Of a DNA stretch of 64,000 nt, positions 1-64,000 are shown one piece after another. The stretch lies in the NCBI GenBank assembly GCA_903885665.1, contig CAISJL010000185.1, forward strand, positions 1 through 64,000, given 5' to 3'. Under the pieces are notes generated by a model, which saw only the letters and a list, made by a program, of their open reading frames with translations, was not told where the DNA came from and searched no databases. The translations under genes were made by a program, and so were the position numbers. The stretch is from an uncultured beta proteobacterium (GTDB lineage: Bacteria > Pseudomonadota > Gammaproteobacteria > Burkholderiales > SG8-41). The stretch's first letter is position 1. The number at the start of each line of letters is the position of its first letter.

Positions 1-11
1 ATTTTAAATAA

Positions 12-30
12 TTTAAATAGTCTATTTAAA
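12..30. repeat. AT-rich inverted repeat
   Basis: TTTAAATA and TATTTAAA arms face each other around a 3-nt spacer, about 130 bp past the stop codon of the minus-strand caspase gene. It could act as an AT-type hairpin ending that transcript, but there is no GC-rich stem, so this is only a possibility. The rest of the first 158 bases shows nothing recognisable. Confidence 0.3.
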
Positions 31-158
31 ATTAGCATTTGCGAGCGCACATAAAAGATTCGCGTAAAAAATATTGCGTTACTTGTGTCATTTTATTCTT
101 TAGTTCAAGATGTTTTACAAGCCAAATAATCACCGCATTGTATCAACGATGATGATGC

Positions 159-2543
159 TCAATCACTGACAATATTACCTGCCTTGGCAATTCGACTAAA
201 TTTCTCAACTTCAGAATCTACGAATGCTATTGCTGCTGCTGTTGTTGTGCTCGGCCAAACACCAAACCCATTCTTTTCAATTCTTTCTCTGACCTCTGCG
301 GTATCTAAGATCCGCCTGAGTGCTTGATTTAATTTGGCAATTACATCTTGCGGCGTACCTTTAGGCGCCATTAGCGAATTCCAATCATTGAAATCAAAAC
401 TACTGATTCCGGTTGACTGTAGTGTAGGTAGGTTAGATAGCGGAGTGCGCTCCAGCGATGTCACGGCAAGACCACGCAACTTACCAGATGCAATTAATGG
501 CGCTAAGGATGCAACACTAGCAAATATCATTGCTTGCTCACCATTTAATAAAGTGGCAATAGCTGGCGCTGTGCCTCTGAGTGGTACATGGCTGATCGAT
601 ATCCCGGCGATTAAACGAAACGACTCTCCAACAAAATGCGGTAAAGTTGCATTGCCTCCTGATGCATGAGTAAGCTTGCCGGGGTTTGCTTTTGCGTAAG
701 CAATCAATTCCCTAACGTCTTTTACTGGTAATGCTGTATTGATAGCCAGTATAAGGGGCGCCTTGGTTAACATCGAAACCGATGACATGTTTGGCACGAT
801 AACTCTTCGCATATTTAAATTAACACTAGCAACTGTTGCATACGACGTATTAGTAATCAGTAGTGTATGACCATCTGCAGCTGAGCGAGCAACCGCTTCA
901 GTTCCAATTACGGCTGCAGCACCTGCTTTATTTTCTATAATAAATGGCTGCCCTAATACACTGGATATGTTTTGTGCAATCACCCGACCGACTACGTCAG
1001 TAGTACCACCGGGCGGATACGGCACAATTATTTTGACAGGTTTAATCGGATAATTTGTCAAACCAATATGTGGCGACGTGGCAGACTGTGCTGTTGATGA
1101 TTGCACTTGCGTTGCCACCGCCTGAGCTTGCAAGCGGCTTACATGATTACGGGCTGAAGTATTGTTTTGGTCTGCTGCTAATTTATAGAGCCTCATTGCC
1201 TCAGCTGGATTCGCAATCAATCCACCTCGACCAGACTCATACATTAAGCCAAGGTTGGTTTGACCTAAGGCATTATTTTGCGCAGCAGATAACCGATAAA
1301 AGTATACCGCTTCTGCCTCATCTTTAACCAATCCACCCCGTCCATTTTCATACATAAAACCAAGAATAACTTGTGCTTGCGGATGATTTTTAGCGGCCGC
1401 TAATTTAATTAATCGAACGACCTCGACTTCATCTTTAACTACCCCACCGGTGCCATTCATATACATTAAACCAAGCCTGACTTGGGCATCCGTATCATTT
1501 TGCTCGTTGGCTAATCTATATAGCCGCAAGGTTTCAGGATTAGTCGGCAACAATGCATCAGGTTTTGTGGTTGTGTTAATTGCCAAAGGGTTAAACCGCG
1601 CAATATTTGCTTTAGCCAAGCTCACATAACGGCCTTTAGGGTAGCTTTCTAGATATGCCTCGTAAGCCTCTTTATTGCCTGCGGCTTTAGTGTCATCCCA
1701 GAACTTTTCTTCTTTCTGCTCTTCAGACAAGACGCGGGCTGCATACACTGGTGGGACGATTTGCACTGCGGTCGGGCCATAGAAGTAAAAGTTACCTCTA
1801 GCCTCATTATAGAGCGCAGGGCGTTGATCATGACGCACGGTTTTCGCAAGACTCTCTACTGCATCCTGAACGTCACGTACCAATTCTTCAATACGCATAC
1901 CGGGCTTACGCATTCTGGCAATAAATTCACGCGTAAACACGCCATTGGGATTGGTGTCGCGCTCGTGTAATCGATCTAGGGCCTGTTGGCCTTTGCTGGC
2001 CGAATATATAACCATCTGACCCTTGGCAGGTTCTACGGGACTTAATCCTCGATTTGCACCAATGCTCCGACCTTTAGTTCTCATCGGGTTGTCTCTGCAG
2101 GCATCGATGACGACCAATGCAAACCCCGCTTTGGCATCGCTCAGCTTTTCTGTGAGTTCGTTGAGCCCATACGCCATTTTTTCAATTTCACTCTCGCTTT
2201 CGGCTTCAATATCTATTGGTAGTATGTAATTGCCACTTTTAATCTGTACGCCGTGGCCTGCAAAAAACACTACAACGTCATCTCCACTTGCAATATTATT
2301 GGCAAACGATTCAATAGTTCTAACCATGGATCGGTAGTTCAAGTTCTTTTGCAACTGAACCACAAAGCCTGCTGCTTTAAGCTCGCGTGCCATAGCATCT
2401 GCATCATTCCCTGCTTTTTGGAGCTTGCTTACCGAGAGGTATTGATCATTACCCATGACTAATGCCACCCGCTTCGCATAGGCAATCGGTGCTGTTAATA
2501 GCACGGCAATTAGGCAGATCGCTATTTTTTTAACAACGTGCAT
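159..2543 (-). CDS. Secreted caspase-fold protein with Sel1 repeats and a C-terminal Bug (TctC-type) solute-binding domain
   Basis: One uninterrupted 794-residue frame holds four parts. A Sec signal peptide (about 1-23, ending AYA) is followed by a caspase p20-like domain (about 24-255) with the His97 (FAGHG) / Cys149 (VIDACRDNP) dyad of peptidase family C14. Residues about 270-315 hold the FW..AYL..YPKG motif that often follows such domains. Three Sel1-like repeats lie at about 340-460, each with a (M)Y.NG.GG signature. A complete Bug/TctC periplasmic binding domain runs from about 497 to 794 and starts with the family's YP.KPVKIIVPYPPGG motif. Caspase plus Sel1 is a known pairing; the Bug domain is the oddity. 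Bug proteins normally have their own signal peptide and bind small carboxylates or similar ligands. The signal peptide suggests a periplasmic location. A ligand-sensing protease or pseudo-protease scaffold is an inference. No tctA or tctB gene is in the window. Confidence 0.9.
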   Translation of the reverse strand: MHVVKKIAICLIAVLLTAPIAYAKRVALVMGNDQYLSVSKLQKAGNDADAMARELKAAGFVVQLQKNLNYRSMVRTIESFANNIASGDDVVVFFAGHGVQIKSGNYILPIDIEAESESEIEKMAYGLNELTEKLSDAKAGFALVVIDACRDNPMRTKGRSIGANRGLSPVEPAKGQMVIYSASKGQQALDRLHERDTNPNGVFTREFIARMRKPGMRIEELVRDVQDAVESLAKTVRHDQRPALYNEARGNFYFYGPTAVQIVPPVYAARVLSEEQKEEKFWDDTKAAGNKEAYEAYLESYPKGRYVSLAKANIARFNPLAINTTTKPDALLPTNPETLRLYRLANEQNDTDAQVRLGLMYMNGTGGVVKDEVEVVRLIKLAAAKNHPQAQVILGFMYENGRGGLVKDEAEAVYFYRLSAAQNNALGQTNLGLMYESGRGGLIANPAEAMRLYKLAADQNNTSARNHVSRLQAQAVATQVQSSTAQSATSPHIGLTNYPIKPVKIIVPYPPGGTTDVVGRVIAQNISSVLGQPFIIENKAGAAAVIGTEAVARSAADGHTLLITNTSYATVASVNLNMRRVIVPNMSSVSMLTKAPLILAINTALPVKDVRELIAYAKANPGKLTHASGGNATLPHFVGESFRLIAGISISHVPLRGTAPAIATLLNGEQAMIFASVASLAPLIASGKLRGLAVTSLERTPLSNLPTLQSTGISSFDFNDWNSLMAPKGTPQDVIAKLNQALRRILDTAEVRERIEKNGFGVWPSTTTAAAIAFVDSEVEKFSRIAKAGNIVSD

Positions 2544-2660
2544 TCGAATAGTGATTAAGTACAGGGCGCTCTAGTGAGGGTGATACCATTCGTATCATTG
2601 TGACTGTAAAAATTAAATACTGACGGTGGCCACCTGAGTTCTATAAAGTGATTCAGGCAA

Positions 2661-2687
2661 TTTAGATCATTTAGATGATTTAGATGA
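2661..2687. repeat. 9-bp tandem repeat, three copies
   Basis: Three consecutive near-identical copies of TTTAGATGA lie in the 218-bp gap between the caspase-Bug gene start and the end of panC. The gap should hold the promoter of the caspase gene, which reads leftward. I see no clear -35/-10 pair. Confidence 0.6.
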
Positions 2688-2761
2688 TGCTCTAGCCAAT
2701 TTTGTTATTACTTCATTTAATTCTGAAATCAGTATGCTACATGAACGGCCAACATCTCGCA

Positions 2762-3601
2762 CTATACTGGCAGCCGATCCAGCTCAATATTATCAATTAG
2801 TCGTGTTGCACCAAGGCGTGCTGCTGCGAGCACGACCAAATCGGTTTCTCCATTGACTGGTGGTTGTAAATCAGTACGCCGTCTGACCGCCACATAATCG
2901 GGCTTCCATCCGTGATCAGCCAGCACTGACATCCCATGCAACTCCAGACGTTGGTAGTCATGAGTGCCCGCTAATAACTCGTCTCGGACTTGTTCTAGCA
3001 CCCGATACAAACGGGGCGCTTCTGCACGTTCATAGTCAGATAGATAGCCATTACGTGACGATAGTGCAAGACCATCAGGAGCACGCACAGTATCAGCAGG
3101 AATAATTTCAATGGGTAAGGCAAACTGGTGCACCATGTCTCGCAACACTAAATATTGCTGATAATCTTTTTTACCAAAAATCGCTGAGTGCGGCATCACT
3201 AAATTAAATAGCTTGAGCACTACAGTTGCTACTCCCCGAAAATGTCCGGGGCGATGCGCGCCTTCTAAAATATTTTGTAAGTCCGAGGGTTCAACCACAA
3301 AGGTTTGGGGTTCAGGGTAGATAGCGCGTTCATCAGGCACAAACACTACATCAACACCCACTTCACGCAACTTGTCACAATCTGATTGCAAGGTGCGCGG
3401 ATAACGATCGAAATCGTCTACGGGTCCAAATTGTAGGCGATTAACAAATATGCTCACTACCGTGCAAGCTGCACGGGGTTTTGCAATACGCATTAACTCG
3501 ATATGGCCTTCGTGCAAATTACCCATGGTAGGCACGAACACATTATCGGGTTCACGCCTTAAGCGCTCCCGCAACTCGGGAACAGAGTGAATGACGTCCA
3601 T
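2762..3601 (-). CDS. panC: Pantoate--beta-alanine ligase
   Basis: PanC joins pantoate to beta-alanine using ATP, the last step of pantothenate (vitamin B5) synthesis in the cytoplasm. The 279-residue length is normal. Visible motifs are [10 protein letters not shown] (24-33, the HIGH-like nucleotide site), FGKKDYQQ (142-149) and SSRNGYL (181-187). One residue stands out: position 55 is Arg in IFVNRLQF, where most family members have Pro (FVNP.QF). The other active-site signatures are intact, so I expect an active enzyme. It is the last gene of a leftward set folK-dNK-panB-panC, about 107 bp after panB. Confidence 0.96.
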
Positions 3602-3708
3602 AAGAACCTGTTATAAACCGCTAGAATGAAAACGTTGCATTATAAACATCACAGACCCGCTGTGCGGCGCATCTTCATCAATGAAGTGGCTAAAAGACAA
3701 CAGATTCT

Positions 3709-4503
3709 TCAAAATATATGCTCTTTGGCAGGAAACGTAGCTGCTCTAACCTCTTGCACGTAGAGTGCGACCGCATCTTGGATTGACCCAGTAGCTGCTT
3801 TCATAAAATTTTTCACAAATTTGGCTTTCTTGCCAGGATAGATATCCAACATATCATGTAAGACCAACACCTGCCCCGAGCAGTCAACGCCCGCACCAAT
3901 ACCAATAGTGGGCACACTGAGCGCTGCAGTAATCTGTGCAGCAAGCACTGCGGGAATAGCCTCTAGCACAATCATGCCCGCGCCAGCTTGCTCAAGACTA
4001 CGCGCGTCTTCAATCAAACGCAGCGCATCAGCTTCTAGCTTACCTTGCACCCTAAAACCACCGAGTTGATGTACAGATTGGGGAGTGAGCCCCAAATGAC
4101 CGCATACTGGAATTCCGCGCGCTGTCAAAAAACGCATGGTCTCCAACATCGGTTGGCCACCTTCTATTTTGACCATCTGCGCTCCGGCTGCCATGATTTC
4201 TGCAGCATTGCTAAAGGTGTGCTGCGGACTGACTTGGAAAGTACCAAAAGGCATATCGCCTACAATGAATGCACGCCGCGAACCACGCGCCACACATTGT
4301 GTGTGATAAATCATATCGCGCAAGGTGACCGGTAATGTGGTGTCGTGCCCCTGAATCACATTACCCAATGAGTCGCCAATTAGTACGGTATCGACCCCTG
4401 CAGCATCTAATACATTGGCAAAGCTGGCATCATAACAAGTCAACATGGCGATTTTTTCACCATCACGCTTCATCTTTTGCAATCCACTTAATGTGATCCG
4501 CAT
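3709..4503 (-). CDS. panB: 3-methyl-2-oxobutanoate hydroxymethyltransferase
   Basis: PanB transfers a hydroxymethyl group from methylene-THF to alpha-ketoisovalerate, the committed step to pantoate. The 264 residues match the family. [17 protein letters not shown] (about 44-60) carries the first metal-binding Asp and GDMPFG (about 82-87) the second. A strong GAGGAGA ribosome site sits just upstream of the ATG. The upstream kinase ends 13 bp away, so the genes are co-transcribed. Its product feeds PanC next door, and pantothenate then feeds CoaBC, encoded near 20 kb. Confidence 0.97.
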
Positions 4504-4516
4504 GGCATTCTCCTCG

Positions 4517-5164
4517 CTAACTGCCTAAACTAAAAAATTCACGTGATCCACGCATGGCGTTGATCCGTTGCAATAACAAATCAAAATCGGTAGCCGAATC
4601 TACAAAATTCAAGTGATCGGAGTTCACAATCAATACGGGTGCTGCTGTGTAGTGATGAAAAAATTGTGCATAGGTATCTGCTAGTCGCTTCAAATAGTCG
4701 TCTGATATATTGTATTCATACGCTGTAGCGCGCCGCCGCACCCGCTCCACTAGTGTATCCGCACTGGCTTGTAAGTAAATCACCAAATCTGGCACTATAC
4801 TCTGCGGCTTTAAGTGTTGGTAAATTTGCCGATACAATGATAGCTCATCGTCCGTTAATGTAAGTTGTGCAAATAGCGGATCTTTCTCAAGCATAAAGTC
4901 TGCAACTGTCAGTCCACGAAACAAATCAGATTGCGCTAAGTCTTGCACTTGATGGCTGCGTTGAAATAAAAAAAACAACTGTACTTGTAATGCATAGCGC
5001 TTAGGGTCTTTATAAAACCCCGGCAAAAACGGATTGGAATCCGGGTCTTCAAACAAAGTGCTGGCATTCAAATGCGCTGCCAACCGTCGCGCGAGCGTGG
5101 TCTTGCCGGTACCAATGGGCCCCTCAACCACGACATATCGATACTTACTCGCCAACATCAACAC
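4517..5164 (-). CDS. Deoxynucleoside kinase (dNK family)
   Basis: This small cytoplasmic kinase phosphorylates deoxynucleosides for salvage. The P-loop GPIGTGKTT is at residues 15-23, the [11 protein letters not shown] segment resembles the E.P...P.L nucleoside-site motif, and a lid-type RVRRRA stretch occurs near residue 140. At 215 residues it is typical of bacterial deoxyadenosine/deoxyguanosine kinases. The exact nucleoside preference cannot be told from sequence. Its start overlaps the end of folK by 7 bp, which implies translational coupling. Placement between folK and panB is common in Burkholderiales. Confidence 0.9.
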
Positions 5165-5865
5165 ACCACCACTGGCGCTAACAAATGGGCATCCACAATA
5201 TCACCGCAACGCTGGACGCTATTTACATCCACAAAAGATAGCAAGTCCCTAACTTGACCATGCTCAGGTATCTGTAATTGTGCAGCAATCTCATGCAATG
5301 GCACCAAGACAAATGCCCGCTGCAGCATGCGCGGATGCGGTATCGTCAAGCCTGGCAACTCACATTGCGTATCGCCGTATACGAGCAAATCTAAATCCAG
5401 TGTGCGGGGCGCATTGGGAAAGTCACGTACCCGCCCCTGCTGGCGCTCAATCTCTAGCAACGCCGCTAACAAATCAGGGGCTGACATCTGTGTATCAATC
5501 AACGCCACTGCATTAAAAAAATCTGGTTGCGCGGTGTAGCCCACTGCAGCACTTTGATATAACCCAGAACTCGCTATCACTCGCGTGTGTGGCAACTGCA
5601 TTAGCGCTTGCACACCTCGCGCAATCTGCGCCGCAGGCTCACCAATATTGGCGCCCAAGGCAATAGCAGCGCGAGTCACTATCCCTGTATGGGACCAAGG
5701 CGCCTCTTCTGCCGCCTCCTTAGGCATTAGTGTTGCTATAGTGGCTGGGGTAATAGACAAAGGGGCAATAGATAAAGGGTTAATAGAAACAGGGGTAATA
5801 GAGGCAGCGCTAATAGATGGCGGGGTAGCAATCACCGAAGCTTTAGGCACTGGAACAGTCGGCAT
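5158..5865 (-). CDS. folK: 2-amino-4-hydroxy-6-hydroxymethyldihydropteridine pyrophosphokinase, with repeat-built N-terminal extension
   Basis: HPPK transfers pyrophosphate from ATP to the pterin precursor in folate synthesis. The core runs from about residue 63: TRAAIALGANIG, then PDFFNAVALIDT, and the RTLDLDLLVYGD metal/ATP motif. HPPKs normally start right before the ALG.N motif. Here about 62 extra residues precede it, mostly a degenerate five-residue repeat (SI.P.), encoded by 15-bp units. The ATG used here sits 3 bp beyond the pcnB stop. An in-frame GTG at 5679 would give the canonical short protein (TRAAIALG...), so which start is used is open. The enzyme identity is secure; the extension is the uncertain part. 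Confidence 0.93.
   Translation of the reverse strand: MPTVPVPKASVIATPPSISAASITPVSINPLSIAPLSITPATIATLMPKEAAEEAPWSHTGIVTRAAIALGANIGEPAAQIARGVQALMQLPHTRVIASSGLYQSAAVGYTAQPDFFNAVALIDTQMSAPDLLAALLEIERQQGRVRDFPNAPRTLDLDLLVYGDTQCELPGLTIPHPRMLQRAFVLVPLHEIAAQLQIPEHGQVRDLLSFVDVNSVQRCGDIVDAHLLAPVVVC
5737..5817. repeat. 15-bp degenerate tandem repeat inside folK
   Basis: The anchor AATAGA (plus strand) recurs at 5752, 5767, 5782, 5797 and 5812, exactly 15 bp apart, with a decayed copy at 5737. On the minus strand each unit reads Ser-Ile plus three variable residues. The unit length keeps the reading frame. Confidence 0.85.
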
Positions 5866-5868
5866 GGC

Positions 5869-7221
5869 CTAACCCTCGGCCACAATCGCAGCTGCAGCAG
5901 ATGCTGCAGGTTTACGCCGACGCCGACGCTTTTTATTCGGAGTCTTAGTCTCTGTCACTAGCATGGCTACCCGTGCATCTGTATCGGCCTCCTGAAAGGC
6001 TGTCCACCACTCGCCCAAGCTTGGGTCGAGCTCACCACTGTCACAACGCAGCAATAAAAAGTCATAACCTGCCCGAAACCTAGGGTGCTCGAGCAAACGA
6101 AACGGCCGCTGGCCACTGCGTTGCTCAAAACGCTGCTGCATTAACCATAAATCTTTCATGTCAGAAGTAAAGCGCCTAGGGATAGCAATACGCTTGGTCT
6201 GCTCCTGAATCACTCCATCCATGGCTTCGTGCAGCGCGGGAATGCTGGGGACACCACGCGCTTGAATGGCCTGCCAGCGACTACGCACTTCGTGCCAGGT
6301 CAGGGTGGCAAACAAAAACGCGGGCGATACCGTCTTGCCAACGCGCACACGCTGATCAGTATTTTTAAGGGCTTGCATCACAAAACGCTCGCCGCTGTCT
6401 TGTCCCAAGATTGCATCTAAAAATGGTAATAAATCTTGATGCAGTTTTTCTTGTCGCAAGCGCTGAATACAATCTACCGCATGTCCTGATAGGAGTAACT
6501 TCAATAACTCATCAAACAGACGTGCGCTAGGCACATGGTTTAATAAGGTAGCTAGCGATTGAATCGGTCGCCGCGTACTCGCTTCGATGTCTAAATCACA
6601 GCTGGCGCTAAATCGTACCGCGCGCAACATACGCACCGGATCTTCACGATAACGTTGCACCGGCTCTCCAATCATGCGCAGGCGTTTATGCCCAAGATCA
6701 GCAACACCACCGTGGTAATCCCAAACCTGTTCTTTAGCTGGGTCGTAGAATAAAGCATTAATTGTAAAATCGCGTCGCGTTGCATCCTGCGCCTGATCGC
6801 CCCACACGTTGTCCCGCAACAAGCGTCCATGCTCGTCCTCGACTTGAGTGTTTGAATCGGCTTCGGTCGCAGGACCTCGAAAGGTCGACACCTCGACCAG
6901 CTCGCGCCCGCACATCACATGCACAATCCGAAAGCGCCTGCCGATGATTCGGGAGCGGCGAAAAATGTCACGCACTTCTTCTGGCTTGGCGTTGGTGGCC
7001 ACATCAAAATCTTTGGGTGCTCGGCCCAAGATTAAGTCGCGCACCGCCCCGCCCACCACAAAAGCGCTAAAGCCTGCTTCCTGCAGACCATCACAGACGC
7101 GTAGGGCACAACTTCCAATCTGTTCACGGCGAATACCGTGCGCAGCCAGCGCAATAATCCGGGGTTTTGCGGACTTGAACATCCGCGCTTTAAAGACGCG
7201 ACCAAGCAGTTTGGTTATCAT
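5869..7221 (-). CDS. pcnB: Poly(A) polymerase I
   Basis: PcnB adds 3' poly(A) tails that promote RNA decay. The nucleotidyltransferase head is clear: FVVGGAVRDLILGR (about 54-67) followed by the DFDVAT metal site (71-76), then RRDFTINAL and the REDPVRMLRAVRF tRNA-nucleotidyltransferase-type motif. The C-terminus is strongly basic (KKRRRRRRKP), as in other PcnB proteins, for RNA binding. The order pcnB-folK-dNK-panB-panC is a recurrent betaproteobacterial arrangement. CCA-adding enzyme is the alternative, but the basic tail and the neighbourhood favour pcnB. Confidence 0.95.
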   Translation of the reverse strand: MITKLLGRVFKARMFKSAKPRIIALAAHGIRREQIGSCALRVCDGLQEAGFSAFVVGGAVRDLILGRAPKDFDVATNAKPEEVRDIFRRSRIIGRRFRIVHVMCGRELVEVSTFRGPATEADSNTQVEDEHGRLLRDNVWGDQAQDATRRDFTINALFYDPAKEQVWDYHGGVADLGHKRLRMIGEPVQRYREDPVRMLRAVRFSASCDLDIEASTRRPIQSLATLLNHVPSARLFDELLKLLLSGHAVDCIQRLRQEKLHQDLLPFLDAILGQDSGERFVMQALKNTDQRVRVGKTVSPAFLFATLTWHEVRSRWQAIQARGVPSIPALHEAMDGVIQEQTKRIAIPRRFTSDMKDLWLMQQRFEQRSGQRPFRLLEHPRFRAGYDFLLLRCDSGELDPSLGEWWTAFQEADTDARVAMLVTETKTPNKKRRRRRKPAASAAAAIVAEG

Positions 7222-7428
7222 TCAATAATTCAATAGGGTAGAAATAAGCAAGCCTTTATGGGCTAACACGGGTATAGGCGTCATCCACAATCCGTTTAGG
7301 AAACACGCCACAATCGTCACGACTCAGCAAAGCACTTTGCCCATGAGCTCGACTCGGGCCGGCAGTATGATCGCTCCATAAATACACTGCATCACAAGCT
7401 CAGGCTGCGCAATTATACATCTGCGAGT

Positions 7429-8088
7429 CTAGTTACCTAGACTCATCACCGGCCAACCTTGCGCCATGGCGTGCTGTCGCAAAGTTTCATCGGGGTCTAC
7501 CGCAACCGGATGCGTCACCGCCTGCAATAATGGCAAATCATTCCGTGAATCACTATAAAACGTTGATTTTTCAACTGTTTTTAAACTTGCGCCACGTTCT
7601 GCCAGCCACGCTTCGAGTCGTTCAATCTTACCGGCCTGAAAACACGGCGTGCCGCTCACACCGCCAGTGAACTGGCCAGCGCGCTCCTCGGGGTCAGTGG
7701 CAATTAAATACTCAATGCCAAAGGCCGCCGCAATCGGCGCCGTCACAAATCGATTCGTAGCAGTAATAATCACCCGCACTTCGCCCTGATGCTGCGCCAC
7801 CAAAGCGCGCGCCGAGTCACGAATCATTGGTTGAATGCGTTCGGTCATAAATTGACGATGCCACGCATCGAGTACGTGGCGCGGGTAACGCGCTAAGGGG
7901 CGCAGTTGAAAGTCTAGAAATTCAAAAATATTGAGAGTACCGGCTTTATATTGCTCATAGAACTCGAGGTTTCGCGACTCATAAGCGGCACGCTCTAATA
8001 CGCCTTGGTCGATTAAGAATTGCGCCCACTCAAAATCACTATCTCCAGCCAACAACGTGTTATCCAGATCAAACAAGGCTAATTTCAT
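7429..8088 (-). CDS. HAD-IB family phosphatase (SerB-like)
   Basis: The protein starts MKLALFDLDNTLL, whose DLDNT is the HAD nucleophile motif. An upstream in-frame start would add ten residues before this motif, so I chose the later ATG. Further motifs are the Thr in ITATNRF and the C-terminal YSDSRNDLPLL (motif IV). About 219 residues is typical of subclass IB phosphatases resembling phosphoserine phosphatase. The substrate is not predictable. It lies between pcnB and hda, as in many Burkholderiales. The 207-bp gap to pcnB holds nothing secure. Confidence 0.88.
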   Translation of the reverse strand: MKLALFDLDNTLLAGDSDFEWAQFLIDQGVLERAAYESRNLEFYEQYKAGTLNIFEFLDFQLRPLARYPRHVLDAWHRQFMTERIQPMIRDSARALVAQHQGEVRVIITATNRFVTAPIAAAFGIEYLIATDPEERAGQFTGGVSGTPCFQAGKIERLEAWLAERGASLKTVEKSTFYSDSRNDLPLLQAVTHPVAVDPDETLRQHAMAQGWPVMSLGN

Positions 8089-8217
8089 GGTTATATTGCT
8101 ACGCCTAGGCTGCAGCATCCTTTTCAGTCAATTAATTTAACTTATTGATTTAAAACAGTATTTAAAAAATGAGATGAGGTCCGAATATAAAAACTCTTGC
8201 AATAAAAATGCATACCA

Positions 8218-8889
8218 TTAAATCGAGCGCAGCAAGGTTCGCACTAGCGGCACGGTGATAGCGCGGCGCTGCGCCAAGGACAAGCGATCTAGACGATCGA
8301 CCATCAAGCGTAAGGCGTTTAAATCGCGAGGTGTGCGCAATAGTAAGTACGCCAGCACCTCGGGCGACAAGGTTAGGCCTCGCGCCTGCGCATACTCTAC
8401 AACGGCTGATTGGCGGTCAGCCTCATTGAGCCAACGCACTTCGTAGACCAAGCCCCAAGCCAGGCGGGTTAAGACATCTGGGCGTACACTCAGGCTGGCT
8501 GGAGGGACGCCACCAGTGACTAACATGAAGCCCGAGGAATCTCTTAACTTATTGAAAATATTGAATAATTCTATTTGATCTTGGTCCGACATGGACTCTA
8601 CGTCATCTACACACACCGCCGCACCATCAGAAACTAACGCAGCCTTCGGCGGGGACTCAGCGCCAAAGCAATGGACGCTACGACCAGCACTTTGCCAAGC
8701 CTGCGCTAGTGCAGCTAACAAATGCGTGCGACCGCTACCGAAGCCACCCCATAAATAAACAAAGTGCTCAGTAGCTGTACCTGACGCTAAAGCCATCAGG
8801 GTCGCCATTAATTCAGCGTTATCACCGACCACAAAATTATCCAGTGTCGGTTGCGGCGAATGCGCAAGCTCTAATACCAATTGCTGCAT
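8218..8889 (-). CDS. hda: DnaA regulatory inactivator Hda
   Basis: Hda works with the DNA-loaded beta clamp to stimulate ATP hydrolysis by DnaA and so prevent re-initiation of replication. It opens MQQLVLEL, matching the QL.L.L clamp-binding type of N-terminus. It has a P-loop-like GGFGSGRTHLL and a Walker B-like VCVDDVE, followed by a AAA+ C-terminal lid with DLNALR. At 223 residues it is a DnaA-domain-only protein, too short for DnaA itself. The neighbouring AI-2E transporter and purM agree with the usual hda context. Confidence 0.93.
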   Translation of the reverse strand: MQQLVLELAHSPQPTLDNFVVGDNAELMATLMALASGTATEHFVYLWGGFGSGRTHLLAALAQAWQSAGRSVHCFGAESPPKAALVSDGAAVCVDDVESMSDQDQIELFNIFNKLRDSSGFMLVTGGVPPASLSVRPDVLTRLAWGLVYEVRWLNEADRQSAVVEYAQARGLTLSPEVLAYLLLRTPRDLNALRLMVDRLDRLSLAQRRAITVPLVRTLLRSI

Positions 8890-8939
8890 TAAATCACTCT
8901 GCCCACTTTAGCAATTGCGCACCACTGTTCACTGCTGCA

Positions 8940-9998
8940 TTAATCACGGTATAAGGTACTCTCTAAGTATTGGTGGCCAATATGCTGACCCCACACCCAC
9001 AATGCAGCGCTTGCGGGCAAGGCCAACAACACGCCAAAAAATCCAAACACGCTCCCAAACGCCAACAAGGCAAACATCACTGCCACTGGATGCAACCCAA
9101 TCCGATCACCCACCAACCACGGCACCAATATCGAACCTTCTAACACATTAGCGACAACGAACACGCCCCACACCCAAAACAATTGCGTCCATTCTGGAAA
9201 CTGTAAAAAACCTGTCAGCGTAGCCAATACCACACCAATAATAACGCCCAAATAAGGCACAAACGTGACCAAACCTGCAATCATGCCTACAGACAGCGCA
9301 TAGTCTAGACCAGCGAACCATAAACCAACGCTATAGAACATCGCCATCGCCAACATCACTAATAACTGCCCACGCAAAAACTCACCCAATACCATGTCAA
9401 TTTCGAGACTGATGGTGCGCGCCGCTGCATGCCAGCGCCTAGGGATCAATCGCTCAACACTAGCAACCAAGGTTACCCAGTCACGCAAAAAATAAAACAA
9501 TAAAACAGGCACCAACACCAGCACGCTAAGCAGCTCAAAGATCGCCAAGCCACCAGTTTTAATACTTGGCAAGACTTTTAACAATACATCGCGAATTTCA
9601 TCACTGTGAGAGACGGTCCAGTCACGCAACACCACAGTCTCTACATTCCAACCAAAATAATGCTGCAACAAGGGCGATACCACGGTATGCAGCCAAGTCG
9701 CTAGCTGTGGCAGCTGACCGGCAATACCTTTGACTTGACGTATCAACAAAGGCAGCACCACCAACAATAGAACAACGAATAAAAACACCAACAAGATCAG
9801 CACCAAAGTTGCGGCAAACGCCCGCGGTAAACGATAGCGCGTCATCATGACTACTAATGGATTACAGATGTAAGCCAGAATTGCTGCTAATAAAAAAGGC
9901 ATCAGAATTGAACTCAGGCCGTATAACACACCGCCAGCCACCAAAACCAGCAATATCCACAGCCCAATCTGTTGCACAGTGCGTTTTGTAGGGTCCAT
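8940..9998 (-). CDS. AI-2E family transporter (PerM/YdgG-like membrane protein)
   Basis: This inner-membrane protein of 352 residues has about seven to eight hydrophobic segments. Its N-terminus is QQIGLWILLVLVAGGVLYG. The family's C-terminal half includes VGMIAGLVTFVPYLGVIIG and the ending FGFFGVLLALPASAALWV. The family exports or exchanges varied small molecules and ions; the cargo cannot be predicted here. It is divergently arranged with purM across a 102-bp gap, which is a conserved feature of this locus. Confidence 0.9.
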   Translation of the reverse strand: MDPTKRTVQQIGLWILLVLVAGGVLYGLSSILMPFLLAAILAYICNPLVVMMTRYRLPRAFAATLVLILLVFLFVVLLLVVLPLLIRQVKGIAGQLPQLATWLHTVVSPLLQHYFGWNVETVVLRDWTVSHSDEIRDVLLKVLPSIKTGGLAIFELLSVLVLVPVLLFYFLRDWVTLVASVERLIPRRWHAAARTISLEIDMVLGEFLRGQLLVMLAMAMFYSVGLWFAGLDYALSVGMIAGLVTFVPYLGVIIGVVLATLTGFLQFPEWTQLFWVWGVFVVANVLEGSILVPWLVGDRIGLHPVAVMFALLAFGSVFGFFGVLLALPASAALWVWGQHIGHQYLESTLYRD

Positions 9999-10100
9999 TT
10001 AAGATAAAATCCACGTTGTCTGAATTTAGAGAGTGCGTATCTTAGCAGGGCTTTGGGATATACACTCAGCTGCTTACCCACACCTCAATGACCGCATCCT

Positions 10101-11168
10101 ATGCCACCCACCAAAACCAAACCCCATTCGACCACTCGTAAAGCCCTGACCTACCGCGCCGCAGGGGTCAATATTGATGCCGGCGAAGCCTTGGTTGAGC
10201 AAATCAAGCCGTTTGCCAAACGCACCATGCGCCCTGGCGTGATGGCTGGAATTGGTGGATTTGGCGCTTTGTTTGCCGTCCCCAAAGGCTATCGCGAACC
10301 CATTCTGGTCTCAGGCACTGATGGCGTAGGCACCAAACTCAAGCTAGCCGTAGAGTGGCGACGCCACGATACCATTGGGATCGACTTGGTCGCCATGAGC
10401 GTCAATGACATCCTGACCTTAGGTGCTGAGCCCTTATTCTTTCTCGATTACTATGCTTGCGGCAAACTCGATGTAAAGTCGGCCACTGCTGTTGTCAAAG
10501 GGATTGCCAGTGGCTGTGAGATGGCAGGTTGCGCACTGATTGGCGGTGAGACCGCTGAGATGCCTGGCATGTATTCCACGGGCGACTACGACTTAGCAGG
10601 GTTTGCGGTTGGCGTCGTCGAGAAAAAAAGCATTATTAATGGTCGCAATATTCGCCCCGGCGATATTATCTTAGGCTTGGGCAGTAACGGTGCGCACTCT
10701 AATGGCTATTCATTAATTCGTAAAATCATTGCCCAGCCTGGGATCAATCCCAGCATGCGCGTGGGGGGTGCAAAGCTCCAAGATTTAGTGATGGCACCTA
10801 CCCGCATCTACGTAAAACCGGTTCTCAAACTAATGCGGACTCTACCGGTCAAAGGTCTAGCGCACATTACCGGCGGCGGTCTGCTCGATAATATTCCACG
10901 GATCTTGGGTGACAAACTCACCGCTGAAATCAAGAGCAATGCCTGGCCCATGCCTCCATTATTTAGCTTCTTACAAGAGCACGGTAATGTTGCCGATAGC
11001 GAAATGCATCGCGTCTTTAATTGCGGTATTGGCATGATTGTTGTGGTTGCTGCCGCCGATGCGGCGCGCGCTCAACGACTACTCGCGCGCGCTGGCGAGT
11101 CGGTGTGGCCAATTGGCACTGTGCGGCGCCGACGCGGCACCGAAGCACAAACCCAAGTCTCTGGCTAA
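10101..11168 (+). CDS. purM: Phosphoribosylformylglycinamidine cyclo-ligase (AIR synthetase)
   Basis: PurM closes the imidazole ring of AIR in purine synthesis. The 355 residues start with the [13 protein letters not shown] motif, followed by [25 protein letters not shown], the ATP-binding stretch [22 protein letters not shown] and [11 protein letters not shown]. All are intact. The N-terminus carries about 15 extra polar residues before LTYR, as is common. Its 3' end lies close to purN, and the two form an operon. Confidence 0.97.
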
Positions 11169-11202
11169 TTCGTCCCAAACTTCACGTATTAAAGGGTGCC
11201 CC

Positions 11203-11850
11203 CTGAAACGTATCGCAATACTAATATCTGGGCGCGGTAGCAACATGGAAGCCCTGCTCCGCGCCAATCTACCAGCCCAGATTGGATTGGTGATAAGTAA
11301 CGACCCCGCTGCCAGCGGGTTGGTCACAGCCAAGGCCCAAGGTATCGCAACACTCGCGATCAATCACCGTCAGTTCGAGACTCGCGCCGCTTTTGAGGTG
11401 GCGTTAGCACAGGCCCTCGATCAATACCAAGCAGACTACATCGTACTCGCTGGTTTCATGCGCGTGCTAACTGCAGAGTTTGTGAATCGCTACTATGGCA
11501 AGCTGATAAACATTCACCCCTCACTACTACCCGCGTTTCCAGGGCTACACACGCATCGCCAAGCCTTGGCAAGCGGAGTCCGCATTCACGGCTGTAGCGT
11601 GCACTTTGTCACCCCCCAACTCGATCACGGCCCCATCATTGCACAAGCTGCAGTCGCGGTACACAACAATGACACCGAGGACTCACTGGCTGCACGCGTA
11701 TTGCAACAAGAGCATCAAATCTATCCGCAAGTATTACGGTGGCTGTGTGCAGATCGAGTCTCGATTAACGCCCAAGGTGGTGTAGATATCGCTAACGCCT
11801 CAGCGCCACATGGGGCGCTACAGTCGCCTGCTATAGCACAGATTAACTAA
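11203..11850 (+). CDS. purN: Phosphoribosylglycinamide formyltransferase
   Basis: PurN formylates GAR using 10-formyl-THF. Motifs are RIAILISGRGSNMEALL at the N-terminus, IVLAGFMRVL, and INIHPSLLPAFPG with the catalytic Asn/His, then the late DHGPII. The start is unusual. The canonical first residues, before KRIAILISGRGS, fall on a CTG (11203-11205) preceded by AAAGGG at a 6-nt spacing. No ATG or GTG is near. Nearest conventional in-frame starts are a TTG at 11113 and an ATG at 11038, both inside purM, adding 30 and 55 residues with no family resemblance. I report the CTG as the likely core boundary, not as proven. Confidence 0.88.
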   Translation: MKRIAILISGRGSNMEALLRANLPAQIGLVISNDPAASGLVTAKAQGIATLAINHRQFETRAAFEVALAQALDQYQADYIVLAGFMRVLTAEFVNRYYGKLINIHPSLLPAFPGLHTHRQALASGVRIHGCSVHFVTPQLDHGPIIAQAAVAVHNNDTEDSLAARVLQQEHQIYPQVLRWLCADRVSINAQGGVDIANASAPHGALQSPAIAQIN

Positions 11851-11900
11851 CGCAACTTTTATTGTGCCGCACGATGGCGAGCCATCCTCAGCTTATTATG

Positions 11901-11956
11901 TTTATTTATTTGTTTGTTTGATTTTTATTCTTTGTTCTTTGTTTTTTGTTCTTTGT
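11901..11956. repeat. T-rich simple repeats before the DUF3108 gene
   Basis: Runs of TTTA, TTTG and about four TTCTTTG-like units fill the 123-bp gap after purN and end about 18 bp before the next ATG. The plus strand is almost free of C and strongly T-biased. No hairpin terminator is seen. Confidence 0.6.
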
Positions 11957-11973
11957 TTTAGAGCTTACACCCT

Positions 11974-12759
11974 ATGCCTAATATTTTAAATGCTCTATTC
12001 GCCCTGACCTCCATCCACAATACAATGCGCGGACGCTACAAACGTTACTGGGATTACTGGGCAATGTGTATCCTGTTGTTATGCACAGCATCGCCTCAAA
12101 TCACAGTGGTTCAAGCTGCGCCAATTGCGGTCGAAGCCGAATATCAAGTCAGCATGAATGGCATGACAATTGCCACCTTGCATGAGCACTTTAGTGTGCA
12201 GCAAAACAAATATCAAAGTTTTAGCGAATTACGGCCCAGTGGTCTACTCGCCATCGTTAAACCCAATCCAATTCAAGTCACAAGTGTCGGACTCGTTTTG
12301 CGTACAGGACTGCAACCACTGCAGTTCGAAGGTGGCATTGGTGAAGCCGAATCGAAACGCGTAAGCGCCCAATTTGATTGGAAAACGCTTACCCTACAGA
12401 TCACTCACAATGGCCGTAGCGAACAACTCGTATTAAGCGCCGGACTTCAAGATAGACTCTCTGTGATGTATCAGTTTTTATACCTCAGTCCAGCCCAAGT
12501 GGCCAATCTAAGCTTTGAGATGACAAACGGTCGTAATGTAGAGACCTACCACTATCAACTCGGGCCCGACCAAGAGATCGACACCCCCTTAGGCAAGCTA
12601 CATGTTCTACACTTAGTGCGACAACGCCCCAATAACGAACCCGTAGTAGAAGTGTGGTTAGCCAAAGATCAACAGCTCATGCCTGTTAAAATGCGTATCA
12701 TCGAGCGCAATGGCAGTCGCTACGAACAACTGATTAGCCGCTTAAAGTTACAGCTCTAA
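11974..12759 (+). CDS. DUF3108 domain-containing exported protein (first of two)
   Basis: The 261-residue protein has a late N-terminal hydrophobic segment (about 32-50, MCILLLCTASPQITVVQAA), consistent with a signal peptide or anchor. It is followed by a DUF3108 domain: VEAEYQVSMNGMTIATLHEHF, then a C-terminal TPLGKLHVLHLVRQR...VEVWLAKDQQLMPVKM stretch typical of the family. DUF3108 proteins are predicted periplasmic beta-rich proteins of unknown function. A second DUF3108 gene follows after 6 bp, then rsmB, so all three are likely co-transcribed. An earlier Met than the signal-like segment is used, leaving a long 30-residue leader; Met18 is an alternative start. Confidence 0.82.
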   Translation: MPNILNALFALTSIHNTMRGRYKRYWDYWAMCILLLCTASPQITVVQAAPIAVEAEYQVSMNGMTIATLHEHFSVQQNKYQSFSELRPSGLLAIVKPNPIQVTSVGLVLRTGLQPLQFEGGIGEAESKRVSAQFDWKTLTLQITHNGRSEQLVLSAGLQDRLSVMYQFLYLSPAQVANLSFEMTNGRNVETYHYQLGPDQEIDTPLGKLHVLHLVRQRPNNEPVVEVWLAKDQQLMPVKMRIIERNGSRYEQLISRLKLQL

Positions 12760-12765
12760 ACTAAC

Positions 12766-13917
12766 ATGGCTACGCACGCTATGCATATTGCTGGGCGCCG
12801 CTTTACTGTTGCACTGTTGCTGTCTATTGCTGTACACGCGCTATTTAGCGCTGCACCCTTGCTACGCTCAGACGCTCGAGATGCCGCATCAGCGATCAGC
12901 ATTAACCCTCAACTTAATGCACAACTGAACACACAACTTGTACCTTTGAAACCAACGGCGCCAACGCGCACACCTACACTGCAACCTGCTTCGCAAGCTA
13001 GCGTTGCGAGCGCCCCAATCGACACCAACAACCCTGCTGCCACCGACAACAAGCCAGCCAACACAACCGCCCAAACAGATACAACAGGAACCCTAAATCC
13101 CCCACTGGAGAATAACGCTCAAACCGCTGCCACCGAATCGGTGTCAACCGCAGTAGCAACCGTCTCCACGCCCATTCAAACCTCTCAAACCCCTTCAATC
13201 TCACAAACCTCTTCATCCTCTACATCCTCACCATCCACCCCACCCACGACCGAGTTTCAATTCCCTCGCCACATCCGCATTGACTACCGGATGTCTATGG
13301 GGGTCCTTACAGTAGGTCACACTGTGCAAACTTGGTCCTCGGATGGTGAGCGCTATCAGGTACAAAGTCGCTCCGAGAGTTCTGGGCTCGTCGAACTCTT
13401 TAAGCCGCATCGCTTTAATTACCGTAGCAGCGGGCTGGTGGCAGGTCGTCGCCTCCAGCCCGAATATTTTATTGCTGATGAGCAACGCGGCAGTCGTAAT
13501 AGTGGCTCACACATTCAATTTAACTGGACTGCCAGCCAGATACACATCTCCCAACCCAACACTAGCCATACCATCAACACGCTACCGCTACCCCCAGACA
13601 GTCAAGACTTAATCAGTCTGATCTATCAATTAGCCCTACAACCGCCTACAATCGGGCGCTTACAACAACCCTATACCTTGGGCAGAAAGATTGATGTGGC
13701 GCACTTCGATGTGCGCCCGCCCGAAGTGGTCCATACCCCGCTAGGTGCGCTACATGCAATTCCAGTCGTACAATTGCGCACTCCTAACACTGAAAGTATT
13801 GCTATTTGGCTAGCGACCGAGTATCACCATCTACCCATACGCATCCATTTTTATAACCGCGAAGGCAATTTGGCTGGCGAACAACTCGTCACCTCATTAC
13901 AAGTTAGCACACCATGA
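12766..13917 (+). CDS. DUF3108 domain-containing protein with N-terminal membrane anchor and Pro/Thr/Ser-rich spacer
   Basis: The 383 residues comprise an N-terminal hydrophobic segment (about 14-30), a low-complexity Thr/Pro/Ala/Ser/Gln spacer (about 45-165) reminiscent of TonB-like periplasm-spanning linkers, and a DUF3108 domain (about 170-383). The domain begins IRIDYRMSMGVLTVGHTVQTW and ends with TPLGALHAIPVVQLR...IAIWLA. It is a paralogue of the preceding gene with the same domain ending. Its stop overlaps the rsmB start (ATGA). Function is unknown; an envelope role is inferred from the anchor and spacer. Confidence 0.85.
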   Translation: MATHAMHIAGRRFTVALLLSIAVHALFSAAPLLRSDARDAASAISINPQLNAQLNTQLVPLKPTAPTRTPTLQPASQASVASAPIDTNNPAATDNKPANTTAQTDTTGTLNPPLENNAQTAATESVSTAVATVSTPIQTSQTPSISQTSSSSTSSPSTPPTTEFQFPRHIRIDYRMSMGVLTVGHTVQTWSSDGERYQVQSRSESSGLVELFKPHRFNYRSSGLVAGRRLQPEYFIADEQRGSRNSGSHIQFNWTASQIHISQPNTSHTINTLPLPPDSQDLISLIYQLALQPPTIGRLQQPYTLGRKIDVAHFDVRPPEVVHTPLGALHAIPVVQLRTPNTESIAIWLATEYHHLPIRIHFYNREGNLAGEQLVTSLQVSTP

Positions 13918-15239
13918 AACCAACAAAATCCATCAGACCTATTAGATCCGCTAAGCCCCCTGTTCCTGAGTCTGCAGCCCGCCTGCCAACCAGTGCACGC
14001 TTAGCAGATACCGCTACCGCATTAGCACGAGTCCTCACCATGACCTACCCCGCTGATGCGGTATTAAATCGCTATTTTCGCGAACGTCATACCCTAGGTC
14101 CACTCGATCGCGCTTTTGTCGCAGAAGCGGTGTTTGGCGTATTACGCCGCAAACTCTTACTCGATTACATCGCCCCCGATGCCAGCCCTCGACAATTAAT
14201 TTTGCTGTGGCTAACGCGCATCGCCGGGTTTAGCAGTAAAGACATTGCAACCGTATGCTCTAAAGATGAAGCTGAGTGGCTGACCACCACCAAGTCAAAA
14301 TCCACCGATGCCTTGCCCTTATCAGTCGAAGCTGATCTGCCGGAATGGATTGTCGAGCGCTTACTTCCACTACACGACGCTGAGTTTATACGCGCGCTCG
14401 GACGTTCACTGCAAGAGGCCGCCCCGCTTGATCTACGCGTCAACACTATTCGCACCACGCGCGCAATCGCCTTAGCTGAACTTAATGCTCATGGGATTGA
14501 AGCATGGCCCATGCCCTATTCCCCAGTCGGCATTCGCGTCAAAGGTAAGCCATCCATTAATCGCCTAGCGCTATTTACGACGGGCGCGCTTGAAGTGCAA
14601 GACGAAGGCAGTCAGCTATTGGGCTACTTAGTTGCGCCAAGGCGCACTGATTTGGTGGTTGATTTCTGTGCCGGCGCCGGTGGCAAAACCTTAATGCTTG
14701 GTGCGTTAATGCACTCACAGGGTCGGATCTACGCCTTTGATGTATCGCGTAAACGTCTCGATCATCTCAAGCCCCGCCTCAAACGCTCAGGACTATCAAA
14801 TTTACACCCGCTAGTCATTGCCCATGAAAACGACACGAAGGTAAAACGCTTAGCCGGCAAAATCGATCGCGTCTTAGTCGATGCACCGTGCAGCGGCTTG
14901 GGCACCTTGCGTCGCAATCCAGACCTGAAGTTTCGCCAATCACCGGAGGGCGTTGCTGAGTTGGTGGCCAAACAAACCGCAATCATTAATGCAGCAGCTC
15001 GCTTGGTAAAACCAGGCGGCCGCTTAGTCTATGCAACTTGTAGTTTATTGGCCGAAGAAAATCATGCGATTATCGATGCATTTCTCGCAGCACACCCTGA
15101 ATTCACAGCACTTGATTGTGAAGACTTATTGCAACGTCAAGACATCACTATTGCGTGTGGCCCGAGATTGCAACTGTGGACACAAACCCACCACACCGAT
15201 GGCTTTTTTGCAGCAGCGATGCAACGCGCCGCGTCATAA
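13914..15239 (+). CDS. rsmB: RsmB-type 16S rRNA (cytosine-5-) methyltransferase
   Basis: The SAM-dependent m5C methyltransferase has an N-terminal NusB-like helical domain (about 25-130) and a C-terminal Rossmann domain. The SAM site is VVDFCAGAGGKTLMLG. The two conserved cysteines of RNA m5C enzymes are in DAPCSGLGTLRRNPDLK and VYATCSLLAEEN. At 441 residues it matches RsmB/Fmu. The first 25 residues are a basic, Pro-rich extension. It overlaps the preceding gene by 4 bp, so translation is probably coupled. Confidence 0.92.
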   Translation: MKPTKSIRPIRSAKPPVPESAARLPTSARLADTATALARVLTMTYPADAVLNRYFRERHTLGPLDRAFVAEAVFGVLRRKLLLDYIAPDASPRQLILLWLTRIAGFSSKDIATVCSKDEAEWLTTTKSKSTDALPLSVEADLPEWIVERLLPLHDAEFIRALGRSLQEAAPLDLRVNTIRTTRAIALAELNAHGIEAWPMPYSPVGIRVKGKPSINRLALFTTGALEVQDEGSQLLGYLVAPRRTDLVVDFCAGAGGKTLMLGALMHSQGRIYAFDVSRKRLDHLKPRLKRSGLSNLHPLVIAHENDTKVKRLAGKIDRVLVDAPCSGLGTLRRNPDLKFRQSPEGVAELVAKQTAIINAAARLVKPGGRLVYATCSLLAEENHAIIDAFLAAHPEFTALDCEDLLQRQDITIACGPRLQLWTQTHHTDGFFAAAMQRAAS

Positions 15240-15358
15240 TCACGCCATGCATGCTAAGATTTACAACGCCTAGAGACGCCACCCAAAATCAACGCCAGCC
15301 GATCAGTTTAGGCGTTCTCTATACACACTGATTTTCTTTGCGAATCGGTAACGACAAT

Positions 15359-16645
15359 ATGGTTGAATTATCTGAATTACAGGGTCTGATCTCAAAATTA
15401 TGGCAGCAGTTACATAGCGTGCAAGCGCTTTGGCAACTGGCCACTCTTGGACTATGTCTAGGTCTGGGTGCGTTGCTTGCCCATTACTTTGCTCCGCGCA
15501 CCGCACCAACTACCCAAACGCTTAGTCGCGCCGGCTTGCAGCGCCTGCTGTTTCCCCTGTCTTCATTACTGTTAGTATTAATAGCCAAAGGGGTATTACT
15601 ACATTGGTATAAACAAGCTCCAATTCTTAACCTCGCTAGTGCACTACTCATTGCCTTAGCTTTGATCCGTAGCGCCGCATTCATTATGCGTCACACCTTC
15701 GCGTCGGGGCCTTGGTTACTGGCCTCTGAGCGCTGGTTAAGTTGGGCAGCATGGCTAGGCGTGATTATCTACACCAGTGGTTTGTGGCCGGTATTACGCG
15801 AAGCACTGCAAGATATTGGTTTTAGCATTGGCAAGTATCAAATCTCTTTGCTGCTACTGTTGCAAGGTGGATTAGCAGTAACTGCCGCAATGCTAATTGC
15901 ACTATGGCTGGGACGGGTAGCTGAAGCACGCATTATGAATGCGCTCAGCCTGCAAATTAATTTGCGGGTCATGTTCACCAAGCTCATTCAATTCATACTG
16001 ATTGTCTCAGCACTATTACTTACCCTGCCAGTTCTGGGTATTGATCTGACTGTGTTGTCAGTGTTCGGCGGCATGCTCGGTGTCGGCCTGGGTTTTGGCT
16101 TACAAAAAATTGCGGCCAATTATGTGAGCAGCTTTATTATTTTGATTGATCGTGCCGTCAGCATTGGTGACTTAGTCACCATTGGTAGCCATACCGGCAC
16201 ACTCACGAAAATGACTGCTCGCTATGTGGTGGTGCGCCACAATTCCGGTCTGGAGGCGATCATTCCCAACGAAACAATTATTACCTCAACGGTGTTTAAT
16301 CATACCTATAGCGACCGCCGTGTACACATTGCGATGCCAGTCCAAATTGCTTATAACGCCGACCTCGAGCTCGCTAAGACGATTATGTTAACTGCAGCGC
16401 ATCATCAACATCGCGCCTTGCGTGAACCAGAAGCCCGAGTCTTTGTATTAGCATTTGCTGATCATGGGCTTAGCCTTGAATTGAGTTTCTGGGTGGAGGA
16501 TAGCGATCATGTATATACCGCTTTGCGCTCTGCCATTTACACCGAAATTTGGCATGAGTTTCGCAATCAAGGTATCGAAATTCCCTACCCGCAGCGTGAT
16601 ATACGCCTAATTAGGGCAGAAAAAAACTCCGCCCGATCAAAATAA
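15359..16645 (+). CDS. Mechanosensitive ion channel of the MscS family
   Basis: An upstream TTG would add seven residues; the ATG at 15359 is the natural start, giving 428 residues. Several hydrophobic segments (about 20-45, 65-85, 90-115, 130-150, 165-195, 210-235) precede the MscS pore helix GGMLGVGLGFGLQKIAANY. These are followed by the beta domain (RAVSIGDLVTIGSHTGTLTKM, then IPNETIITSTVFNHTYSDRRV) and an alpha/beta C-terminus. The long N-terminal membrane region is that of larger MscS relatives, not E. coli MscS itself. It likely releases solutes under hypo-osmotic shock. Confidence 0.9.
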   Translation: MVELSELQGLISKLWQQLHSVQALWQLATLGLCLGLGALLAHYFAPRTAPTTQTLSRAGLQRLLFPLSSLLLVLIAKGVLLHWYKQAPILNLASALLIALALIRSAAFIMRHTFASGPWLLASERWLSWAAWLGVIIYTSGLWPVLREALQDIGFSIGKYQISLLLLLQGGLAVTAAMLIALWLGRVAEARIMNALSLQINLRVMFTKLIQFILIVSALLLTLPVLGIDLTVLSVFGGMLGVGLGFGLQKIAANYVSSFIILIDRAVSIGDLVTIGSHTGTLTKMTARYVVVRHNSGLEAIIPNETIITSTVFNHTYSDRRVHIAMPVQIAYNADLELAKTIMLTAAHHQHRALREPEARVFVLAFADHGLSLELSFWVEDSDHVYTALRSAIYTEIWHEFRNQGIEIPYPQRDIRLIRAEKNSARSK

Positions 16646-16783
16646 ATCCTTTAATTTCAGTAGGTTACTGCAGTTTCACAAGCGCCGCCACTTGCCCACT
16701 ATCCCCTGCGATTGAACTTCGGTACACTCTAGGGGACTAAAGTTGTGCAATCATCTGCGCAACTACAACAATAGGAAGATGCA

Positions 16784-17944
16784 ATGCTCAACGGATTTCT
16801 GAATTTATCGTGGTGGGGTGATGTAGTCTACGCCCTGATTGTGACGCATATTACAATCGCTTCAGTCACGATATATCTTCATCGCCACTCGGCACATCGT
16901 GCTCTCGAGTTACACCCAATACCTGCACACTTTTTCCGCTTCTGGCTGTGGCTCACCACCGGGATGCTCACCAAACACTGGACAGCAATCCACCGTAAAC
17001 ATCACGCCAAATGCGAAACTGCTGAAGATCCACATAGCCCACAATTTTACGGCATTCGCACCGTTTTACTGCGCGGCGCAGAGCTCTATCGGAATGAAGG
17101 CCGCAACAAAGAAACCTTAGAGCGTTACGGCCACGGCACACCCGATGATTGGCTAGAGCGCAATATCTATAACCATGACCGAATCGGCATCTATACCATG
17201 CTGACAATTAATCTATTGTTATGCGGCCCGATTGGCCTGACCATTTGGGCTGTACAAATGCTATGGATTCCGCTACTGGCCGCCGGTGTTATTAATGGCA
17301 TTGGTCACTACTGGGGCTATCGCAACTTCCAGCCAGAGGACGCTAGCACCAATATCATGCCTTGGGGTCTATTGATCGGGGGCGAGGAGTTGCACAACAA
17401 TCATCATGCTTATCCAACTTCAGCAAAGCTCTCCAATAGCTGGTATGAATTTGACATCGGCTGGCTCTATATTCGTATCCTTGAGACCTTTGGCCTGGCG
17501 CGAGTGAAAAAAGTAGCGCCAAAGTTACGCCTTAATCCTAGCAAAACCACTTGCGACCTCGAAACCTTACAAGCGATTGCTACGCACCGCTATGAAGTCA
17601 TTGCCAAATATTCAAGCACGCTACGAGATACCTGTGTGGCTGAGTTACAAGCCCTTAAAGGCGAGGCTGCAGGCATTGATACCGCTATGATCAAGCGTTG
17701 GTTACGGATTGAAAAAGCAGCATTGCCTGAGGCCGAACAAGCCAAACGCGAGCTCATGCTCAGCAGTAGCAATTCCCTAAAGACTATCTATCAAATGCGC
17801 GAAGAACTTGCTCAGCTCTGGCAACGCTCTAATGCCTCGACAGATCAATTAGTGAAGCAGCTCGAGAACTGGTGCCATCGTGCCGAGAGCAGTGGCATTG
17901 TAGCGCTAGAACGCTTTTCTAAGCGTCTACGCTGTTATGCATAG
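16784..17944 (+). CDS. Membrane fatty acid (acyl-CoA/acyl-lipid) delta-9-type desaturase
   Basis: Three histidine boxes of integral membrane desaturases are intact: HRHSAHR near residue 34, HRKHHAKCE near 71, and HNNHHAYP near 205. Hydrophobic pairs flank them (about 10-30 and 140-175). The family inserts a double bond into saturated acyl chains using a di-iron centre. The last roughly 100 residues form a helical, charged tail longer than in minimal family members. A GGAAG ribosome site precedes the ATG. It is followed within 22 bp by a strong terminator. Confidence 0.9.
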   Translation: MLNGFLNLSWWGDVVYALIVTHITIASVTIYLHRHSAHRALELHPIPAHFFRFWLWLTTGMLTKHWTAIHRKHHAKCETAEDPHSPQFYGIRTVLLRGAELYRNEGRNKETLERYGHGTPDDWLERNIYNHDRIGIYTMLTINLLLCGPIGLTIWAVQMLWIPLLAAGVINGIGHYWGYRNFQPEDASTNIMPWGLLIGGEELHNNHHAYPTSAKLSNSWYEFDIGWLYIRILETFGLARVKKVAPKLRLNPSKTTCDLETLQAIATHRYEVIAKYSSTLRDTCVAELQALKGEAAGIDTAMIKRWLRIEKAALPEAEQAKRELMLSSSNSLKTIYQMREELAQLWQRSNASTDQLVKQLENWCHRAESSGIVALERFSKRLRCYA

Positions 17945-17965
17945 CGCAGCTTAAAAGCTGCCAAT

Positions 17966-17993
17966 AAAAAAGTCCGCTTTAGCGGACTTTTTT
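17966..17993 (+). terminator. Rho-independent terminator after the desaturase gene
   Basis: A run of six A and GTCCGC pairs through a TTTA loop with GCGGAC and six T. The symmetry means it can also end transcripts from the right, such as rpmG. Confidence 0.9.
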
Positions 17994-18090
17994 ATTAAAC
18001 TCATTTATTGCTACGGTCTTTGATCCTGCAATATCGATCCCCAGATCAAAGGCATCGAAAAAATGACATCGGGACTATGTTAATTGAAAC

Positions 18091-18246
18091 TTATTTGATC
18101 TTCGCTTCTTTGTAAGCAACATGCTTACGAGCAATCGGATCAAACTTCTTGATTTCCATCTTTTCAGTCATGGTTCGCTTATTTTTAGTCGTTGTATAAA
18201 AGTGACCAGTGCCAGCAGTTGATTCGAGTTTGATTTTTTCACGCAT
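18091..18246 (-). CDS. rpmG: 50S ribosomal protein L33
   Basis: A 51-residue protein reading [10 protein letters not shown], then [13 protein letters not shown] and ending in [10 protein letters not shown]. This is the standard L33 sequence and length. It belongs to the large ribosomal subunit. The Cys-free form lacks the zinc-binding CxxC pairs found in some L33 paralogues. It follows rpmB by 14 bp, the usual rpmB-rpmG operon, and a shared terminator lies downstream. Confidence 0.97.
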
Positions 18247-18260
18247 GATGGCAACCCCAG

Positions 18261-18497
18261 TTAAATATTCATGCCCTGCTCGCGCAGGTCAGCTAAAACG
18301 ACATCGATCCCTTTACGGTCGATAGTGCGCAATCCTGCTTGCGATACGCGCAAGCTCACCCAACGCGTTTCGCTCTCAACCCAAAACCGGCGCTTATGCA
18401 GGTTAGGTAGAAAACGACGCTTGGTCTTGTTGTTCGCATGGGAAACATTGTTCCCAACCATTGGCTTCTTACCGGTGACGTCACAGACGCGTGGCAT
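18261..18497 (-). CDS. rpmB: 50S ribosomal protein L28
   Basis: The 78-residue L28 begins [20 protein letters not shown] and continues with [16 protein letters not shown] and [18 protein letters not shown]. An upstream in-frame ATG at 18533 would add 12 non-conserved residues and would lie inside the likely promoter, so I set the start at the canonical Met. Confidence 0.97.
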
Positions 18498-18528
18498 AGC
18501 AGTACTCCGCAAATTCTGAAAAGGGCGA

Positions 18529-18558
18529 ATCATACACTGGATTGACCGGCCAACTCAA
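18529..18558 (-). promoter_or_regulatory. Predicted sigma-70 promoter of rpmB-rpmG
   Basis: On the minus strand TTGAGT and TATGAT are separated by 18 bp, with the -10 box about 32 bp before the rpmB start. Spacing and sequence fit a housekeeping promoter. This is predicted from sequence only. Confidence 0.5.
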
Positions 18559-18638
18559 CCTTTATTGAATATTATGCTAAAAAGAATACATGCCACCAAT
18601 CACCGCACAAAAAAACAAAATCCATTTAAATCAGGATG

Positions 18639-19313
18639 TTACATTAACCCTCTGGCCACAAACGACAAAGCAGTATCACCCGCAATCACAAAATGATCCA
18701 GCACACGCACATCGACCAAGCCCAAAGCTTGTTGAAGTGAATTAGTCAGCCCCATATCTGCCCGGCTAGGTTCAGCCACACCAGAGGGGTGATTGTGCGC
18801 CAAAATTACGGCGGCGGCATTAAAGTGCAGCGCTCTTTTGACCACTTCGCGCGGATAGACGCTGGCTTGAGTCAAAGTACCCCGAAACATCTCCTCAGAG
18901 GAAATCACCCGATGCTGAGCGTCCAAAAAAACCACCCTAAAAACTTCATGCGGCAAGCCGTGCATCGTTAGACGCAAATAATCCTCCACCACCTGCGGCG
19001 CATTCAATGCCGTACCCGTTTGCAATTGCTCCTGTAGAGTGCGCCTCGAGATCTCAAGGGCCGCTTGCAGTTGCGCAAACTTAGCCTGACCCAGTCCCGG
19101 CTCTGCGCAAAACACTTCAACAGAGGCACTGGTCAGCGCCAATAACGAACCAAACCGGGCGAGTTGGAGGCGAGCGAGGTCGACAGCACTTTTACCCTTA
19201 ATCCCTGTACGCAAAAAAATCGCCAATAATTCAGCGTCCGAGAGACTATGCGCACCCTTAGCCAAAAGTTTTTCGCGTGGTCGCTCAGCCGCCGGCCAAT
19301 CTGTAATTGCCAT
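18639..19313 (-). CDS. radC: RadC family JAMM-domain protein
   Basis: The 224-residue protein starts [17 protein letters not shown] after a short alternative extension that I left out. An N-terminal helix-hairpin-helix region ([14 protein letters not shown]...) is followed by the MPN/JAMM domain, with the metal motif [16 protein letters not shown] near residues 175-190. RadC is a predicted metal-dependent hydrolase; its historic DNA-repair assignment is not established. Location beside rpmB-rpmG is the classic chromosomal context, so this is the core copy and not a mobile-element paralogue. Confidence 0.94.
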
Positions 19314-19563
19314 TCCACATCCTCCCATTGCAGCCGAGTAAGCTATTTCGTTTATAAGCTGATCTAAAACGCCGCAACATGCGGGGCGGTTTACCCAATA
19401 CTAAAATTACAGTTAAACTCTGGTTGCCTGAGGAATTACCTTTATTTAAGTTTCGTTCTGCCGCCCCATTGCTATAGACTAACTGCTAGTAAACACTGAC
19501 TTCAGACTATCCCGTAACTTGCCCCCGCTCGCCCAGCGCGACGCACTTTGCTAGACTGCCCTT

Positions 19564-20775
19564 ATGACCAATTCACACCCTCAGCCGAAGCGCCCGCAGA
19601 TCCTGTTAGGACTAACTGGTGGCATCGCCGCTTACAAAGCCGCTGAATTAGTGCGCCGCCTTGCTGACCTTGGCATTGACTGCCAAGTCGTAATGACTGC
19701 TGCGGCTTGCGAATTTATTACACCAGCCACACTCCAAGCCTTGTCTGGACAGCCTGTCTATACCGATTTGTGGGATCCCCGAATTAATAATGGTATGGCA
19801 CATATTGATCTAACCCGTGATAAACAAGCTATCGTTATCGCACCTGCAACCGCAAACTTTATTGCCAAAACCGTGCACGGCTTAGCTGATGATCTACTCT
19901 CAACCTTGTGTTTGGCGCGTGAGTGCCCGCTACTAATCGCCCCGGCCATGAATCGCCAAATGTGGGAGCATCCGGCAACACAACGCAATATCACGCAACT
20001 AGAAGCCGACGGCATTACGGTGTTAGGCCCTGCAAGTGGCGACCAAGCATGCGGCGAGGTCGGGATGGGGCGTATGTTAGAGGCTGCTGAGTTAGCCGAA
20101 GCGATCAACGCCTATCTCGCCCCCAAAACTTTAGCTGGTGTGTCTTTACTCATGACTGCCGGCCCAACCTTCGAACCCATAGACGCAGTACGCGGCATCA
20201 CCAACCGCAGCTCGGGCAAAATGGGTTACGCCCTTGCCCGAGCGGCCATTGCTGCTGGTGCTCGAGTAACCCTAATTAGCGGCCCAGTTAGTCTGATGGC
20301 ACCGGTTGGCGCACATGTAATTGCCATTGAAACCGCCGACCAAATGTTTGCTGCCGTTCAACAGGAAGTAGCAGGCGCTGACATCTTTATTAGTGTGGCC
20401 GCGGTTGCTGATTATCGGGTGAGCGAACCCCAAGCCCACAAAATCAAAAAAACCGATACGGATACACTAAGCCTATCGCTAGTGCCCAACGTTGATATTT
20501 TAAAATGGGTTGCCGAACAAGTTGAGCGTCCATTCTGCGTTGGGTTTGCCGCTGAGAGTCAACATGTGCATGCCTATGCGGATGACAAGCGTCGGCGTAA
20601 ACAACTCGATTTAATCATCGCCAATCTAGCGCAAACCGCGATTGGCGCCGACGATAACGAAGTGACGCTGATTGATGATACTGGCAGCCAGACTTTACCA
20701 CGCGCGGCCAAAACCGCTATCGCTTCGCAACTGATCAGCCACATAGCTGAACGCTACCTGCGCCAGAAACGATGA
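19564..20775 (+). CDS. coaBC: Bifunctional phosphopantothenoylcysteine decarboxylase / phosphopantothenate--cysteine ligase
   Basis: CoaBC converts phosphopantothenate to phosphopantetheine on the route to coenzyme A. The N-terminal flavoprotein half has LGLTGGIAAYKAAELVR, the APAMN motif (LIAPAMNRQMW) and a PASGDQACGE.G.GRM segment. The C-terminal synthetase half has MTAGPTFEPIDAVRGITNRS, SGKMGYALA and the KIKK motif. At 403 residues it is full length. It shares its divergent 250-bp upstream region with radC. It is probably co-transcribed with dut, 128 bp downstream. Confidence 0.96.
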   Translation: MTNSHPQPKRPQILLGLTGGIAAYKAAELVRRLADLGIDCQVVMTAAACEFITPATLQALSGQPVYTDLWDPRINNGMAHIDLTRDKQAIVIAPATANFIAKTVHGLADDLLSTLCLARECPLLIAPAMNRQMWEHPATQRNITQLEADGITVLGPASGDQACGEVGMGRMLEAAELAEAINAYLAPKTLAGVSLLMTAGPTFEPIDAVRGITNRSSGKMGYALARAAIAAGARVTLISGPVSLMAPVGAHVIAIETADQMFAAVQQEVAGADIFISVAAVADYRVSEPQAHKIKKTDTDTLSLSLVPNVDILKWVAEQVERPFCVGFAAESQHVHAYADDKRRRKQLDLIIANLAQTAIGADDNEVTLIDDTGSQTLPRAAKTAIASQLISHIAERYLRQKR

Positions 20776-20903
20776 TCATCAAAGGCTGATCGCCCGGGTA
20801 TACTCAGATCATCCGCAATCATCCAAGCGCCACAATAGAACACTCACTGAATCAGCCACTGATCAACCCTCAATACCACTACCACTTTATAACAATACTC
20901 ACC

Positions 20904-21353
20904 ATGACTGCTATAGACCTCAAAATTCTCGACCCTCGGCTCAACACTCAACTACCGACCTATGCTACCTCAGGCTCGGCCGGACTAGATCTACGTGCCT
21001 GTCTCGACAGCGCCCTTACTCTAGAACCAGGTCAGACTGAACTCATTCCGACTGGTATGGCGATCCATATCAAAGACCCTCGCTTGGCTGCTATCATTCT
21101 GCCCCGCTCTGGACTGGGTCATAAGCACGGTATTGTTTTGGGCAATCTAGTCGGACTGATCGACTCCGATTACCAAGGGCAACTATTTGTCTCCACCTGG
21201 AATCGTGGCAACGCTGCGTTTACCATCCAGCCATTAGATCGCCTAGCACAATTGGTCGTGTTACCGATTGTGCAAGTGCAGTTCAATGTGGTGAATGCGT
21301 TTAACGAATCCGATCGCGGCAGCGGCGGCTTTGGTAGCACGGGAAAACAATAA
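20904..21353 (+). CDS. dut: Deoxyuridine 5'-triphosphate nucleotidohydrolase
   Basis: dUTPase hydrolyses dUTP to dUMP, keeping uracil out of DNA and supplying dTMP synthesis. The five trimeric-dUTPase motifs are visible: [33 protein letters not shown], the [10 protein letters not shown] segment and the C-terminal [10 protein letters not shown] glycine-rich arm. At 149 residues the length is standard. The coaBC-dut order is conserved in many proteobacteria. The next gene starts 3 bp after its stop. Confidence 0.97.
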
Positions 21354-21355
21354 TC

Positions 21356-21757
21356 GTGAGCGCAACAACACCATCCAACCTATCACGCAAGGGTTTAGTG
21401 CTATTTGCCCATGGCGCACGTGACCCTGAATGGGCAAAGCCGTTTCGTACGATTGCCAAACGCGTCTCAGATCTACGACCTGATTTCAGTGTGCGCTTAG
21501 CGTTCCTGGAGTTTCAAACGCCCACCCTCAGCGACGGGATTAACGAATTAGTTAGCGCTGGCCATCAGTCGATTCACATCGCACCGTTATTTATGGCGCA
21601 AGGTGGTCATCTTAAAAACGACGTGCCGAAACTACTGGCGGCCATTGTCCTCGATCACCCTCAGTTACAACTCACGCTCCTAGAGGCTATTGGTGACGTG
21701 CCTGCACTACGCGAGGCAATTGCTGACTGGTTGATCTCCTCTATACCGGAACACTGA
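21356..21757 (+). CDS. cbiX: CbiX/SirB-type sirohydrochlorin chelatase
   Basis: The single-domain short chelatase has 133 residues and a GTG start. It has GLVLFAHGARDPEWAKPF near the N-terminus, where the His is the metal-binding residue. IHIAPLFMAQGGHLKNDVP carries the second conserved His. Short CbiX proteins act as dimers inserting Co2+, Ni2+ or Fe2+ into sirohydrochlorin for cobalamin or siroheme. With sulfate assimilation at the window's end, siroheme for sulfite reductase is a plausible use, but the metal cannot be decided. Confidence 0.88.
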   Translation: MSATTPSNLSRKGLVLFAHGARDPEWAKPFRTIAKRVSDLRPDFSVRLAFLEFQTPTLSDGINELVSAGHQSIHIAPLFMAQGGHLKNDVPKLLAAIVLDHPQLQLTLLEAIGDVPALREAIADWLISSIPEH

Positions 21758-21758
21758 A

Positions 21759-22226
21759 ATGACACACACCCTCAGCAATCCTCTTCATCGTTTGGTGTGT
21801 TCACTCGCAATTGGACTGCTGACCCTGTTTAGCGCTGGTGCCACCGCAGAGATGCCACGGCTGAGGCTGACTGCCAACCAAGTAGCTATTGATGCAGAGG
21901 TTGCCTACACCAACCCAGATCGCATGCAAGGTCTGATGCACAGACGCATGCTGCCTGAGAACCGTGGCATGCTTTTTATATTTAATCAAATTAGCCTTCA
22001 TGGGATGTGGATGATGAATACCTATATCCCGCTATCTGTAGCCTTCATTGATGATCAAGGCGTCATCACCAATATCGAGGATATGAAACCACATACTCGA
22101 GACTCTCACAATGCCAGTCGGCCAGTGCGTTATGCACTTGAGATGAACTTAGGTTGGTTCCGGCGCCACGGCATCACGCCTGGCATGCGTATTGAAGGCT
22201 TAGCCCTCGCACCACAACCGCAATAG
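21759..22226 (+). CDS. DUF192 family exported protein
   Basis: The 155-residue protein has a Sec signal peptide (about 1-30, ending SAGATAE) and a DUF192 domain with NPDRMQGLMHRRMLPENRGMLFIF, then GMWMMNTYIPLSVAFID and the C-terminal R.ALEMNLGWFRRHGI.PG. The family is widespread and of unknown biochemical function. It starts 1 bp after the cbiX stop, so it belongs to the same operon, which ends at the next terminator. Confidence 0.88.
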   Translation: MTHTLSNPLHRLVCSLAIGLLTLFSAGATAEMPRLRLTANQVAIDAEVAYTNPDRMQGLMHRRMLPENRGMLFIFNQISLHGMWMMNTYIPLSVAFIDDQGVITNIEDMKPHTRDSHNASRPVRYALEMNLGWFRRHGITPGMRIEGLALAPQPQ

Positions 22227-22288
22227 ATATCTACAATTAATACTCACAATAAATACTTTAAATAAATTCTTTAAATAAATACGCACAC

Positions 22289-22326
22289 CCAAACAAAAGC
22301 CCGGCATAGACCGGGCTTTTGTTTGG
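22289..22326. terminator. Bidirectional rho-independent terminator
   Basis: A perfect 16-bp stem (CCAAACAAAAGCCCGG and its complement) closes a 6-nt CATAGA loop. The AAAA/TTTT segments make it usable on both strands: for the coaBC-dut-cbiX operon and for the leftward PuuD-like gene. Confidence 0.92.
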
Positions 22327-22396
22327 ATCGACTCTGATATCAACGATGTCTATAGGCTTACCTCACAGCCTGCACCACATCTGCCAACGGTCTAGG

Positions 22397-22984
22397 CTAT
22401 AGACCACCGTTTTGCTGCGCAACCATACAGAACAACATAGGCACAGACAACATGGTGTTAAAGCGCGATGTCAACATCGCCATGCGTGCTGCGGCCGCTT
22501 TTTCTTCAGCTTCTACAGCAACGATACCTAAGGCTTTCTTCTGATTAGGCCAAATAATAAACCAAACATTAAAGGCCATTAACAAGGCTAACCACATGCC
22601 GATACCAATCGCCAAGAATGGTCTTTGCAATTTCAAAGCCAAATCAATGTAACCATTCATGCTAGCCACCAATAGACCAGTCACCACAGTGGCCAGTGCA
22701 GCCCAACGGAACCAAAACAAGGCAGTTGGTGCAATCACTTTACCAATCGCTGGCTTTTGCTCATCGGGGATTTTAGGCATGGAAGGGATTTGCACAAAAT
22801 TGAAGTACCACAACAAACCAATCCACATCACACCAGCCATCACATGCAACCAACGCATGACAAATGCCCACCATGCATGATTAGAAGACACGGCACCCAG
22901 ATTGCCGGCAGCTAACAAAAGAATTGCCAAAATGACAAAACCAGCAAGAATAGTGCGACCCAGTGACTGAAATATTGCTGCCAT
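22397..22984 (-). CDS. PuuD-like membrane protein (urate hydroxylase PuuD N-terminal domain family)
   Basis: The 195-residue inner-membrane protein has about four to five helices (about 12-30, 37-62, 86-110, 120-150, 172-190). AFVMRWLHVMAGVMWIGLLWYFNFVQIPSM is the family signature with a conserved membrane His. Full PuuD proteins add a C-terminal cytochrome c domain; this copy lacks it, so urate oxidation should not be assumed. Such short versions are frequent in Burkholderiales. Transcription is monocistronic, between the bidirectional terminator and a 215-bp gap. Confidence 0.82.
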   Translation of the reverse strand: MAAIFQSLGRTILAGFVILAILLLAAGNLGAVSSNHAWWAFVMRWLHVMAGVMWIGLLWYFNFVQIPSMPKIPDEQKPAIGKVIAPTALFWFRWAALATVVTGLLVASMNGYIDLALKLQRPFLAIGIGMWLALLMAFNVWFIIWPNQKKALGIVAVEAEEKAAAARMAMLTSRFNTMLSVPMLFCMVAQQNGGL

Positions 22985-23199
22985 ATATAGACTCCTTATA
23001 AACAGATCGTGCTTTGATTAACCCCAAAAAATATGCTGAGCACACCAGCGCCCAGAACGATGCGGGGTAGAGTCTAGCACAGCATTGGAAAATTGGCGCA
23101 ACAGCACCCACCACACTAACAAATCATAGTGCGCTTTTTTGTGCAGATATGCTGATTAACAGCGTATTTCGTTCATTCGATTTTCACATATTAAAAAAC

Positions 23200-24165
23200 T
23201 TAGGCCACCGCCAGACTTCCGGTCTCTACTGCAGAAATAGCTTTGGCTTGGTGCATATCTTGGGCATAACCTGTGGCATACAAACAACAAGCGAATAAAT
23301 TAGCAATCGGCACCGGCATCGGCAAACGTCCGGCGAGCACCCTCTGAATCCATTGCGCGGTCTGCTTGGGCTCTGCGGGCAACGCCTGTACCGACGTCCG
23401 CGATGCAGACCCTTCGGCTTCGAACAGCCGCCTCACCACACCATCGAGTGCCATATCAATCGCAGGACGACGATTCACATTGACCACCGCTTCGCCATCA
23501 GCACTAACAAAAAAAAGTGCGCGTTGCGCCGCATCACAAAGTACATTGGACATAGCGGAGATCTCTTGCCCATCTTCTACTGGAAACAATTGCACTGCAG
23601 ATCCTCCATAGGGATCTATAAATCGGGCTAAGCGACGGGCGACCGCACCACCACCCAAGCGCGCGCGCAAGGACAACCAATGGGCAAGCGCTGGGGAGAG
23701 CGCACCCGTGGGCACAAATGCCAACTGTCCAGATTGCAACTGACGTTGCGCCTGAGCGAGGGTGGCGCAGGGCATCACACCAAGCTCACGCAATACATAA
23801 GCCACGCCAGACTGACCGCCACTTAACATGCCATGAATGAGCACTGGAATCCCCAAACGCCGCAGACTCAAGGCTAATAGGGGTAACACACTGGGCTGAT
23901 CACGCATCACGCCATAACTGGGCATCACCACGGGTCGCCAATGCGAATCAGGTTGACTCAACTGAAACACGCGCGATTGCAAGGCTGCCAGCGCCCCTTG
24001 ATACTCTTGCTGCTGCATGGGGCGCTGTTCCAATAGCGTTAGTAACCCGCCGAGCTCCAGATCAGGCACCCCGCCATCAAATACAGCCGAGCAAATATGC
24101 TCCGCTTCTTGTCCCGAGAGCTGCTGACCACTCGCCAACAAATCCAACATTTTCGACCAAGGCAT
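23200..24165 (-). CDS. ybiB: YbiB-type DNA-binding protein (TrpD2-like)
   Basis: I chose the ATG at 24165, preceded by GGAGAG, and not the longer frame to 24297, whose extra 44 residues look non-coding. The 321-residue protein has an N-terminal helical bundle like glycosyltransferase family 3 (MPWSKMLDLLASGQQLSGQEA) and a TrpD-like fold. GIPVLIHGMLSGGQSGVAYVLRELG resembles the phosphoribosyl-pyrophosphate loop region of anthranilate phosphoribosyltransferase but is altered. E. coli YbiB binds DNA non-specifically and is LexA-regulated. I see no clear SOS box here. Confidence 0.85.
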   Translation of the reverse strand: MPWSKMLDLLASGQQLSGQEAEHICSAVFDGGVPDLELGGLLTLLEQRPMQQQEYQGALAALQSRVFQLSQPDSHWRPVVMPSYGVMRDQPSVLPLLALSLRRLGIPVLIHGMLSGGQSGVAYVLRELGVMPCATLAQAQRQLQSGQLAFVPTGALSPALAHWLSLRARLGGGAVARRLARFIDPYGGSAVQLFPVEDGQEISAMSNVLCDAAQRALFFVSADGEAVVNVNRRPAIDMALDGVVRRLFEAEGSASRTSVQALPAEPKQTAQWIQRVLAGRLPMPVPIANLFACCLYATGYAQDMHQAKAISAVETGSLAVA

Positions 24166-24542
24166 GTTCTCTCCAACGCACCAAATGGTGCACTTGCCTT
24201 TTTTAGAGCAATACACATGCCATACCGTCACAACCACAACTTGCCCCTGAAATGTCCCAACCATGATCAAAAACGTGCCATGCAATTGTGCACACATGGA
24301 TATATACGCCTTGTTTTGGTGCTTATCCTGATGTTCATTAGGGATGTTGCCTTGACCAAACCATCCTAATCACTGCGGTGGTTGAGGAGAGTCACTTAGA
24401 ATCGCAACTTATTGATTTATATCAATATTTTATATTTGACTCAAAAAATAAAGGGCGCTGTTGCCAACGCCCTTATACTCATTTCTTGTTTTCGTTAGTG
24501 GCGAGACAGAAATCATTCCCGCTAACTTAACTCAAAACTCAA
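24166..24542. other. 377-bp gap between ybiB and psiF
   Basis: This stretch holds the ybiB upstream region on its left and the psiF terminator (24451-24474) on its right. A plus-strand frame through it has no recognisable product or ribosome site. Nothing else is evident. Confidence 0.5.
24451..24474 (-). terminator. Terminator of psiF
   Basis: AAGGGCG and CGCCCTT form a 7-bp stem around a 10-nt loop. On the minus strand a T-rich tract follows the stem, about 70 bp after the psiF stop. Confidence 0.7.
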
Positions 24543-24845
24543 CTAGCCCTTCAAACAAGCACTCATAAACTCTTTACGCTCCGGGCCTGACTTATTTTGC
24601 TCCTTGGCCTTGGCATTACAATCTTTCATCCGCTCTTGCTGCTTTTTTTGTGCTTCGCTAGGTTCTTTTTTAGGTTTTTCAGTGCTCTTGTTGGATTTTT
24701 TATCGGCCTTAGCATCATCCTTGGCTTCTGATTTCTTCTCCGCTGCAGAAACCTTTTGAGTGTCTTTTTCAGGCGCCTTATCCCCAGCGTAAACCGATGC
24801 GCATGCAAACAAACCAGCTATCATGACTGCCATTAATTTTTTCAT
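24543..24845 (-). CDS. psiF: PsiF-repeat family exported small protein
   Basis: The start is the ATG 6 nt after GAGGAG, giving about 100 residues: a signal peptide (MKKLMAVMIAGLFACASVYA), a Lys/Glu/Ala-rich low-complexity middle, and one PsiF repeat. The repeat is QQERMKDCNAKAKEQNKSG followed by RKEFMSACLKG, with the two conserved Cys. The family is named after the phosphate-starvation-induced gene of E. coli; its function is unknown. Family members often have two repeats; this one has one. No pho box is evident upstream. Confidence 0.85.
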   Translation of the reverse strand: MKKLMAVMIAGLFACASVYAGDKAPEKDTQKVSAAEKKSEAKDDAKADKKSNKSTEKPKKEPSEAQKKQQERMKDCNAKAKEQNKSGPERKEFMSACLKG

Positions 24846-25069
24846 CACCATCTCCTCAACGTTAAAAAATATCAATGCTCATTATGTTGTATCTACATAA
24901 CAACTCTTCCTACAAACACAATAACGCTGGAGATTTCAGCCTGGCTGACATGTTTTACAAAATAATAAAAATATTTATAAGCGTCTTGAGTTTCAACACA
25001 ACAATTGCGTAGTCAATGCCTAAACACCAAGAGCAGAGGGCCAATACTGGATTATCAGAAAATTGATTT

Positions 25070-25121
25070 AAGATAATTTTTATTTATTTTTATTTATTTT
25101 TTTATAACTAAAAATAAAAAA
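25070..25121. repeat. AT-rich repeats downstream of the deacetylase gene
   Basis: ATTTATTTTT units repeat twice and then face an AAAAATAAAAAA segment. On the minus strand this lies directly past the deacetylase-like gene stop and could form an AT hairpin terminator. The rest of the 279-bp gap to psiF shows no gene. Confidence 0.5.
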
Positions 25122-25124
25122 GTA

Positions 25125-26081
25125 TTATTGTTCTGAAGCTTTTATAAAAGCGTTCAACACCCCACACCAACCCAACGCAAGATTTTGACGATTGTAACCA
25201 CCACCGCCAAAACCCATGATGCGTCCTTCGCAGAAGCGATTAGCCAAAGCACAGAGGCGTTTTGCAGCATATGCATGGACTGCTGGAGTGTAAGATAAAT
25301 GCGCCAACGGATCGCCCGCAATACTATCGGCACCCGCTTGGAAAATAATAAACTCGGGCTGATGCGCAATGAGGTGCGCCTCAACCTGCGCCCAAACTTG
25401 CCGAAACTGTTGATCATCTGCAGCTGGAGGCATCGGTATATTCAACTTCAATCCCAGCCCCTCAGCTTTACCGCGCTCGGATTCCGCCCCAGTGCCGGGA
25501 TACAAGAACCGTCCATCCTCATGAATGTCAGCATAAATTAAATGCGGATCTGCGGCATAGGGGTAATACAAGCCATCACCGTGATGCACATCGATATCGA
25601 CATAAGCGATGCGCTCAATCCCATAACAGCTACGTAGGGTGTCTATCACCACACCACAATCATTAAAGACACAGAAGCCAGCGGCGTGCTCGCGAGTGGC
25701 GTGATGCAAACCGCCGATTGGCTGAAAGCTACGCAAAACCTCACCTGCCATGACTAACGACAAACCCTCGAGTGCTGCACCAACCACATGGGCTGAAGCC
25801 TCATAGACGCCACTAAACGCTGGCGTATCTCCACCATCAATACTGCCATAGCCGGTCAAAGACAAATGCTGCACGCGCGCCACATGCTCGCTGGTATGAA
25901 AACGACTAACTTCAGCAACTGTGGCCAGTCGCGACGGACAAATCAATACATCACGATCTAGCCCCTGCGCCCGGGCTTCACTCCAGAACGCCTGTTGACG
26001 GTCGACACCCCACGGATGACCATCGGGAAACCCATAGCCAGCAAGAAATTCATCTATATATAAGGCGACTTCATGGGCCAT
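25125..26081 (-). CDS. Histone deacetylase family protein (AcuC/HdaH-like amidohydrolase)
   Basis: The 318-residue protein carries the zinc-dependent arginase/deacetylase fold motifs: GGLHHATREHAAGFCVFND (the catalytic HH pair), YVDIDVHHGDGLYY (zinc ligands Asp and His) and FQAGADSIAGDPLAHL (third ligand Asp). The late MGFGGGGYN glycine-rich loop is also present. All catalytic residues are there. Bacterial members deacetylate acetylated proteins, polyamines or acetoin-pathway targets; the substrate here is unknown. It lies 42 bp upstream of nothing related: the preceding gene is a hotdog thioesterase, suggesting a loose acyl-metabolism operon. Confidence 0.9.
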   Translation of the reverse strand: MAHEVALYIDEFLAGYGFPDGHPWGVDRQQAFWSEARAQGLDRDVLICPSRLATVAEVSRFHTSEHVARVQHLSLTGYGSIDGGDTPAFSGVYEASAHVVGAALEGLSLVMAGEVLRSFQPIGGLHHATREHAAGFCVFNDCGVVIDTLRSCYGIERIAYVDIDVHHGDGLYYPYAADPHLIYADIHEDGRFLYPGTGAESERGKAEGLGLKLNIPMPPAADDQQFRQVWAQVEAHLIAHQPEFIIFQAGADSIAGDPLAHLSYTPAVHAYAAKRLCALANRFCEGRIMGFGGGGYNRQNLALGWCGVLNAFIKASEQ

Positions 26082-26123
26082 AGCAATCTCACCAAGTGCT
26101 CAATGAGCGTCATTCTAGGGACA

Positions 26124-27119
26124 CTATTTATTCCGTTTAGAGGCGTGGGTGGTGACCACCTCAAATACCTTACGACCAGACTTACCAATCACTTCGGTGC
26201 GCACAACAGCAACCAAACGCCCTTGATGCACAATCTTCGAGGTTACTTTTAAAACTCGACCCTCGCCTGGGCTGATAAACCACGCAGAAATTGCCGTCAA
26301 TGCCCACTGGTCGGAGAGCGCAGCGATCGCATTCAAAGCCGCCAAGCTCAGCATAATGCCACCTTGAACATGACCGACACGATTACCAATGTGCATACCG
26401 TTTTGCACTAAAGAGCGCACGCCACCGCGAATCGGTTTGGCTTGCACACCCCAAAACCAATCAACAAACGCACCCCCCTCAGTAGCGGATTGGGTTAAGG
26501 CTTGCTCTGCACGGGCTACTAATTTTTTCTCATCAGCAGTAAGTCGGCCTTTAGGAATTTCAGGTGTCGGACTCTGGCCGCGCTTACGATGGGGTACCGG
26601 ATACAAAGTCACCCCTTTAGGCGGCGGTAACACCATAAAAGTAGCCGAGCCTTGGCACACCACACCTGCGTCGCCAAGAATACTCACAGTACTCATGCCT
26701 TGGCGACCATTCACATCTTGCACAAAACCGTGCATGGCCCCTCGCGCAATCACGCGGCCCACCCGCGGCACGCCTGAGAACTGCAAGTTCATCGTTACCG
26801 TAGCCAAGCGGGTAAACGGCTCTAAACCCGCACGAATCACGCCTGACATCGCCAAGTCAGCCAATATCGCTAAGCCACCCATACTGAGCTGGCCACTATG
26901 GTCGGCGCAATGTGGTGCGACATCTACCGAGAGCTCAGCGCACTCTGGATCAACATGATCAAAAGACAAATCGAGGAAGTTTCCAGAAAAGTGATACCCG
27001 GGCTCGCGATTGAGCGCAATGCCTCGTAACACTTGGGCACGGATGAAATCAGCAGTCTGGAGGGCGGGTGTAGATTGTGACGATGACACCGGCATCGTAT
27101 TTGTATTAAATGTGTTCAT
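26124..27119 (-). CDS. PaaI-type thioesterase with two hotdog domains
   Basis: Starting at MNTFNTNTMP (an earlier frame start adds 13 unlikely residues), the 331-residue protein contains two hotdog folds. The first has HSGQLSMGGLAILADLAMSGVIRAG and the second has GNRVGHVQGGIMLSLAALNAIAAL, each matching the H/N..G..H GG active-site helix of PaaI thioesterases. The second copy keeps HVQGG; the first has LSMGG. Such double-hotdog proteins hydrolyse acyl-CoA thioesters, exact chain unknown. It sits between the deacetylase-like gene and the DUF2520 protein in the same direction. Confidence 0.82.
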   Translation of the reverse strand: MNTFNTNTMPVSSSQSTPALQTADFIRAQVLRGIALNREPGYHFSGNFLDLSFDHVDPECAELSVDVAPHCADHSGQLSMGGLAILADLAMSGVIRAGLEPFTRLATVTMNLQFSGVPRVGRVIARGAMHGFVQDVNGRQGMSTVSILGDAGVVCQGSATFMVLPPPKGVTLYPVPHRKRGQSPTPEIPKGRLTADEKKLVARAEQALTQSATEGGAFVDWFWGVQAKPIRGGVRSLVQNGMHIGNRVGHVQGGIMLSLAALNAIAALSDQWALTAISAWFISPGEGRVLKVTSKIVHQGRLVAVVRTEVIGKSGRKVFEVVTTHASKRNK

Positions 27120-27199
27120 ATTCGCATTGTAGCAAAAGACTTTACGGTAACGCCGCAAGAAGTATATAACTTACTGATAAATATATACTTTTATTGATT

Positions 27200-28171
27200 T
27201 TAAAGTGATTTTTTAAGGATGCATGGAGGAGCACACTCGGCATCCGCAGCCTGCGCTAACACCTCACCCACCGCTGCGAGATCTGCCACAGATGCGACGC
27301 CTTGCACTTTGGCCAGATCCAAAGCTACCACGCTTAAAGCTTGATAAATCGCCGCTACCGCAGGATCTAGCGGCCGCAACAAGGTCAATTGCTGCGCCAC
27401 AACGCCCGCATCCCCGCGCGCGACTGGCCCCGTTAACGCGCGCGCTGCTCCCAATCGATTGGCATGACTAAGCGTTTCTTGCATTAACGGGGTTAACAAA
27501 GCCATTCCAGCATTACGCTTAATACCAGCCAATTGGTAAGTGCGCAAACCTGCCTCAATGAGTGCAGTCAAACCGTTGCACACCAGCACACTCGCGGTGT
27601 GATACCGTAATTTCTGTTCAGCGCTCAATATGGCGCAGCGCGCTCCCAAGCTGATGAATAAAGGCTGCACAACTGCCAAAGCAGCTGCATCGCCCTCAAG
27701 CGCACAAAACGTACCGGCAAAAGTATCTGCGGCAGTCAGTGCATCGGCAACACTTTTTAGCGGATGAACACTAGCGATCAAGGCGCCTTGAGCTTGCAAT
27801 GGTGCCAGTACCGCCGAACCCAAAGCACCACTGCAATGTATGACCACATCTCCAGCGCGCACCAGTGCAGCCTTAGCCAACTGCGCTGCCAGCGGTGCAA
27901 TCTGTGCATCTGGCGTAGTCACCAACCACAGACGGGCGGGACGCATCGACGTGATATCAGTAACCGCTATTCCGCTGCCGATTTGAGTCACTGCGGCTTG
28001 CGTTCGAGATCGATCTCGTCCCAACACATCTTGGACCTGCGCCACGCCATGCCAGCGACACAAAAGACCAATTAAACATCCCACTCGACCTGCACCAATC
28101 ACATTCAACGTGCGCTTCGCATTACGATCTTCTATCGGCATCTTCTCTTGCATTGGCATCTTTTCTTCCAT
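27200..28171 (-). CDS. Rossmann-like / DUF2520 domain protein
   Basis: The 323-residue protein has an N-terminal NAD(P)-type dinucleotide fold (LNVIGAGRVGCLIG near residues 22-35) and a C-terminal helical DUF2520 domain with LRYHTASVLVCNGLTALIEAG. It resembles ketopantoate-reductase and pyrroline-carboxylate-reductase relatives, but the substrate is unknown. The first 16 residues (MEEKMPMQEKMPIEDR) are an 18-bp tandem repeat with several in-frame ATGs (28171, 28159, 28153, 28141). Each unit also carries a purine-rich stretch before an ATG, so the true start is ambiguous. Confidence 0.82.
   Translation of the reverse strand: MEEKMPMQEKMPIEDRNAKRTLNVIGAGRVGCLIGLLCRWHGVAQVQDVLGRDRSRTQAAVTQIGSGIAVTDITSMRPARLWLVTTPDAQIAPLAAQLAKAALVRAGDVVIHCSGALGSAVLAPLQAQGALIASVHPLKSVADALTAADTFAGTFCALEGDAAALAVVQPLFISLGARCAILSAEQKLRYHTASVLVCNGLTALIEAGLRTYQLAGIKRNAGMALLTPLMQETLSHANRLGAARALTGPVARGDAGVVAQQLTLLRPLDPAVAAIYQALSVVALDLAKVQGVASVADLAAVGEVLAQAADAECAPPCILKKSL
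28129..28171. repeat. 18-bp tandem repeat at the DUF2520 gene start
   Basis: About two and a half copies of an 18-bp unit encode the Met-(Glu/Gln)-Glu-Lys-Met-Pro pattern on the minus strand. The repeat multiplies both ATG codons and a GAGAAG-like ribosome site. Confidence 0.75.
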
Positions 28172-28355
28172 TTACTGTATACCTGACGCTCATCATCTTA
28201 CAAAACAAACTATCCGCCTAAATCAATGCGCGGGATGGCTAGTGTATACTTTCCGAAAACCACACGGACAGACGCCTTCAACGATCCGTAATTACAATGT
28301 GTTATACCTGGCCTCATTACCACTATCTACCACCATCGCCTCGAGGAGACTACCG

Positions 28356-29288
28356 ATGATGATCCACAATCGATTAATACACGTGCTCTACGCAGTCATC
28401 ACTACAGCACTTACTACATTATTACTCTCAACCACAGTTTTCGCACAAGCGCCTGCGACCTATCGTCAGCTACCAATCACTATCGAAGGCTACGCCAAAC
28501 CTTTCCCCCCAGTGCATATCATCAGCAATCTTTATTATGTCGGCACCTATGACCTCGCGGTGTATTTGATCACCACAAGTAATGGTCATATCCTAATCAA
28601 CACCGGCGTCAATAATTCCACTGCCCCAATCAAAGCCAACATTGAAGCGCTTGGCTTTAAGTTCTCCGACATCAAACTACTCTTAGGCACGCACGGTCAC
28701 TGGGATCATGTCGCCGCCATGGCAGAGATCAAGCGTATGACTGGTGCACCGATGATGATGCATGAGGACGATGCAGAATTACTAGAGACTGGCGGTGGCT
28801 ACGACTTCCGTTTCCCCCAGGGGCGCGGTGCAATCTATGAACCAATCAAAGTTGATCGTCGGCTCAAAGATGGCGACACCATCCGACAAGGCGATGTCGA
28901 ATTAACCATTCATCATCATCCGGGCCATACCAAAGGGTCTAGCAGCTTTACCTACACCACACAAGAAAACGGTCGTCCATATCAAGTGCTGATTATCAAC
29001 ATGGGTACCATTAACCCTGGGGTGAATGTTGGCTTTATGCCTGGCTTCCCCAAAATCACCGACGCTTACGCCACCACACTGACTAAACAAAAACAAATGC
29101 GCCCAGATGTCTGGGTATCCTCCCATGCCGGGCATTTTAATATGCACGACAAATACAAGCCGGGCGATGCCTACGATCCAAACCGATTTGTCGATCCTGC
29201 AGGCTACTTAGCCAAAGTAGAGCGCTACGAAAAACTCTATCTAGAGCAGCTGCAAAAAGATCGCGCAACTGCCAAGCCTTCAAACTAA
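28356..29288 (+). CDS. Subclass B3-type metallo-beta-lactamase fold protein
   Basis: The ATG at 28356 lies 7 nt after GAGGAG and starts a signal peptide (MMIHNRLIHVLY...TTVFAQ). A much longer frame back to 28110 overlaps the divergent gene and is rejected. The metal residues of B3 enzymes are all present: HGHWDH (H116-x-H118-x-D120-H121), the His of HPGHTKGSSSF, and the His of SSHAGHFNMHDK. The protein of about 310 residues is periplasmic. Activity on beta-lactams is plausible by family but unproven; many environmental B3-like proteins have weak or other hydrolase activity. It lies 8 bp upstream of an ABC transporter set and may be co-transcribed. Confidence 0.88.
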   Translation: MMIHNRLIHVLYAVITTALTTLLLSTTVFAQAPATYRQLPITIEGYAKPFPPVHIISNLYYVGTYDLAVYLITTSNGHILINTGVNNSTAPIKANIEALGFKFSDIKLLLGTHGHWDHVAAMAEIKRMTGAPMMMHEDDAELLETGGGYDFRFPQGRGAIYEPIKVDRRLKDGDTIRQGDVELTIHHHPGHTKGSSSFTYTTQENGRPYQVLIINMGTINPGVNVGFMPGFPKITDAYATTLTKQKQMRPDVWVSSHAGHFNMHDKYKPGDAYDPNRFVDPAGYLAKVERYEKLYLEQLQKDRATAKPSN

Positions 29289-29295
29289 TTCTCCG

Positions 29296-30018
29296 ATGAT
29301 ATCTGCTCAAGCCATCATTGAGCTGCGCAACCTACACTACACATGGCCGGGGCAAAACAGCCCCTGCTTAGTGATTGAAACGCTCACCATCCACACAGGT
29401 GAGAGAATTTTCTTACACGGCCCTAGTGGTAGCGGCAAAAGTACATTACTCGGAATGCTCGGTGCGGTGCACACCCCGCAAGCTGGTGAATTGCGGGTGC
29501 TGGGTGAATCACTGCCCACCCTGCCTGCGACTCAGCGCGACCGCTTTCGTGCCGATCACATTGGTTTTATCTTTCAATTATTTAATCTGGTGCCGTATTT
29601 ATCGGTGATCGATAACGTTATTCTACCCACCCACTTCTCTGATAGACGGCGTAAACTTGCCACTCCCGAACGCGCCACTGTAGAGGCCGAAGCAACACGC
29701 CTGCTAACGCGCTTACATATCGACCAACACTTATGGCAACGCCCCGTCACTACGCTCAGCGTGGGTCAACAACAACGAGTTGCTGCAGCCCGCGCACTCA
29801 TCGGCCAACCTGAAATACTCATTGCTGACGAACCCACTTCAGCGCTGGATGCAGCCCTCCAAGAAGATTTCCTAACACTATTAATGCATGAGTGTGCAAC
29901 TGCTGGCTCCACCCTAATTTGCGTCAGTCACGATCAACGGCTTGCCGCAAACTTTGACCGTAGTATAGATCTAGCCACTTTAAACCATGCCGCTACCAGG
30001 GCATCCCACAGCGTATGA
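29296..30018 (+). CDS. ABC transporter ATP-binding protein (LolD/MacB type)
   Basis: The 240-residue ATPase has Walker A GPSGSGKST, a Q-loop FIFQLFNLVPYLSVIDNV, the signature LSVGQQQRVAAARAL (LSVGQ in place of LSGGQ), Walker B ILIADEPTSALD and an H-loop His in CVSHDQ. It belongs to the family pairing with FtsX-type permeases for extracting lipoproteins or moving substrates from the periplasmic face. It overlaps the permease gene by 4 bp (ATGA). With DUF3299 downstream, a metal- or envelope-related role is suggested by context only. Confidence 0.93.
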   Translation: MISAQAIIELRNLHYTWPGQNSPCLVIETLTIHTGERIFLHGPSGSGKSTLLGMLGAVHTPQAGELRVLGESLPTLPATQRDRFRADHIGFIFQLFNLVPYLSVIDNVILPTHFSDRRRKLATPERATVEAEATRLLTRLHIDQHLWQRPVTTLSVGQQQRVAAARALIGQPEILIADEPTSALDAALQEDFLTLLMHECATAGSTLICVSHDQRLAANFDRSIDLATLNHAATRASHSV

Positions 30019-31277
30019 AGCACTTAATACAATTGGCCAGCCGCAGCGCGTGGAATCGGCGCCTGACACTTGGCTTAACATTGGCGGCCATCGCCTTTAG
30101 CACGCTACTGCTGTTAGGCGTAGAACGACTACGTCAAGATGCCCGTGAAAATTTCGCCCTGTCTGTATCTGGCACAGACCTGATTATTGGGGCTAGAACC
30201 AGTAGCGTGCAATTGCTTCTACACGCCATATTTCATATCGGTGCTACCACCACTAATATGCGATGGTCCAGCTATCAGGAGCTGTCGACACATCCACTAG
30301 TCGCATGGACCATACCCATTACACTAGGGGATTCGTTTCACGGCTATCCCGTACTTGGCACCACAAGCGCCTACTTTGAACATTTTCAATATGGCCATAA
30401 GCAAGCATTACAATTCAATACGGGCGCGCCATTCAAGCAACTGTTCGAAGTGGTGCTGGGCGCGCAAGCTGCCGCACAACTCCAATTAAGAGTAGGGGCA
30501 CAAATCACCTTACAACACGGCTCAGGTGATCTCGCACACGCCGAACACGCAGACAAACCCTTTACCGTGACTGGCATCTTAGCGCCAACTGGCACACCGG
30601 TTGATCGCACCATACACATCCCCATTGAAGCCATCGAAGCGATTCATCTTGACTGGCAAGGTGGCGCACCAATACCTGGAGTCAGCATCAGTCCTGAGCA
30701 CGTGCGTAAATTTGACCTCACTCCCAAAACCATAACCGCAATATTGGTGGGACTGAAACAACGCGCCGCGGTATTTCGTATGCAACGCTGGGTCAACACC
30801 TACCCAGCCGATGCCTTAATCGGCATCATGCCAGCACTGGCACTCGATGAACTATGGCAGGTAGTCAGCGTAGTCGAGCGATTGTTACTCGCGGTCTCAA
30901 CTATGGTCGTCATCGTAGGTTTGATTGGACTACTTGCAGTCATCTTGGCCAGCTTAAACGAACGACGACGTGAACTCGCGATCTTGCGCTCAGTCGGCGC
31001 TAGCCCGCGCGACTTATTTATTTTGTTAACGCTTGAGGGGCTAGGTATTACGGTAGTCGGTGCACTCAGCGGTGTCGCCCTCCTGACCCTGCTGACAATC
31101 AGCCTCAGTCCTTGGCTACAATCACACTATGGTTTAGTAATTACATTACGCTGGCTCAATATGAATGAAATCGCCCTAGTCATTGGTATTATTAGCATCG
31201 GACTACTCGCTAGTATCATCCCAGGTTATCGCGCCTATCGGATGTCGCTGGCCGATGGTCTCACTCCACGTCTCTAA
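30015..31277 (+). CDS. FtsX-like ABC transporter permease
   Basis: The 420-residue membrane protein has the FtsX/MacB topology. There is one N-terminal helix (about 17-35), a large periplasmic domain (about 40-280), then three C-terminal helices (about 290-320, 335-375, 385-410). The conserved LNERRRELAILRSVGASPRDLFILLTLEG motif marks the cytoplasmic coupling region. It is the partner of the overlapping ATPase gene. Mechanotransmission-type transport, not channel transport, is expected for this family; cargo unknown. Confidence 0.92.
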   Translation: MKHLIQLASRSAWNRRLTLGLTLAAIAFSTLLLLGVERLRQDARENFALSVSGTDLIIGARTSSVQLLLHAIFHIGATTTNMRWSSYQELSTHPLVAWTIPITLGDSFHGYPVLGTTSAYFEHFQYGHKQALQFNTGAPFKQLFEVVLGAQAAAQLQLRVGAQITLQHGSGDLAHAEHADKPFTVTGILAPTGTPVDRTIHIPIEAIEAIHLDWQGGAPIPGVSISPEHVRKFDLTPKTITAILVGLKQRAAVFRMQRWVNTYPADALIGIMPALALDELWQVVSVVERLLLAVSTMVVIVGLIGLLAVILASLNERRRELAILRSVGASPRDLFILLTLEGLGITVVGALSGVALLTLLTISLSPWLQSHYGLVITLRWLNMNEIALVIGIISIGLLASIIPGYRAYRMSLADGLTPRL

Positions 31278-31285
31278 GGACGACC

Positions 31286-32032
31286 ATGATTCGATTCCCT
31301 TTGCTATACCGCTTATTACAATACTTACTACAACACTTACCTCAATACTTACCACAACACCTCCTACAGCGCTTACTTAGGCGCTTACTTAGGCACTTAC
31401 TACATCACTTAATACATCACTTAATACATCACACCAAACTCACCCGATTGATGCTACTGATACTGTGTGGCGGCTTAATTCATGTGCACCCTGGCGTCCT
31501 GATTAATGAGAGTATCGCAGGAGGGCGTGTTGAATATCGGGTTGGTGAACGCTTAGCACCGACTAAAAAACCTAGCACCAGCGCCTTTAAAGACACGGCT
31601 TGGGATGACCTCATGCCCAAAGATTGGAACCCGGGCAAAGCATTCAACGCCCTGAATTTAAGCGCCCTTGATGACGCTGATCCGCGTGCTGCTAAAGCGC
31701 TCTCGCAACTACAAACTGCACTCGATAATGCGCCCGTGGTTAGCGCACTCAATGGCGCGAGAATCCGTATCCCTGGCTTCTTGGTGCCTCTAGAGAATCA
31801 GCGTGGTGAAATTACTGAATTTTTATTGGTGCCCTACTTCGGCGCTTGCGTACACACACCACCCCCACCCGCTAATCAAATTATTCATGTGTTCCCAAAC
31901 AAACCCATCAAAAATGACATGATGGAAGCCGTCTGGGTCAGCGGCATTTTAGAGACTACCCGCTCTAACACCGGCTTAGGTGCAGCTGGCTATCGACTCA
32001 AGGCCGAACTGGTTGCCCCCTATCAGCGTTAG
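31286..32032 (+). CDS. DUF3299 domain-containing exported protein with repeat-built N-terminus
   Basis: The 248 residues begin with ten four-residue repeats (R/Y/H-L-L/P/I-Q/R/H, residues about 9-48) encoded by a 12-bp tandem DNA repeat. A hydrophobic segment (LMLLILCGGLIHVHPGVLI, about 53-71) and the DUF3299 domain (about 100-245) follow. The domain has IRIPGFLVPLE and the conserved PYFGACVHTPPPPANQIIHV motif, whose Cys/His suggest metal binding. DUF3299 genes often lie with ABC exporters, as here (8 bp after the permease). The expanded leucine/histidine-rich leader is odd; an in-frame ATG at 31450 would give a conventional short signal peptide instead. Confidence 0.87.
   Translation: MIRFPLLYRLLQYLLQHLPQYLPQHLLQRLLRRLLRHLLHHLIHHLIHHTKLTRLMLLILCGGLIHVHPGVLINESIAGGRVEYRVGERLAPTKKPSTSAFKDTAWDDLMPKDWNPGKAFNALNLSALDDADPRAAKALSQLQTALDNAPVVSALNGARIRIPGFLVPLENQRGEITEFLLVPYFGACVHTPPPPANQIIHVFPNKPIKNDMMEAVWVSGILETTRSNTGLGAAGYRLKAELVAPYQR
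31310..31429. repeat. 12-bp tandem repeat (ten units) inside the DUF3299 gene
   Basis: Ten consecutive 12-bp units with a core of CACTTACTACAA-like sequence, diverging gradually along the array. The unit keeps frame and encodes the leucine-rich leader. Adjacent units are most alike at the right end, which suggests stepwise duplication. Confidence 0.9.
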
Positions 32033-32110
32033 ACACCTCTGTTCAATAACCGTCGGAATTGCTTAGCATTCCGCTGTCAACCAACAACCTTAAAGATTCG
32101 TTGAACGATC

Positions 32111-33658
32111 ATGACTACCCATCGCCGAGACTTCCTGCGTTATAGCGCAGCACTGAGCATCGCCGCACTACTGCCGCAACGGGTGATTGCTCAGCCACGC
32201 TTTGAGACCAATCCATTCACTCTTGGTGTCGCTTCGGGGCTGCCCCAGCCCGAACAAATCGTGCTGTGGACGCGACTAGCGCCCGACCCCTTAAATGGAG
32301 GCGGCATGCCCAATGCCGCTGTTAATGTAGGTTGGGAGATCGCTAGTGATGAGCAGTTTCGCAACATTGTCGATCGCGGCGAGGTGCTGGCTACACCACA
32401 ATCCGCCCACGCTGTTCACGTCACGGCCCGCCGTCTATTGCCGTTTCGCTGGTATTGGTATCGCTTTATGGCGGGAGACGCCATTAGTACTATTGGCCGC
32501 ACGCGCACCGCCCCTGCTGCCAATGATATGGTTAGCACACTACAACTAGCCCTTGCCTCCTGCCAACATTACGAACACGGTTACTTCAGTGCGTATCGCG
32601 ATATGTTGCAACATCCTATCGATTGTTTTATTCATGTCGGTGATTACATCTATGAAAGCTCATGGGGTCGCAATGGCGTGCGCAGCCATCACAGCAAGGA
32701 GCCCTACACCTTAAACGATTATCGCAATCGCTATGCACAATACCGCCTAGACCCACAGTTGCAAGCCGCACACGCGGCGTGCCCGTGGTTAGTCATTTGG
32801 GATGATCACGAAGTCGATAACGACTACGCGAACGATCGCTCGCAAGATCTTGATCCACCTGCCGCCTTCTTACGACGGCGCGCTGCTGCCTATCAAGCAT
32901 ATTACGAACATATGCCGCTCGCGCCACAGCAATATCAAGGTGGCCCCAATTTAAAGATTTATGGCGCTCATCAATTTGGTCAGTTAGCACAAATTCAATT
33001 ACTCGATATGCGGCAATATCGTGACTATCACGTTTGCTCACGCCCTGGGCGTGGTGGTGGCAATCAGGTAGACATCAACGACTGTCCCGAACGCCTGCAG
33101 CCCGGCCGCAGCTTACTCGGTGCCACACAAGAACAATGGCTCACCCAATCCCTGTCACAATCCAGTGCACGTTGGAATGTGATTGCACAAACCACCCTGG
33201 TGGCGCAATCAAACCGTGCCACCACCCAAGGTCGTGCGATCTATACCGATGGCTGGGATGGTTATCCCTTGGCGCGCGAAAAACTCTTGAATACCATTAC
33301 GCAAACGCAAATTCGAAACCCTATCGTCATTGGTGGCGACGTGCACATGGCAGTTGCCAGCGACTTAAAGATTGATTTTGAAAATCCCCGCAGCGCCGTG
33401 ATTGCCAGTGAATTTGTGACCAGTTCGATTACCGCCTACGGCCCAAGCCAACGCCGCACAGAGGCGCTCGTTGCGAATAATCCGCATATTCATTTTGCCA
33501 ATGGCACACAACGCGGTTACACCCAATTCACCATCACCCCTAAACAATGGGAGACTCGTTATCGGGCAGTCACCAACCCGCGCGATCCGCAATCTGAGGC
33601 CTACGAGTTAGCTCGATATACGGTAGTCGATGGCCGCGCTGGTCCGCAGCGCGGGTAA
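32111..33658 (+). CDS. phoD: PhoD family alkaline phosphatase / phosphodiesterase
   Basis: The 515-residue protein carries a Tat signal peptide (RRDFLRYSAALSIAALL; twin Arg at 5-6). PhoD domains follow: an N-terminal Ig-like part with NPFTLGVASGLPQPEQIVLWTRLAP, then metal motifs HVGDYIYE, WDDHEVDNDYAND and IGGDVHMAV. These are the Ca/Fe-binding residues of PhoD enzymes, which release phosphate from mono- and diesters in the periplasm. No Pho box is clear in the 78 bp upstream. Confidence 0.93.
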   Translation: MTTHRRDFLRYSAALSIAALLPQRVIAQPRFETNPFTLGVASGLPQPEQIVLWTRLAPDPLNGGGMPNAAVNVGWEIASDEQFRNIVDRGEVLATPQSAHAVHVTARRLLPFRWYWYRFMAGDAISTIGRTRTAPAANDMVSTLQLALASCQHYEHGYFSAYRDMLQHPIDCFIHVGDYIYESSWGRNGVRSHHSKEPYTLNDYRNRYAQYRLDPQLQAAHAACPWLVIWDDHEVDNDYANDRSQDLDPPAAFLRRRAAAYQAYYEHMPLAPQQYQGGPNLKIYGAHQFGQLAQIQLLDMRQYRDYHVCSRPGRGGGNQVDINDCPERLQPGRSLLGATQEQWLTQSLSQSSARWNVIAQTTLVAQSNRATTQGRAIYTDGWDGYPLAREKLLNTITQTQIRNPIVIGGDVHMAVASDLKIDFENPRSAVIASEFVTSSITAYGPSQRRTEALVANNPHIHFANGTQRGYTQFTITPKQWETRYRAVTNPRDPQSEAYELARYTVVDGRAGPQRG

Positions 33659-33700
33659 GCGGCACAGCACTAAAAACTTACCCAGAATTACAATGTCTCA

Positions 33701-33755
33701 GCTTAAAAGCTGTGAAGCTTAAAACACTGAGGCTTAAATTAGTGCGGCTTAAAGA
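33701..33755. repeat. Degenerate 15-16-bp tandem repeat
   Basis: GCTTAAA recurs at 33701, 33717, 33732 and 33747 in the gap between phoD and the Bug pseudogene. No gene or terminator hairpin is apparent in this 105-bp gap. Confidence 0.5.
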
Positions 33756-33763
33756 AATATACA

Positions 33764-34909
33764 TTAAGGCATTGAATCTACAGTGATTTTTGAATCTTTA
33801 ATGAGCTTACGCCACGTCTGCAAGTCGCTTTTAATCATTTCTTGAAACCCTTCCGGCGAAGTGGTGGCAACTTCTAATCCAACCACCTGAAAGCGTTACA
33901 CAGTCTCTGGCATTTGCAACCACTTCGTCATGATCGGACCTAACTTTCGAATAATCGGCTTGGGTAATTTAGCAGGCCCTACCAAACCCCACCATCCAGT
34001 ATTGTAGTAACCGGGGATCGTTTCATTGATCGCTGGTAAGTCTGGCGCCCATTTAATGCGTTGGGTATGACCCACACCCAATACTTTCATACGCCCTGAC
34101 TTCACATAGGGCTGCACGGTAAGCAATCCGGTAATCGTTAGATGAATAGTGCCGCTGATCAATTCGGCCAAAGACATCGAGCTGCCCTTATAAGGCACAT
34201 GCACTAAATCTAAACCGGCCAAGGTCATTAACATCGCCCCACCAATATGATTGGGCGTACCAATACCTGGGGAGGAGAAGTTTAATTTTCCGGGTTGCGA
34301 TTTTGCCAAGGTGATGAACTCACGCACCGAATTGACGGGCAATTGGCTATTCACAATCAAACAATAGGGTACAAAAGTAGCTAGTCCAATCGGCGAGAAA
34401 TCCACTAAGGGATCGTAGGGAATTTTGTTACCTAACAAAGCCGGCCCAGAGACCAAGCCCCCAATCGTGCCTAACATCAAGGTATAGCCATCTGGGACAG
34501 CGCGCGCTGCAATCGCATGACCTAATGTCGCACCCGCGCCTGGGCGATGATCCATCACCACCGGCTGCCCCGTTGCCTCGGTAATCGAGCGGCCAATTTC
34601 ACGCGCAGTAAACTCGGTGCCTGCACCTGGCGGATAAGGCACAATCATACGAATAGGTTTCGTAGGATACTGTTGCGCTGCAGTCTGCGCCGCATTGCCA
34701 TCCCGACTGCTGATGATCGATACCATGAGCAGTATGGATATGCCCAATGCCAATGATGCTATGGATGCTATGGATGCCATGGATGCTATGGATGCCATAA
34801 CTGCCATGGATAACTTTGGACCACTCAACACCCTACACTGCCACTTATAGTCTGACATGATTTGCTGCCCTCCCCCGGTTGGTGAATACCTCAACGCGCA
34901 GACAGCCAT
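33764..34909 (-). pseudogene. Bug (TctC) family solute-binding protein interrupted by an in-frame TAA
   Basis: A typical Bug protein begins after a signal region (QQYPTKPIRMIVPYPPGAGTEF, ADGYTL-like PDGYTLMLG, KSQPGKLNFSSPG, HVPYKGSSMS). The frame stops at 33896-33898 after MTKWLQMPETV. Past the stop the same frame continues for 43 codons (RFQVVGLEVATTSPEGFQ then a KW-like TWRKLIKDSKITVDSMP) to a proper stop at 33764. That tail is the normal C-terminal helix of the family. A single substitution in one codon would restore it. The short product would lack the last helix. The h-region of the leader contains a 9-bp repeat (MASIAS...). Start is uncertain: Met1 or Met18 (MSDYKWQ). Confidence 0.8.
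34752..34808. repeat. 9-bp tandem repeat in the leader of the Bug pseudogene
   Basis: About five units of ATGGATGCC-like sequence (plus strand) encode Met/Ile-Ala-Ser repeats in the hydrophobic leader on the minus strand. The unit keeps frame. Confidence 0.75.
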
Positions 34910-35018
34910 ACATGCAACATCTGCACTGGCCGTCCGTGCGTCAGCCTATACACATCCAAACCATTTAACTCAACACATACAACACCGAACTTATGAGCGG
35001 TTTTTTTAAGTGTTATCG

Positions 35019-35075
35019 TTTTTTTTATTGTTATTGTTATTGTTATTGTTATTTTTTATTTTTTATTTTTTATTA
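35019..35075. repeat. Hexanucleotide repeats (TTATTG, then TTTTTA)
   Basis: About five TTATTG copies are followed by three TTTTTA-type copies in the 224-bp gap between the Bug pseudogene start and the end of the ThDP-enzyme gene. Slippage here could alter spacing upstream of the Bug gene. Confidence 0.7.
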
Positions 35076-35133
35076 TGAGTAGCGACCAATACTACCACTG
35101 CAGCTGCCTCACTAGCACTACAACCTTATATTG

Positions 35134-36681
35134 CTACGCTTGAATCATTAACTCAATTAAAAACGGCCCACGACGCCGACATGCAGCCGAGAATACATCA
35201 GCGAAGCCCTCTAGGGTGTCGACTCTAACCCCTTCAACACCCATGCCTGCCGCTAGTTTTACCCAATTTAATTCCGGCCTAGCCAAATCAAACAACGCTT
35301 TAGACGCATGGCCAGGTTGCGCACCAACAGCCACCAATTCACCTTGCAAAATTTTATAGACCCGATTAGCAAATATAATGTTCACCACATTGAGTTGTTC
35401 GCGCGCCTGCGTCCACAACGCTTGCAACGGATACATGCCCGCACCATCGGCTTGCAAACACACGACCTGGCGATCTGGGCAAGCCACTGCAGCACCCGCC
35501 GCACAAGGCAAGCCATGACCGATGGAGCCGCCAGTTAATTGCAACCAATCATGCGGCTGAGCGTTATAGGTTTGTGCGAACAAGGGGCGACCTGATGTCA
35601 CCGCATCCTCGGCCACAATCGCCTGCTCTGGCATCAATGCAGCGAGCGTCGTACCAAACGCCTCAGGCGAGAATCGACCGCGCACAATTTGTGGCGCTTC
35701 ACCAATCACTGGCACAGTGACCGTTTTGGGCGCACCTAAGGATTCTGCCAATTGAGTTAATGCTAACACCTCATCAACAGCACCTTCTGCTAAGACATGA
35801 ATCTGCGCATTGGCAGGTGCGGTCAAACTAGGACGACCGGGGTAGGCAAAAAATTGTGTTGGTGGTTTTGCGCCAACCAAAATCACATGCTGCACATCAG
35901 CCAATACACTCAAGGCCGCATCTAAAGCGTAGGGCAAGCGATTGACTGGCACCCGACCGCGACCACGCGCCATACGAGGCACTTGATTGGTGGTCAGTAA
36001 ACGTGCACCCGTATGTTGTGCAACCCGTTGCGCAGCCAGCAAACCCGCTTCGGTGAGCGCGCGGCCCGACATCAACAACACGCTGACTTCACGCCGCTGC
36101 AATACCGCAGCCACCGCCGCCACCACTGGTGCATCGGCGGCGCGCGGCGCAGGGATGGGCAGGGGCTTAGCCACCACACCACCCTCATTCCAACTAGCAT
36201 CCGCCGGTAGAATTAAGGTTGAAATATGGCCAGGCGCACTACGCGCTTGCTGCACTGCTAGCGCTGCATCTGCACCCACAGCGGCAGATTCTGGGGTGGT
36301 GCGGACCCAATTGGAAACCGTATGTGCCATCCCCTCAATATCGGTAGTCAGCGGCGCGTCATAGGCCACATGGTATGTTGCGTGATCTCCGACAATATTC
36401 ACCATCGGAGTCTTAGCACGTCGTGCGTTATGAATATTCGACATCCCATTAGCAAAACCGGGGCCGCAATGCAAAAGGGTTGCTGCGGGCTTCTCAGCCA
36501 TACGCCCATAGCCATCGGCACAACCAGTGACTACAGTCTCCGCCATACCCAATACACAACGCATCTCTTCAACTTTATCGAGCGCCGCCACAAAATGCAT
36601 CTCTGAGGTGCCTGGGTTAGCAAAGCAAGTATCCACCCCAGACTCGACCAATGTCCTGACTAAACTCTCTGCACCATTCAT
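35134..36681 (-). CDS. Thiamine-diphosphate-dependent enzyme (acetolactate synthase large-subunit-like)
   Basis: The 515-residue protein has the three-domain plan of ThDP decarboxylases/synthases. The N-terminal domain has GVDTCFANPGTSEMHF and the catalytic Glu in GMAETVVTGCADGYGR. A central Rossmann-like domain follows, and the C-terminal ThDP domain has GGSIGHGLPCAAGAA and the DG..N-type cofactor motif in modified form (QADGAGMYPLQALWTQ...FANRVY). The usual GDG reads ADG. It is shorter than IlvB and has no regulatory subunit gene nearby, so it is more likely a benzoylformate- or oxalyl-CoA-decarboxylase-like catabolic enzyme than true acetolactate synthase. The substrate is unknown. The 178-bp upstream gap presumably has its promoter. 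Confidence 0.85.
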   Translation of the reverse strand: MNGAESLVRTLVESGVDTCFANPGTSEMHFVAALDKVEEMRCVLGMAETVVTGCADGYGRMAEKPAATLLHCGPGFANGMSNIHNARRAKTPMVNIVGDHATYHVAYDAPLTTDIEGMAHTVSNWVRTTPESAAVGADAALAVQQARSAPGHISTLILPADASWNEGGVVAKPLPIPAPRAADAPVVAAVAAVLQRREVSVLLMSGRALTEAGLLAAQRVAQHTGARLLTTNQVPRMARGRGRVPVNRLPYALDAALSVLADVQHVILVGAKPPTQFFAYPGRPSLTAPANAQIHVLAEGAVDEVLALTQLAESLGAPKTVTVPVIGEAPQIVRGRFSPEAFGTTLAALMPEQAIVAEDAVTSGRPLFAQTYNAQPHDWLQLTGGSIGHGLPCAAGAAVACPDRQVVCLQADGAGMYPLQALWTQAREQLNVVNIIFANRVYKILQGELVAVGAQPGHASKALFDLARPELNWVKLAAGMGVEGVRVDTLEGFADVFSAACRRRGPFLIELMIQA

Positions 36682-36859
36682 GAAGGCGCCTCCAATGGGT
36701 TTAAAGCAGATTAAACTGAAACGGTTGGCATCGGCTTGATTCGCCGTATTTGATGGAATTGATTATAGAGGGCTGCCACGATTTGTGCTGTCCGGAGTCC
36801 ACAACTAGGCCATTAATCAAATACCACAAGGGCACTAAATTGGTACAGCGCAAACCAAA

Positions 36860-37261
36860 CTAAGACTCACGCCAACGCACCAATTGGCGGCGGTCGCGCT
36901 TGGTCGGACGGCCTGAGCGCGCCATTGCTGGCTCGATCACACTGCGCCGCAATAGCGCTTGCGCTGTGCGCGCCTCAGCACTTGCAGGATCTTCATCATA
37001 TAAGGTGCGTGCAATCGGGGCTGCACTGCGCTGCTCTGAGAGTGCGGCAATTTGAATCTGCCACGTTGCGTTGCCGATTTGAATGGCTAGTCGATCGCCA
37101 ACGCGCACACCCTTGGCTGGCTTGACGCGCTCCGCATTCCATTTCACATGGCCTGCGTCAACTGCTTGCTGAGCGAGAGCGCGCGTTTTAAAAAACCGCG
37201 CCGCCCACAACCATTTATCGATACGTTGTGTTTCAAGATTAGTTTTCAATAACCCCTTCAC
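36860..37261 (-). CDS. hslR: Heat-shock protein 15-type S4 RNA-binding protein
   Basis: A GTG at 37261, overlapping the stop of the upstream gene (GTGA), gives 133 residues. These start (M)KGLLKTNLETQRIDKWLWAARFFKTRALA, the S4 domain used by Hsp15 to rescue stalled 50S subunits with attached tRNA. The C-terminus is basic (RPTKRDRRQLVRWRES). A frame reaching back to 37540 exists, but its extra 93 residues are out-of-frame translation of the upstream membrane protein gene. Confidence 0.9.
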   Translation of the reverse strand: MKGLLKTNLETQRIDKWLWAARFFKTRALAQQAVDAGHVKWNAERVKPAKGVRVGDRLAIQIGNATWQIQIAALSEQRSAAPIARTLYDEDPASAEARTAQALLRRSVIEPAMARSGRPTKRDRRQLVRWRES

Positions 37262-37683
37262 ACTCGCACATCCACCCAATGCTGGCCAATCGGTTTGTGC
37301 TCGAGCAGACGCAACCAGCCACGAACAATTCGATATAAGACCCACAACCCAGCGCCGTAGAGCACGAGAAGACCGGCGAAAAAACCCACAATACTTAAGA
37401 TCAATAACCAACCGACTACGGTGGCTAACACTGCTCGCCAAAAAGTCTGAATCTGCCACACAAAATGGGTCTCTAAATAAGTATCCCGCACGCAATCGCG
37501 CTTCCAGTAATTCAGAATCACTGCAACAATCGAAGGCCAACCAGTTAAAAATGCGGTCACAATCAACGCGCTACTCAAACCACTAATCACACTCAAGGCA
37601 TGGAGCGCATAAATTACATGGGTTAAGGTTACCCATTGTGGCTCAGGCAGTCGTTGTAAGGTCTCACCATCATAGTCAGCCAT
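37258..37683 (-). CDS. DUF4870-like small membrane protein
   Basis: The 141-residue protein has three hydrophobic segments (about 20-50, 82-100, 100-125), with the pattern THVIYALHALSVISGL then a NYWKRDCVRDTYLETHFVWQIQTFWR stretch. This is the common DUF4870-type (Tic20-like) arrangement in betaproteobacteria. Function unknown. Its last codons overlap hslR, so the two are translated together. Confidence 0.78.
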   Translation of the reverse strand: MADYDGETLQRLPEPQWVTLTHVIYALHALSVISGLSSALIVTAFLTGWPSIVAVILNYWKRDCVRDTYLETHFVWQIQTFWRAVLATVVGWLLILSIVGFFAGLLVLYGAGLWVLYRIVRGWLRLLEHKPIGQHWVDVRV

Positions 37684-37698
37684 CAGATTATTCTAGCC

Positions 37699-38088
37699 TT
37701 AGGATAAATCTACAGCATGAGCCTTATACTCGGCCAGGCTAGCAAAAGCTAATGATCCCTCATGAGTGGCGGCTAACACCACCCGTGGCGCCATTCCAGC
37801 ATCTAAGGCCTCACGCCAACGCGGCGCACACAAGCACCAACGGTCGCCAGGCTGAAGCCCCGGGAAACCAAACTCTGGCATGGGCGTCGACAAATCATTA
37901 CCACGCGATTGACTATAGGCTAAAAAATCTGCAGTCATCACTGAACAAACCGTATGTACACCCATATCTTCAGGCGTAGTATGACAACATCCGTCACGAA
38001 AAAAACCAGTCATTGGTTGCTCACTACAACTGGCTAGTGGCTCTCCCAACACATTTCGCGCATGTTCGCGCGGATCAAATCGTCGCAT
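37699..38088 (-). CDS. DUF2237 family protein
   Basis: The 129-residue protein opens ARNVLGEPLASCSEQPMTGFFRDGCC and continues TVCSVMTADFLAYSQSRGNDLSTP and PGDRWCLCAPRW. Conserved cysteines in these motifs are characteristic of DUF2237. No function is established. It ends 15 bp upstream of the small membrane protein gene and is probably in the same transcript. Confidence 0.88.
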   Translation of the reverse strand: MRRFDPREHARNVLGEPLASCSEQPMTGFFRDGCCHTTPEDMGVHTVCSVMTADFLAYSQSRGNDLSTPMPEFGFPGLQPGDRWCLCAPRWREALDAGMAPRVVLAATHEGSLAFASLAEYKAHAVDLS

Positions 38089-38194
38089 TTAAAACACCTC
38101 TTATTTATTTAGACACTCTATCAATAGAAACTCGATATGTAGATCTCACAGTCCATCAACGATCACTGCCGCACATCATGGCAACACACCCCAA

Positions 38195-39718
38195 CTAACC
38201 AGGTGTCGATTCAACCGCTGTCACATGACGGGCTTGGCGTAATTTAGCGCGTCCAGCGGCACGCTCTGGCCGCACACCAACACTCATAAATGGCAGGCGG
38301 CCTTTGGCACCACTCGCCTCATAATCCGCACACACCGCGGCACTCACTAGCTCGGCCTCTATCCCCACTACCGTCGTTAAAAAAATATATATAAATCCGC
38401 ATAACTTCTCTAATGCAAATTGATGAGTCTTGCCAGTACACCCATACAGCCAATCACTAAACTGCATAAAGCGCTGATACGGTTGGGTCGCCAGGAGTAG
38501 CGGCAATGCGCGCGGAAAGCGACCCGAGTTACCCACCAAATCCCAGAAACGCGCAAAGCGCACCACGCGTTGCACGTCACTAAAACTCATCACGTCCGTG
38601 CTCAAAATCACATAGGGCGGATCTGGGCTATAACGCATTGCATGATCGATAGTATGACGATCAATGGGCGCGCCGCGTAGCCGCTTCAGAATGCCCACCT
38701 GAATCTCGTGCGGTCTCAAATCATACAGTTGATCAAAACCCCGACCAAAACTAGCTAAGTCCTCACCCGGCAGACCGGCAATCAAATCGACATGAATAAG
38801 CGCCGGCGAAGCCTCTCGCAACCAGCGCAAATTAGCCATGGCCAAATCATTATCCTGCTGTCGCGAAATACGTGCCTGCACGGCTACATCCCACGTCTGA
38901 ATACCGACTTCAAAGTGCAACGCTCCCTTTGGAAAACGCATGATGGCCGCTTTCAGCTTATCAGGCAGGTGGTCTGGGATTAACTCAAAATGCACAAATA
39001 AATCAGCAGACATGCGCGCCAGAAAAAACTCCAGAATCGCCAAGCTCGTATTGATTTTTAAATTAAAAGTACGATCAACAAACCGAAAATGCCGAGCGCC
39101 ACGCTGATATAACGCTTCGAGTTGGGCTAAAAACTGCGGCAACTCAAACGGCCACGCGGTTTTATCTAGGGCCGATAAACAAAACTCACATTTAAACGGA
39201 CAACCGCGTGAGGCCTCGACATAAATAAACCGCCGAGTAATATCCTCCTCGGTGTATTCGTAATAGGGCGCAATAATATCCTTGAGAGGGGCTTGCACGC
39301 CTTTGATCACATGAGGAGCTGACCGCACCCCAGACAACAGCTCAGCGCACAACTGCGAGAAGCTCACCTCTCCCCAACCTGTAATCACATAATCAGCCAA
39401 GCTACAGATCCGTTGCGCTTCGCACTCATAACTAACCTCGGGGCCGCCCACAATAATCACAATCTGCGGTGCAATCTGTTTGAGTATGGCCACTAGCCGC
39501 GTGGTCTCCTCCACATTCCAGATATACACGCCAAAGCCAATAATTGTTGGTGCTTGGGCTAACAAGCGTTCTGCCATATCAGCTGGCCTATCGCCTAAAA
39601 TAAACTCCATCAACTGGGTTTGATCGTGTAAATCCCCCATATTGGCGCGTAAATAGCGTAAACCCAGGGCGGCATGCACGTAGCGGGCGTTAATTGTGCT
39701 TAAAATAATCGTCGACAT
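38195..39718 (-). CDS. B12-binding radical SAM protein with DUF4080 C-terminus
   Basis: The 507 residues comprise an N-terminal cobalamin-binding fold (about 1-135: STINARYVHAALGLRYLRAN, then IIIVGGPEVSYE) and a radical SAM core. The core carries the cluster motif ASRGCPFKCEFCLSALD (CxxxCxxC, about 170-186). A DUF4080-type C-terminal region follows. Class B-like radical SAM enzymes often methylate unreactive carbons or make tRNA/lipid modifications; the substrate here is unknown. It is divergent from the next gene over an 85-bp gap. Confidence 0.88.
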   Translation of the reverse strand: MSTIILSTINARYVHAALGLRYLRANMGDLHDQTQLMEFILGDRPADMAERLLAQAPTIIGFGVYIWNVEETTRLVAILKQIAPQIVIIVGGPEVSYECEAQRICSLADYVITGWGEVSFSQLCAELLSGVRSAPHVIKGVQAPLKDIIAPYYEYTEEDITRRFIYVEASRGCPFKCEFCLSALDKTAWPFELPQFLAQLEALYQRGARHFRFVDRTFNLKINTSLAILEFFLARMSADLFVHFELIPDHLPDKLKAAIMRFPKGALHFEVGIQTWDVAVQARISRQQDNDLAMANLRWLREASPALIHVDLIAGLPGEDLASFGRGFDQLYDLRPHEIQVGILKRLRGAPIDRHTIDHAMRYSPDPPYVILSTDVMSFSDVQRVVRFARFWDLVGNSGRFPRALPLLLATQPYQRFMQFSDWLYGCTGKTHQFALEKLCGFIYIFLTTVVGIEAELVSAAVCADYEASGAKGRLPFMSVGVRPERAAGRAKLRQARHVTAVESTPG

Positions 39719-39803
39719 GCATTTATTATCGCATTCAGCGCACCCAGCATCACGGCTTTTTGATACCCTCTCGTTTTTCTAATTTTTCTTGGAGCGTAAG
39801 ACC

Positions 39804-40214
39804 ATGTCTCAAAGACCTGAAGAAGCCCTGAATAATGCCAAAATGGATGTCGATGCCTTGTATCGTGAGGATATGATCACTGATCGTAAGGTAGGCTCGT
39901 TACGCCGACTCACGCCGATCAAGAGCGATGGCAGCGACGACGCTGGTCGACCGGTGCTCTACGTGGGCGAAGCACAAATCATGACCAATGCCGGCCCCCT
40001 GCCGATTAATTTTGATATTGAAGCCGCCAACCTAACCGAGGCCGTCGACAAATTTGGAGAAGCTGCCAAGGCCGCAGTCGATCGCACCGTGCGCGAACTA
40101 CAAGACCTACGGCGCCAAGCATCCTCCTCGATTGTGGTGCCCCAAGGTGGCATGGGTGGCATGGGTGGTGTGGGCGGATTGGGCGGCCCCGGCGGCAAGA
40201 TCCAATTACCCTAA
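39804..40214 (+). CDS. Conserved hypothetical protein with Gly-Met-rich tail
   Basis: Using the second ATG (MSQRPEEAL), preceded by GGAGCG, the protein has 136 residues. The N-terminal 100 form an alpha/beta unit with RKVGSLRRLTPIKSDGS and VLYVGEAQIMTNAGPLPINFDIEA. A helical stretch and a tail of GGMGGMGGVGGLGGPGG follow. I do not recognise a named family; similar short proteins occur next to NUDIX-like genes in Burkholderiales. It has no signal peptide. Its stop overlaps the next start (ATGA-type), so the two are coupled. Confidence 0.78.
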   Translation: MSQRPEEALNNAKMDVDALYREDMITDRKVGSLRRLTPIKSDGSDDAGRPVLYVGEAQIMTNAGPLPINFDIEAANLTEAVDKFGEAAKAAVDRTVRELQDLRRQASSSIVVPQGGMGGMGGVGGLGGPGGKIQLP

Positions 40215-40639
40215 TGACGCCACGCTTCGCAGGAACTGTAGTGGCTCGCCGCAGCAAGGGGGAGTGGCGTCTACTGGTATTACGCCGGGCCAAGACATGG
40301 GATTTTGTCACAGGCAACAGTGCCGCTGATGCTGACGAACTCGAAATTGCCAAAACCATCACTCAGCACAGCACGGGCATCGAAGATCTGCAATTCGACT
40401 TCGGTGAGTCCTTCAAAGAAACCATTGCGTATGGCCACGGCACGGTCACTCGCTACTTCTTAGCCACAACCCACACCAGCACGGTCGATTTGGCCATTGT
40501 TCACCCTGAAGGCAGCCTGACCCATGACGAATGGCGCTGGGTCACCTGTGACGAAGCCGAGGATGTCCTACCGCCCAGACTCACCCACATCCTCGAATGG
40601 GCGCGCGACAAGCTGGAGAGCAGCGAAACCCGCCACTAA
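40214..40639 (+). CDS. NUDIX-fold protein with degenerate Nudix box
   Basis: The 141-residue protein starts FAGTVVARRSKGEWRLLVLRRAKTWDFVTGN, like archaeal/bacterial bis(5'-nucleosyl)-tetraphosphatase NUDIX proteins. The Nudix box (G5xE7xREUxEExGU) is badly eroded: after G.SAADADE the segment reads LEIAKTITQHSTGI, with no REx2EE acids. The later W...DEAEDVLP segment fits the family C-terminus. Hydrolysis by the standard mechanism is therefore unlikely; a binding or regulatory role is possible. It is coupled to the upstream gene. Confidence 0.7.
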   Translation: MTPRFAGTVVARRSKGEWRLLVLRRAKTWDFVTGNSAADADELEIAKTITQHSTGIEDLQFDFGESFKETIAYGHGTVTRYFLATTHTSTVDLAIVHPEGSLTHDEWRWVTCDEAEDVLPPRLTHILEWARDKLESSETRH

Positions 40640-40953
40640 AGGCTAGGTGACGCGTCCACCATCATTTTTAAAAAATAAATAAAATCAAATAGTTACCGAT
40701 TTTTATCGGATCCCGCCTAGGGATCCACGAAGCCCCTAACCGTGGCCTCGGGGTCTGGTAAACTCCACCATGACCCTGGCAAGCATGTCGCACTCAGCGA
40801 CGGGCTCCAAGGCCTGACCAATGCACTATGCACTATTTAATATTCAATATTCACTCTGCTTAGCTAAGCGCTGATTAATCAGCCTTACTCATCCAGATGC
40901 ACTGATTGAGCATGACCAACCCAGCGATTACCAAACTATCCCAGGAGGATGCC
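40640..40953. other. 314-bp gap before the NIPSNAP gene
   Basis: The gap contains an AT-rich tract (about 40668-40705), GC-rich short inverted repeats around 40709-40760, small direct repeats (TGCACTA, AATATTC) near 40820-40850, and two abutting perfect palindromes (40858-40883). No coding frame with a recognisable product is present. It ends in the AGGAGG ribosome site of the NIPSNAP gene. Confidence 0.6.
40858..40883. promoter_or_regulatory. Two abutting perfect palindromes upstream of the NIPSNAP gene
   Basis: GCTTAGCTAAGC (12 bp) is followed immediately by GCTGATTAATCAGC (14 bp). Each reads the same on both strands. The pair lies about 70 bp before the start codon, where an operator for a dimeric regulator could act. 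No regulator gene is adjacent, so its use is inferred. Confidence 0.4.
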
Positions 40954-41592
40954 ATGATCTACGAAGTACGCACTTACGATATCAAACCCAAATCACTTGC
41001 TGAAGTTGAAAAACGGTTTGGCGAAGCCTATGAGCATCGCAAAAAAATCTCCCCGCTCGCTGCCTTCTGGCACACCGAGATCGGCCCACTCAATCAAATT
41101 ATTCACGTCTGGCCTTATGCCAATATGGCTGAGCGTGACCGTTGCCGTGCCGAGGCCGTTGCCAGTGGTCACTGGCCACCGAAGATTGGTGAATTCATAC
41201 TTAATATGCGTACCGAAATTTGCTTGCCGTTTGATTGCTCACCCAACATGCAACCGACCACAATGGGTCCGTTCTTTGAAATGCGCACCTACACCTTTGC
41301 ACCCGGCGAACTACCTAAGCTGATGGCGGCTTGGAATAAAGCCGTACCAGATCGAGTTAAATTCAGCCCGCTCGCAGCGCTCTGGTATACCGAAGTCGGC
41401 AGCGTAAATCGCTTCACCCATATTTGGGGTTACCCTACACTGGATGCACGTAATGCCGCGCGCGAAAAAGCCGCTGCTGCCGGCGTCTGGCCACCCTCCG
41501 CAGTCGCTAAAAAAGAAGGTATCCCTGACGCCGTTCTAGTTGCTCAAGAAAATAAAATTGTAGTGCCTTCAGCATTCTCGCCCTTGCAGTAA
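40954..41592 (+). CDS. NIPSNAP family protein with two tandem domains
   Basis: The ATG at 40954 follows AGGAGG by 5 nt; an earlier frame start adds 16 residues and is not favoured. The 212-residue protein contains two NIPSNAP-type ferredoxin-like domains. The first begins MIYEVRTYDIKPKSLAEVEKRFGEA and the second FFEMRTYTFAPGELPKLMAAW. Each has an H/T.IWPY-type ending (NQIIHVWPYANMAER and NRFTHIWGYPTLDAR). The family is linked to stress or catabolic functions without a clear reaction. It precedes a 3-hydroxyisobutyrate-dehydrogenase-like gene and an alpha/beta hydrolase, pointing to a small catabolic set. Confidence 0.87.
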   Translation: MIYEVRTYDIKPKSLAEVEKRFGEAYEHRKKISPLAAFWHTEIGPLNQIIHVWPYANMAERDRCRAEAVASGHWPPKIGEFILNMRTEICLPFDCSPNMQPTTMGPFFEMRTYTFAPGELPKLMAAWNKAVPDRVKFSPLAALWYTEVGSVNRFTHIWGYPTLDARNAAREKAAAAGVWPPSAVAKKEGIPDAVLVAQENKIVVPSAFSPLQ

Positions 41593-41676
41593 AGTCAAAC
41601 AGAACAGACACGCTGTTTGCGTTTTAGTTGAATGTTTTCTTAGCCTGATTTTATTGCATCAAAATAGCGCTAACAC

Positions 41677-41715
41677 AAGCCTCTACGCGCGCCGATTGGG
41701 CGTGCGCAGAGGCTT
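41677..41715 (+). terminator. GC-rich hairpin after the NIPSNAP gene
   Basis: AAGCCTCT and AGAGGCTT form the outer stem and ACGCGCGC with GCGTGCGC an inner stem around a 7-nt loop. Only a short TTTA follows, so it may be an attenuating or rho-dependent site rather than a full intrinsic terminator. Confidence 0.5.
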
Positions 41716-41763
41716 TAGCTCTAGCATGCCAATAACCGCAGTCGACATGAAGAGGATATGGAT

Positions 41764-42681
41764 ATGAAAGTTGGCTATATCGGCCTTGGCACCATGGGTG
41801 GCTCAATGGCCTTGAACCTCTGTAGCGCAGGATTTGATCTCACCGTCTACGACATTCGCCCGGAAATGGCTGCACGCCCAGTCGCTGCAGGTGCCAAACG
41901 TGCAGACTCGGTATTGGCGCTAGCCCAAACCGTTGACGTGGTACTGACCTCGCTTCCGGGGCCACTCGAAGCGCAGGCCGTAGGTGCTGACTTAATCGCT
42001 GGTCTAAAACGCGGCAGCGTGTGGTTTGATGTCACCACCAACTCACCAACTGTGGTGCGCGCGCTCAGCGCAGCCTGCGCTGAGAAGGGTATCAATATGT
42101 TAGATGCTCCTGTCTCTGGCGGCCCTGGTGGTGCTAAAAGCGGCAAAATGGCGCTATTGGTTGGCGGTGATGAAGCTACCTTTAACCAATATCGTACGGT
42201 GCTAGATGCGATTGGTGACCAAGTCCTCTACATTGGCCCTATCGGTGCCGGCACTGTAGCCAAACTGGTGCACAACTGCGCAGGCTATGCCATCCAAACC
42301 GCCTTAGCAGAAGTATTCACCGTAGGCGTTAAAGCCGGTGTAGAACCACTAGCGCTATGGAACGCTGTGCGTCAATGCTCGCTCGGCCGTCAACGCACCT
42401 TTGACCGCTTGGGTAAGCAATTCCTGCAAGGCAGTTTCGAGCCACCAGACTTTGCCCTCAAGCTCGCCCTTAAAGACGTCGCCCTCGCCACCGAACTTGG
42501 ACGCGAACTCGGTGTGCCCATGCGAGTCGCTAATCTGGCGCACGCCGACATGACTGAGGCACTGAATCGCGGTTGGGGCGAGCGTGACTCGCGTGTGCCC
42601 ATGCTGCTTCAAGAAGAGCGTGCTGGTGTCACTATCAAAGTACCGGTCGCGGACATTCAAGCCATACTGGCCAAAGATTAG
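41764..42681 (+). CDS. 3-hydroxyisobutyrate dehydrogenase-family NAD(P) oxidoreductase
   Basis: Starting at MKVGYIGLGTMGGSMALNL (Met3 of the longer frame, better spaced from AGAGG), the 305-residue protein has the beta-hydroxyacid dehydrogenase family motifs. They are the N-terminal NAD site, DAPVSGGPGGAKSGKMALLVGG (substrate loop) and GPIGAGTVAKLVHN with the catalytic Lys. The reaction is oxidation of a beta-hydroxyacid or reduction of its semialdehyde; the exact acid (3-hydroxyisobutyrate, tartronate semialdehyde and others) is not decidable. It is followed within 16 bp by an alpha/beta hydrolase. Confidence 0.9.
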   Translation: MKVGYIGLGTMGGSMALNLCSAGFDLTVYDIRPEMAARPVAAGAKRADSVLALAQTVDVVLTSLPGPLEAQAVGADLIAGLKRGSVWFDVTTNSPTVVRALSAACAEKGINMLDAPVSGGPGGAKSGKMALLVGGDEATFNQYRTVLDAIGDQVLYIGPIGAGTVAKLVHNCAGYAIQTALAEVFTVGVKAGVEPLALWNAVRQCSLGRQRTFDRLGKQFLQGSFEPPDFALKLALKDVALATELGRELGVPMRVANLAHADMTEALNRGWGERDSRVPMLLQEERAGVTIKVPVADIQAILAKD

Positions 42682-42697
42682 ACTGCAACCCATACCG

Positions 42698-43528
42698 ATG
42701 AGCTCACCCTTTATCACCACTGACGGTTGCACCATAGCCTACACCCTTCACGCTGCTGCCGGCGCCCAAGCACCGCGCGTGGTGCTGATACACTCCCTCG
42801 CCTTAGACCGCAGCATCTGGGACGGCGTGGTCGCCGCCCTCGAAGCAGACACCCAAATTCTTACTCTTGACTGTCGGGGTCATGGCCGCTCAGACCGCCC
42901 GCACATGCGCTACAGTCCCCAGCTCTTCGCCCGCGATGTCAACCAGCTCATGGCGCATATTGGGTGGTCGCAAGCGGTGATTGCCGGCTGCTCGATGGGC
43001 GGATTGGTTGCCCAAGCCCTAGCCATCGAGCACCCCGATCGTTGCGCGGGCTTGGTGTTAATCGACACCACCGCTTGGTATGGCGCAGATGCCCCTACGG
43101 TATGGCGCGAACGTGGTGCCACCGGCAAGACCAAAGGCATGGCCGCACTCGTTGCCTTTCAAACCGAACGCTGGTTTAGTGATGCCTTTCGCGGCACGCA
43201 CCCTGCCATCGTTGAACGCTTGACTCAAATTTTTACCGCCAATGATGTCGACTGCTATGCCGAGACCTGTGCCATGCTCGGCGATGCCGACTTACGCGCC
43301 GGCCTCAGCAGGCTACAAATCCCCACAATGGTTATCGTGGGCGAAGAAGATTACGCCACGCCTGTTGCCATGGCAGAAGCCCTACAAGCAGCAATTTCTG
43401 GCGCTTCGCTCCATGTGTTAACCGGCGGCCGCCACATTACCCCGACTGAAAAGCCACAAGACATTGCTGCTCATATCCGCTCAATCTTAAAGCGCGCCTG
43501 CACAAACTCAGTAAACATAGCCGTATGA
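42698..43528 (+). CDS. Alpha/beta hydrolase (3-oxoadipate enol-lactonase-like)
   Basis: The start MSSPFITTDGCTIAYTLH at 42698 fits the family; a frame beginning at 42584 lies inside the upstream gene. The 276-residue protein has RVVLIHSLALDRSIWDGV (oxyanion region), the nucleophile elbow AGCSMGGLVAQAL, a cap domain and the C-terminal His of GGRHITPTEKP. PcaD-like lactonases and related esterases share this layout. No other catechol-pathway gene is present, so the substrate remains open. Confidence 0.85.
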   Translation: MSSPFITTDGCTIAYTLHAAAGAQAPRVVLIHSLALDRSIWDGVVAALEADTQILTLDCRGHGRSDRPHMRYSPQLFARDVNQLMAHIGWSQAVIAGCSMGGLVAQALAIEHPDRCAGLVLIDTTAWYGADAPTVWRERGATGKTKGMAALVAFQTERWFSDAFRGTHPAIVERLTQIFTANDVDCYAETCAMLGDADLRAGLSRLQIPTMVIVGEEDYATPVAMAEALQAAISGASLHVLTGGRHITPTEKPQDIAAHIRSILKRACTNSVNIAV

Positions 43529-43950
43529 CATAGCCATCACCATCGCTAACGCGTTGGGATCTATTATTCTAGGATCTATTGTAGGCGGCTAAAAAACAAC
43601 GGGTATCTTCATAACATTAGCGGCAATGCAGGTGGCAATACCGGCGGCAGCTCTGGCGGCAATACGCGGCAAGTGAGTGCCTAGCTATTGGCAAGGTGTT
43701 GCCTAACAAACCGAAATCACTCGCGATTTTATACAATTTTTCTGTAATTACACGCTAAAACTCAGCGTATTTTAGTTGGTATGAATTTCGCTTATGTGTT
43801 TGGTATATCTGTTTAGCATCTGTATTGAACATTTGCTGTTTTGCTGTTTTGCTGTTTTATTTTAACTGTATAGATAGCTTATCTATTAGCACTCTCTTTT
43901 GCTATTCACGCTGACTCACTCACCATCACCACGATTGTATACGTAATACT
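43529..43950. other. 422-bp gap with possible gene remnants and an 8-bp repeat
   Basis: Between 43529 and 43685 the plus strand reads two short gene-like stretches in one frame separated by TAA: IANALGSIILGSIVGG, then NISGNAGGNTGGSSGGNTRQVSA and a stop. They resemble a glycine-rich end of a decayed protein but are too short to assign. At 43832-43857 there are three copies of TTTTGCTG. The remainder (43686-43950) is AT-rich and presumably contains the promoter of the next gene. I see no RNA gene. Confidence 0.35.
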
Positions 43951-44658
43951 ATGGACATACCGAGTAGCCCTAAAAACATCACACCAAACGCTATAACAAA
44001 CAACTCCACACCACCACACACCAAACTCAATAGCAACCCCAACAATACCTTCTCTCGCAACTTAGCGCGCGCGCTTGAAACACCAGCAGCACAACTTCAA
44101 AAAACAAGCAGCACTGCAACTCGAAATATGCTGAGTCATACGCAATTGGCGAGCAACGCACGACAAACCTCTAATACGTATTGGAGTATTCAAACAGGAG
44201 AACCGATGATGACTAGTCGATTAGCCGACAAAGCATCACTCGCCATTATGGACACAGCGCTGCAAGTGCAATCCACACTCAATGCAGCCGGCATTAGCCT
44301 CAATCCGCCGATTGATTTTAAAGTGAGTGCCGATGGACTGGCAGTCGGTAATCATCCGATGGCACCCCAGATTCAAGCGCTCATGACGGATCACCCCGAT
44401 TTATTTAAACAATACCGCGATGCATTGCTCATGACTGCACACGCTACCGTATTACAACGCGCCGAGCAATCACACACTGAGTACTACACGGCCTATGATC
44501 ATGGCCACATTCATCAAGCAGACCAAATGATTAAACGTCTGCGCAATGCGACACCCATAGAAGTGGGACAGCGTTTTGGCAATAATGATATCGAATTATT
44601 ATTAACTACGCAGGTGCCACGCGGCTGGCCATCTACAGCACAAGAGTTCAGTGCTTAA
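43951..44658 (+). CDS. Hypothetical protein with Asn/Thr/Pro-rich N-terminus
   Basis: I do not recognise this 235-residue protein. The first 90 residues are low-complexity and rich in Asn, Thr, Ser and Pro, with no signal peptide. Residues about 95-200 look folded and helical: STLNAAGISLNPPIDFKV, then HPMAPQIQALMTDHPDLFKQY and a His/Tyr-rich SHTEYYTAYDHGHIHQAD. The disordered leader followed by a compact domain is seen in secretion chaperone clients and in hook-length-like proteins, but nothing beyond composition supports that here. It stands alone, flanked by gaps of 422 and 129 bp. Confidence 0.65.
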   Translation: MDIPSSPKNITPNAITNNSTPPHTKLNSNPNNTFSRNLARALETPAAQLQKTSSTATRNMLSHTQLASNARQTSNTYWSIQTGEPMMTSRLADKASLAIMDTALQVQSTLNAAGISLNPPIDFKVSADGLAVGNHPMAPQIQALMTDHPDLFKQYRDALLMTAHATVLQRAEQSHTEYYTAYDHGHIHQADQMIKRLRNATPIEVGQRFGNNDIELLLTTQVPRGWPSTAQEFSA

Positions 44659-44787
44659 TAGATTAAGATTAAGATTGAGATTAGCTTAATTTTAACTTAG
44701 CTTCGCTTAAGCACTCACCATCTGCACCATCACTACGAGGTGGGCAGACGCTTGGTTAACAGCGTCTGCCTATCAATCGACTGGGGC

Positions 44788-45447
44788 TTATTTAAAACGC
44801 TTGTAATCGCCCTCGGCAATACCATTTCTAGGGGTGCACGATACAAACTCGCTGATATTCAATACAGCATCTGTTATTTTAATCACGCTGTCATCCGTAG
44901 ATTCGGTTTTAAATCCCCCTTTCACTGGCTTTAACTGATCATCCAGCGCACACAAGGAGCCATCAGGGAATGGCTTAGGTTGATTACCGTTAGGCATCCA
45001 ATTACCCCATAAAGTAATTCTCTCTTTGCCATTCGCCATGTAGACCAACGCTGCTAAATCCTCAGGGGTAAATTTGGCCTTGGCATTCGAATACACTTTA
45101 GCTGACTGATAAGTCTCTAACTCACTAATCCGGCTACGCACTGTTTGCAGGCACTGATTCAGTGTCGCAGCAGCAGGGGCTGACTTACCGGCAGCTTGCA
45201 GGCAATAGGCATAACCCGATACAAATACTTTTTGGGTGGCCAGAATAAACCCAGGCAATGGAAACGACTTGTTGAGCCTTTTAAACACCTCGCCCATGCG
45301 TGCATCTTCGGTATCAAGGTCGGGGTTTGCACAAATAAATTTTTCTAAAGGCGACCTGGCTTTAGCACAATCAAAACTCGCCGCCGATGTCCACATCGAG
45401 GCCAGTGACATCAAAGCTGTAATACCAGCGATTAATATAAATCTCAT
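44788..45447 (-). CDS. Exported protein with LprI/DUF1311-like N-terminal domain
   Basis: The ATG at 45447 is preceded by GGGAGA and starts a signal peptide (MRFILIAGITALMSLASMWTSAA). The mature N-terminus, FDCAKARSPLEKFICANPDLDTEDARMGEVFKRLNKS, is the DUF1311/LprI pattern (paired Cys, C...ICA...L...D). LprI-type proteins of mycobacteria inhibit lysozyme; many relatives have no known role. The 120-residue C-terminal part (about 100-219) is not recognised and has a second Cys-containing segment (GSLCALDDQ, FVSCTPRNG). It heads a leftward group of secreted proteins. Confidence 0.8.
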   Translation of the reverse strand: MRFILIAGITALMSLASMWTSAASFDCAKARSPLEKFICANPDLDTEDARMGEVFKRLNKSFPLPGFILATQKVFVSGYAYCLQAAGKSAPAAATLNQCLQTVRSRISELETYQSAKVYSNAKAKFTPEDLAALVYMANGKERITLWGNWMPNGNQPKPFPDGSLCALDDQLKPVKGGFKTESTDDSVIKITDAVLNISEFVSCTPRNGIAEGDYKRFK

Positions 45448-45539
45448 CTTATTTTCTCCCAACAAATAGTCAGCACATCCATTGATTTAAACATCGGCTA
45501 TCACGGCCGAATCGCATACTCTAGCATTATAACAAGAGG

Positions 45540-45920
45540 CTATTGAGCAATCGCGTCTGCGCCCACAATCCGATCGTTGCTAGCGAAGAGGACGCAGCGT
45601 CCAGGGCCACTCAGGCTACTACATGTTTGTAAGGCTGCGTGCTGTACGTATTCAATCGTGACTTGAGATCGAGAGCCATTATTGTTTGTCAATGCATAGG
45701 TACAATCAATCACCTGCGCCGTATTATTTAATTTCACTACAAACGCTTTGTGATAGCGCTTAAGAAAATACTCATGCACATAGAGCGCTTGGCACTGCGT
45801 CGTCAACAAGGCAATGTGCGCATTGCTCTTGGGGTTAATGTCTTATTTAAGATCCATGTCTTGTTTAGAGTCAATGCCTTGCGCAAGAATCAAACTCACC
45901 AAAAAACATTGGCGTATCAC
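45540..45920 (-). pseudogene. Small secreted protein interrupted by an in-frame TAA
   Basis: A GTG at 45920 opens a frame with a signal-peptide-like start (MIRQCFLVSLILAQG), then SKQDMDLK and a TAA at 45845-45843. The same frame continues unbroken with DINPKSNAHIALLTTQCQALYVHEYFLKRYHKAF to a stop at 45540. The second part has paired Cys and Tyr-rich beta-like stretches typical of small exported proteins. Read as one, it gives about 125 residues with a normal leader; read separately, the long part has no leader. A TTG at 45809 could start the second half alone. No family is recognised. Confidence 0.5.
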
Positions 45921-45960
45921 CAGGTAATGATCGCTAAGCGCATCTCACACCATGAATGCG

Positions 45961-46800
45961 CTAGCGCGCTGGGAATTGCGCTGGCTGGCCATAGCCTGGC
46001 GGGTATGCTCCATAAGCCTGTGGTGCCTCATAAGCTTGAGGTGCCCCATAGCCAGGCGGCGGATAGCCGTATGCGCCTGCCTGACCACTCGGGTATTGGA
46101 ATTGTGAAGAATTTGCGCTCTGCGGTAGCGGTGGGTAACCATAGCCTTGCACCGGCGGGGGCATCATATTCGGCAACATCGGTTCCACACTCATCCGAAT
46201 GTTGTCCGGAGGCAACTTAGCATCTTTACCTCTTCCACCGTAAATCTCAGCAAGCAAACCGGGGTTATTACCAGCTTTCGCTTCTACAGTCGCATCAATT
46301 AATGCTGCCATTGCGGGGGAGTCCGAAGTGCCTAACCATGAGGCTCTGTTATCACGAATAAACATCAATTGTTCTAAACTACAGATGCCCGCATTTTGCT
46401 GCAGCCATTGAAATGCTTTAGCACTGCGCGCGAGCGGCTCATGCACAGTCAGTGCAACCGATTTAAAATTAGCAACAATACAACCTGAGCCTTTAACTGC
46501 CAATTTTGCTGCGGTCTTTGGTTCGTCTTTGAGATCGGTTTTAAGGTCCGCTTTAGGATCAGCCTTAGCTACTGGTGCGGCTGCACGCGCTGGGGCAGGT
46601 GCTGGTGCTGGTGTAGCTGCAGGTGTAGCTACAGGTGCTGGTGCAGGTGTAGCCACAGCTGTAGTGGCAGGCATAGCCGCAAGCGCTGCTGCAGTAGCTG
46701 CGGCTTTAGCAGCAGCAGCGACAGCTGCTGCTGGCACAGTCTCCGCCGCCATCGCAACACTAGCGCATAACAGCACCGTCAATCCTAATAAATTCTTCAT
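45961..46800 (-). CDS. Exported Ala/Pro-rich protein with Tyr-Gly-Pro-rich tail
   Basis: The start MKNLLGLTVLLCASVAMAAE (a second ATG nine bases upstream is possible) gives a 279-residue secreted protein. An Ala-rich helix and an Ala-Pro spacer (about 20-85) come first, then acidic/basic Asp-Lys repeats (DPKADLKTDLKDEPK). A compact Cys-containing domain (about 110-200: SGCIVANFKSVALTVHEPLA, then AGICSLEQLMFIRDNRASWLG) follows. The tail repeats YGYPPPGYG and QAYEAPQAYGAYPPGYG. I recognise no family for the domain. The spacer resembles TonB-like or wall-spanning linkers, so an outer-envelope or surface role is inferred. Confidence 0.72.
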   Translation of the reverse strand: MKNLLGLTVLLCASVAMAAETVPAAAVAAAAKAAATAAALAAMPATTAVATPAPAPVATPAATPAPAPAPARAAAPVAKADPKADLKTDLKDEPKTAAKLAVKGSGCIVANFKSVALTVHEPLARSAKAFQWLQQNAGICSLEQLMFIRDNRASWLGTSDSPAMAALIDATVEAKAGNNPGLLAEIYGGRGKDAKLPPDNIRMSVEPMLPNMMPPPVQGYGYPPLPQSANSSQFQYPSGQAGAYGYPPPGYGAPQAYEAPQAYGAYPPGYGQPAQFPAR

Positions 46801-46929
46801 ATTTATCATATAGTTACCGCATTTATAGGGCTGCTGACTGATCAAATCGATAGACGTGATCACGCAGCTTTAACCTGCCACATGCTAGGTATCGGATCAA
46901 TCGTTCAAAACTTTAAGCACGCATTGGTA

Positions 46930-47460
46930 TTAAGTAATAATTGCGGTGTTAATAATTCGATTGGCATAATCCAAAAACTCTAAGGCAATTGCATTTTTTT
47001 CTTTGAGGGATGAAATCACATCGGTTGCCTTAAACAGGCGATCCGCCAACATGCGACAAATGCGTGTCAATAGCAATTGATAGATATCGGGATCATTGGC
47101 CTCCATGCGCTGGAAGTTTTTCAAAGTTAATTCTACAACTGCGCTATTTTTGATGGCTCGACACGAGGCGTAGCGGGGCTGATGACAAATCAACCCCACT
47201 TCACCCAAAAATGTGCCAGGCCCCGTCTGCGCCACCAAACGATTCACTCCTTTTTGGCGCTTCAAAATCTCAAATAAACCAGAAACAATTAAAAATGCCG
47301 ACTCCGATGCTTCACCCTCGATAATGATTTCATCGTGCTCGCGCACCTCACGCCACTCGCAATAAGCCAGAAATCGATTTAGAAATTCGGTATCTACACC
47401 CGGAAAAAAATCCGAGGTCTTTAATGCGGTAATCGCTAACTGCTTGGCAGAGTCTTCCAT
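46930..47460 (-). CDS. Stand-alone cyclic nucleotide-binding domain protein
   Basis: The start MEDSAKQLAITAL follows AGGA by about 7 nt, giving 176 residues. It is a CRP-type cNMP domain: FLNRFLAYCEWREVREHDEIIIEGE, then the phosphate-binding cassette GTFLGEVGLICHQPRYASCRA, with the Glu and Arg that hold cyclic nucleotides. There is no helix-turn-helix, kinase or channel domain after it, only a helical tail (about 145-176). It therefore probably acts by protein contact. The region just upstream carries AATC and ATCAATAC repeats. Confidence 0.82.
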   Translation of the reverse strand: MEDSAKQLAITALKTSDFFPGVDTEFLNRFLAYCEWREVREHDEIIIEGEASESAFLIVSGLFEILKRQKGVNRLVAQTGPGTFLGEVGLICHQPRYASCRAIKNSAVVELTLKNFQRMEANDPDIYQLLLTRICRMLADRLFKATDVISSLKEKNAIALEFLDYANRIINTAIIT

Positions 47461-47475
47461 ATTTATTCCTAATCC

Positions 47476-47540
<65 letters not shown>

Positions 47541-47647
47541 TAATCACTGAGTATCGACCAAAGTACGCCAAAGTTTAGCCATCTATGATAAACAGACCAC
47601 TGGTACGTTTTTTTGTGACATTCTATCCTGTGACATTCTATTTTACG

Positions 47648-48946
47648 CTAAAACACCTTTTTGACTGTCACCGTGATCAGGGTCTTCTGATAACTATTGA
47701 TGGGGATATTGGAGCTGTTCACATCCCGCATCACATCTACTGAAGGTCGAAACCCCCATACATAAAAATCACGCTTAGTGATGGATACACTCTCAGACCA
47801 GCGCTGATCATTGCGATATACCCCAAAAAACGGATCCATATCAGCATACGCGCGGCGATTACTGCTTACCTTTGCCGTGACTTGATAGGGGCTACGCCGT
47901 ATTCCCCACTGCGCACCCAAGCCCCAAGCACTGCCCTTCGACGTATACAAAGCATCTGCCGTTTGGTTGAGCTCGCGTTGGGTATCGACAAATAGCTTGA
48001 GGTAAGGGTCGACCTCCCACGCCAATTGCAGCACAAAGGTATCGGATTGGGCGTTCAAATACGAATACTCTGGATACTCTATCCACGAGCGCTTATAGCC
48101 CAAGCCTAACTTCCAAGCAAACGATAGCGCTTGGGAGTAATCCAATAGCAGTGAAGGCGCACGATACAAGGACTGATAACCTAATAATGTGTCCTCATAT
48201 GAAACACCGACACCCACACTCGGCAGACTTGGCAGGCGGCGCATCGCTGTCAGTTTGTTCACGGTTCTATCGTTGGCTTTGGACGGGTAATCATATTGAT
48301 TGATCTCAGCGGCAAAGCTAGCCCAACTGTTCTGGGCTTGGGGAGAGATATAAGCCAGGCTGGTTAATAAACCAGATTCAGTTCTTTGCTTCACTGCTGG
48401 GGTGTAATCAAAAGTCTGACCAAATAAAGTAATCTGCTGCTCTTTGGGGCTGGCCCGCGGATTGGTGTCACGCACCAATCCAAAACCTAAGGAAAATGGC
48501 CGTTCAATGGCATCAATCTCGGCAACATAGGCCTCCACTTTATCGCGCACAGGAATCGGCAAGTCTTCGTCTAAAATCTCTCGAAATAAACGGCGCGCAG
48601 CCACGTACTCACGTGCAGTATATAAAGCACGCGCCCACTCTAACTTTACTCGAATGCTGGCAGTGGCTTGGTATAGCGCTTTAAAAATTGTAGCCGCGCG
48701 CAACGGTTCAGCATCCATGGCAGATATACCTAAATCGAAGGTGCGTTGATACTCTTGGGGGGGAAGCGTTTGTAAGGTAGGTGGGTTTAAAGCAGGCGGC
48801 GCTACAACAGATGGCTTTAGGCTATCTGTTGCTTGGGCGCAAACAACGCATACCATAAAAAAAAGCGCCCACGGCGCTTGCAGACGACATCGCCAGCCGC
48901 GGCTACTTACTCGTGGCACCAAAGGCCCCAATGTAGCGTTCGACAC
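47648..48946 (-). CDS. Surface lipoprotein assembly modifier (Slam)-like outer membrane protein
   Basis: The 432-residue protein has a signal-type hydrophobic segment (ALFFMVCVVCAQA, about 27-40). It then has an N-terminal helical TPR-like domain (about 60-150, with PLRAATIFKALYQATASIRVKLEWARALYTAREY, RLFREIL) and a C-terminal beta-barrel from about 155 to the terminal Phe (KKVF). The barrel entry ...PFSLGFGLVRDTNPRASP is the DUF560/Slam pattern. Slam proteins carry dedicated lipoproteins across the outer membrane. Its first 44 bp overlap the end of the lipoprotein gene just upstream, so the two are translationally coupled. The start is GTG; internal GTG/TTG alternatives exist. Confidence 0.82.
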   Translation of the reverse strand: MSNATLGPLVPRVSSRGWRCRLQAPWALFFMVCVVCAQATDSLKPSVVAPPALNPPTLQTLPPQEYQRTFDLGISAMDAEPLRAATIFKALYQATASIRVKLEWARALYTAREYVAARRLFREILDEDLPIPVRDKVEAYVAEIDAIERPFSLGFGLVRDTNPRASPKEQQITLFGQTFDYTPAVKQRTESGLLTSLAYISPQAQNSWASFAAEINQYDYPSKANDRTVNKLTAMRRLPSLPSVGVGVSYEDTLLGYQSLYRAPSLLLDYSQALSFAWKLGLGYKRSWIEYPEYSYLNAQSDTFVLQLAWEVDPYLKLFVDTQRELNQTADALYTSKGSAWGLGAQWGIRRSPYQVTAKVSSNRRAYADMDPFFGVYRNDQRWSESVSITKRDFYVWGFRPSVDVMRDVNSSNIPINSYQKTLITVTVKKVF

Positions 48947-49886
48947 CTGATGCTGTCTTCACTGAAAAAACTCCACCCGCCTCAACAGCAGCAGGTCCGT
49001 AGAAACGGCCATAAGCATTGCCACTCAAAGAAGTTCCAGAAGCGTTAGCAACAGTACCAGAAAAAGAGTTACTCGAAGACCAACTAAGAGTCCCGGTTAA
49101 ATCTAAATTTGTCCTGGTGATCGCAGTCGCACTCAACCCTGTTGTTGTATTGACCGATGAAGTGCTCGCAGTAACAAACGCAATCGATTTGTTGGCGTAG
49201 TCTGTAGTTAAGGTCACCGTACTCTTGGTAAAGTTAACACCACCCGAGGAGTCGACATAGACGCCCCCCGAAACACCACTATACGTGCCAGTACCGGTAG
49301 TCGGAATACCCGCATAGCTCGTCGCACTACCCACAGAGGCTGCGCCAACGGTGGCACTCGTTGTCGTGCGTCCAGTCTCCCAGGCGCCAAAGGTTTGATA
49401 TTCCCAAGCTGTAGTCATATCCTTGATGACTGGATAAATAGCTATAGCCGTAGCGGAGCTAAGGACATTGCTGTTGTACACTGCAGCCACATGACTATCT
49501 ACACTACCAACCTGCACACCAAAAGTAGCGCTTGATGTGGTACTAAATGTGGTGGTTGCATTAGCGGTAATCGTCAATTGATTGAGGACACCCGAACTAT
49601 TATAGGCGACGGCTAGTGAGCCATCGGATTTTAGAGCAGGTGTCGAGGGCGCATCCGTAGTCACAACCCCAGAGGAGTTCAGCGTAACACTCGTATCCTC
49701 CAATGAGTAAGCGCTATAGCTTGTCGAGGTATTTGCAGTTGCGCTCAACAACTTGGTATACGTAGTGGAGTCGGTAGTCGTCGTTGTGGTGCTACTACTA
49801 CCCCCACCACCAGCACACGCGCTGAGCAACGCAACCCAAAGAAAAATTGAGTGTTTTATGGTCATGGTGCGCGTACAGTTTGTCAT
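48903..49886 (-). CDS. TbpB/HpuA-like surface lipoprotein (predicted Slam client)
   Basis: The 327-residue protein has a lipobox FLWVALLSAC (mature Cys about 23), then GGGGSSSTTTTTT as a flexible anchor. A beta-rich, Ser/Thr-heavy body follows, ending in a small barrel handle with GNAYGRFYGPAAVEAGG and VFSVKTASGV...GAFGA. That ending is the signature of TbpB-type handle domains and other Slam clients. Adjacent to the Slam-like gene with overlapping ends, it is the obvious substrate. No TonB-dependent receptor lies nearby, so the ligand is unknown. A second ATG (49865) is a possible start. Confidence 0.82.
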   Translation of the reverse strand: MTNCTRTMTIKHSIFLWVALLSACAGGGGSSSTTTTTTDSTTYTKLLSATANTSTSYSAYSLEDTSVTLNSSGVVTTDAPSTPALKSDGSLAVAYNSSGVLNQLTITANATTTFSTTSSATFGVQVGSVDSHVAAVYNSNVLSSATAIAIYPVIKDMTTAWEYQTFGAWETGRTTTSATVGAASVGSATSYAGIPTTGTGTYSGVSGGVYVDSSGGVNFTKSTVTLTTDYANKSIAFVTASTSSVNTTTGLSATAITRTNLDLTGTLSWSSSNSFSGTVANASGTSLSGNAYGRFYGPAAVEAGGVFSVKTASGVERYIGAFGATSK

Positions 49887-50014
49887 CAGACCTCTACTTT
49901 TAACTATTCATGTTTCGATGTTCAAGCATAACATACCGAACAGCAGCAATAGCCTAAAATTATGCCGGCCGCATGACGCACGCATTTAAGTGGGCGCAGT
50001 GCCATGAAGGATTA

Positions 50015-50035
50015 AGGTATAAGGTATAAGGTATA
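50015..50035. repeat. 7-bp tandem repeat AGGTATA, three copies
   Basis: Three exact copies lie just beyond the stop of the Bug gene, in the 167-bp gap before the lipoprotein gene. No gene or terminator is evident there. Confidence 0.65.
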
Positions 50036-50053
50036 AGGGATAACGATCAGCCA

Positions 50054-51052
50054 TTAATCAATTTTGATATTAGCCGCTTTGATCACTTCTTTCCATTTAG
50101 TCATTTCAGACTTCATATACTGGGTCAAGACCTCGGGACTGCTACCAATCGCATCGATCCCATTCTGACTCAAAAAACTACTGACACTGGTATCAGTCAG
50201 CGTTTTCTTCAGCTCACTGTTCAGGCGTCCGACAATCGCACTTGGTGTGCCTTTGGGCGTGAGCAAGCCATACCAAACCCCTGAGTCGTAACCCTTCAGT
50301 CCAGACTCGGCCACCGTTGGAATATCTGGAAAACTCAGCACCCGCTTACTTGTGCTTACCGCAATCCCGCGCACCCGCCCAGAGCGTAAGTGGCCGCCAG
50401 CCGCCACCGGGGTGGCAAACAACAGTTGCGCTTGTCCTGAGATGGTGTCCACCAAGGCTGGGCCGCCGCCTTTGTAGGGCACATGCACGAGTTTTATACC
50501 GGTCATGGTCTTCATTAACTCCGTGGCCAAGTGCGCACCCGAACCATTACCAGAGGATGCGTATAAAATTTGATTGGGCCGCTTAGTGGCAATGTCCACT
50601 AAATCTTTTATGGTTTTGATGGGTAGCGAAGGATGCGCCACCAATAAATACGCACCATTGGCAATCAGTGAGATGGGCTCAAAATCAGCAACCGGGTCAT
50701 AGCCAGTGTTTTTAAATAGGCTTTGATTGACTGCGAGTTGCGCAGTAAGCCCCATGACCAAGGTATAGCCATCCGGGGCAGAACGCGCGGCAAATTCCAT
50801 CCCAATATTGCCGCCTGCACCGCCGCGATTGTCGATCACCACCGACTGCCCGAGCAGGTCAGACATTTTTTTAGCAATGGGTCTGCCAATGGTGTCGCCA
50901 CCACCGCCTGGTGGATAAGGCATGACAATCCGAATCCCTCGGTTTGGATAACTGTCGGCAGCAACACTCACCCCAATCCCACTGAAAGTGAGCACTAAAC
51001 TGCAAAGTGCGCACACCAACAACTTCTGCACCATCGGTAATAAGCAACGCAT
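50054..51052 (-). CDS. Bug (TctC) family tripartite tricarboxylate-type solute-binding protein
   Basis: Starting at the ATG just after the bicupin stop (TAAGATG), the protein has a signal peptide (MRCLLPMVQKLLVCALCSLVL...VAA). It then has the Bug fold: YPNRGIRIVMPYPPGGGGDT, SAPDGYTLVMG, PNQILYASSGNGSGAHLATE, HVPYKGGGPALVD and the C-terminal MTKWKEVIKAANIKID. About 332 residues, complete. Bug proteins bind carboxylates, amino acids or aromatic acids in the periplasm. There is no TctA/TctB here, as is usual for orphan Bugs. Tight coupling with the bicupin gene suggests its ligand is related to that enzyme's substrate. Confidence 0.92.
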   Translation of the reverse strand: MRCLLPMVQKLLVCALCSLVLTFSGIGVSVAADSYPNRGIRIVMPYPPGGGGDTIGRPIAKKMSDLLGQSVVIDNRGGAGGNIGMEFAARSAPDGYTLVMGLTAQLAVNQSLFKNTGYDPVADFEPISLIANGAYLLVAHPSLPIKTIKDLVDIATKRPNQILYASSGNGSGAHLATELMKTMTGIKLVHVPYKGGGPALVDTISGQAQLLFATPVAAGGHLRSGRVRGIAVSTSKRVLSFPDIPTVAESGLKGYDSGVWYGLLTPKGTPSAIVGRLNSELKKTLTDTSVSSFLSQNGIDAIGSSPEVLTQYMKSEMTKWKEVIKAANIKID

Positions 51053-51053
51053 C

Positions 51054-52211
51054 TTAGCGCTGCCCATCATGGCTACTAATTGCAATGCGAGCTGCACTCT
51101 GACTACGATTACTCCATGCATGCGGTACTCCCTTAATCAGCGCCACTTCGCCGGCCTTGAACACCAACTCGGTGTGCTCTAGCACTAAGCACAACTCACC
51201 TTCTATTACCGTGCAGAAATCAAACGTGCCGGTGTGCTGCATATAGGGATGACGCGGGCTAGTCAATGCGGCTTGGGGTGAGCCCATGCTCGCAAAATAC
51301 TCAGCCACTGCTTGGGGGGTAATTTGGTGTAGCCACGCACTATCGGGTGGCACAATATCAACACGGAAAGTCGTGCCACCATGGGTCGGGATTAAGCGCC
51401 GCGGCAAGTGCAAGGTCTCATAGACAATCTTCGCAGGTGCACTGTCCGTCTCCCACATCCGTTGCGCTACAAAACCAGGGCGTGCGGGGTCAATCACAAT
51501 ATCGGGTGATGGACCATCGCTGACAATGACACTGCGGCAATCAGCCTCATCAATCGTCACAATTCGGCGCGTCGGGCGCACCCCTGCAGGCCAGTGCACA
51601 GCCGGCACTGGTGACAGCGGCTTGTCTTGGCCTTGCGCCACGCCTTGCGGTCCATCGACAAAGTCAGCACCAATCATATCGAAAGCCATTTGCGCATCTA
51701 CCGGGTAATACCACTGATGCCAAGCACCGACTTGGATCACTACATCGCCAGGATGCATCATGGTGCGCGCACCATCCAACACTAAGTCACGCTGACCGTT
51801 CAACAAGACGCCATAGTCAACGGTTTGGGTCTTATGCATAGAGGAAGTAAACATGCTATTCCCACCACGCTCCCACGTACCCGTAGTACCGGGCCGCACA
51901 CAGCAATCATGAAACGGCACTACTTCAGGATCCGTAGCGGGGTTGTAATCAGGGGTGCGGCCATGTGACTGCACCACCCGCAGATGACCGCCCTCTGGCA
52001 CGCCCGGAAATTTGTACGTCTGCAAGCTGTCATCACTCGTGCCCGCCAGCGCCATCGGTGAGGCCGTCCACACCCATAAATCAGTGTGTCCACGTCCTGA
52101 GGACATCGAACTGGGGTGGCCGTTAGGTGCCATACCATCAAACTGTATCTGTGCCCGACCTTGGGCGTCTGCGCCGATGACTGCGCGCCGAATGGGTTTC
52201 AGAGAAGACAT
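51054..52211 (-). CDS. Bicupin protein (tandem cupin domains)
   Basis: The 385-residue protein has two cupin barrels. The first (about 90-180) has MHKTQTVDYGVLLNGQRDLVLD and GDVVIQVGAWHQWYYP; the second (about 300-380) has MQHTGTFDFCTVIEGELCLVLE and GEVALIKGVPHAWSNRS. Each half keeps the D(Y/F) metal-region acid and the GVxHxW His, but only one His each is obvious, so metal chemistry is uncertain. The N-terminal RRAVIGADAQGRAQIQFDG recurs as RRIVTIDEADCRSVIVSDG before the second half, an internal duplication. Family relatives include gentisate-type dioxygenases and isomerases. Confidence 0.83.
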   Translation of the reverse strand: MSSLKPIRRAVIGADAQGRAQIQFDGMAPNGHPSSMSSGRGHTDLWVWTASPMALAGTSDDSLQTYKFPGVPEGGHLRVVQSHGRTPDYNPATDPEVVPFHDCCVRPGTTGTWERGGNSMFTSSMHKTQTVDYGVLLNGQRDLVLDGARTMMHPGDVVIQVGAWHQWYYPVDAQMAFDMIGADFVDGPQGVAQGQDKPLSPVPAVHWPAGVRPTRRIVTIDEADCRSVIVSDGPSPDIVIDPARPGFVAQRMWETDSAPAKIVYETLHLPRRLIPTHGGTTFRVDIVPPDSAWLHQITPQAVAEYFASMGSPQAALTSPRHPYMQHTGTFDFCTVIEGELCLVLEHTELVFKAGEVALIKGVPHAWSNRSQSAARIAISSHDGQR

Positions 52212-52292
52212 CCATACACCTCTAGCAAGTTAATAAAAATAATCAATAATTTCAAATAGTTAGCTGTTTCAGGACCAGATCCTCTAGGCCCG

Positions 52293-55200
52293 CTAGGCCG
52301 CACTCGAGTCCAACTTATTTACTCGACACAACAACACTTTCAGATTGGTTTGATCAGAAATCGGATCACGCTGTGACTTATCGGTAAGGAAATTCACGCT
52401 TCTCCAAGGATTATAGGGCTGACGCTCGCCCCATCCAATAGGAATAAAAATCGCGCTTGGACGAATCCCCGCATGCACCCACGCCACCGCCTCAATCTGG
52501 CCATGGGCCGAAGTGATGCGCACCCGCTCACCATCGACAATGCCGAGTGCCGCTGCTTTGTCAGGGTGTAGTTGACAATACAGGTCGGGCCACATCTCTT
52601 GGGCTTGCCAGAAGTAATGGGTCCAACTATGAAAATGTGCAGCCGAAGCGCGCCCAGTCACCAACTCAGTATCAAAGCCTTGTGCCCGCAAGCCAATGCC
52701 AGGGTGCGTGCTATCGGGGGCGACTATACGCCCGCGTGAGCTACTCGTGGGCGGCGAGCAAAAGGGCGACTCTACCCCAGACTCACCATCGGTATCGAGT
52801 AACTCCATATACGGCAAGTCGAGCAACTGCTCACGCTCAGAGTAGAACTCCGGCAACGCACTTAATCCCAAAGTATTGAACTTTTGCTCTAGTGCTGGCG
52901 TCCAAAACTCGAGCAAACCACTGGCGGTTGGAAAGCGCCGCCCCGGTTTACCGTGCGGCACTGTGGTGCCCTCTAAATACAGGGTCTCAATCTCTGGCGC
53001 ATCTTCGGTCGCCACCGGCTGCCGCACCCAACGATAAGGGGTAGCGTGTAAGCGCTTCTGGGTCACGCCTCGGAGGCCATCGCTTTGTCTACACACTTCG
53101 TCCCAGAATACCGCAGGATCCTTATAGCGCTCCTGCAGCACATCCTCAAAACCCAAACGTTTACCCAACTCAATCCAAATCCACGTATCCGCCTTGGCTT
53201 CGCCTGGCGGATCAATCATCTGATCAATCCAGACAATCCGCCTATCATCATTTGAGCGCCCGATCTCGCCTTTTTCGATACCACTGGCCGCCGGCAATAA
53301 GTAATCGGCGTAGGCTGAGGTCTCATTGGCAAATAGCTCGATATGCACCATCAAATCGAGGGCCTGAAACGCCTCTCGCACCTGCGTCTGACCAGGCCAT
53401 TGCGCCAATGGGTTGTTACAGGTAATCAAGGCACGAATCGGATACGGCTTGCCATGGAGCATAGCCTCAGTCCAACCCGCAGGCGAGCGCCGCACCCGTA
53501 ATCGATTCATCGGCGCGACCCGCTCGGGCGGCACTTTAGCGGCGATCGGGGTGCCCGCACTCATGTTGAAGAAGGTGCCGCCGCGCCGCCCCCAGTTACC
53601 CGTAATCGCAGCAACGAACATCAATACCCGATTCGTCTGGGTGCCGTTGGTATGTTGGTTTACCCCCCGACTCGCAAAAATCACACACCCGTCAGCTGCC
53701 GCGATCTCTTCAGCTAACTTCTTGATTTCATTCTCAGAAATACCTGTCACCGGGGCCGCCCATGCCGGCGAGTAAGCCCGCTCTAGGATAAAGTCGCGCC
53801 ACTGCGTAAAGCCTAGGATCCACCGCTCACAAAATTGGATATCGTGTAACTGCTCGCGCAAGATGTGATAGGCCAGCGCTAACCCCAAGGCCATATCAGT
53901 ACCGGGACGTATCGCCAACCACTGATCCGCCTTAGACGCGGTGGCAGTCAGCCGCGGGTCAATCGCCACCATTTTGGCGCCATTGCGAATCCGCCAGTCG
54001 TTGATCATGCCAAAGTAGACGGGGCGTGTTTCCGCTTGATTGTCGCCCATATAAACATACAACTGCGCCGAACCTAAATCGTTCTCGGTATAACTATTGC
54101 CGCTGCCGATATCACCTTGAGTTAATTCAAACGCGACATTCTTACCACTGGCACAAAAGGGGTCTGTGCCATCTTTATTCGGTGTACCCCAGAGCTGCGC
54201 AAACATTTTGGTCGTAGCGCGATAATCCAATATACCGGTGCGGGTGCCGATAAACATCGCCAGCGCCTCAGAACCGTATTGAGCACGCACCGCTTCGAGC
54301 CGCGCTGCAATTTCATCCAAAGCCTGATCCCAGGAAATACGCTCAAAGCGCCCCTCGCCACGTGCACCTACCCGCTTCTGCGGATAGCGCAAACGATGCG
54401 GGCTGTGATACATCTGCAAAGCCATCTGCGCTTTGGGACAAACACGACCTTGCAACAACGGGTCTTCATCGTTACCAGTGATTTTGACAAGCTGATTGTC
54501 TTTAAAGTGATATTTGGTGCTACAGCAGTTAAAACAAATATTACAACCGCCAGGCACAACACGGTCAGGCGCCACATCAGCGCGTGCTGATCGGTATGGA
54601 TAAGCAGGCGCCTGTGCTTGCACCGCCGCTTGCGCTATCGCACTATCCATAAAACTGGGGCGACGCGTGCGCTCAGGCGCAAGCAGCGCTGCCATCGGGG
54701 AAACAGCAGGAGTCATGGCGGGAGTCACTGCAGCAGCAACGGCGGGATTAACAGCAGGTGCAGCAGGCTGCGCGGCACTATCTTGTTTCCCTTGTATCTC
54801 TTGTATCTCTTGTATCTCTTGTATCGCTAGCGTAGTAGTCAGCGCTACGGTCTCAACACTCGCATTTGGCGCGTCAGCAATCTGCTGCGCCAACACCATC
54901 GAATGGGCATCGCGCTGAATCGGTTCTAAATAAATCGTGGCAGGACCAAGCAAAAAGTGATCTTGATCTCTGGGAGTGCGGCCTCCCGCCTCAGCCGATG
55001 CCAATAATTGATCACGCGCACCGAACCGAATCGCCTGGGTCGGACAGACGCTGGCACAAGCGGTCGTCGCCTCGCCTGCGCTTCGTCGCTCGACACACAA
55101 ATCACATTTCACAGCGTGATGACCCTCAGCATCAAAACCCATCGCGCTATAAGGACAGGCAATCACACATTCACCACAACCGGTACAGCGCGACTCATCA

Positions 55201-55520
55201 ACGCTGACGATACCAGTGACCGGATGTTTATGAATTGCCGGTGGATTAACCGGGCAAGCGCGCAAACACGCAGGTCGCTCACAGTGTTGGCAAGTATGGG
55301 TTAAAAACGCCAGACCCGCTTGCTCTAGCGCACTCACCCACACCACCTTATTCCGATACTCCCCAGGCCCTAATCGATGCTCGGTCTTACAAGCGGCCTC
55401 ACAACTCTTACATCCTGTGCAACGCTCCAAATCAATCATTAAGGCCAAGCGTTCACTGGGCATGTCTATGGCGGCTTCGCTAATGCTTTGATTGAGCACT
55501 TGTTTAAAGGTTTGGGTCAT
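52293..55520 (-). CDS. Molybdopterin oxidoreductase fused to a four-cluster ferredoxin subunit
   Basis: The ATG at 55520 (4 bp after the cytochrome gene stop) gives 1,075 residues. Residues about 1-180 form a DmsB/PsrB-type ferredoxin domain with four Cys groups (RCTGCKSCEAAC, CQHCERPACLRACP, CTGCGECVIACP, CDLCVERR...CASVCP). A low-complexity linker (about 215-305) follows, containing four Ile-Gln-Glu repeats from a 9-bp DNA repeat and an Ala/Pro stretch. The catalytic part (about 320-1075) has a 4Fe-4S motif CNICFNCCSTKYHF...RVCPK and a candidate Mo-ligand Cys in PFCASGKNVAFELTQG. It ends in an MPT-binding domain (GERVRITSAHGQIEAVAW). Such subunits are usually separate proteins. The substrate is unknown: polysulfide/thiosulfate, arsenite-like or formate chemistry are all possible by family. 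Confidence 0.88.
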   Translation of the reverse strand: MTQTFKQVLNQSISEAAIDMPSERLALMIDLERCTGCKSCEAACKTEHRLGPGEYRNKVVWVSALEQAGLAFLTHTCQHCERPACLRACPVNPPAIHKHPVTGIVSVDESRCTGCGECVIACPYSAMGFDAEGHHAVKCDLCVERRSAGEATTACASVCPTQAIRFGARDQLLASAEAGGRTPRDQDHFLLGPATIYLEPIQRDAHSMVLAQQIADAPNASVETVALTTTLAIQEIQEIQEIQGKQDSAAQPAAPAVNPAVAAAVTPAMTPAVSPMAALLAPERTRRPSFMDSAIAQAAVQAQAPAYPYRSARADVAPDRVVPGGCNICFNCCSTKYHFKDNQLVKITGNDEDPLLQGRVCPKAQMALQMYHSPHRLRYPQKRVGARGEGRFERISWDQALDEIAARLEAVRAQYGSEALAMFIGTRTGILDYRATTKMFAQLWGTPNKDGTDPFCASGKNVAFELTQGDIGSGNSYTENDLGSAQLYVYMGDNQAETRPVYFGMINDWRIRNGAKMVAIDPRLTATASKADQWLAIRPGTDMALGLALAYHILREQLHDIQFCERWILGFTQWRDFILERAYSPAWAAPVTGISENEIKKLAEEIAAADGCVIFASRGVNQHTNGTQTNRVLMFVAAITGNWGRRGGTFFNMSAGTPIAAKVPPERVAPMNRLRVRRSPAGWTEAMLHGKPYPIRALITCNNPLAQWPGQTQVREAFQALDLMVHIELFANETSAYADYLLPAASGIEKGEIGRSNDDRRIVWIDQMIDPPGEAKADTWIWIELGKRLGFEDVLQERYKDPAVFWDEVCRQSDGLRGVTQKRLHATPYRWVRQPVATEDAPEIETLYLEGTTVPHGKPGRRFPTASGLLEFWTPALEQKFNTLGLSALPEFYSEREQLLDLPYMELLDTDGESGVESPFCSPPTSSSRGRIVAPDSTHPGIGLRAQGFDTELVTGRASAAHFHSWTHYFWQAQEMWPDLYCQLHPDKAAALGIVDGERVRITSAHGQIEAVAWVHAGIRPSAIFIPIGWGERQPYNPWRSVNFLTDKSQRDPISDQTNLKVLLCRVNKLDSSAA
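54791..54826. repeat. 9-bp tandem repeat (four copies) in the linker of the molybdoenzyme
   Basis: Four exact copies of CTTGTATCT-type units encode IQE repeats on the minus strand. The array sits in the flexible linker between ferredoxin and catalytic parts, where changes in length would be tolerated. Confidence 0.85.
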
Positions 55521-55524
55521 GGGA

Positions 55525-56319
55525 TCACCATTCGCGTAAATGCCACCAATCAATCGGTTCACCCGCAGCCACATATCCGGCAAAAAAGGTAACCACCAAC
55601 ACATGTATGATTAAACCCAACACAAAACTCATGGCTAGGGCAATGTGTAGCGGTCGCCACCACGCTTGAGGCGCACTCACCGCCTGCCGGCGCGCCAATA
55701 GACGGGTTTCTTGCTGAACCAAACGCGCATAGTCTCGCGCCAAACGAGGCGACCGCAACCAGTGCTTAGCGCGCAAATGAAAGGTCGCCTCCGAAGCCTG
55801 CGGTGCTAACTGCACCAATAGCATCCGCTTCGCACGCAATAATGCTTGCAACCGCCCCCGAGTTGCTGCATCCGGCGCTGCAAATGTGGGTGCAGCGCCG
55901 GCAAACGTTGCCGCCATCAAGCGTGCACCGCGAATTCGTCCCCACACCCCCAACCCCAACACCGCCAGTAGGTTCAATAACAACAAGGCGGGTGCGCGTC
56001 GTAACAACAAGCCGCTATGAATAGCAATCAACACCATACCTAGCAAGGCACATCCGACATGGGCGTTGAACCAAAAAATTGGGTGCGCGGCTTGCCCGCT
56101 ACGCTTAGCCACGGTAAATACCAAGGGCATTAATAACAATAGCGTGCCTAACACCCCAAGCAGATATAACTCAGGGCTACCAGGCTTGCGCCACGGCGCG
56201 GGTAACCACGGTCGGAGCAAAAACCAGATCACGACCAAGGCAACGCACACAGCCACTGACTGTAACAGACGTCGATTTGAAAAATCTGGGGTTTGATCTG
56301 AGGTTTGATGGGCGCTCAC
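55525..56319 (-). CDS. Cytochrome b-like membrane subunit partner of the molybdoenzyme
   Basis: The 264-residue membrane protein has five hydrophobic segments (about 18-35, 50-70, 80-105, 110-125, 225-250). Two helices carry paired His: FNAHVGCALLGMVLIAIHSG and WWRPLHIALAMSFVLGLIIHVLVV, spaced as in di-heme b-type quinol/cytochrome anchors. It ends 4 bp before the molybdoenzyme start, so the two are a unit. It differs from the NrfD/PsrC-type anchors often paired with such enzymes. I infer it connects the enzyme to the quinone pool. It is not closely similar to a named cytochrome. Confidence 0.75.
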   Translation of the reverse strand: MSAHQTSDQTPDFSNRRLLQSVAVCVALVVIWFLLRPWLPAPWRKPGSPELYLLGVLGTLLLLMPLVFTVAKRSGQAAHPIFWFNAHVGCALLGMVLIAIHSGLLLRRAPALLLLNLLAVLGLGVWGRIRGARLMAATFAGAAPTFAAPDAATRGRLQALLRAKRMLLVQLAPQASEATFHLRAKHWLRSPRLARDYARLVQQETRLLARRQAVSAPQAWWRPLHIALAMSFVLGLIIHVLVVTFFAGYVAAGEPIDWWHLREW

Positions 56320-56494
56320 AGGAATCCAAAAATATCAATAAATTCAGTTAGTTAATTATATTATTCAGGGCCGAATCAGAGGCGTGCTAGCAACTGATTG
56401 TAGCACTTGCTACGCGTGCGGCTCTTGCACAATACGAGCGCGCGCACCATACTCCTCAGGCCTTTTGATTTTATTGATTATCTTGCTATAGACC

Positions 56495-56698
56495 ATGATT
56501 GAACTCACCATCAATGGTGTTGCCCGCACCTTCCCCCACAGCCTCAATTGCGCCGAGCTAGTCACCGCACTAGAGCTCGCAGGTAAACGCATTGCTATTG
56601 AACGTAATGGTGATATCGTGCCGCGCAGCGCATACCCCACCTGTATATTAGCGAATGGCGATCACTTAGAAATTGTCGTTGCAGTCGGTGGCGGTTAA
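56495..56698 (+). CDS. thiS: Sulfur carrier protein ThiS
   Basis: A 67-residue ubiquitin-like protein begins MIELTINGVARTFPHS and ends VAVGGG, the Gly-Gly terminus that becomes thiocarboxylated for thiazole synthesis. It lies 74 bp upstream of thiG. The 175 bp in front of it contain no recognisable TPP riboswitch (no CTGAGA core with a matching ACC.TGATC helper). Confidence 0.93.
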   Translation: MIELTINGVARTFPHSLNCAELVTALELAGKRIAIERNGDIVPRSAYPTCILANGDHLEIVVAVGGG

Positions 56699-56772
56699 AT
56701 CCAATATTTAAAATTCAGTGATGCTGTATACCTCATTCAATTTATCTACGATCTAATCCAAGGAATAGCGCT

Positions 56773-57576
56773 ATGTCATCCATCGCTGCATCAGACCCCT
56801 TTGTCATCGCAGGTCGCGAATACGCATCACGCTTACTCATTGGCACTGGCAAATACAAAGACTTTGCCCAAACCCGTGCTGCTGCTGACGCGAGTGGCGC
56901 ACAAATTATCACTGTTGCAATCCGTCGCACCAATATTGGTCAAAACGCCAACGAGCCTAATCTGTTGGATGCGCTACCCATGTCACAATTCACTTTGCTC
57001 CCTAATACCGCTGGCTGCTATACCGCAGATGACGCCGTGCGCACGCTGCGACTAGCGCGCGAATTGCTCGACGGTCACGACCTAGTGAAACTCGAAGTCT
57101 TAGGTGACCCACACACGCTATACCCCAACGTCATCGATACCATTGCTGCTGCCAAAGTCTTAGTCAAAGACGGTTTCAAAGTCATGGTCTACACCTCGGA
57201 TGATCCGATTATTGCCAAACAACTCGAAGAAATCGGTTGTGTCGCGATCATGCCTTTGGCCTCCTTAATCGGCTCAGGTATGGGCATACTCAATCCATGG
57301 AATCTGCAGATTATTATCGATAATGCCAAAGTGCCTGTGGTGGTTGATGCTGGTGTTGGCACTGCTTCGGATGCCACTATTGCGATGGAGCTTGGCTGCG
57401 ATGCCGTATTAATGAATACCGCGATTGCGCTCGCGAATGACCCCGTATTAATGGCTAACGCCATGCGTCAAGCAGTGTGTGCAGGGCGTGACGCCTATCG
57501 CGCTGGGCGCATGCCTAAAAAACTCTACTCAGCTTCACCGAGTTCGCCCACTACAGGTCTGATCGGCAAACCGTGA
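56773..57576 (+). CDS. thiG: Thiazole synthase
   Basis: ThiG makes the thiazole phosphate of thiamine from DXP, the ThiS thiocarboxylate and dehydroglycine. The 267 residues contain [23 protein letters not shown], a Schiff-base Lys in [15 protein letters not shown], and [25 protein letters not shown] and [21 protein letters not shown], typical of the (beta/alpha)8 family. It overlaps trmB by 4 bp (GTGA), so translation is coupled. Confidence 0.96.
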
Positions 57577-58280
57577 GCAAGACTGACCATGCCACAAACC
57601 ATCCGACCGCACCGCATGCGATCCGCAGTTATGTCTTGCGCCAAGGTCGAGTCTCGAATGCGCAACGCCACGCGCACGACACTTTGCTCCCCAGTCTAGG
57701 CATTGCCTATAGCAACAACACCATCGATAGTGCGGCTATTTTTGGGCGAAGTGCACCACTCATTCTCGAGATTGGCTGCGGCATGGGTGAGACTACGGTA
57801 GCGATTGCCGCAGCACACCCACAAAACAACTATATTGGTATTGAAGTACATACTCCAGGGGTTGGTAGCCTACTCAAACAAACCGCAGCTCTAGAACTCA
57901 CAAATCTACGTGTTATTCAACACGATGCCGTTGCAGTGGTCTCAGACATGCTGATGCCTGAAAGCCTAGACGGCCTGCATATATTTTTCCCAGATCCGTG
58001 GCCAAAGAAACGCCAACAAAAAAGACGCTTAATTCAAGCACCTTTTATTGCATTGGCAGCCTCTCGCCTCAAAGCTGGCGCTTACCTGCACGCCGCCACT
58101 GACTGGGCTGAATACGCCGAACAAATTCTCCAAGTGTTCAGTGCGGAGCCCGGCTTAGAGAACACTACACAAGACTTTGCACCTCGTCCCAGCTATCGAC
58201 CACAAACTAAATTTGAAACTCGCGGACTTAAACTAGGTCATGGCGTATGGGACATTCTGTTTCGAAAGCATAGTCGCTAA
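57573..58280 (+). CDS. trmB: tRNA (guanine-N7-)-methyltransferase
   Basis: TrmB methylates G46 of tRNAs. The 235-residue protein has an N-terminal R.GR.S.AQ motif ([13 protein letters not shown]), the SAM site [15 protein letters not shown], and the catalytic block [22 protein letters not shown]. The last part ([19 protein letters not shown]) is the family C-terminus. About 28 residues precede the R.GR motif, in normal range. The start is GTG at 57573, inside the thiG end. Confidence 0.95.
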
Positions 58281-58329
58281 ACATCTCATAAAATCGCAAT
58301 ATCCAAGGCTGAACATCTAGGATTTAATC

Positions 58330-58351
58330 ATCGTTCATTCGATTAAACGAT
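58330..58351. promoter_or_regulatory. Inverted repeat upstream of the sulfate transport operon
   Basis: ATCGTT and AACGAT arms are separated by 10 bp, about 77 bp before the sbp start. A LysR-type regulator of this operon (cysB) is encoded downstream, and such regulators bind interrupted dyads, so it could be an operator. The assignment is inferred. Confidence 0.3.
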
Positions 58352-58427
58352 AATCAATCCACTTTTTCTTCGTTCACAGTATCAGCATTTTTCACTACAT
58401 TGCTCTCCTAACCCACAAGGAGTTGCA

Positions 58428-59429
58428 ATGAAAATTAACCTCAAGACATTACCCATTGTTATTTTGTTCAGCCTAGGCTTAATCTCTGCAAGCGCTGCAC
58501 AAACAGTCCTACTCAACGTCTCTTATGATCCAACCCGCGAGCTCTACCAAGACTACAACAAAATATTTATTGAACACTGGAAAAAGACGACTGGTGAAAA
58601 CCTATCTGTCAAACAATCTCACGGTGGGTCTGGCAAGCAGGCCCGCGCTGTTCTCGACGGCCTTGATGCCGATGTAGTCACACTTGCGCTAGCCTACGAC
58701 ATTGACATCTTGGCAGAAAAAAACTTGGTCGCCAAAGATTGGCAGAAAAAATTTAAAGACAATGCATCGCCTTACACCTCTACCATTGTCTTTTTAGTCC
58801 GCAAAGGGAACCCAAAGGGTATTAAGAACTGGAACGACCTGATCAAAGCGGGCACTCAAGTCATCACCCCTAATCCCAAAACTTCAGGGGGTGCACGCTG
58901 GAATTATCTGGCTGCCTGGGCTTACGCCTTAAAGCAACCTAACGGCACTGCAGCAACCGCAAAAGAGTTTGTCAAAAAACTATTCGCCAACGTACAAGTT
59001 CTAGATTCTGGTGCACGCGGCGCACTGACCACATTTGCCGAGCGTGGCATCGGTGATGTACTGATTGCCTGGGAAAATGAAGCGTATTTAGCGGTCAAGG
59101 AGTTGGGGCCGGATAAGTTTGAAATAGTCACCCCTGCCCTGTCCATACTTGCCGAACCCCCTGTTGCAGTGGTTGAAAAAGTAAGCACCCGAAAAAACAC
59201 TAAAAAAGTAGCGACGGCTTACCTAGAATATTTATATTCAGCCGAAGGGCAAGAGATTGCAGCGCGCCACTACTACCGTCCTCGCAATCCCAAAATAGCT
59301 GCAAAATTTGCTGGGCAATTTGCTAAATTACAACTGGTCACCATAGATGAAGTGTTTGGCGGCTGGCAGCAAGCACAAAAAACCCACTTTAATGATGGCG
59401 GCATCTTCGATCAAATCATCTTGAAATAA
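58428..59429 (+). CDS. sbp: Sulfate-binding periplasmic protein
   Basis: The 333-residue protein has a signal peptide ([25 protein letters not shown]) and the Sbp sequence: [81 protein letters not shown] and [14 protein letters not shown]. These contacts bind sulfate without charge pairing. An AAGGAG ribosome site sits 7 nt before the ATG. It starts the sulfate block and is followed by cysT after 154 bp, a gap with no clear terminator. Confidence 0.95.
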
Positions 59430-59583
59430 CTGTAAGGCCATTAAAGACCAACATAAAACATGTCCAGCAAATCACAAATTGTGCTGGCTGATGGGTATCT
59501 AGAGTTGTCGATATACAGTTTCCATATAAGTTAATCAAGTTTTCTTGTTTCCCTTTTGCAGACCCAAACCCTAGAATTCTTGC

Positions 59584-60423
59584 ATGTTTACCAACAATAA
59601 AAACAGCATCTTTCCCGGGTTTGGCCTGTCCCTAGGCTACACGCTTGTGTATCTATCTATTATTGTTTTAGTACCTTTGTCTGCGGTTGTATTAAAAACG
59701 ACCAGCCTGAGCCTGCCGAGTTTCATTGCGGCTGTCACTACACCCCGAGTTTTAGCCTCTTTTCAACTCAGTTTTGGGATGGCGCTATTGGCCGGCCTCA
59801 TCAATTTATTTTTTGGCTTACTATTAGCGTGGGCGCTAGTTCGCTACACATTTTTTGGTAAAAATGTAGTCGATGCACTCATAGACCTACCATTTGCCTT
59901 GCCAACTGCTGTGACCGGTATCGCACTTGCTGCGCTGTATTCCAAAAATGGTTGGATTGGCAAACAACTAGAGCCCTTAGGCATCAACATTGCCTTTACG
60001 CCTTGGGGAATTTTAGTCGCTTTAATTTTTATTGGATTACCTTTTGTAGTGCGCACTGTTCAACCGATTCTTGAGGAAATCGAATTAGAGCTCGAGGAGG
60101 CTGCCGCCAGCCTAGGCGCGAGTCGCTGGCAATCCTTCACCAAAGTTGTCTTACCCATTTTATTACCCGCATTATTAACCGGGTTTGCACTGGCATTTGC
60201 CCGCGCTGTCGGTGAATACGGTTCAGTCATCTTCATCGCGGGTAACATTCCCATGGTCTCAGAGATTACCCCTTTAATCATTATCACCAAATTAGAACAA
60301 TATGACTATGCGGGTGCGACTGCAATTGCCTTAGTTATGCTAATTATTTCATTATTACTATTACTCGCCATTAACGGCCTACAAGCCTGGAGCGCCAAAC
60401 AAACAGGGAGGACTCGCCAATGA
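59584..60423 (+). CDS. cysT: Sulfate ABC transporter permease CysT (CysU)
   Basis: The 279-residue inner-membrane protein has about six helices. The BPD_transp_1-type EAA loop is ELELEEAAASLGASRWQSFTKVVLPILLPALLTGFALAFARAVGEYGSVIFI. It has the CysT-type opening PGFGLSLGYTLVYLSIIVLVPLSAV. With CysW it forms the heterodimeric membrane channel of the sulfate/thiosulfate transporter. Its stop overlaps cysW by 4 bp. Confidence 0.96.
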   Translation: MFTNNKNSIFPGFGLSLGYTLVYLSIIVLVPLSAVVLKTTSLSLPSFIAAVTTPRVLASFQLSFGMALLAGLINLFFGLLLAWALVRYTFFGKNVVDALIDLPFALPTAVTGIALAALYSKNGWIGKQLEPLGINIAFTPWGILVALIFIGLPFVVRTVQPILEEIELELEEAAASLGASRWQSFTKVVLPILLPALLTGFALAFARAVGEYGSVIFIAGNIPMVSEITPLIIITKLEQYDYAGATAIALVMLIISLLLLLAINGLQAWSAKQTGRTRQ

Positions 60424-61295
60424 GTTTGACCACTCGGTTTGAACGTAGCGCGGCAACCAGCGAACCTGCGCTCATTAAAGCCCTGATTCTGTGTTTATCA
60501 TTGAGCTTCTTTGGTGTGTTTTTACTGCTTCCTTTGTTATCTGTTTTTACAGAGGCCTTACACAAAGGTGTGATCTACTATTTCAATGCAATTACAGAAC
60601 CAGATACTTGGTCGGCTATGCAGCTAACCCTACTGGCAGCTGCGATTGCTGTCCCCCTCAATTTAATCTTTGGCGTAGCCGCCTCGTGGGCTATTACGAA
60701 ATTTGACTTTGTCGGCAAGCATCTGCTGATTACCTTGATTGATTTACCATTTTCCGTATCTCCCGTCATTGCTGGCCTAATCTTTGTGCTGGTTTTTGGT
60801 GCGCAAGGTTGGTTTGGAAGCTGGTTCTTAGACAATGACTTGCAAATCATTTTTGCAGTCCCCGGCATTGTGCTAGCAACCATCTTTGTCACCTTTCCAT
60901 TTGTAGCGCGTGAATTAATTCCATTAATGGAGGCGCAAGGTCGTGAGGAAGAGGAAGCTGCAGCCGTATTAGGCGCCAATGGTTGGCAGACTTTTTGGTA
61001 TGTCACTCTGCCGAATATCAAATGGGGTCTGTTGTATGGCGTTATTCTTTGTAATGCACGTGCTATGGGTGAGTTTGGTGCGGTATCTGTGGTCTCAGGA
61101 CATATTCGCGGATACACCAACACCATTCCTCTGCAAGTTGAGATTCTATATAACGAATATAACTATGTTGCAGCTTTTGCAGTGGCCTCCTTATTAGCCT
61201 TGCTTGCACTGCTTACCTTAATCGCCAAAAGCTACGTTGAATGGCGCCTCAAAAAAGAAACCAATGCACCATCAGCGATCGAAGGCACAATATGA
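60420..61295 (+). CDS. cysW: Sulfate ABC transporter permease CysW
   Basis: The 291-residue membrane protein has the CysW signature: [23 protein letters not shown], then [32 protein letters not shown] (EAA loop) and the C-terminal [23 protein letters not shown]. It overlaps cysT at the start and cysA at the end (ATGA), typical tight operon packing. Confidence 0.96.
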
Positions 61296-62398
61296 GCATT
61301 ACAGTCAAAAACATTCACAAAACATTTGGTCATTTTACTGCACTGAATAATGTGTCCTTAGACTTCCCATCTGGAGAATTGGTTGCACTGCTGGGTCCCT
61401 CCGGCTGCGGAAAAACTACACTACTGAGAATTATTGCTGGCTTAGAAACCCCCGATAGCGGCAGCATCATCCTCGATGATATTGACACATCCAAGACTCC
61501 CATCAGAGAACGCTCTGTTGGATTTGTATTTCAGCACTACGCACTGTTTAAGCATATGACAGTGTTTGATAATGTGGCGTTTGGCCTGCAAGTTAAGCCA
61601 CGCTCGTCACGCCCAAGTAAAGACGAAATTTCCGATAAAGTGCATAAATTACTATCACTGGTGCAACTAGACTGGCTACATGATCGCTTCCCTGCACAAC
61701 TCTCCGGAGGTCAACGTCAACGCATTGCACTGGCTCGGGCTCTAGCAGTTGAACCTAAGGTTTTACTCTTAGACGAACCCTTTGGGGCTTTAGATGCCAA
61801 AGTACGAAAAGAGTTGCGCCGTTGGCTTAGAAAACTACACGACGAATTACATATCACCTCAATTTTTGTCACGCACGACCAAGAAGAAGCGTTAGAAGTC
61901 GCAGATCGAATTGTGCTGATGAATCAAGGCAATATAGAACAAATCGGTAGCCCAGACGAAGTCTATGATCACCCAGCAACACCGTTTGTCTATGGATTTC
62001 TAGGTAATGTCAATCTGTTCCATGGACGCGTGGATGGAGAAGGCATTCAAATTGGTAACGACAAGCTCAGCCATCAGCAATCTCAATCTATCTCTCAAGG
62101 TGCCTCTGTGATCGCTTTTGCACGGCCCCATGAACTCAACATTGAAATCATTAACGAACTTGCAAATGATCACGCACGCGGTATCTCAGCAACTATAGAT
62201 CGAATCCTATCCATTGGACCAAATGCAAAAATTGAATTATCGGCATCAAGCCTACCTGGCGATAAAAATTCCCGTCAATTCTACGAAGTAGAACTCCCCA
62301 GAGCTGAAGTCATTAGAAGACGGCTCGCAGAAGGTCAATTGGTGCGGATTGTTGCCTCTAAACTACGCGTTTTTGAGCAGCCTCAACAGGCTCATTAA
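61292..62398 (+). CDS. cysA: Sulfate/thiosulfate ABC transporter ATP-binding protein
   Basis: From [13 protein letters not shown] the ATPase has about 368 residues: Walker [10 protein letters not shown], signature [15 protein letters not shown], Walker [13 protein letters not shown], the H-loop VTHDQEEA, and a C-terminal TOBE-like domain of about 120 residues ([15 protein letters not shown]...). Frames running upstream into cysW are not used. The next gene, cysB, follows after 25 bp. Confidence 0.96.
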
Positions 62399-62423
62399 AG
62401 TCATACTGGAAACCCAATACACC

Positions 62424-63365
62424 ATGAACTTTCAACAATTACGCATTATTCGCGAAACTTTTAGACACAACTTCAACCTAACAGAAGTAGGCAACGCTTT
62501 AGCCACTTCGCAATCTGGCGTTAGCAAGCATATTCTCGACCTTGAAGATGAACTAGGCATCGAGTTATTTGTACGTAAGGGCAAGCGCCTGCTAGCACTC
62601 ACAGAGCCTGGCAAAGAATTACTGATCATTGCCGAGAGGATTTTATTAGATACAAAGAACATCAAACAATTAGGTGAGCAATATAGTCAAATTGATAAAG
62701 GCCAACTCACAATTGCAACCACTCATACTCAAGCCCGTTACGCCCTTCCCTGTGTAGTGGGCCAATTTAAACTACGGTTTCCAAAGGTGCATCTTGCACT
62801 ACACCAAAGCAGTCCGATAGAGATTGTTGAAATGCTACTAGATGGGCGTGCGGATATTGGTATTGCCACAGAGGCACTGAATCAACACTCTGAATTAATT
62901 ACATTTCCTTACTACACTTGGCAGCACACCATTGTGGCACCCAAGGGGCATCCGCTCGAAGGTAGAGAAAATTTAACTCTAGAAGATATTGCCGAATATC
63001 CTATCGTGACATACCACGAAGGCTTTACCGGTCGCAAATCTATTGATGCCACTTTTGCCAATGCCGGTATCACACCTGACATTGTGATGTCAGCGCTCGA
63101 TGCAGACGTCATCAAAACTTATGTGGAGATTGGCCTAGGTATCGGCATTATTGCTTCTATGGCTTACCAGCCCGAAAGAGACACCAAACTCACAACACTC
63201 AACACCCAAAATCTATTTGACAGCAACACCACCCAGATCGCCTTGAGAAGAGGTTACTTTTTGCGCAGCTTTGCTTATCAGTTTTTAGAACTCTGCTCAC
63301 CGCAGCTCAATGAGGCCAAAATAAGATCAGCACTGCATTCTGTAACTCCTGTTGATATTGATTAA
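62424..63365 (+). CDS. cysB: LysR-type regulator CysB/Cbl family
   Basis: The 313-residue regulator starts MNFQQLRIIRETFRHNFNLTEVGNALATSQSGVSKHILDLEDELG, the helix-turn-helix of the CysB subgroup. A substrate-binding domain follows, with GQLTIATTHTQARYALPCVV and the inducer region RADIGIATEAL. CysB proteins activate sulfur-assimilation genes in response to O- or N-acetylserine and sulfur status. An additional upstream frame lies in the cysA end and is not part of the protein. Confidence 0.94.
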   Translation: MNFQQLRIIRETFRHNFNLTEVGNALATSQSGVSKHILDLEDELGIELFVRKGKRLLALTEPGKELLIIAERILLDTKNIKQLGEQYSQIDKGQLTIATTHTQARYALPCVVGQFKLRFPKVHLALHQSSPIEIVEMLLDGRADIGIATEALNQHSELITFPYYTWQHTIVAPKGHPLEGRENLTLEDIAEYPIVTYHEGFTGRKSIDATFANAGITPDIVMSALDADVIKTYVEIGLGIGIIASMAYQPERDTKLTTLNTQNLFDSNTTQIALRRGYFLRSFAYQFLELCSPQLNEAKIRSALHSVTPVDID

Positions 63366-63451
63366 TCTGGCGCGTAATGCATTTAAAACCAATGGCTGCA
63401 CTTTCTTAATGACCGCACTATCTTTTTTAATAACAATTTAGAAGTTTTCCC

Positions 63452-64000
63452 ATGAGCAATATTCACACTACTATTCATCCGGATCGGCCTAGACTGTGGA
63501 CAATACCTGAGCGTCAGATATCTGCACATGCGGTTGCTGCGAAATCAAACATTTTAACTCAACGTTTAATCGATATATCTGAGCGCTTTTTTGACATTCG
63601 CTTTGCTACCAGCCTAGCCGCTGAAGATATCGTACTCACCGATGCGATTACCAAAACAAATTCTAAAATTAAATTGTTTACTCTAGATACTGGTCGCCTG
63701 CATCCAGAAACGATCAATCTGGCAAAAACCGTATCTGATTTATACGACATCCACATTCAAACTGTCGCTCCGAGCGAGCGTGACATTACAGCATTCATTG
63801 CCGAATATGGGATCAATGGTTTTTATGAGGGTGAGGCGCCCAAAAATGCGTGCTGTGCCGCACGTAAGATTAAACCACTCAATGCAGCTTTGCTAGGCGC
63901 AGACGCATGGCTAAGCGGTCAGCGGCGCGAACAATCCGCAACTCGCACTACAATTAATTTTGAAGAAGTTGACGCCACGAGGGGGATTACAAAATTTAAT
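63452..64000 (+). CDS. cysH: Phosphoadenylyl-/adenylyl-sulfate reductase, C-terminally truncated by window end
   Basis: From the ATG at 63452 there are 183 codons with no stop before the window ends. The core has FATSLAAEDIVLTDAI (PP-loop-like), KLFTLDTGRLHPETI and the CCAARKIKPLNAAL motif. The paired Cys is the first half of the 4Fe-4S site of APS-reductase-type CysH enzymes; the matching second pair (CxxC) would be beyond the edge. This suggests direct reduction of APS to sulfite without a PAPS step, the usual form in Burkholderiales. It follows cysB by 86 bp. Confidence 0.92.
   Translation, partial: MSNIHTTIHPDRPRLWTIPERQISAHAVAAKSNILTQRLIDISERFFDIRFATSLAAEDIVLTDAITKTNSKIKLFTLDTGRLHPETINLAKTVSDLYDIHIQTVAPSERDITAFIAEYGINGFYEGEAPKNACCAARKIKPLNAALLGADAWLSGQRREQSATRTTINFEEVDATRGITKFN

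Follow-up and report, generated by a model that had tools for sequence, protein, structure and literature searches.

A single gene in a beta-proteobacterial genome joins a caspase domain, Sel1 repeats and a complete Bug/TctC receptor domain

A single reading frame at one end of a Burkholderiales contig encodes one chain that starts with a leader and a caspase domain, continues through a linker into three Sel1 repeats and finishes with a complete Bug/TctC solute-receptor domain. The gene occupies positions 2543..159 (minus strand) of the window, the 64,000-nucleotide stretch that we analysed (C185:1-64000), and runs for 794 codons from ATG to TGA with no internal stop, just as the initial annotation had described it (a single uninterrupted frame of 794 residues); 158 bases separate its end from the end of the contig. 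The pairing of a caspase with a Bug receptor appears to be new, the broader architecture of a caspase joined to a ligand-binding domain is known, and the fusion is present in one genome. Two open questions meet in this gene, namely the role of the many orphan Bug receptors of beta-proteobacteria and the identity of the signals to which bacterial caspases respond, and a covalent caspase-Bug chain would make both addressable with one purified protein. The finding is of interest because it bears on the orphan-receptor question and is limited by being a single, unverified instance: we regard it as a promising lone case, in which a fusion joins two intact-looking halves.

The leader (residues 1-23; 2475..2543, minus strand, as for all parts of the gene) contains the hydrophobic stretch IAICLIAVLLTAPIA from residue 7 onwards and the strongest hydrophobic 15-mer of the chain (hydropathy of 2.73 at residue 7), in agreement with the signal peptide claimed earlier, the cleavage point being a presumed one. 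Behind it lies the caspase (Peptidase C14) domain, residues 24-255 (1779..2474), which matches Pfam PF00656 over residues 24-253 with 110.3 bits against a cut-off of 21.4. The catalytic His97 (2253..2255, within an AGHGV motif) and Cys149 (2097..2099, within DACRDNP) both stand in columns that are invariant across an alignment of 57 caspase frames, our own included, so the dyad reported in the initial annotation is intact; the only other cysteine in the whole chain is Cys10 of the leader. The caspase half may be capable of proteolysis. The 57 frames (alignment A1) come from a set of 64 caspase-like frames; the seven others were a duplicate of the G091 gene, the second frame of Comamonas L012, two truncated pieces adjacent to listed genes, two pieces of L139 and a frame present a second time through an overlapping locus. 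Against the model for EACC1-associated caspases (NF047832) the window protein scored 58.6 bits, under the curated cut-off of 140.

The front of the protein has relatives well beyond its own genome, and their tails differ. Five of the 21 genomes of the genus match it at E values up to 0.001 (own genome included; mates 29-36% identical), and 32 of the 74 genomes of the family have a match, the best being G091 with 59% identity. The G091 caspase has a similar linker, the similar segment being the part of our linker (residues 256-335; 1539..1778) that ends in AYEAYLESYPKGRY (translations compared), followed by a tail in which Pfam recognises no domain; its neighbours are an OmpA gene and one for a caspase-DUF4384 protein. 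The nearest caspase domains are those of Comamonas sp. lk (L012, L013), with a front identity of 57-58% by tblastn and 71-72% in the blastp core; where our protein has Sel1 repeats and a Bug domain, these carry an FGE-sulfatase domain. In the tree the window caspase groups with the Comamonas pair (100/74) and then with G091 (100/99). Among the 57 frames, Pfam found FGE-sulfatase in 12, CHAT in nine (best E value 9.5e-6), Sel1 in five and TctC in one, the window protein. The idea that the C-terminal part can be swapped draws its main support from this common front with three different tails (Sel1-Bug, FGE-sulfatase and no known domain), and the window caspase is best read as a putatively exported member of a Burkholderiales-type group whose caspases carry exchangeable tails.

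The Sel1 repeats span residues 336-462 (1158..1538) and score 76.9 bits against a cut-off of 30.7 for Pfam PF08238, with the best stretch at 426-461; Pfam delimits three stretches at E values up to 1 and two at up to 0.001. Motifs of the LGxMYxxGxGG type start at residues 353, 390 and 427 with a spacing of 37 (the middle one reads LGFMY), in keeping with the three repeats noted before. The structure model adds a further helical hairpin at 446-489. The last helix of the stack (462-489 in the model) and a short link make up residues 463-496 (1056..1157). This border contains no second leader: all 15-mers starting at residues 456-498 have a hydropathy of at most 0.89.

The Bug/TctC domain, residues 497-794 (162..1055), matches PF03401 over residues 519-788 with 201.7 bits against a cut-off of 27 and covers profile positions 2-271 of 274, which, together with the Bug27 fold of its model, bears out the claim of a full-length domain. 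Free Bug receptors are made as separate proteins, each with a leader; ours forms the end of a 794-residue chain and is classed as no more than a domain relative of them. At the first ligand loop the sequence PYPPGGTTD (residues 508-516; 996..1022) retains the P, the GG and the D of the motif P-F-x-A-G-G-x-x-D, as given in the available text of PMC5812351, but replaces its Phe and Ala by Tyr and Pro; 10 of 50 Bug representatives likewise have Tyr at position 509. The second loop reads VPLRG against VPYxG, a consensus that is our own reading of the alignments and has no published definition. At residue 655 the aligned sequences have Tyr in 114 of 121 cases, Phe in seven and Leu in none, and Arg656 aligns with the residue changed in the terephthalate receptor mutant K184D. 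Because Leu655 occupies a near-invariant column and Arg656 the K184D position, the pocket of the fusion may bind a ligand different from the usual one. In the 66 columns on which at least 70% of the 50 representatives agree, the Bug part matches the consensus at 0.77; the representatives themselves, whose loci were found with the window protein as query so that similar ones are favoured, average 0.83 (range 0.68-0.94), and 13 of the 50 fall below the fusion's Bug part. Three Pfam families above their cut-offs, a retained dyad and a Bug part within the conservation range of its family thus support the intactness of the fusion.

Bug genes are numerous in this lineage. Another TctC/Bug gene lies in the same window (50069-50887), and the own genome (G000) yielded 150 scored TctC/Bug matches from 237 candidates in 3.03 Mb. 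Two family mates, G021 and G025, returned 988 and 1008 first-look candidates to the full chain in 5.7 and 6.4 Mb (16 scored in each), counts that may include caspase and Sel1 matches; if most of them are Bug genes, they would top the 434 listed for Rhodoplanes in Table 3 of PMC5812351.

A structure prediction, which the initial annotation had proposed as a check, recovered all three folds (caspase, Sel1 and Bug) within a single model. AlphaFold2 was given 35 rows, consisting of the window protein and caspase and Bug relatives from the genome_contigs loci; an earlier alignment (A2) was dropped since the Sel1 parts of other caspases fell on Bug columns, and its successor with trimmed rows (A3) fed the model. 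Overall the mean pLDDT was 79.6 and the pTM 0.47. By ten-residue blocks, pLDDT ranged from 69 to 92 at residues 21-150 of the caspase domain and from 34 to 75 at 151-260, from 81 to 97 in the linker helices (87-97 for the blocks 271-310), from 60 to 79 in the Sel1 repeats, and was mostly above 90 in the Bug part. Residues 499-794 superimpose on Bug27 (2qpq; VIA Z 40.6, with an rmsd of 1.7 across 294 residues) and also match terephthalate receptors (Foldseek, VIA-align), residues 22-258 match the MALT1 paracaspase (7ak1; VIA Z 19.5 over 185 residues), and residues 334-470 match a Sel1 protein (6orc; VIA Z 15.7 over 134 residues). In the model the folds are clear and the relative placement of the domains is uncertain; pLDDT drops below 50 at residues 486-494, and the link between Sel1 and Bug parts looks flexible.

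The initial annotation took absence from relatives as counting against the fusion, and absence from relatives is what every search returned. Among the matches listed by a full-chain search, the fusion was confined to the own genome within a set of 61 genomes including its own, with 16 candidates scored for most genomes. It was likewise found in the own genome only among 399 genomes of the order (E up to 1e-74) and 369 of the class (E up to 1e-70), own genome included in both, with no more than two candidates scored per genome. No frame of at least 200 residues combined a caspase with a Bug domain in 79 genome_contigs loci, which were kept from 123 relatives found by six short peptide patterns. 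Coverage of 80% was reached in none of 1214 matching plasmid records, 13 of which were judged on the matches listed, the fusion was seen in none of six phages, and none of nine stretches from Viral_contigs was confirmed. A local profile search whose control passed detected no Bug domain in 127 caspase frames from 106 loci, some of these genes counted twice through overlapping loci and the 3' end lying inside the locus for 113 of the 127 (L116 and L118 excluded as duplicates); its caspase profile was built from rows that included the window protein, its Bug profile was not. None of 122 Bug frames shows similarity to caspases or Sel1. The search filters are coarse, and a fusion with weaker similarity could escape them.

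Two loci (L014, L015) in which long match ranges had raised the suspicion of a fusion proved to hold neighbouring Bug genes. The fusion might have arisen from a caspase gene directly followed by a Bug gene, but this idea was rejected: among 18 close pairs (less than 400 bases apart, some overlapping), drawn from the 36 Bug frames in caspase loci, the Bug gene lay behind the caspase on the same strand once. This pair (L234:822-3517, in G072) has its Bug frame 30 bases behind the caspase frame, unfused. Bug density in caspase loci is 0.073 per kb, for which we claim no enrichment.

Each half resembles known proteins. Bacterial PF00656 caspase homologues (metacaspases or orthocaspases) with Sel1 repeats likewise have a His/Cys dyad and a possible leader, and the survey in the available text of PMC3501461 counted Sel1 in 40 prokaryotic metacaspases, or 6.0%. 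For orthocaspases, Arg/Lys substrates have been reported (PMC6426788). The Sel1-bearing homologues differ in the tail: TctC occurs in none of the 56 other caspase frames that we scanned, and that portion of PMC3501461 mentions none. As far as the accessible parts of the respective papers go, caspases have been joined to ANF_receptor or CHASE2 domains (PMC3501461) and in one case to PBP_like_2 (PMC4933709), the hosts being cyanobacterial where named, and cyanobacterial orthocaspase domains precede variable, ligand-binding C-type-lectin domains (PMC7517822, whose autoinhibition hypothesis was made for kinases). With CHASE2, PBP_like_2 and lectin domains the caspase comes first, as it does here; the receptor families are others, and none in these excerpts is TctC/Bug. 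The free Bug/TctC receptors (BugD, BugE, Bug27, TphC and the terephthalate-binding protein) share the fold and the first ligand-loop signature with our protein, but they are exported on their own, at about 300 residues each, whereas ours is attached to the end of a protease. According to the sections available of PMC5812351, the shells of Bug proteins are estimated to close by 24.7 degrees on the ligand, whose carboxylate is held by two loops, and the authors suggest that Bugs have a part in signalling, as opposed to transport. Among the papers listed, the open-licence PMC literature yielded no chain of a caspase or metacaspase with TctC (PF03401, tripartite tricarboxylate), in line with the earlier remark that the combination was an unfamiliar one.

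The explanation that we tentatively put first, at somewhat less than even confidence, is a natural gene fusion in which the exchangeable tail of a presumably exported caspase became a Sel1-Bug tail, through which a small carboxylate would gate or place the protease. The leader, caspase and linker front would have been kept, and the part behind it replaced by a short Sel1 stack bearing a whole Bug receptor; the absence of the Bug receptor's own leader is as expected of a working fusion. The product would be exported to the periplasm, where the Bug clam-shell could bind a small carboxylate-type molecule, and closure of the shell, relayed or scaffolded by the Sel1 stack, might turn the caspase on or off or set the place where it cuts. 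That the Bug part senses a ligand and controls or localises the protease is, as in the initial annotation, a proposal. Several points count against this explanation: the fusion occurs in one genome among those searched, the model places the domains uncertainly and renders the second half of the caspase domain poorly, the Sel1-Bug link looks flexible, there is no evident partner gene next to it, Leu655 deviates from its column, and the GC3 step described below would suit a joint of recent date. By analogy with the caspases joined to other ligand-binding domains, gating of the protease by its receptor tail would be the most likely use, and a tether the next. The full version, a ligand-gated exported caspase with a Bug receptor wired directly to the protease, is doubtful as yet. 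If true, it would be direct evidence that orphan Bug receptors, of which there are hundreds in this lineage, can serve as periplasmic signalling inputs, and that small carboxylates outside the cell can act as a switch for bacterial caspases.

A chance event could also have made the gene, with a rearrangement in a variable chromosomal spot joining a Bug gene to a caspase-Sel1 gene to no joint purpose, and its surroundings lend some weight to this. In the genus mates G011, G014 and G019, panB and panC are followed by a variable gene, tRNA-Leu(CAA), queA and tgt (translations read), and the tRNA is present in four of five mate stretches, the fifth (G002) being cut by a contig end. In the own genome the caspase-Bug gene comes next after panC, and behind it the contig ends; queA lies at the start of another contig, C131, preceded by a 5' piece of tRNA-Leu (identified by eye), an integrase (Pfam Phage_integrase, 21.7 bits, E value 1.9e-4, under the cut-off of 27.1) and a whole tRNA-Leu(CAA). 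The panC-queA interval differs between the mates read and, in this genome, contains an integrase and what looks by eye like a broken tRNA-Leu, so the caspase-Bug gene sits in a variable, probably rearranged interval. The GC3 step within the gene, from 0.445 at residues 1-335 to about 0.33 in the Sel1 and Bug parts (Fisher p 0.0024), fits a young joint; the abundance of Bug genes in the genome and the occurrence of the fusion in one genome only, among the sets searched, also suit a chance event. Yet motifs are kept in both halves, the Bug half is free of decay, the receptor's lost leader is what a working fusion would have, and identity to the closest Bug matches reaches 43-44% (38% within the own genome), so that no young donor is seen. 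We consider a functionless fusion rather unlikely.

The region beside queA on C131 (L213:252-1735 of G000), with its integrase and tRNA-Leu pieces where genus mates have one tRNA-Leu, is probably an integrative element.

As a rival to gating, the Bug part might serve as an address tag or substrate catcher, keeping the caspase close to ligands or to a partner in the membrane (a sensor or a TctA/TctB-like protein), with the Sel1 repeats recruiting the protein to be cleaved. The low pLDDT of the link and the low pTM of the model speak more for a tether than for tight allosteric coupling, and the text available of PMC3501461 lists Sel1 and TPR, both common in bacterial metacaspases, as domains for protein interaction. 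We hold this reading to be unlikely, and the adjacent genes weigh against it: read from their translations, the adjacent genes include no TctA- or TctB-like gene of a tripartite tricarboxylate transporter system, as the remark on a missing neighbouring transporter had it. We take these adjacent genes to be panC, panB, a nucleoside-kinase-like gene, folK and pcnB, and there is no evident partner gene beside the caspase-Bug gene.

An assembly joint, in which the contig wrongly links a caspase-Sel1 gene to a Bug gene, had to be weighed because the own genome is MAG-like (187 contigs, 3.09% contamination), the gene ends close to the contig end, and the fusion is unseen elsewhere in the sets searched. 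The GC3 step might be read in the same way, since none of the other 44 long frames of the window (0.384-0.623) is as low as the Sel1-Bug part. However, the Sel1 and Bug parts, whose border is the suspected joint, are alike in GC3 (p 0.91) and within the range of eight Bug genes of the own genome (0.281-0.581). This border lies about 1.05 kb inside the contig, the frame is kept across it with no Bug leader, and, contrary to what an assembly or sequencing fault between residues 470 and 500 would produce, there is no frameshift or stop in that segment. No second copy of either half was seen in the own genome among the candidates scored (14 of 37), where matches are pieces of up to 155 bases, and hence no repeat that would offer a joint. 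The open frame and the lack of a second copy among these 14 candidates leave the idea of an assembly joint unsupported; such an error is possible, and we judge it unlikely. As proof of chimerism the GC3 break was set aside, since one of the four other window frames of at least 500 codons splits harder (z 4.22 against 3.44).

Least probable of all is that the neighbouring integrative element carries a defence or conflict system with this protein as its effector, for which there is a match to the PADLOC caspase model (46.7 bits, E value 6.5e-13, about 150 of 453 positions) and the integrase near queA, on the far side of the contig gap, but the protein has a leader sequence, no evident defence partner adjoins the gene, and neither the window (ARAGORN) nor the stretch between panC and the gene (by eye) contains a tRNA or a piece of one, so that there is no sign that the gene lies inside that element.

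Upstream of the gene, the repeat mentioned in the initial annotation is present as three imperfect 9-base steps at 2651-2686 and is a minor feature; a scan for promoters and terminators was unremarkable, with three promoter-like sites against 5.9 in shuffled sequences and three terminator-like sites against 2.7. Elsewhere in the own genome (L215:3911-9550, G000:C181), a caspase of 597 residues, a small secreted-looking protein, a zinc-ribbon membrane protein, a caspase-DUF4384 protein and an OmpA-like protein are encoded in a cluster, and OmpA was found in 14 metacaspase operons in the portion available of PMC3501461. The same kinds of genes are grouped in Comamonas L012 and, in part, in G091 (L214). 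In Comamonas sp. lk, L012:1834-9110 holds two caspase-FGE-sulfatase genes side by side, the second of them in two frames (4983-5357 and 5433-9110).
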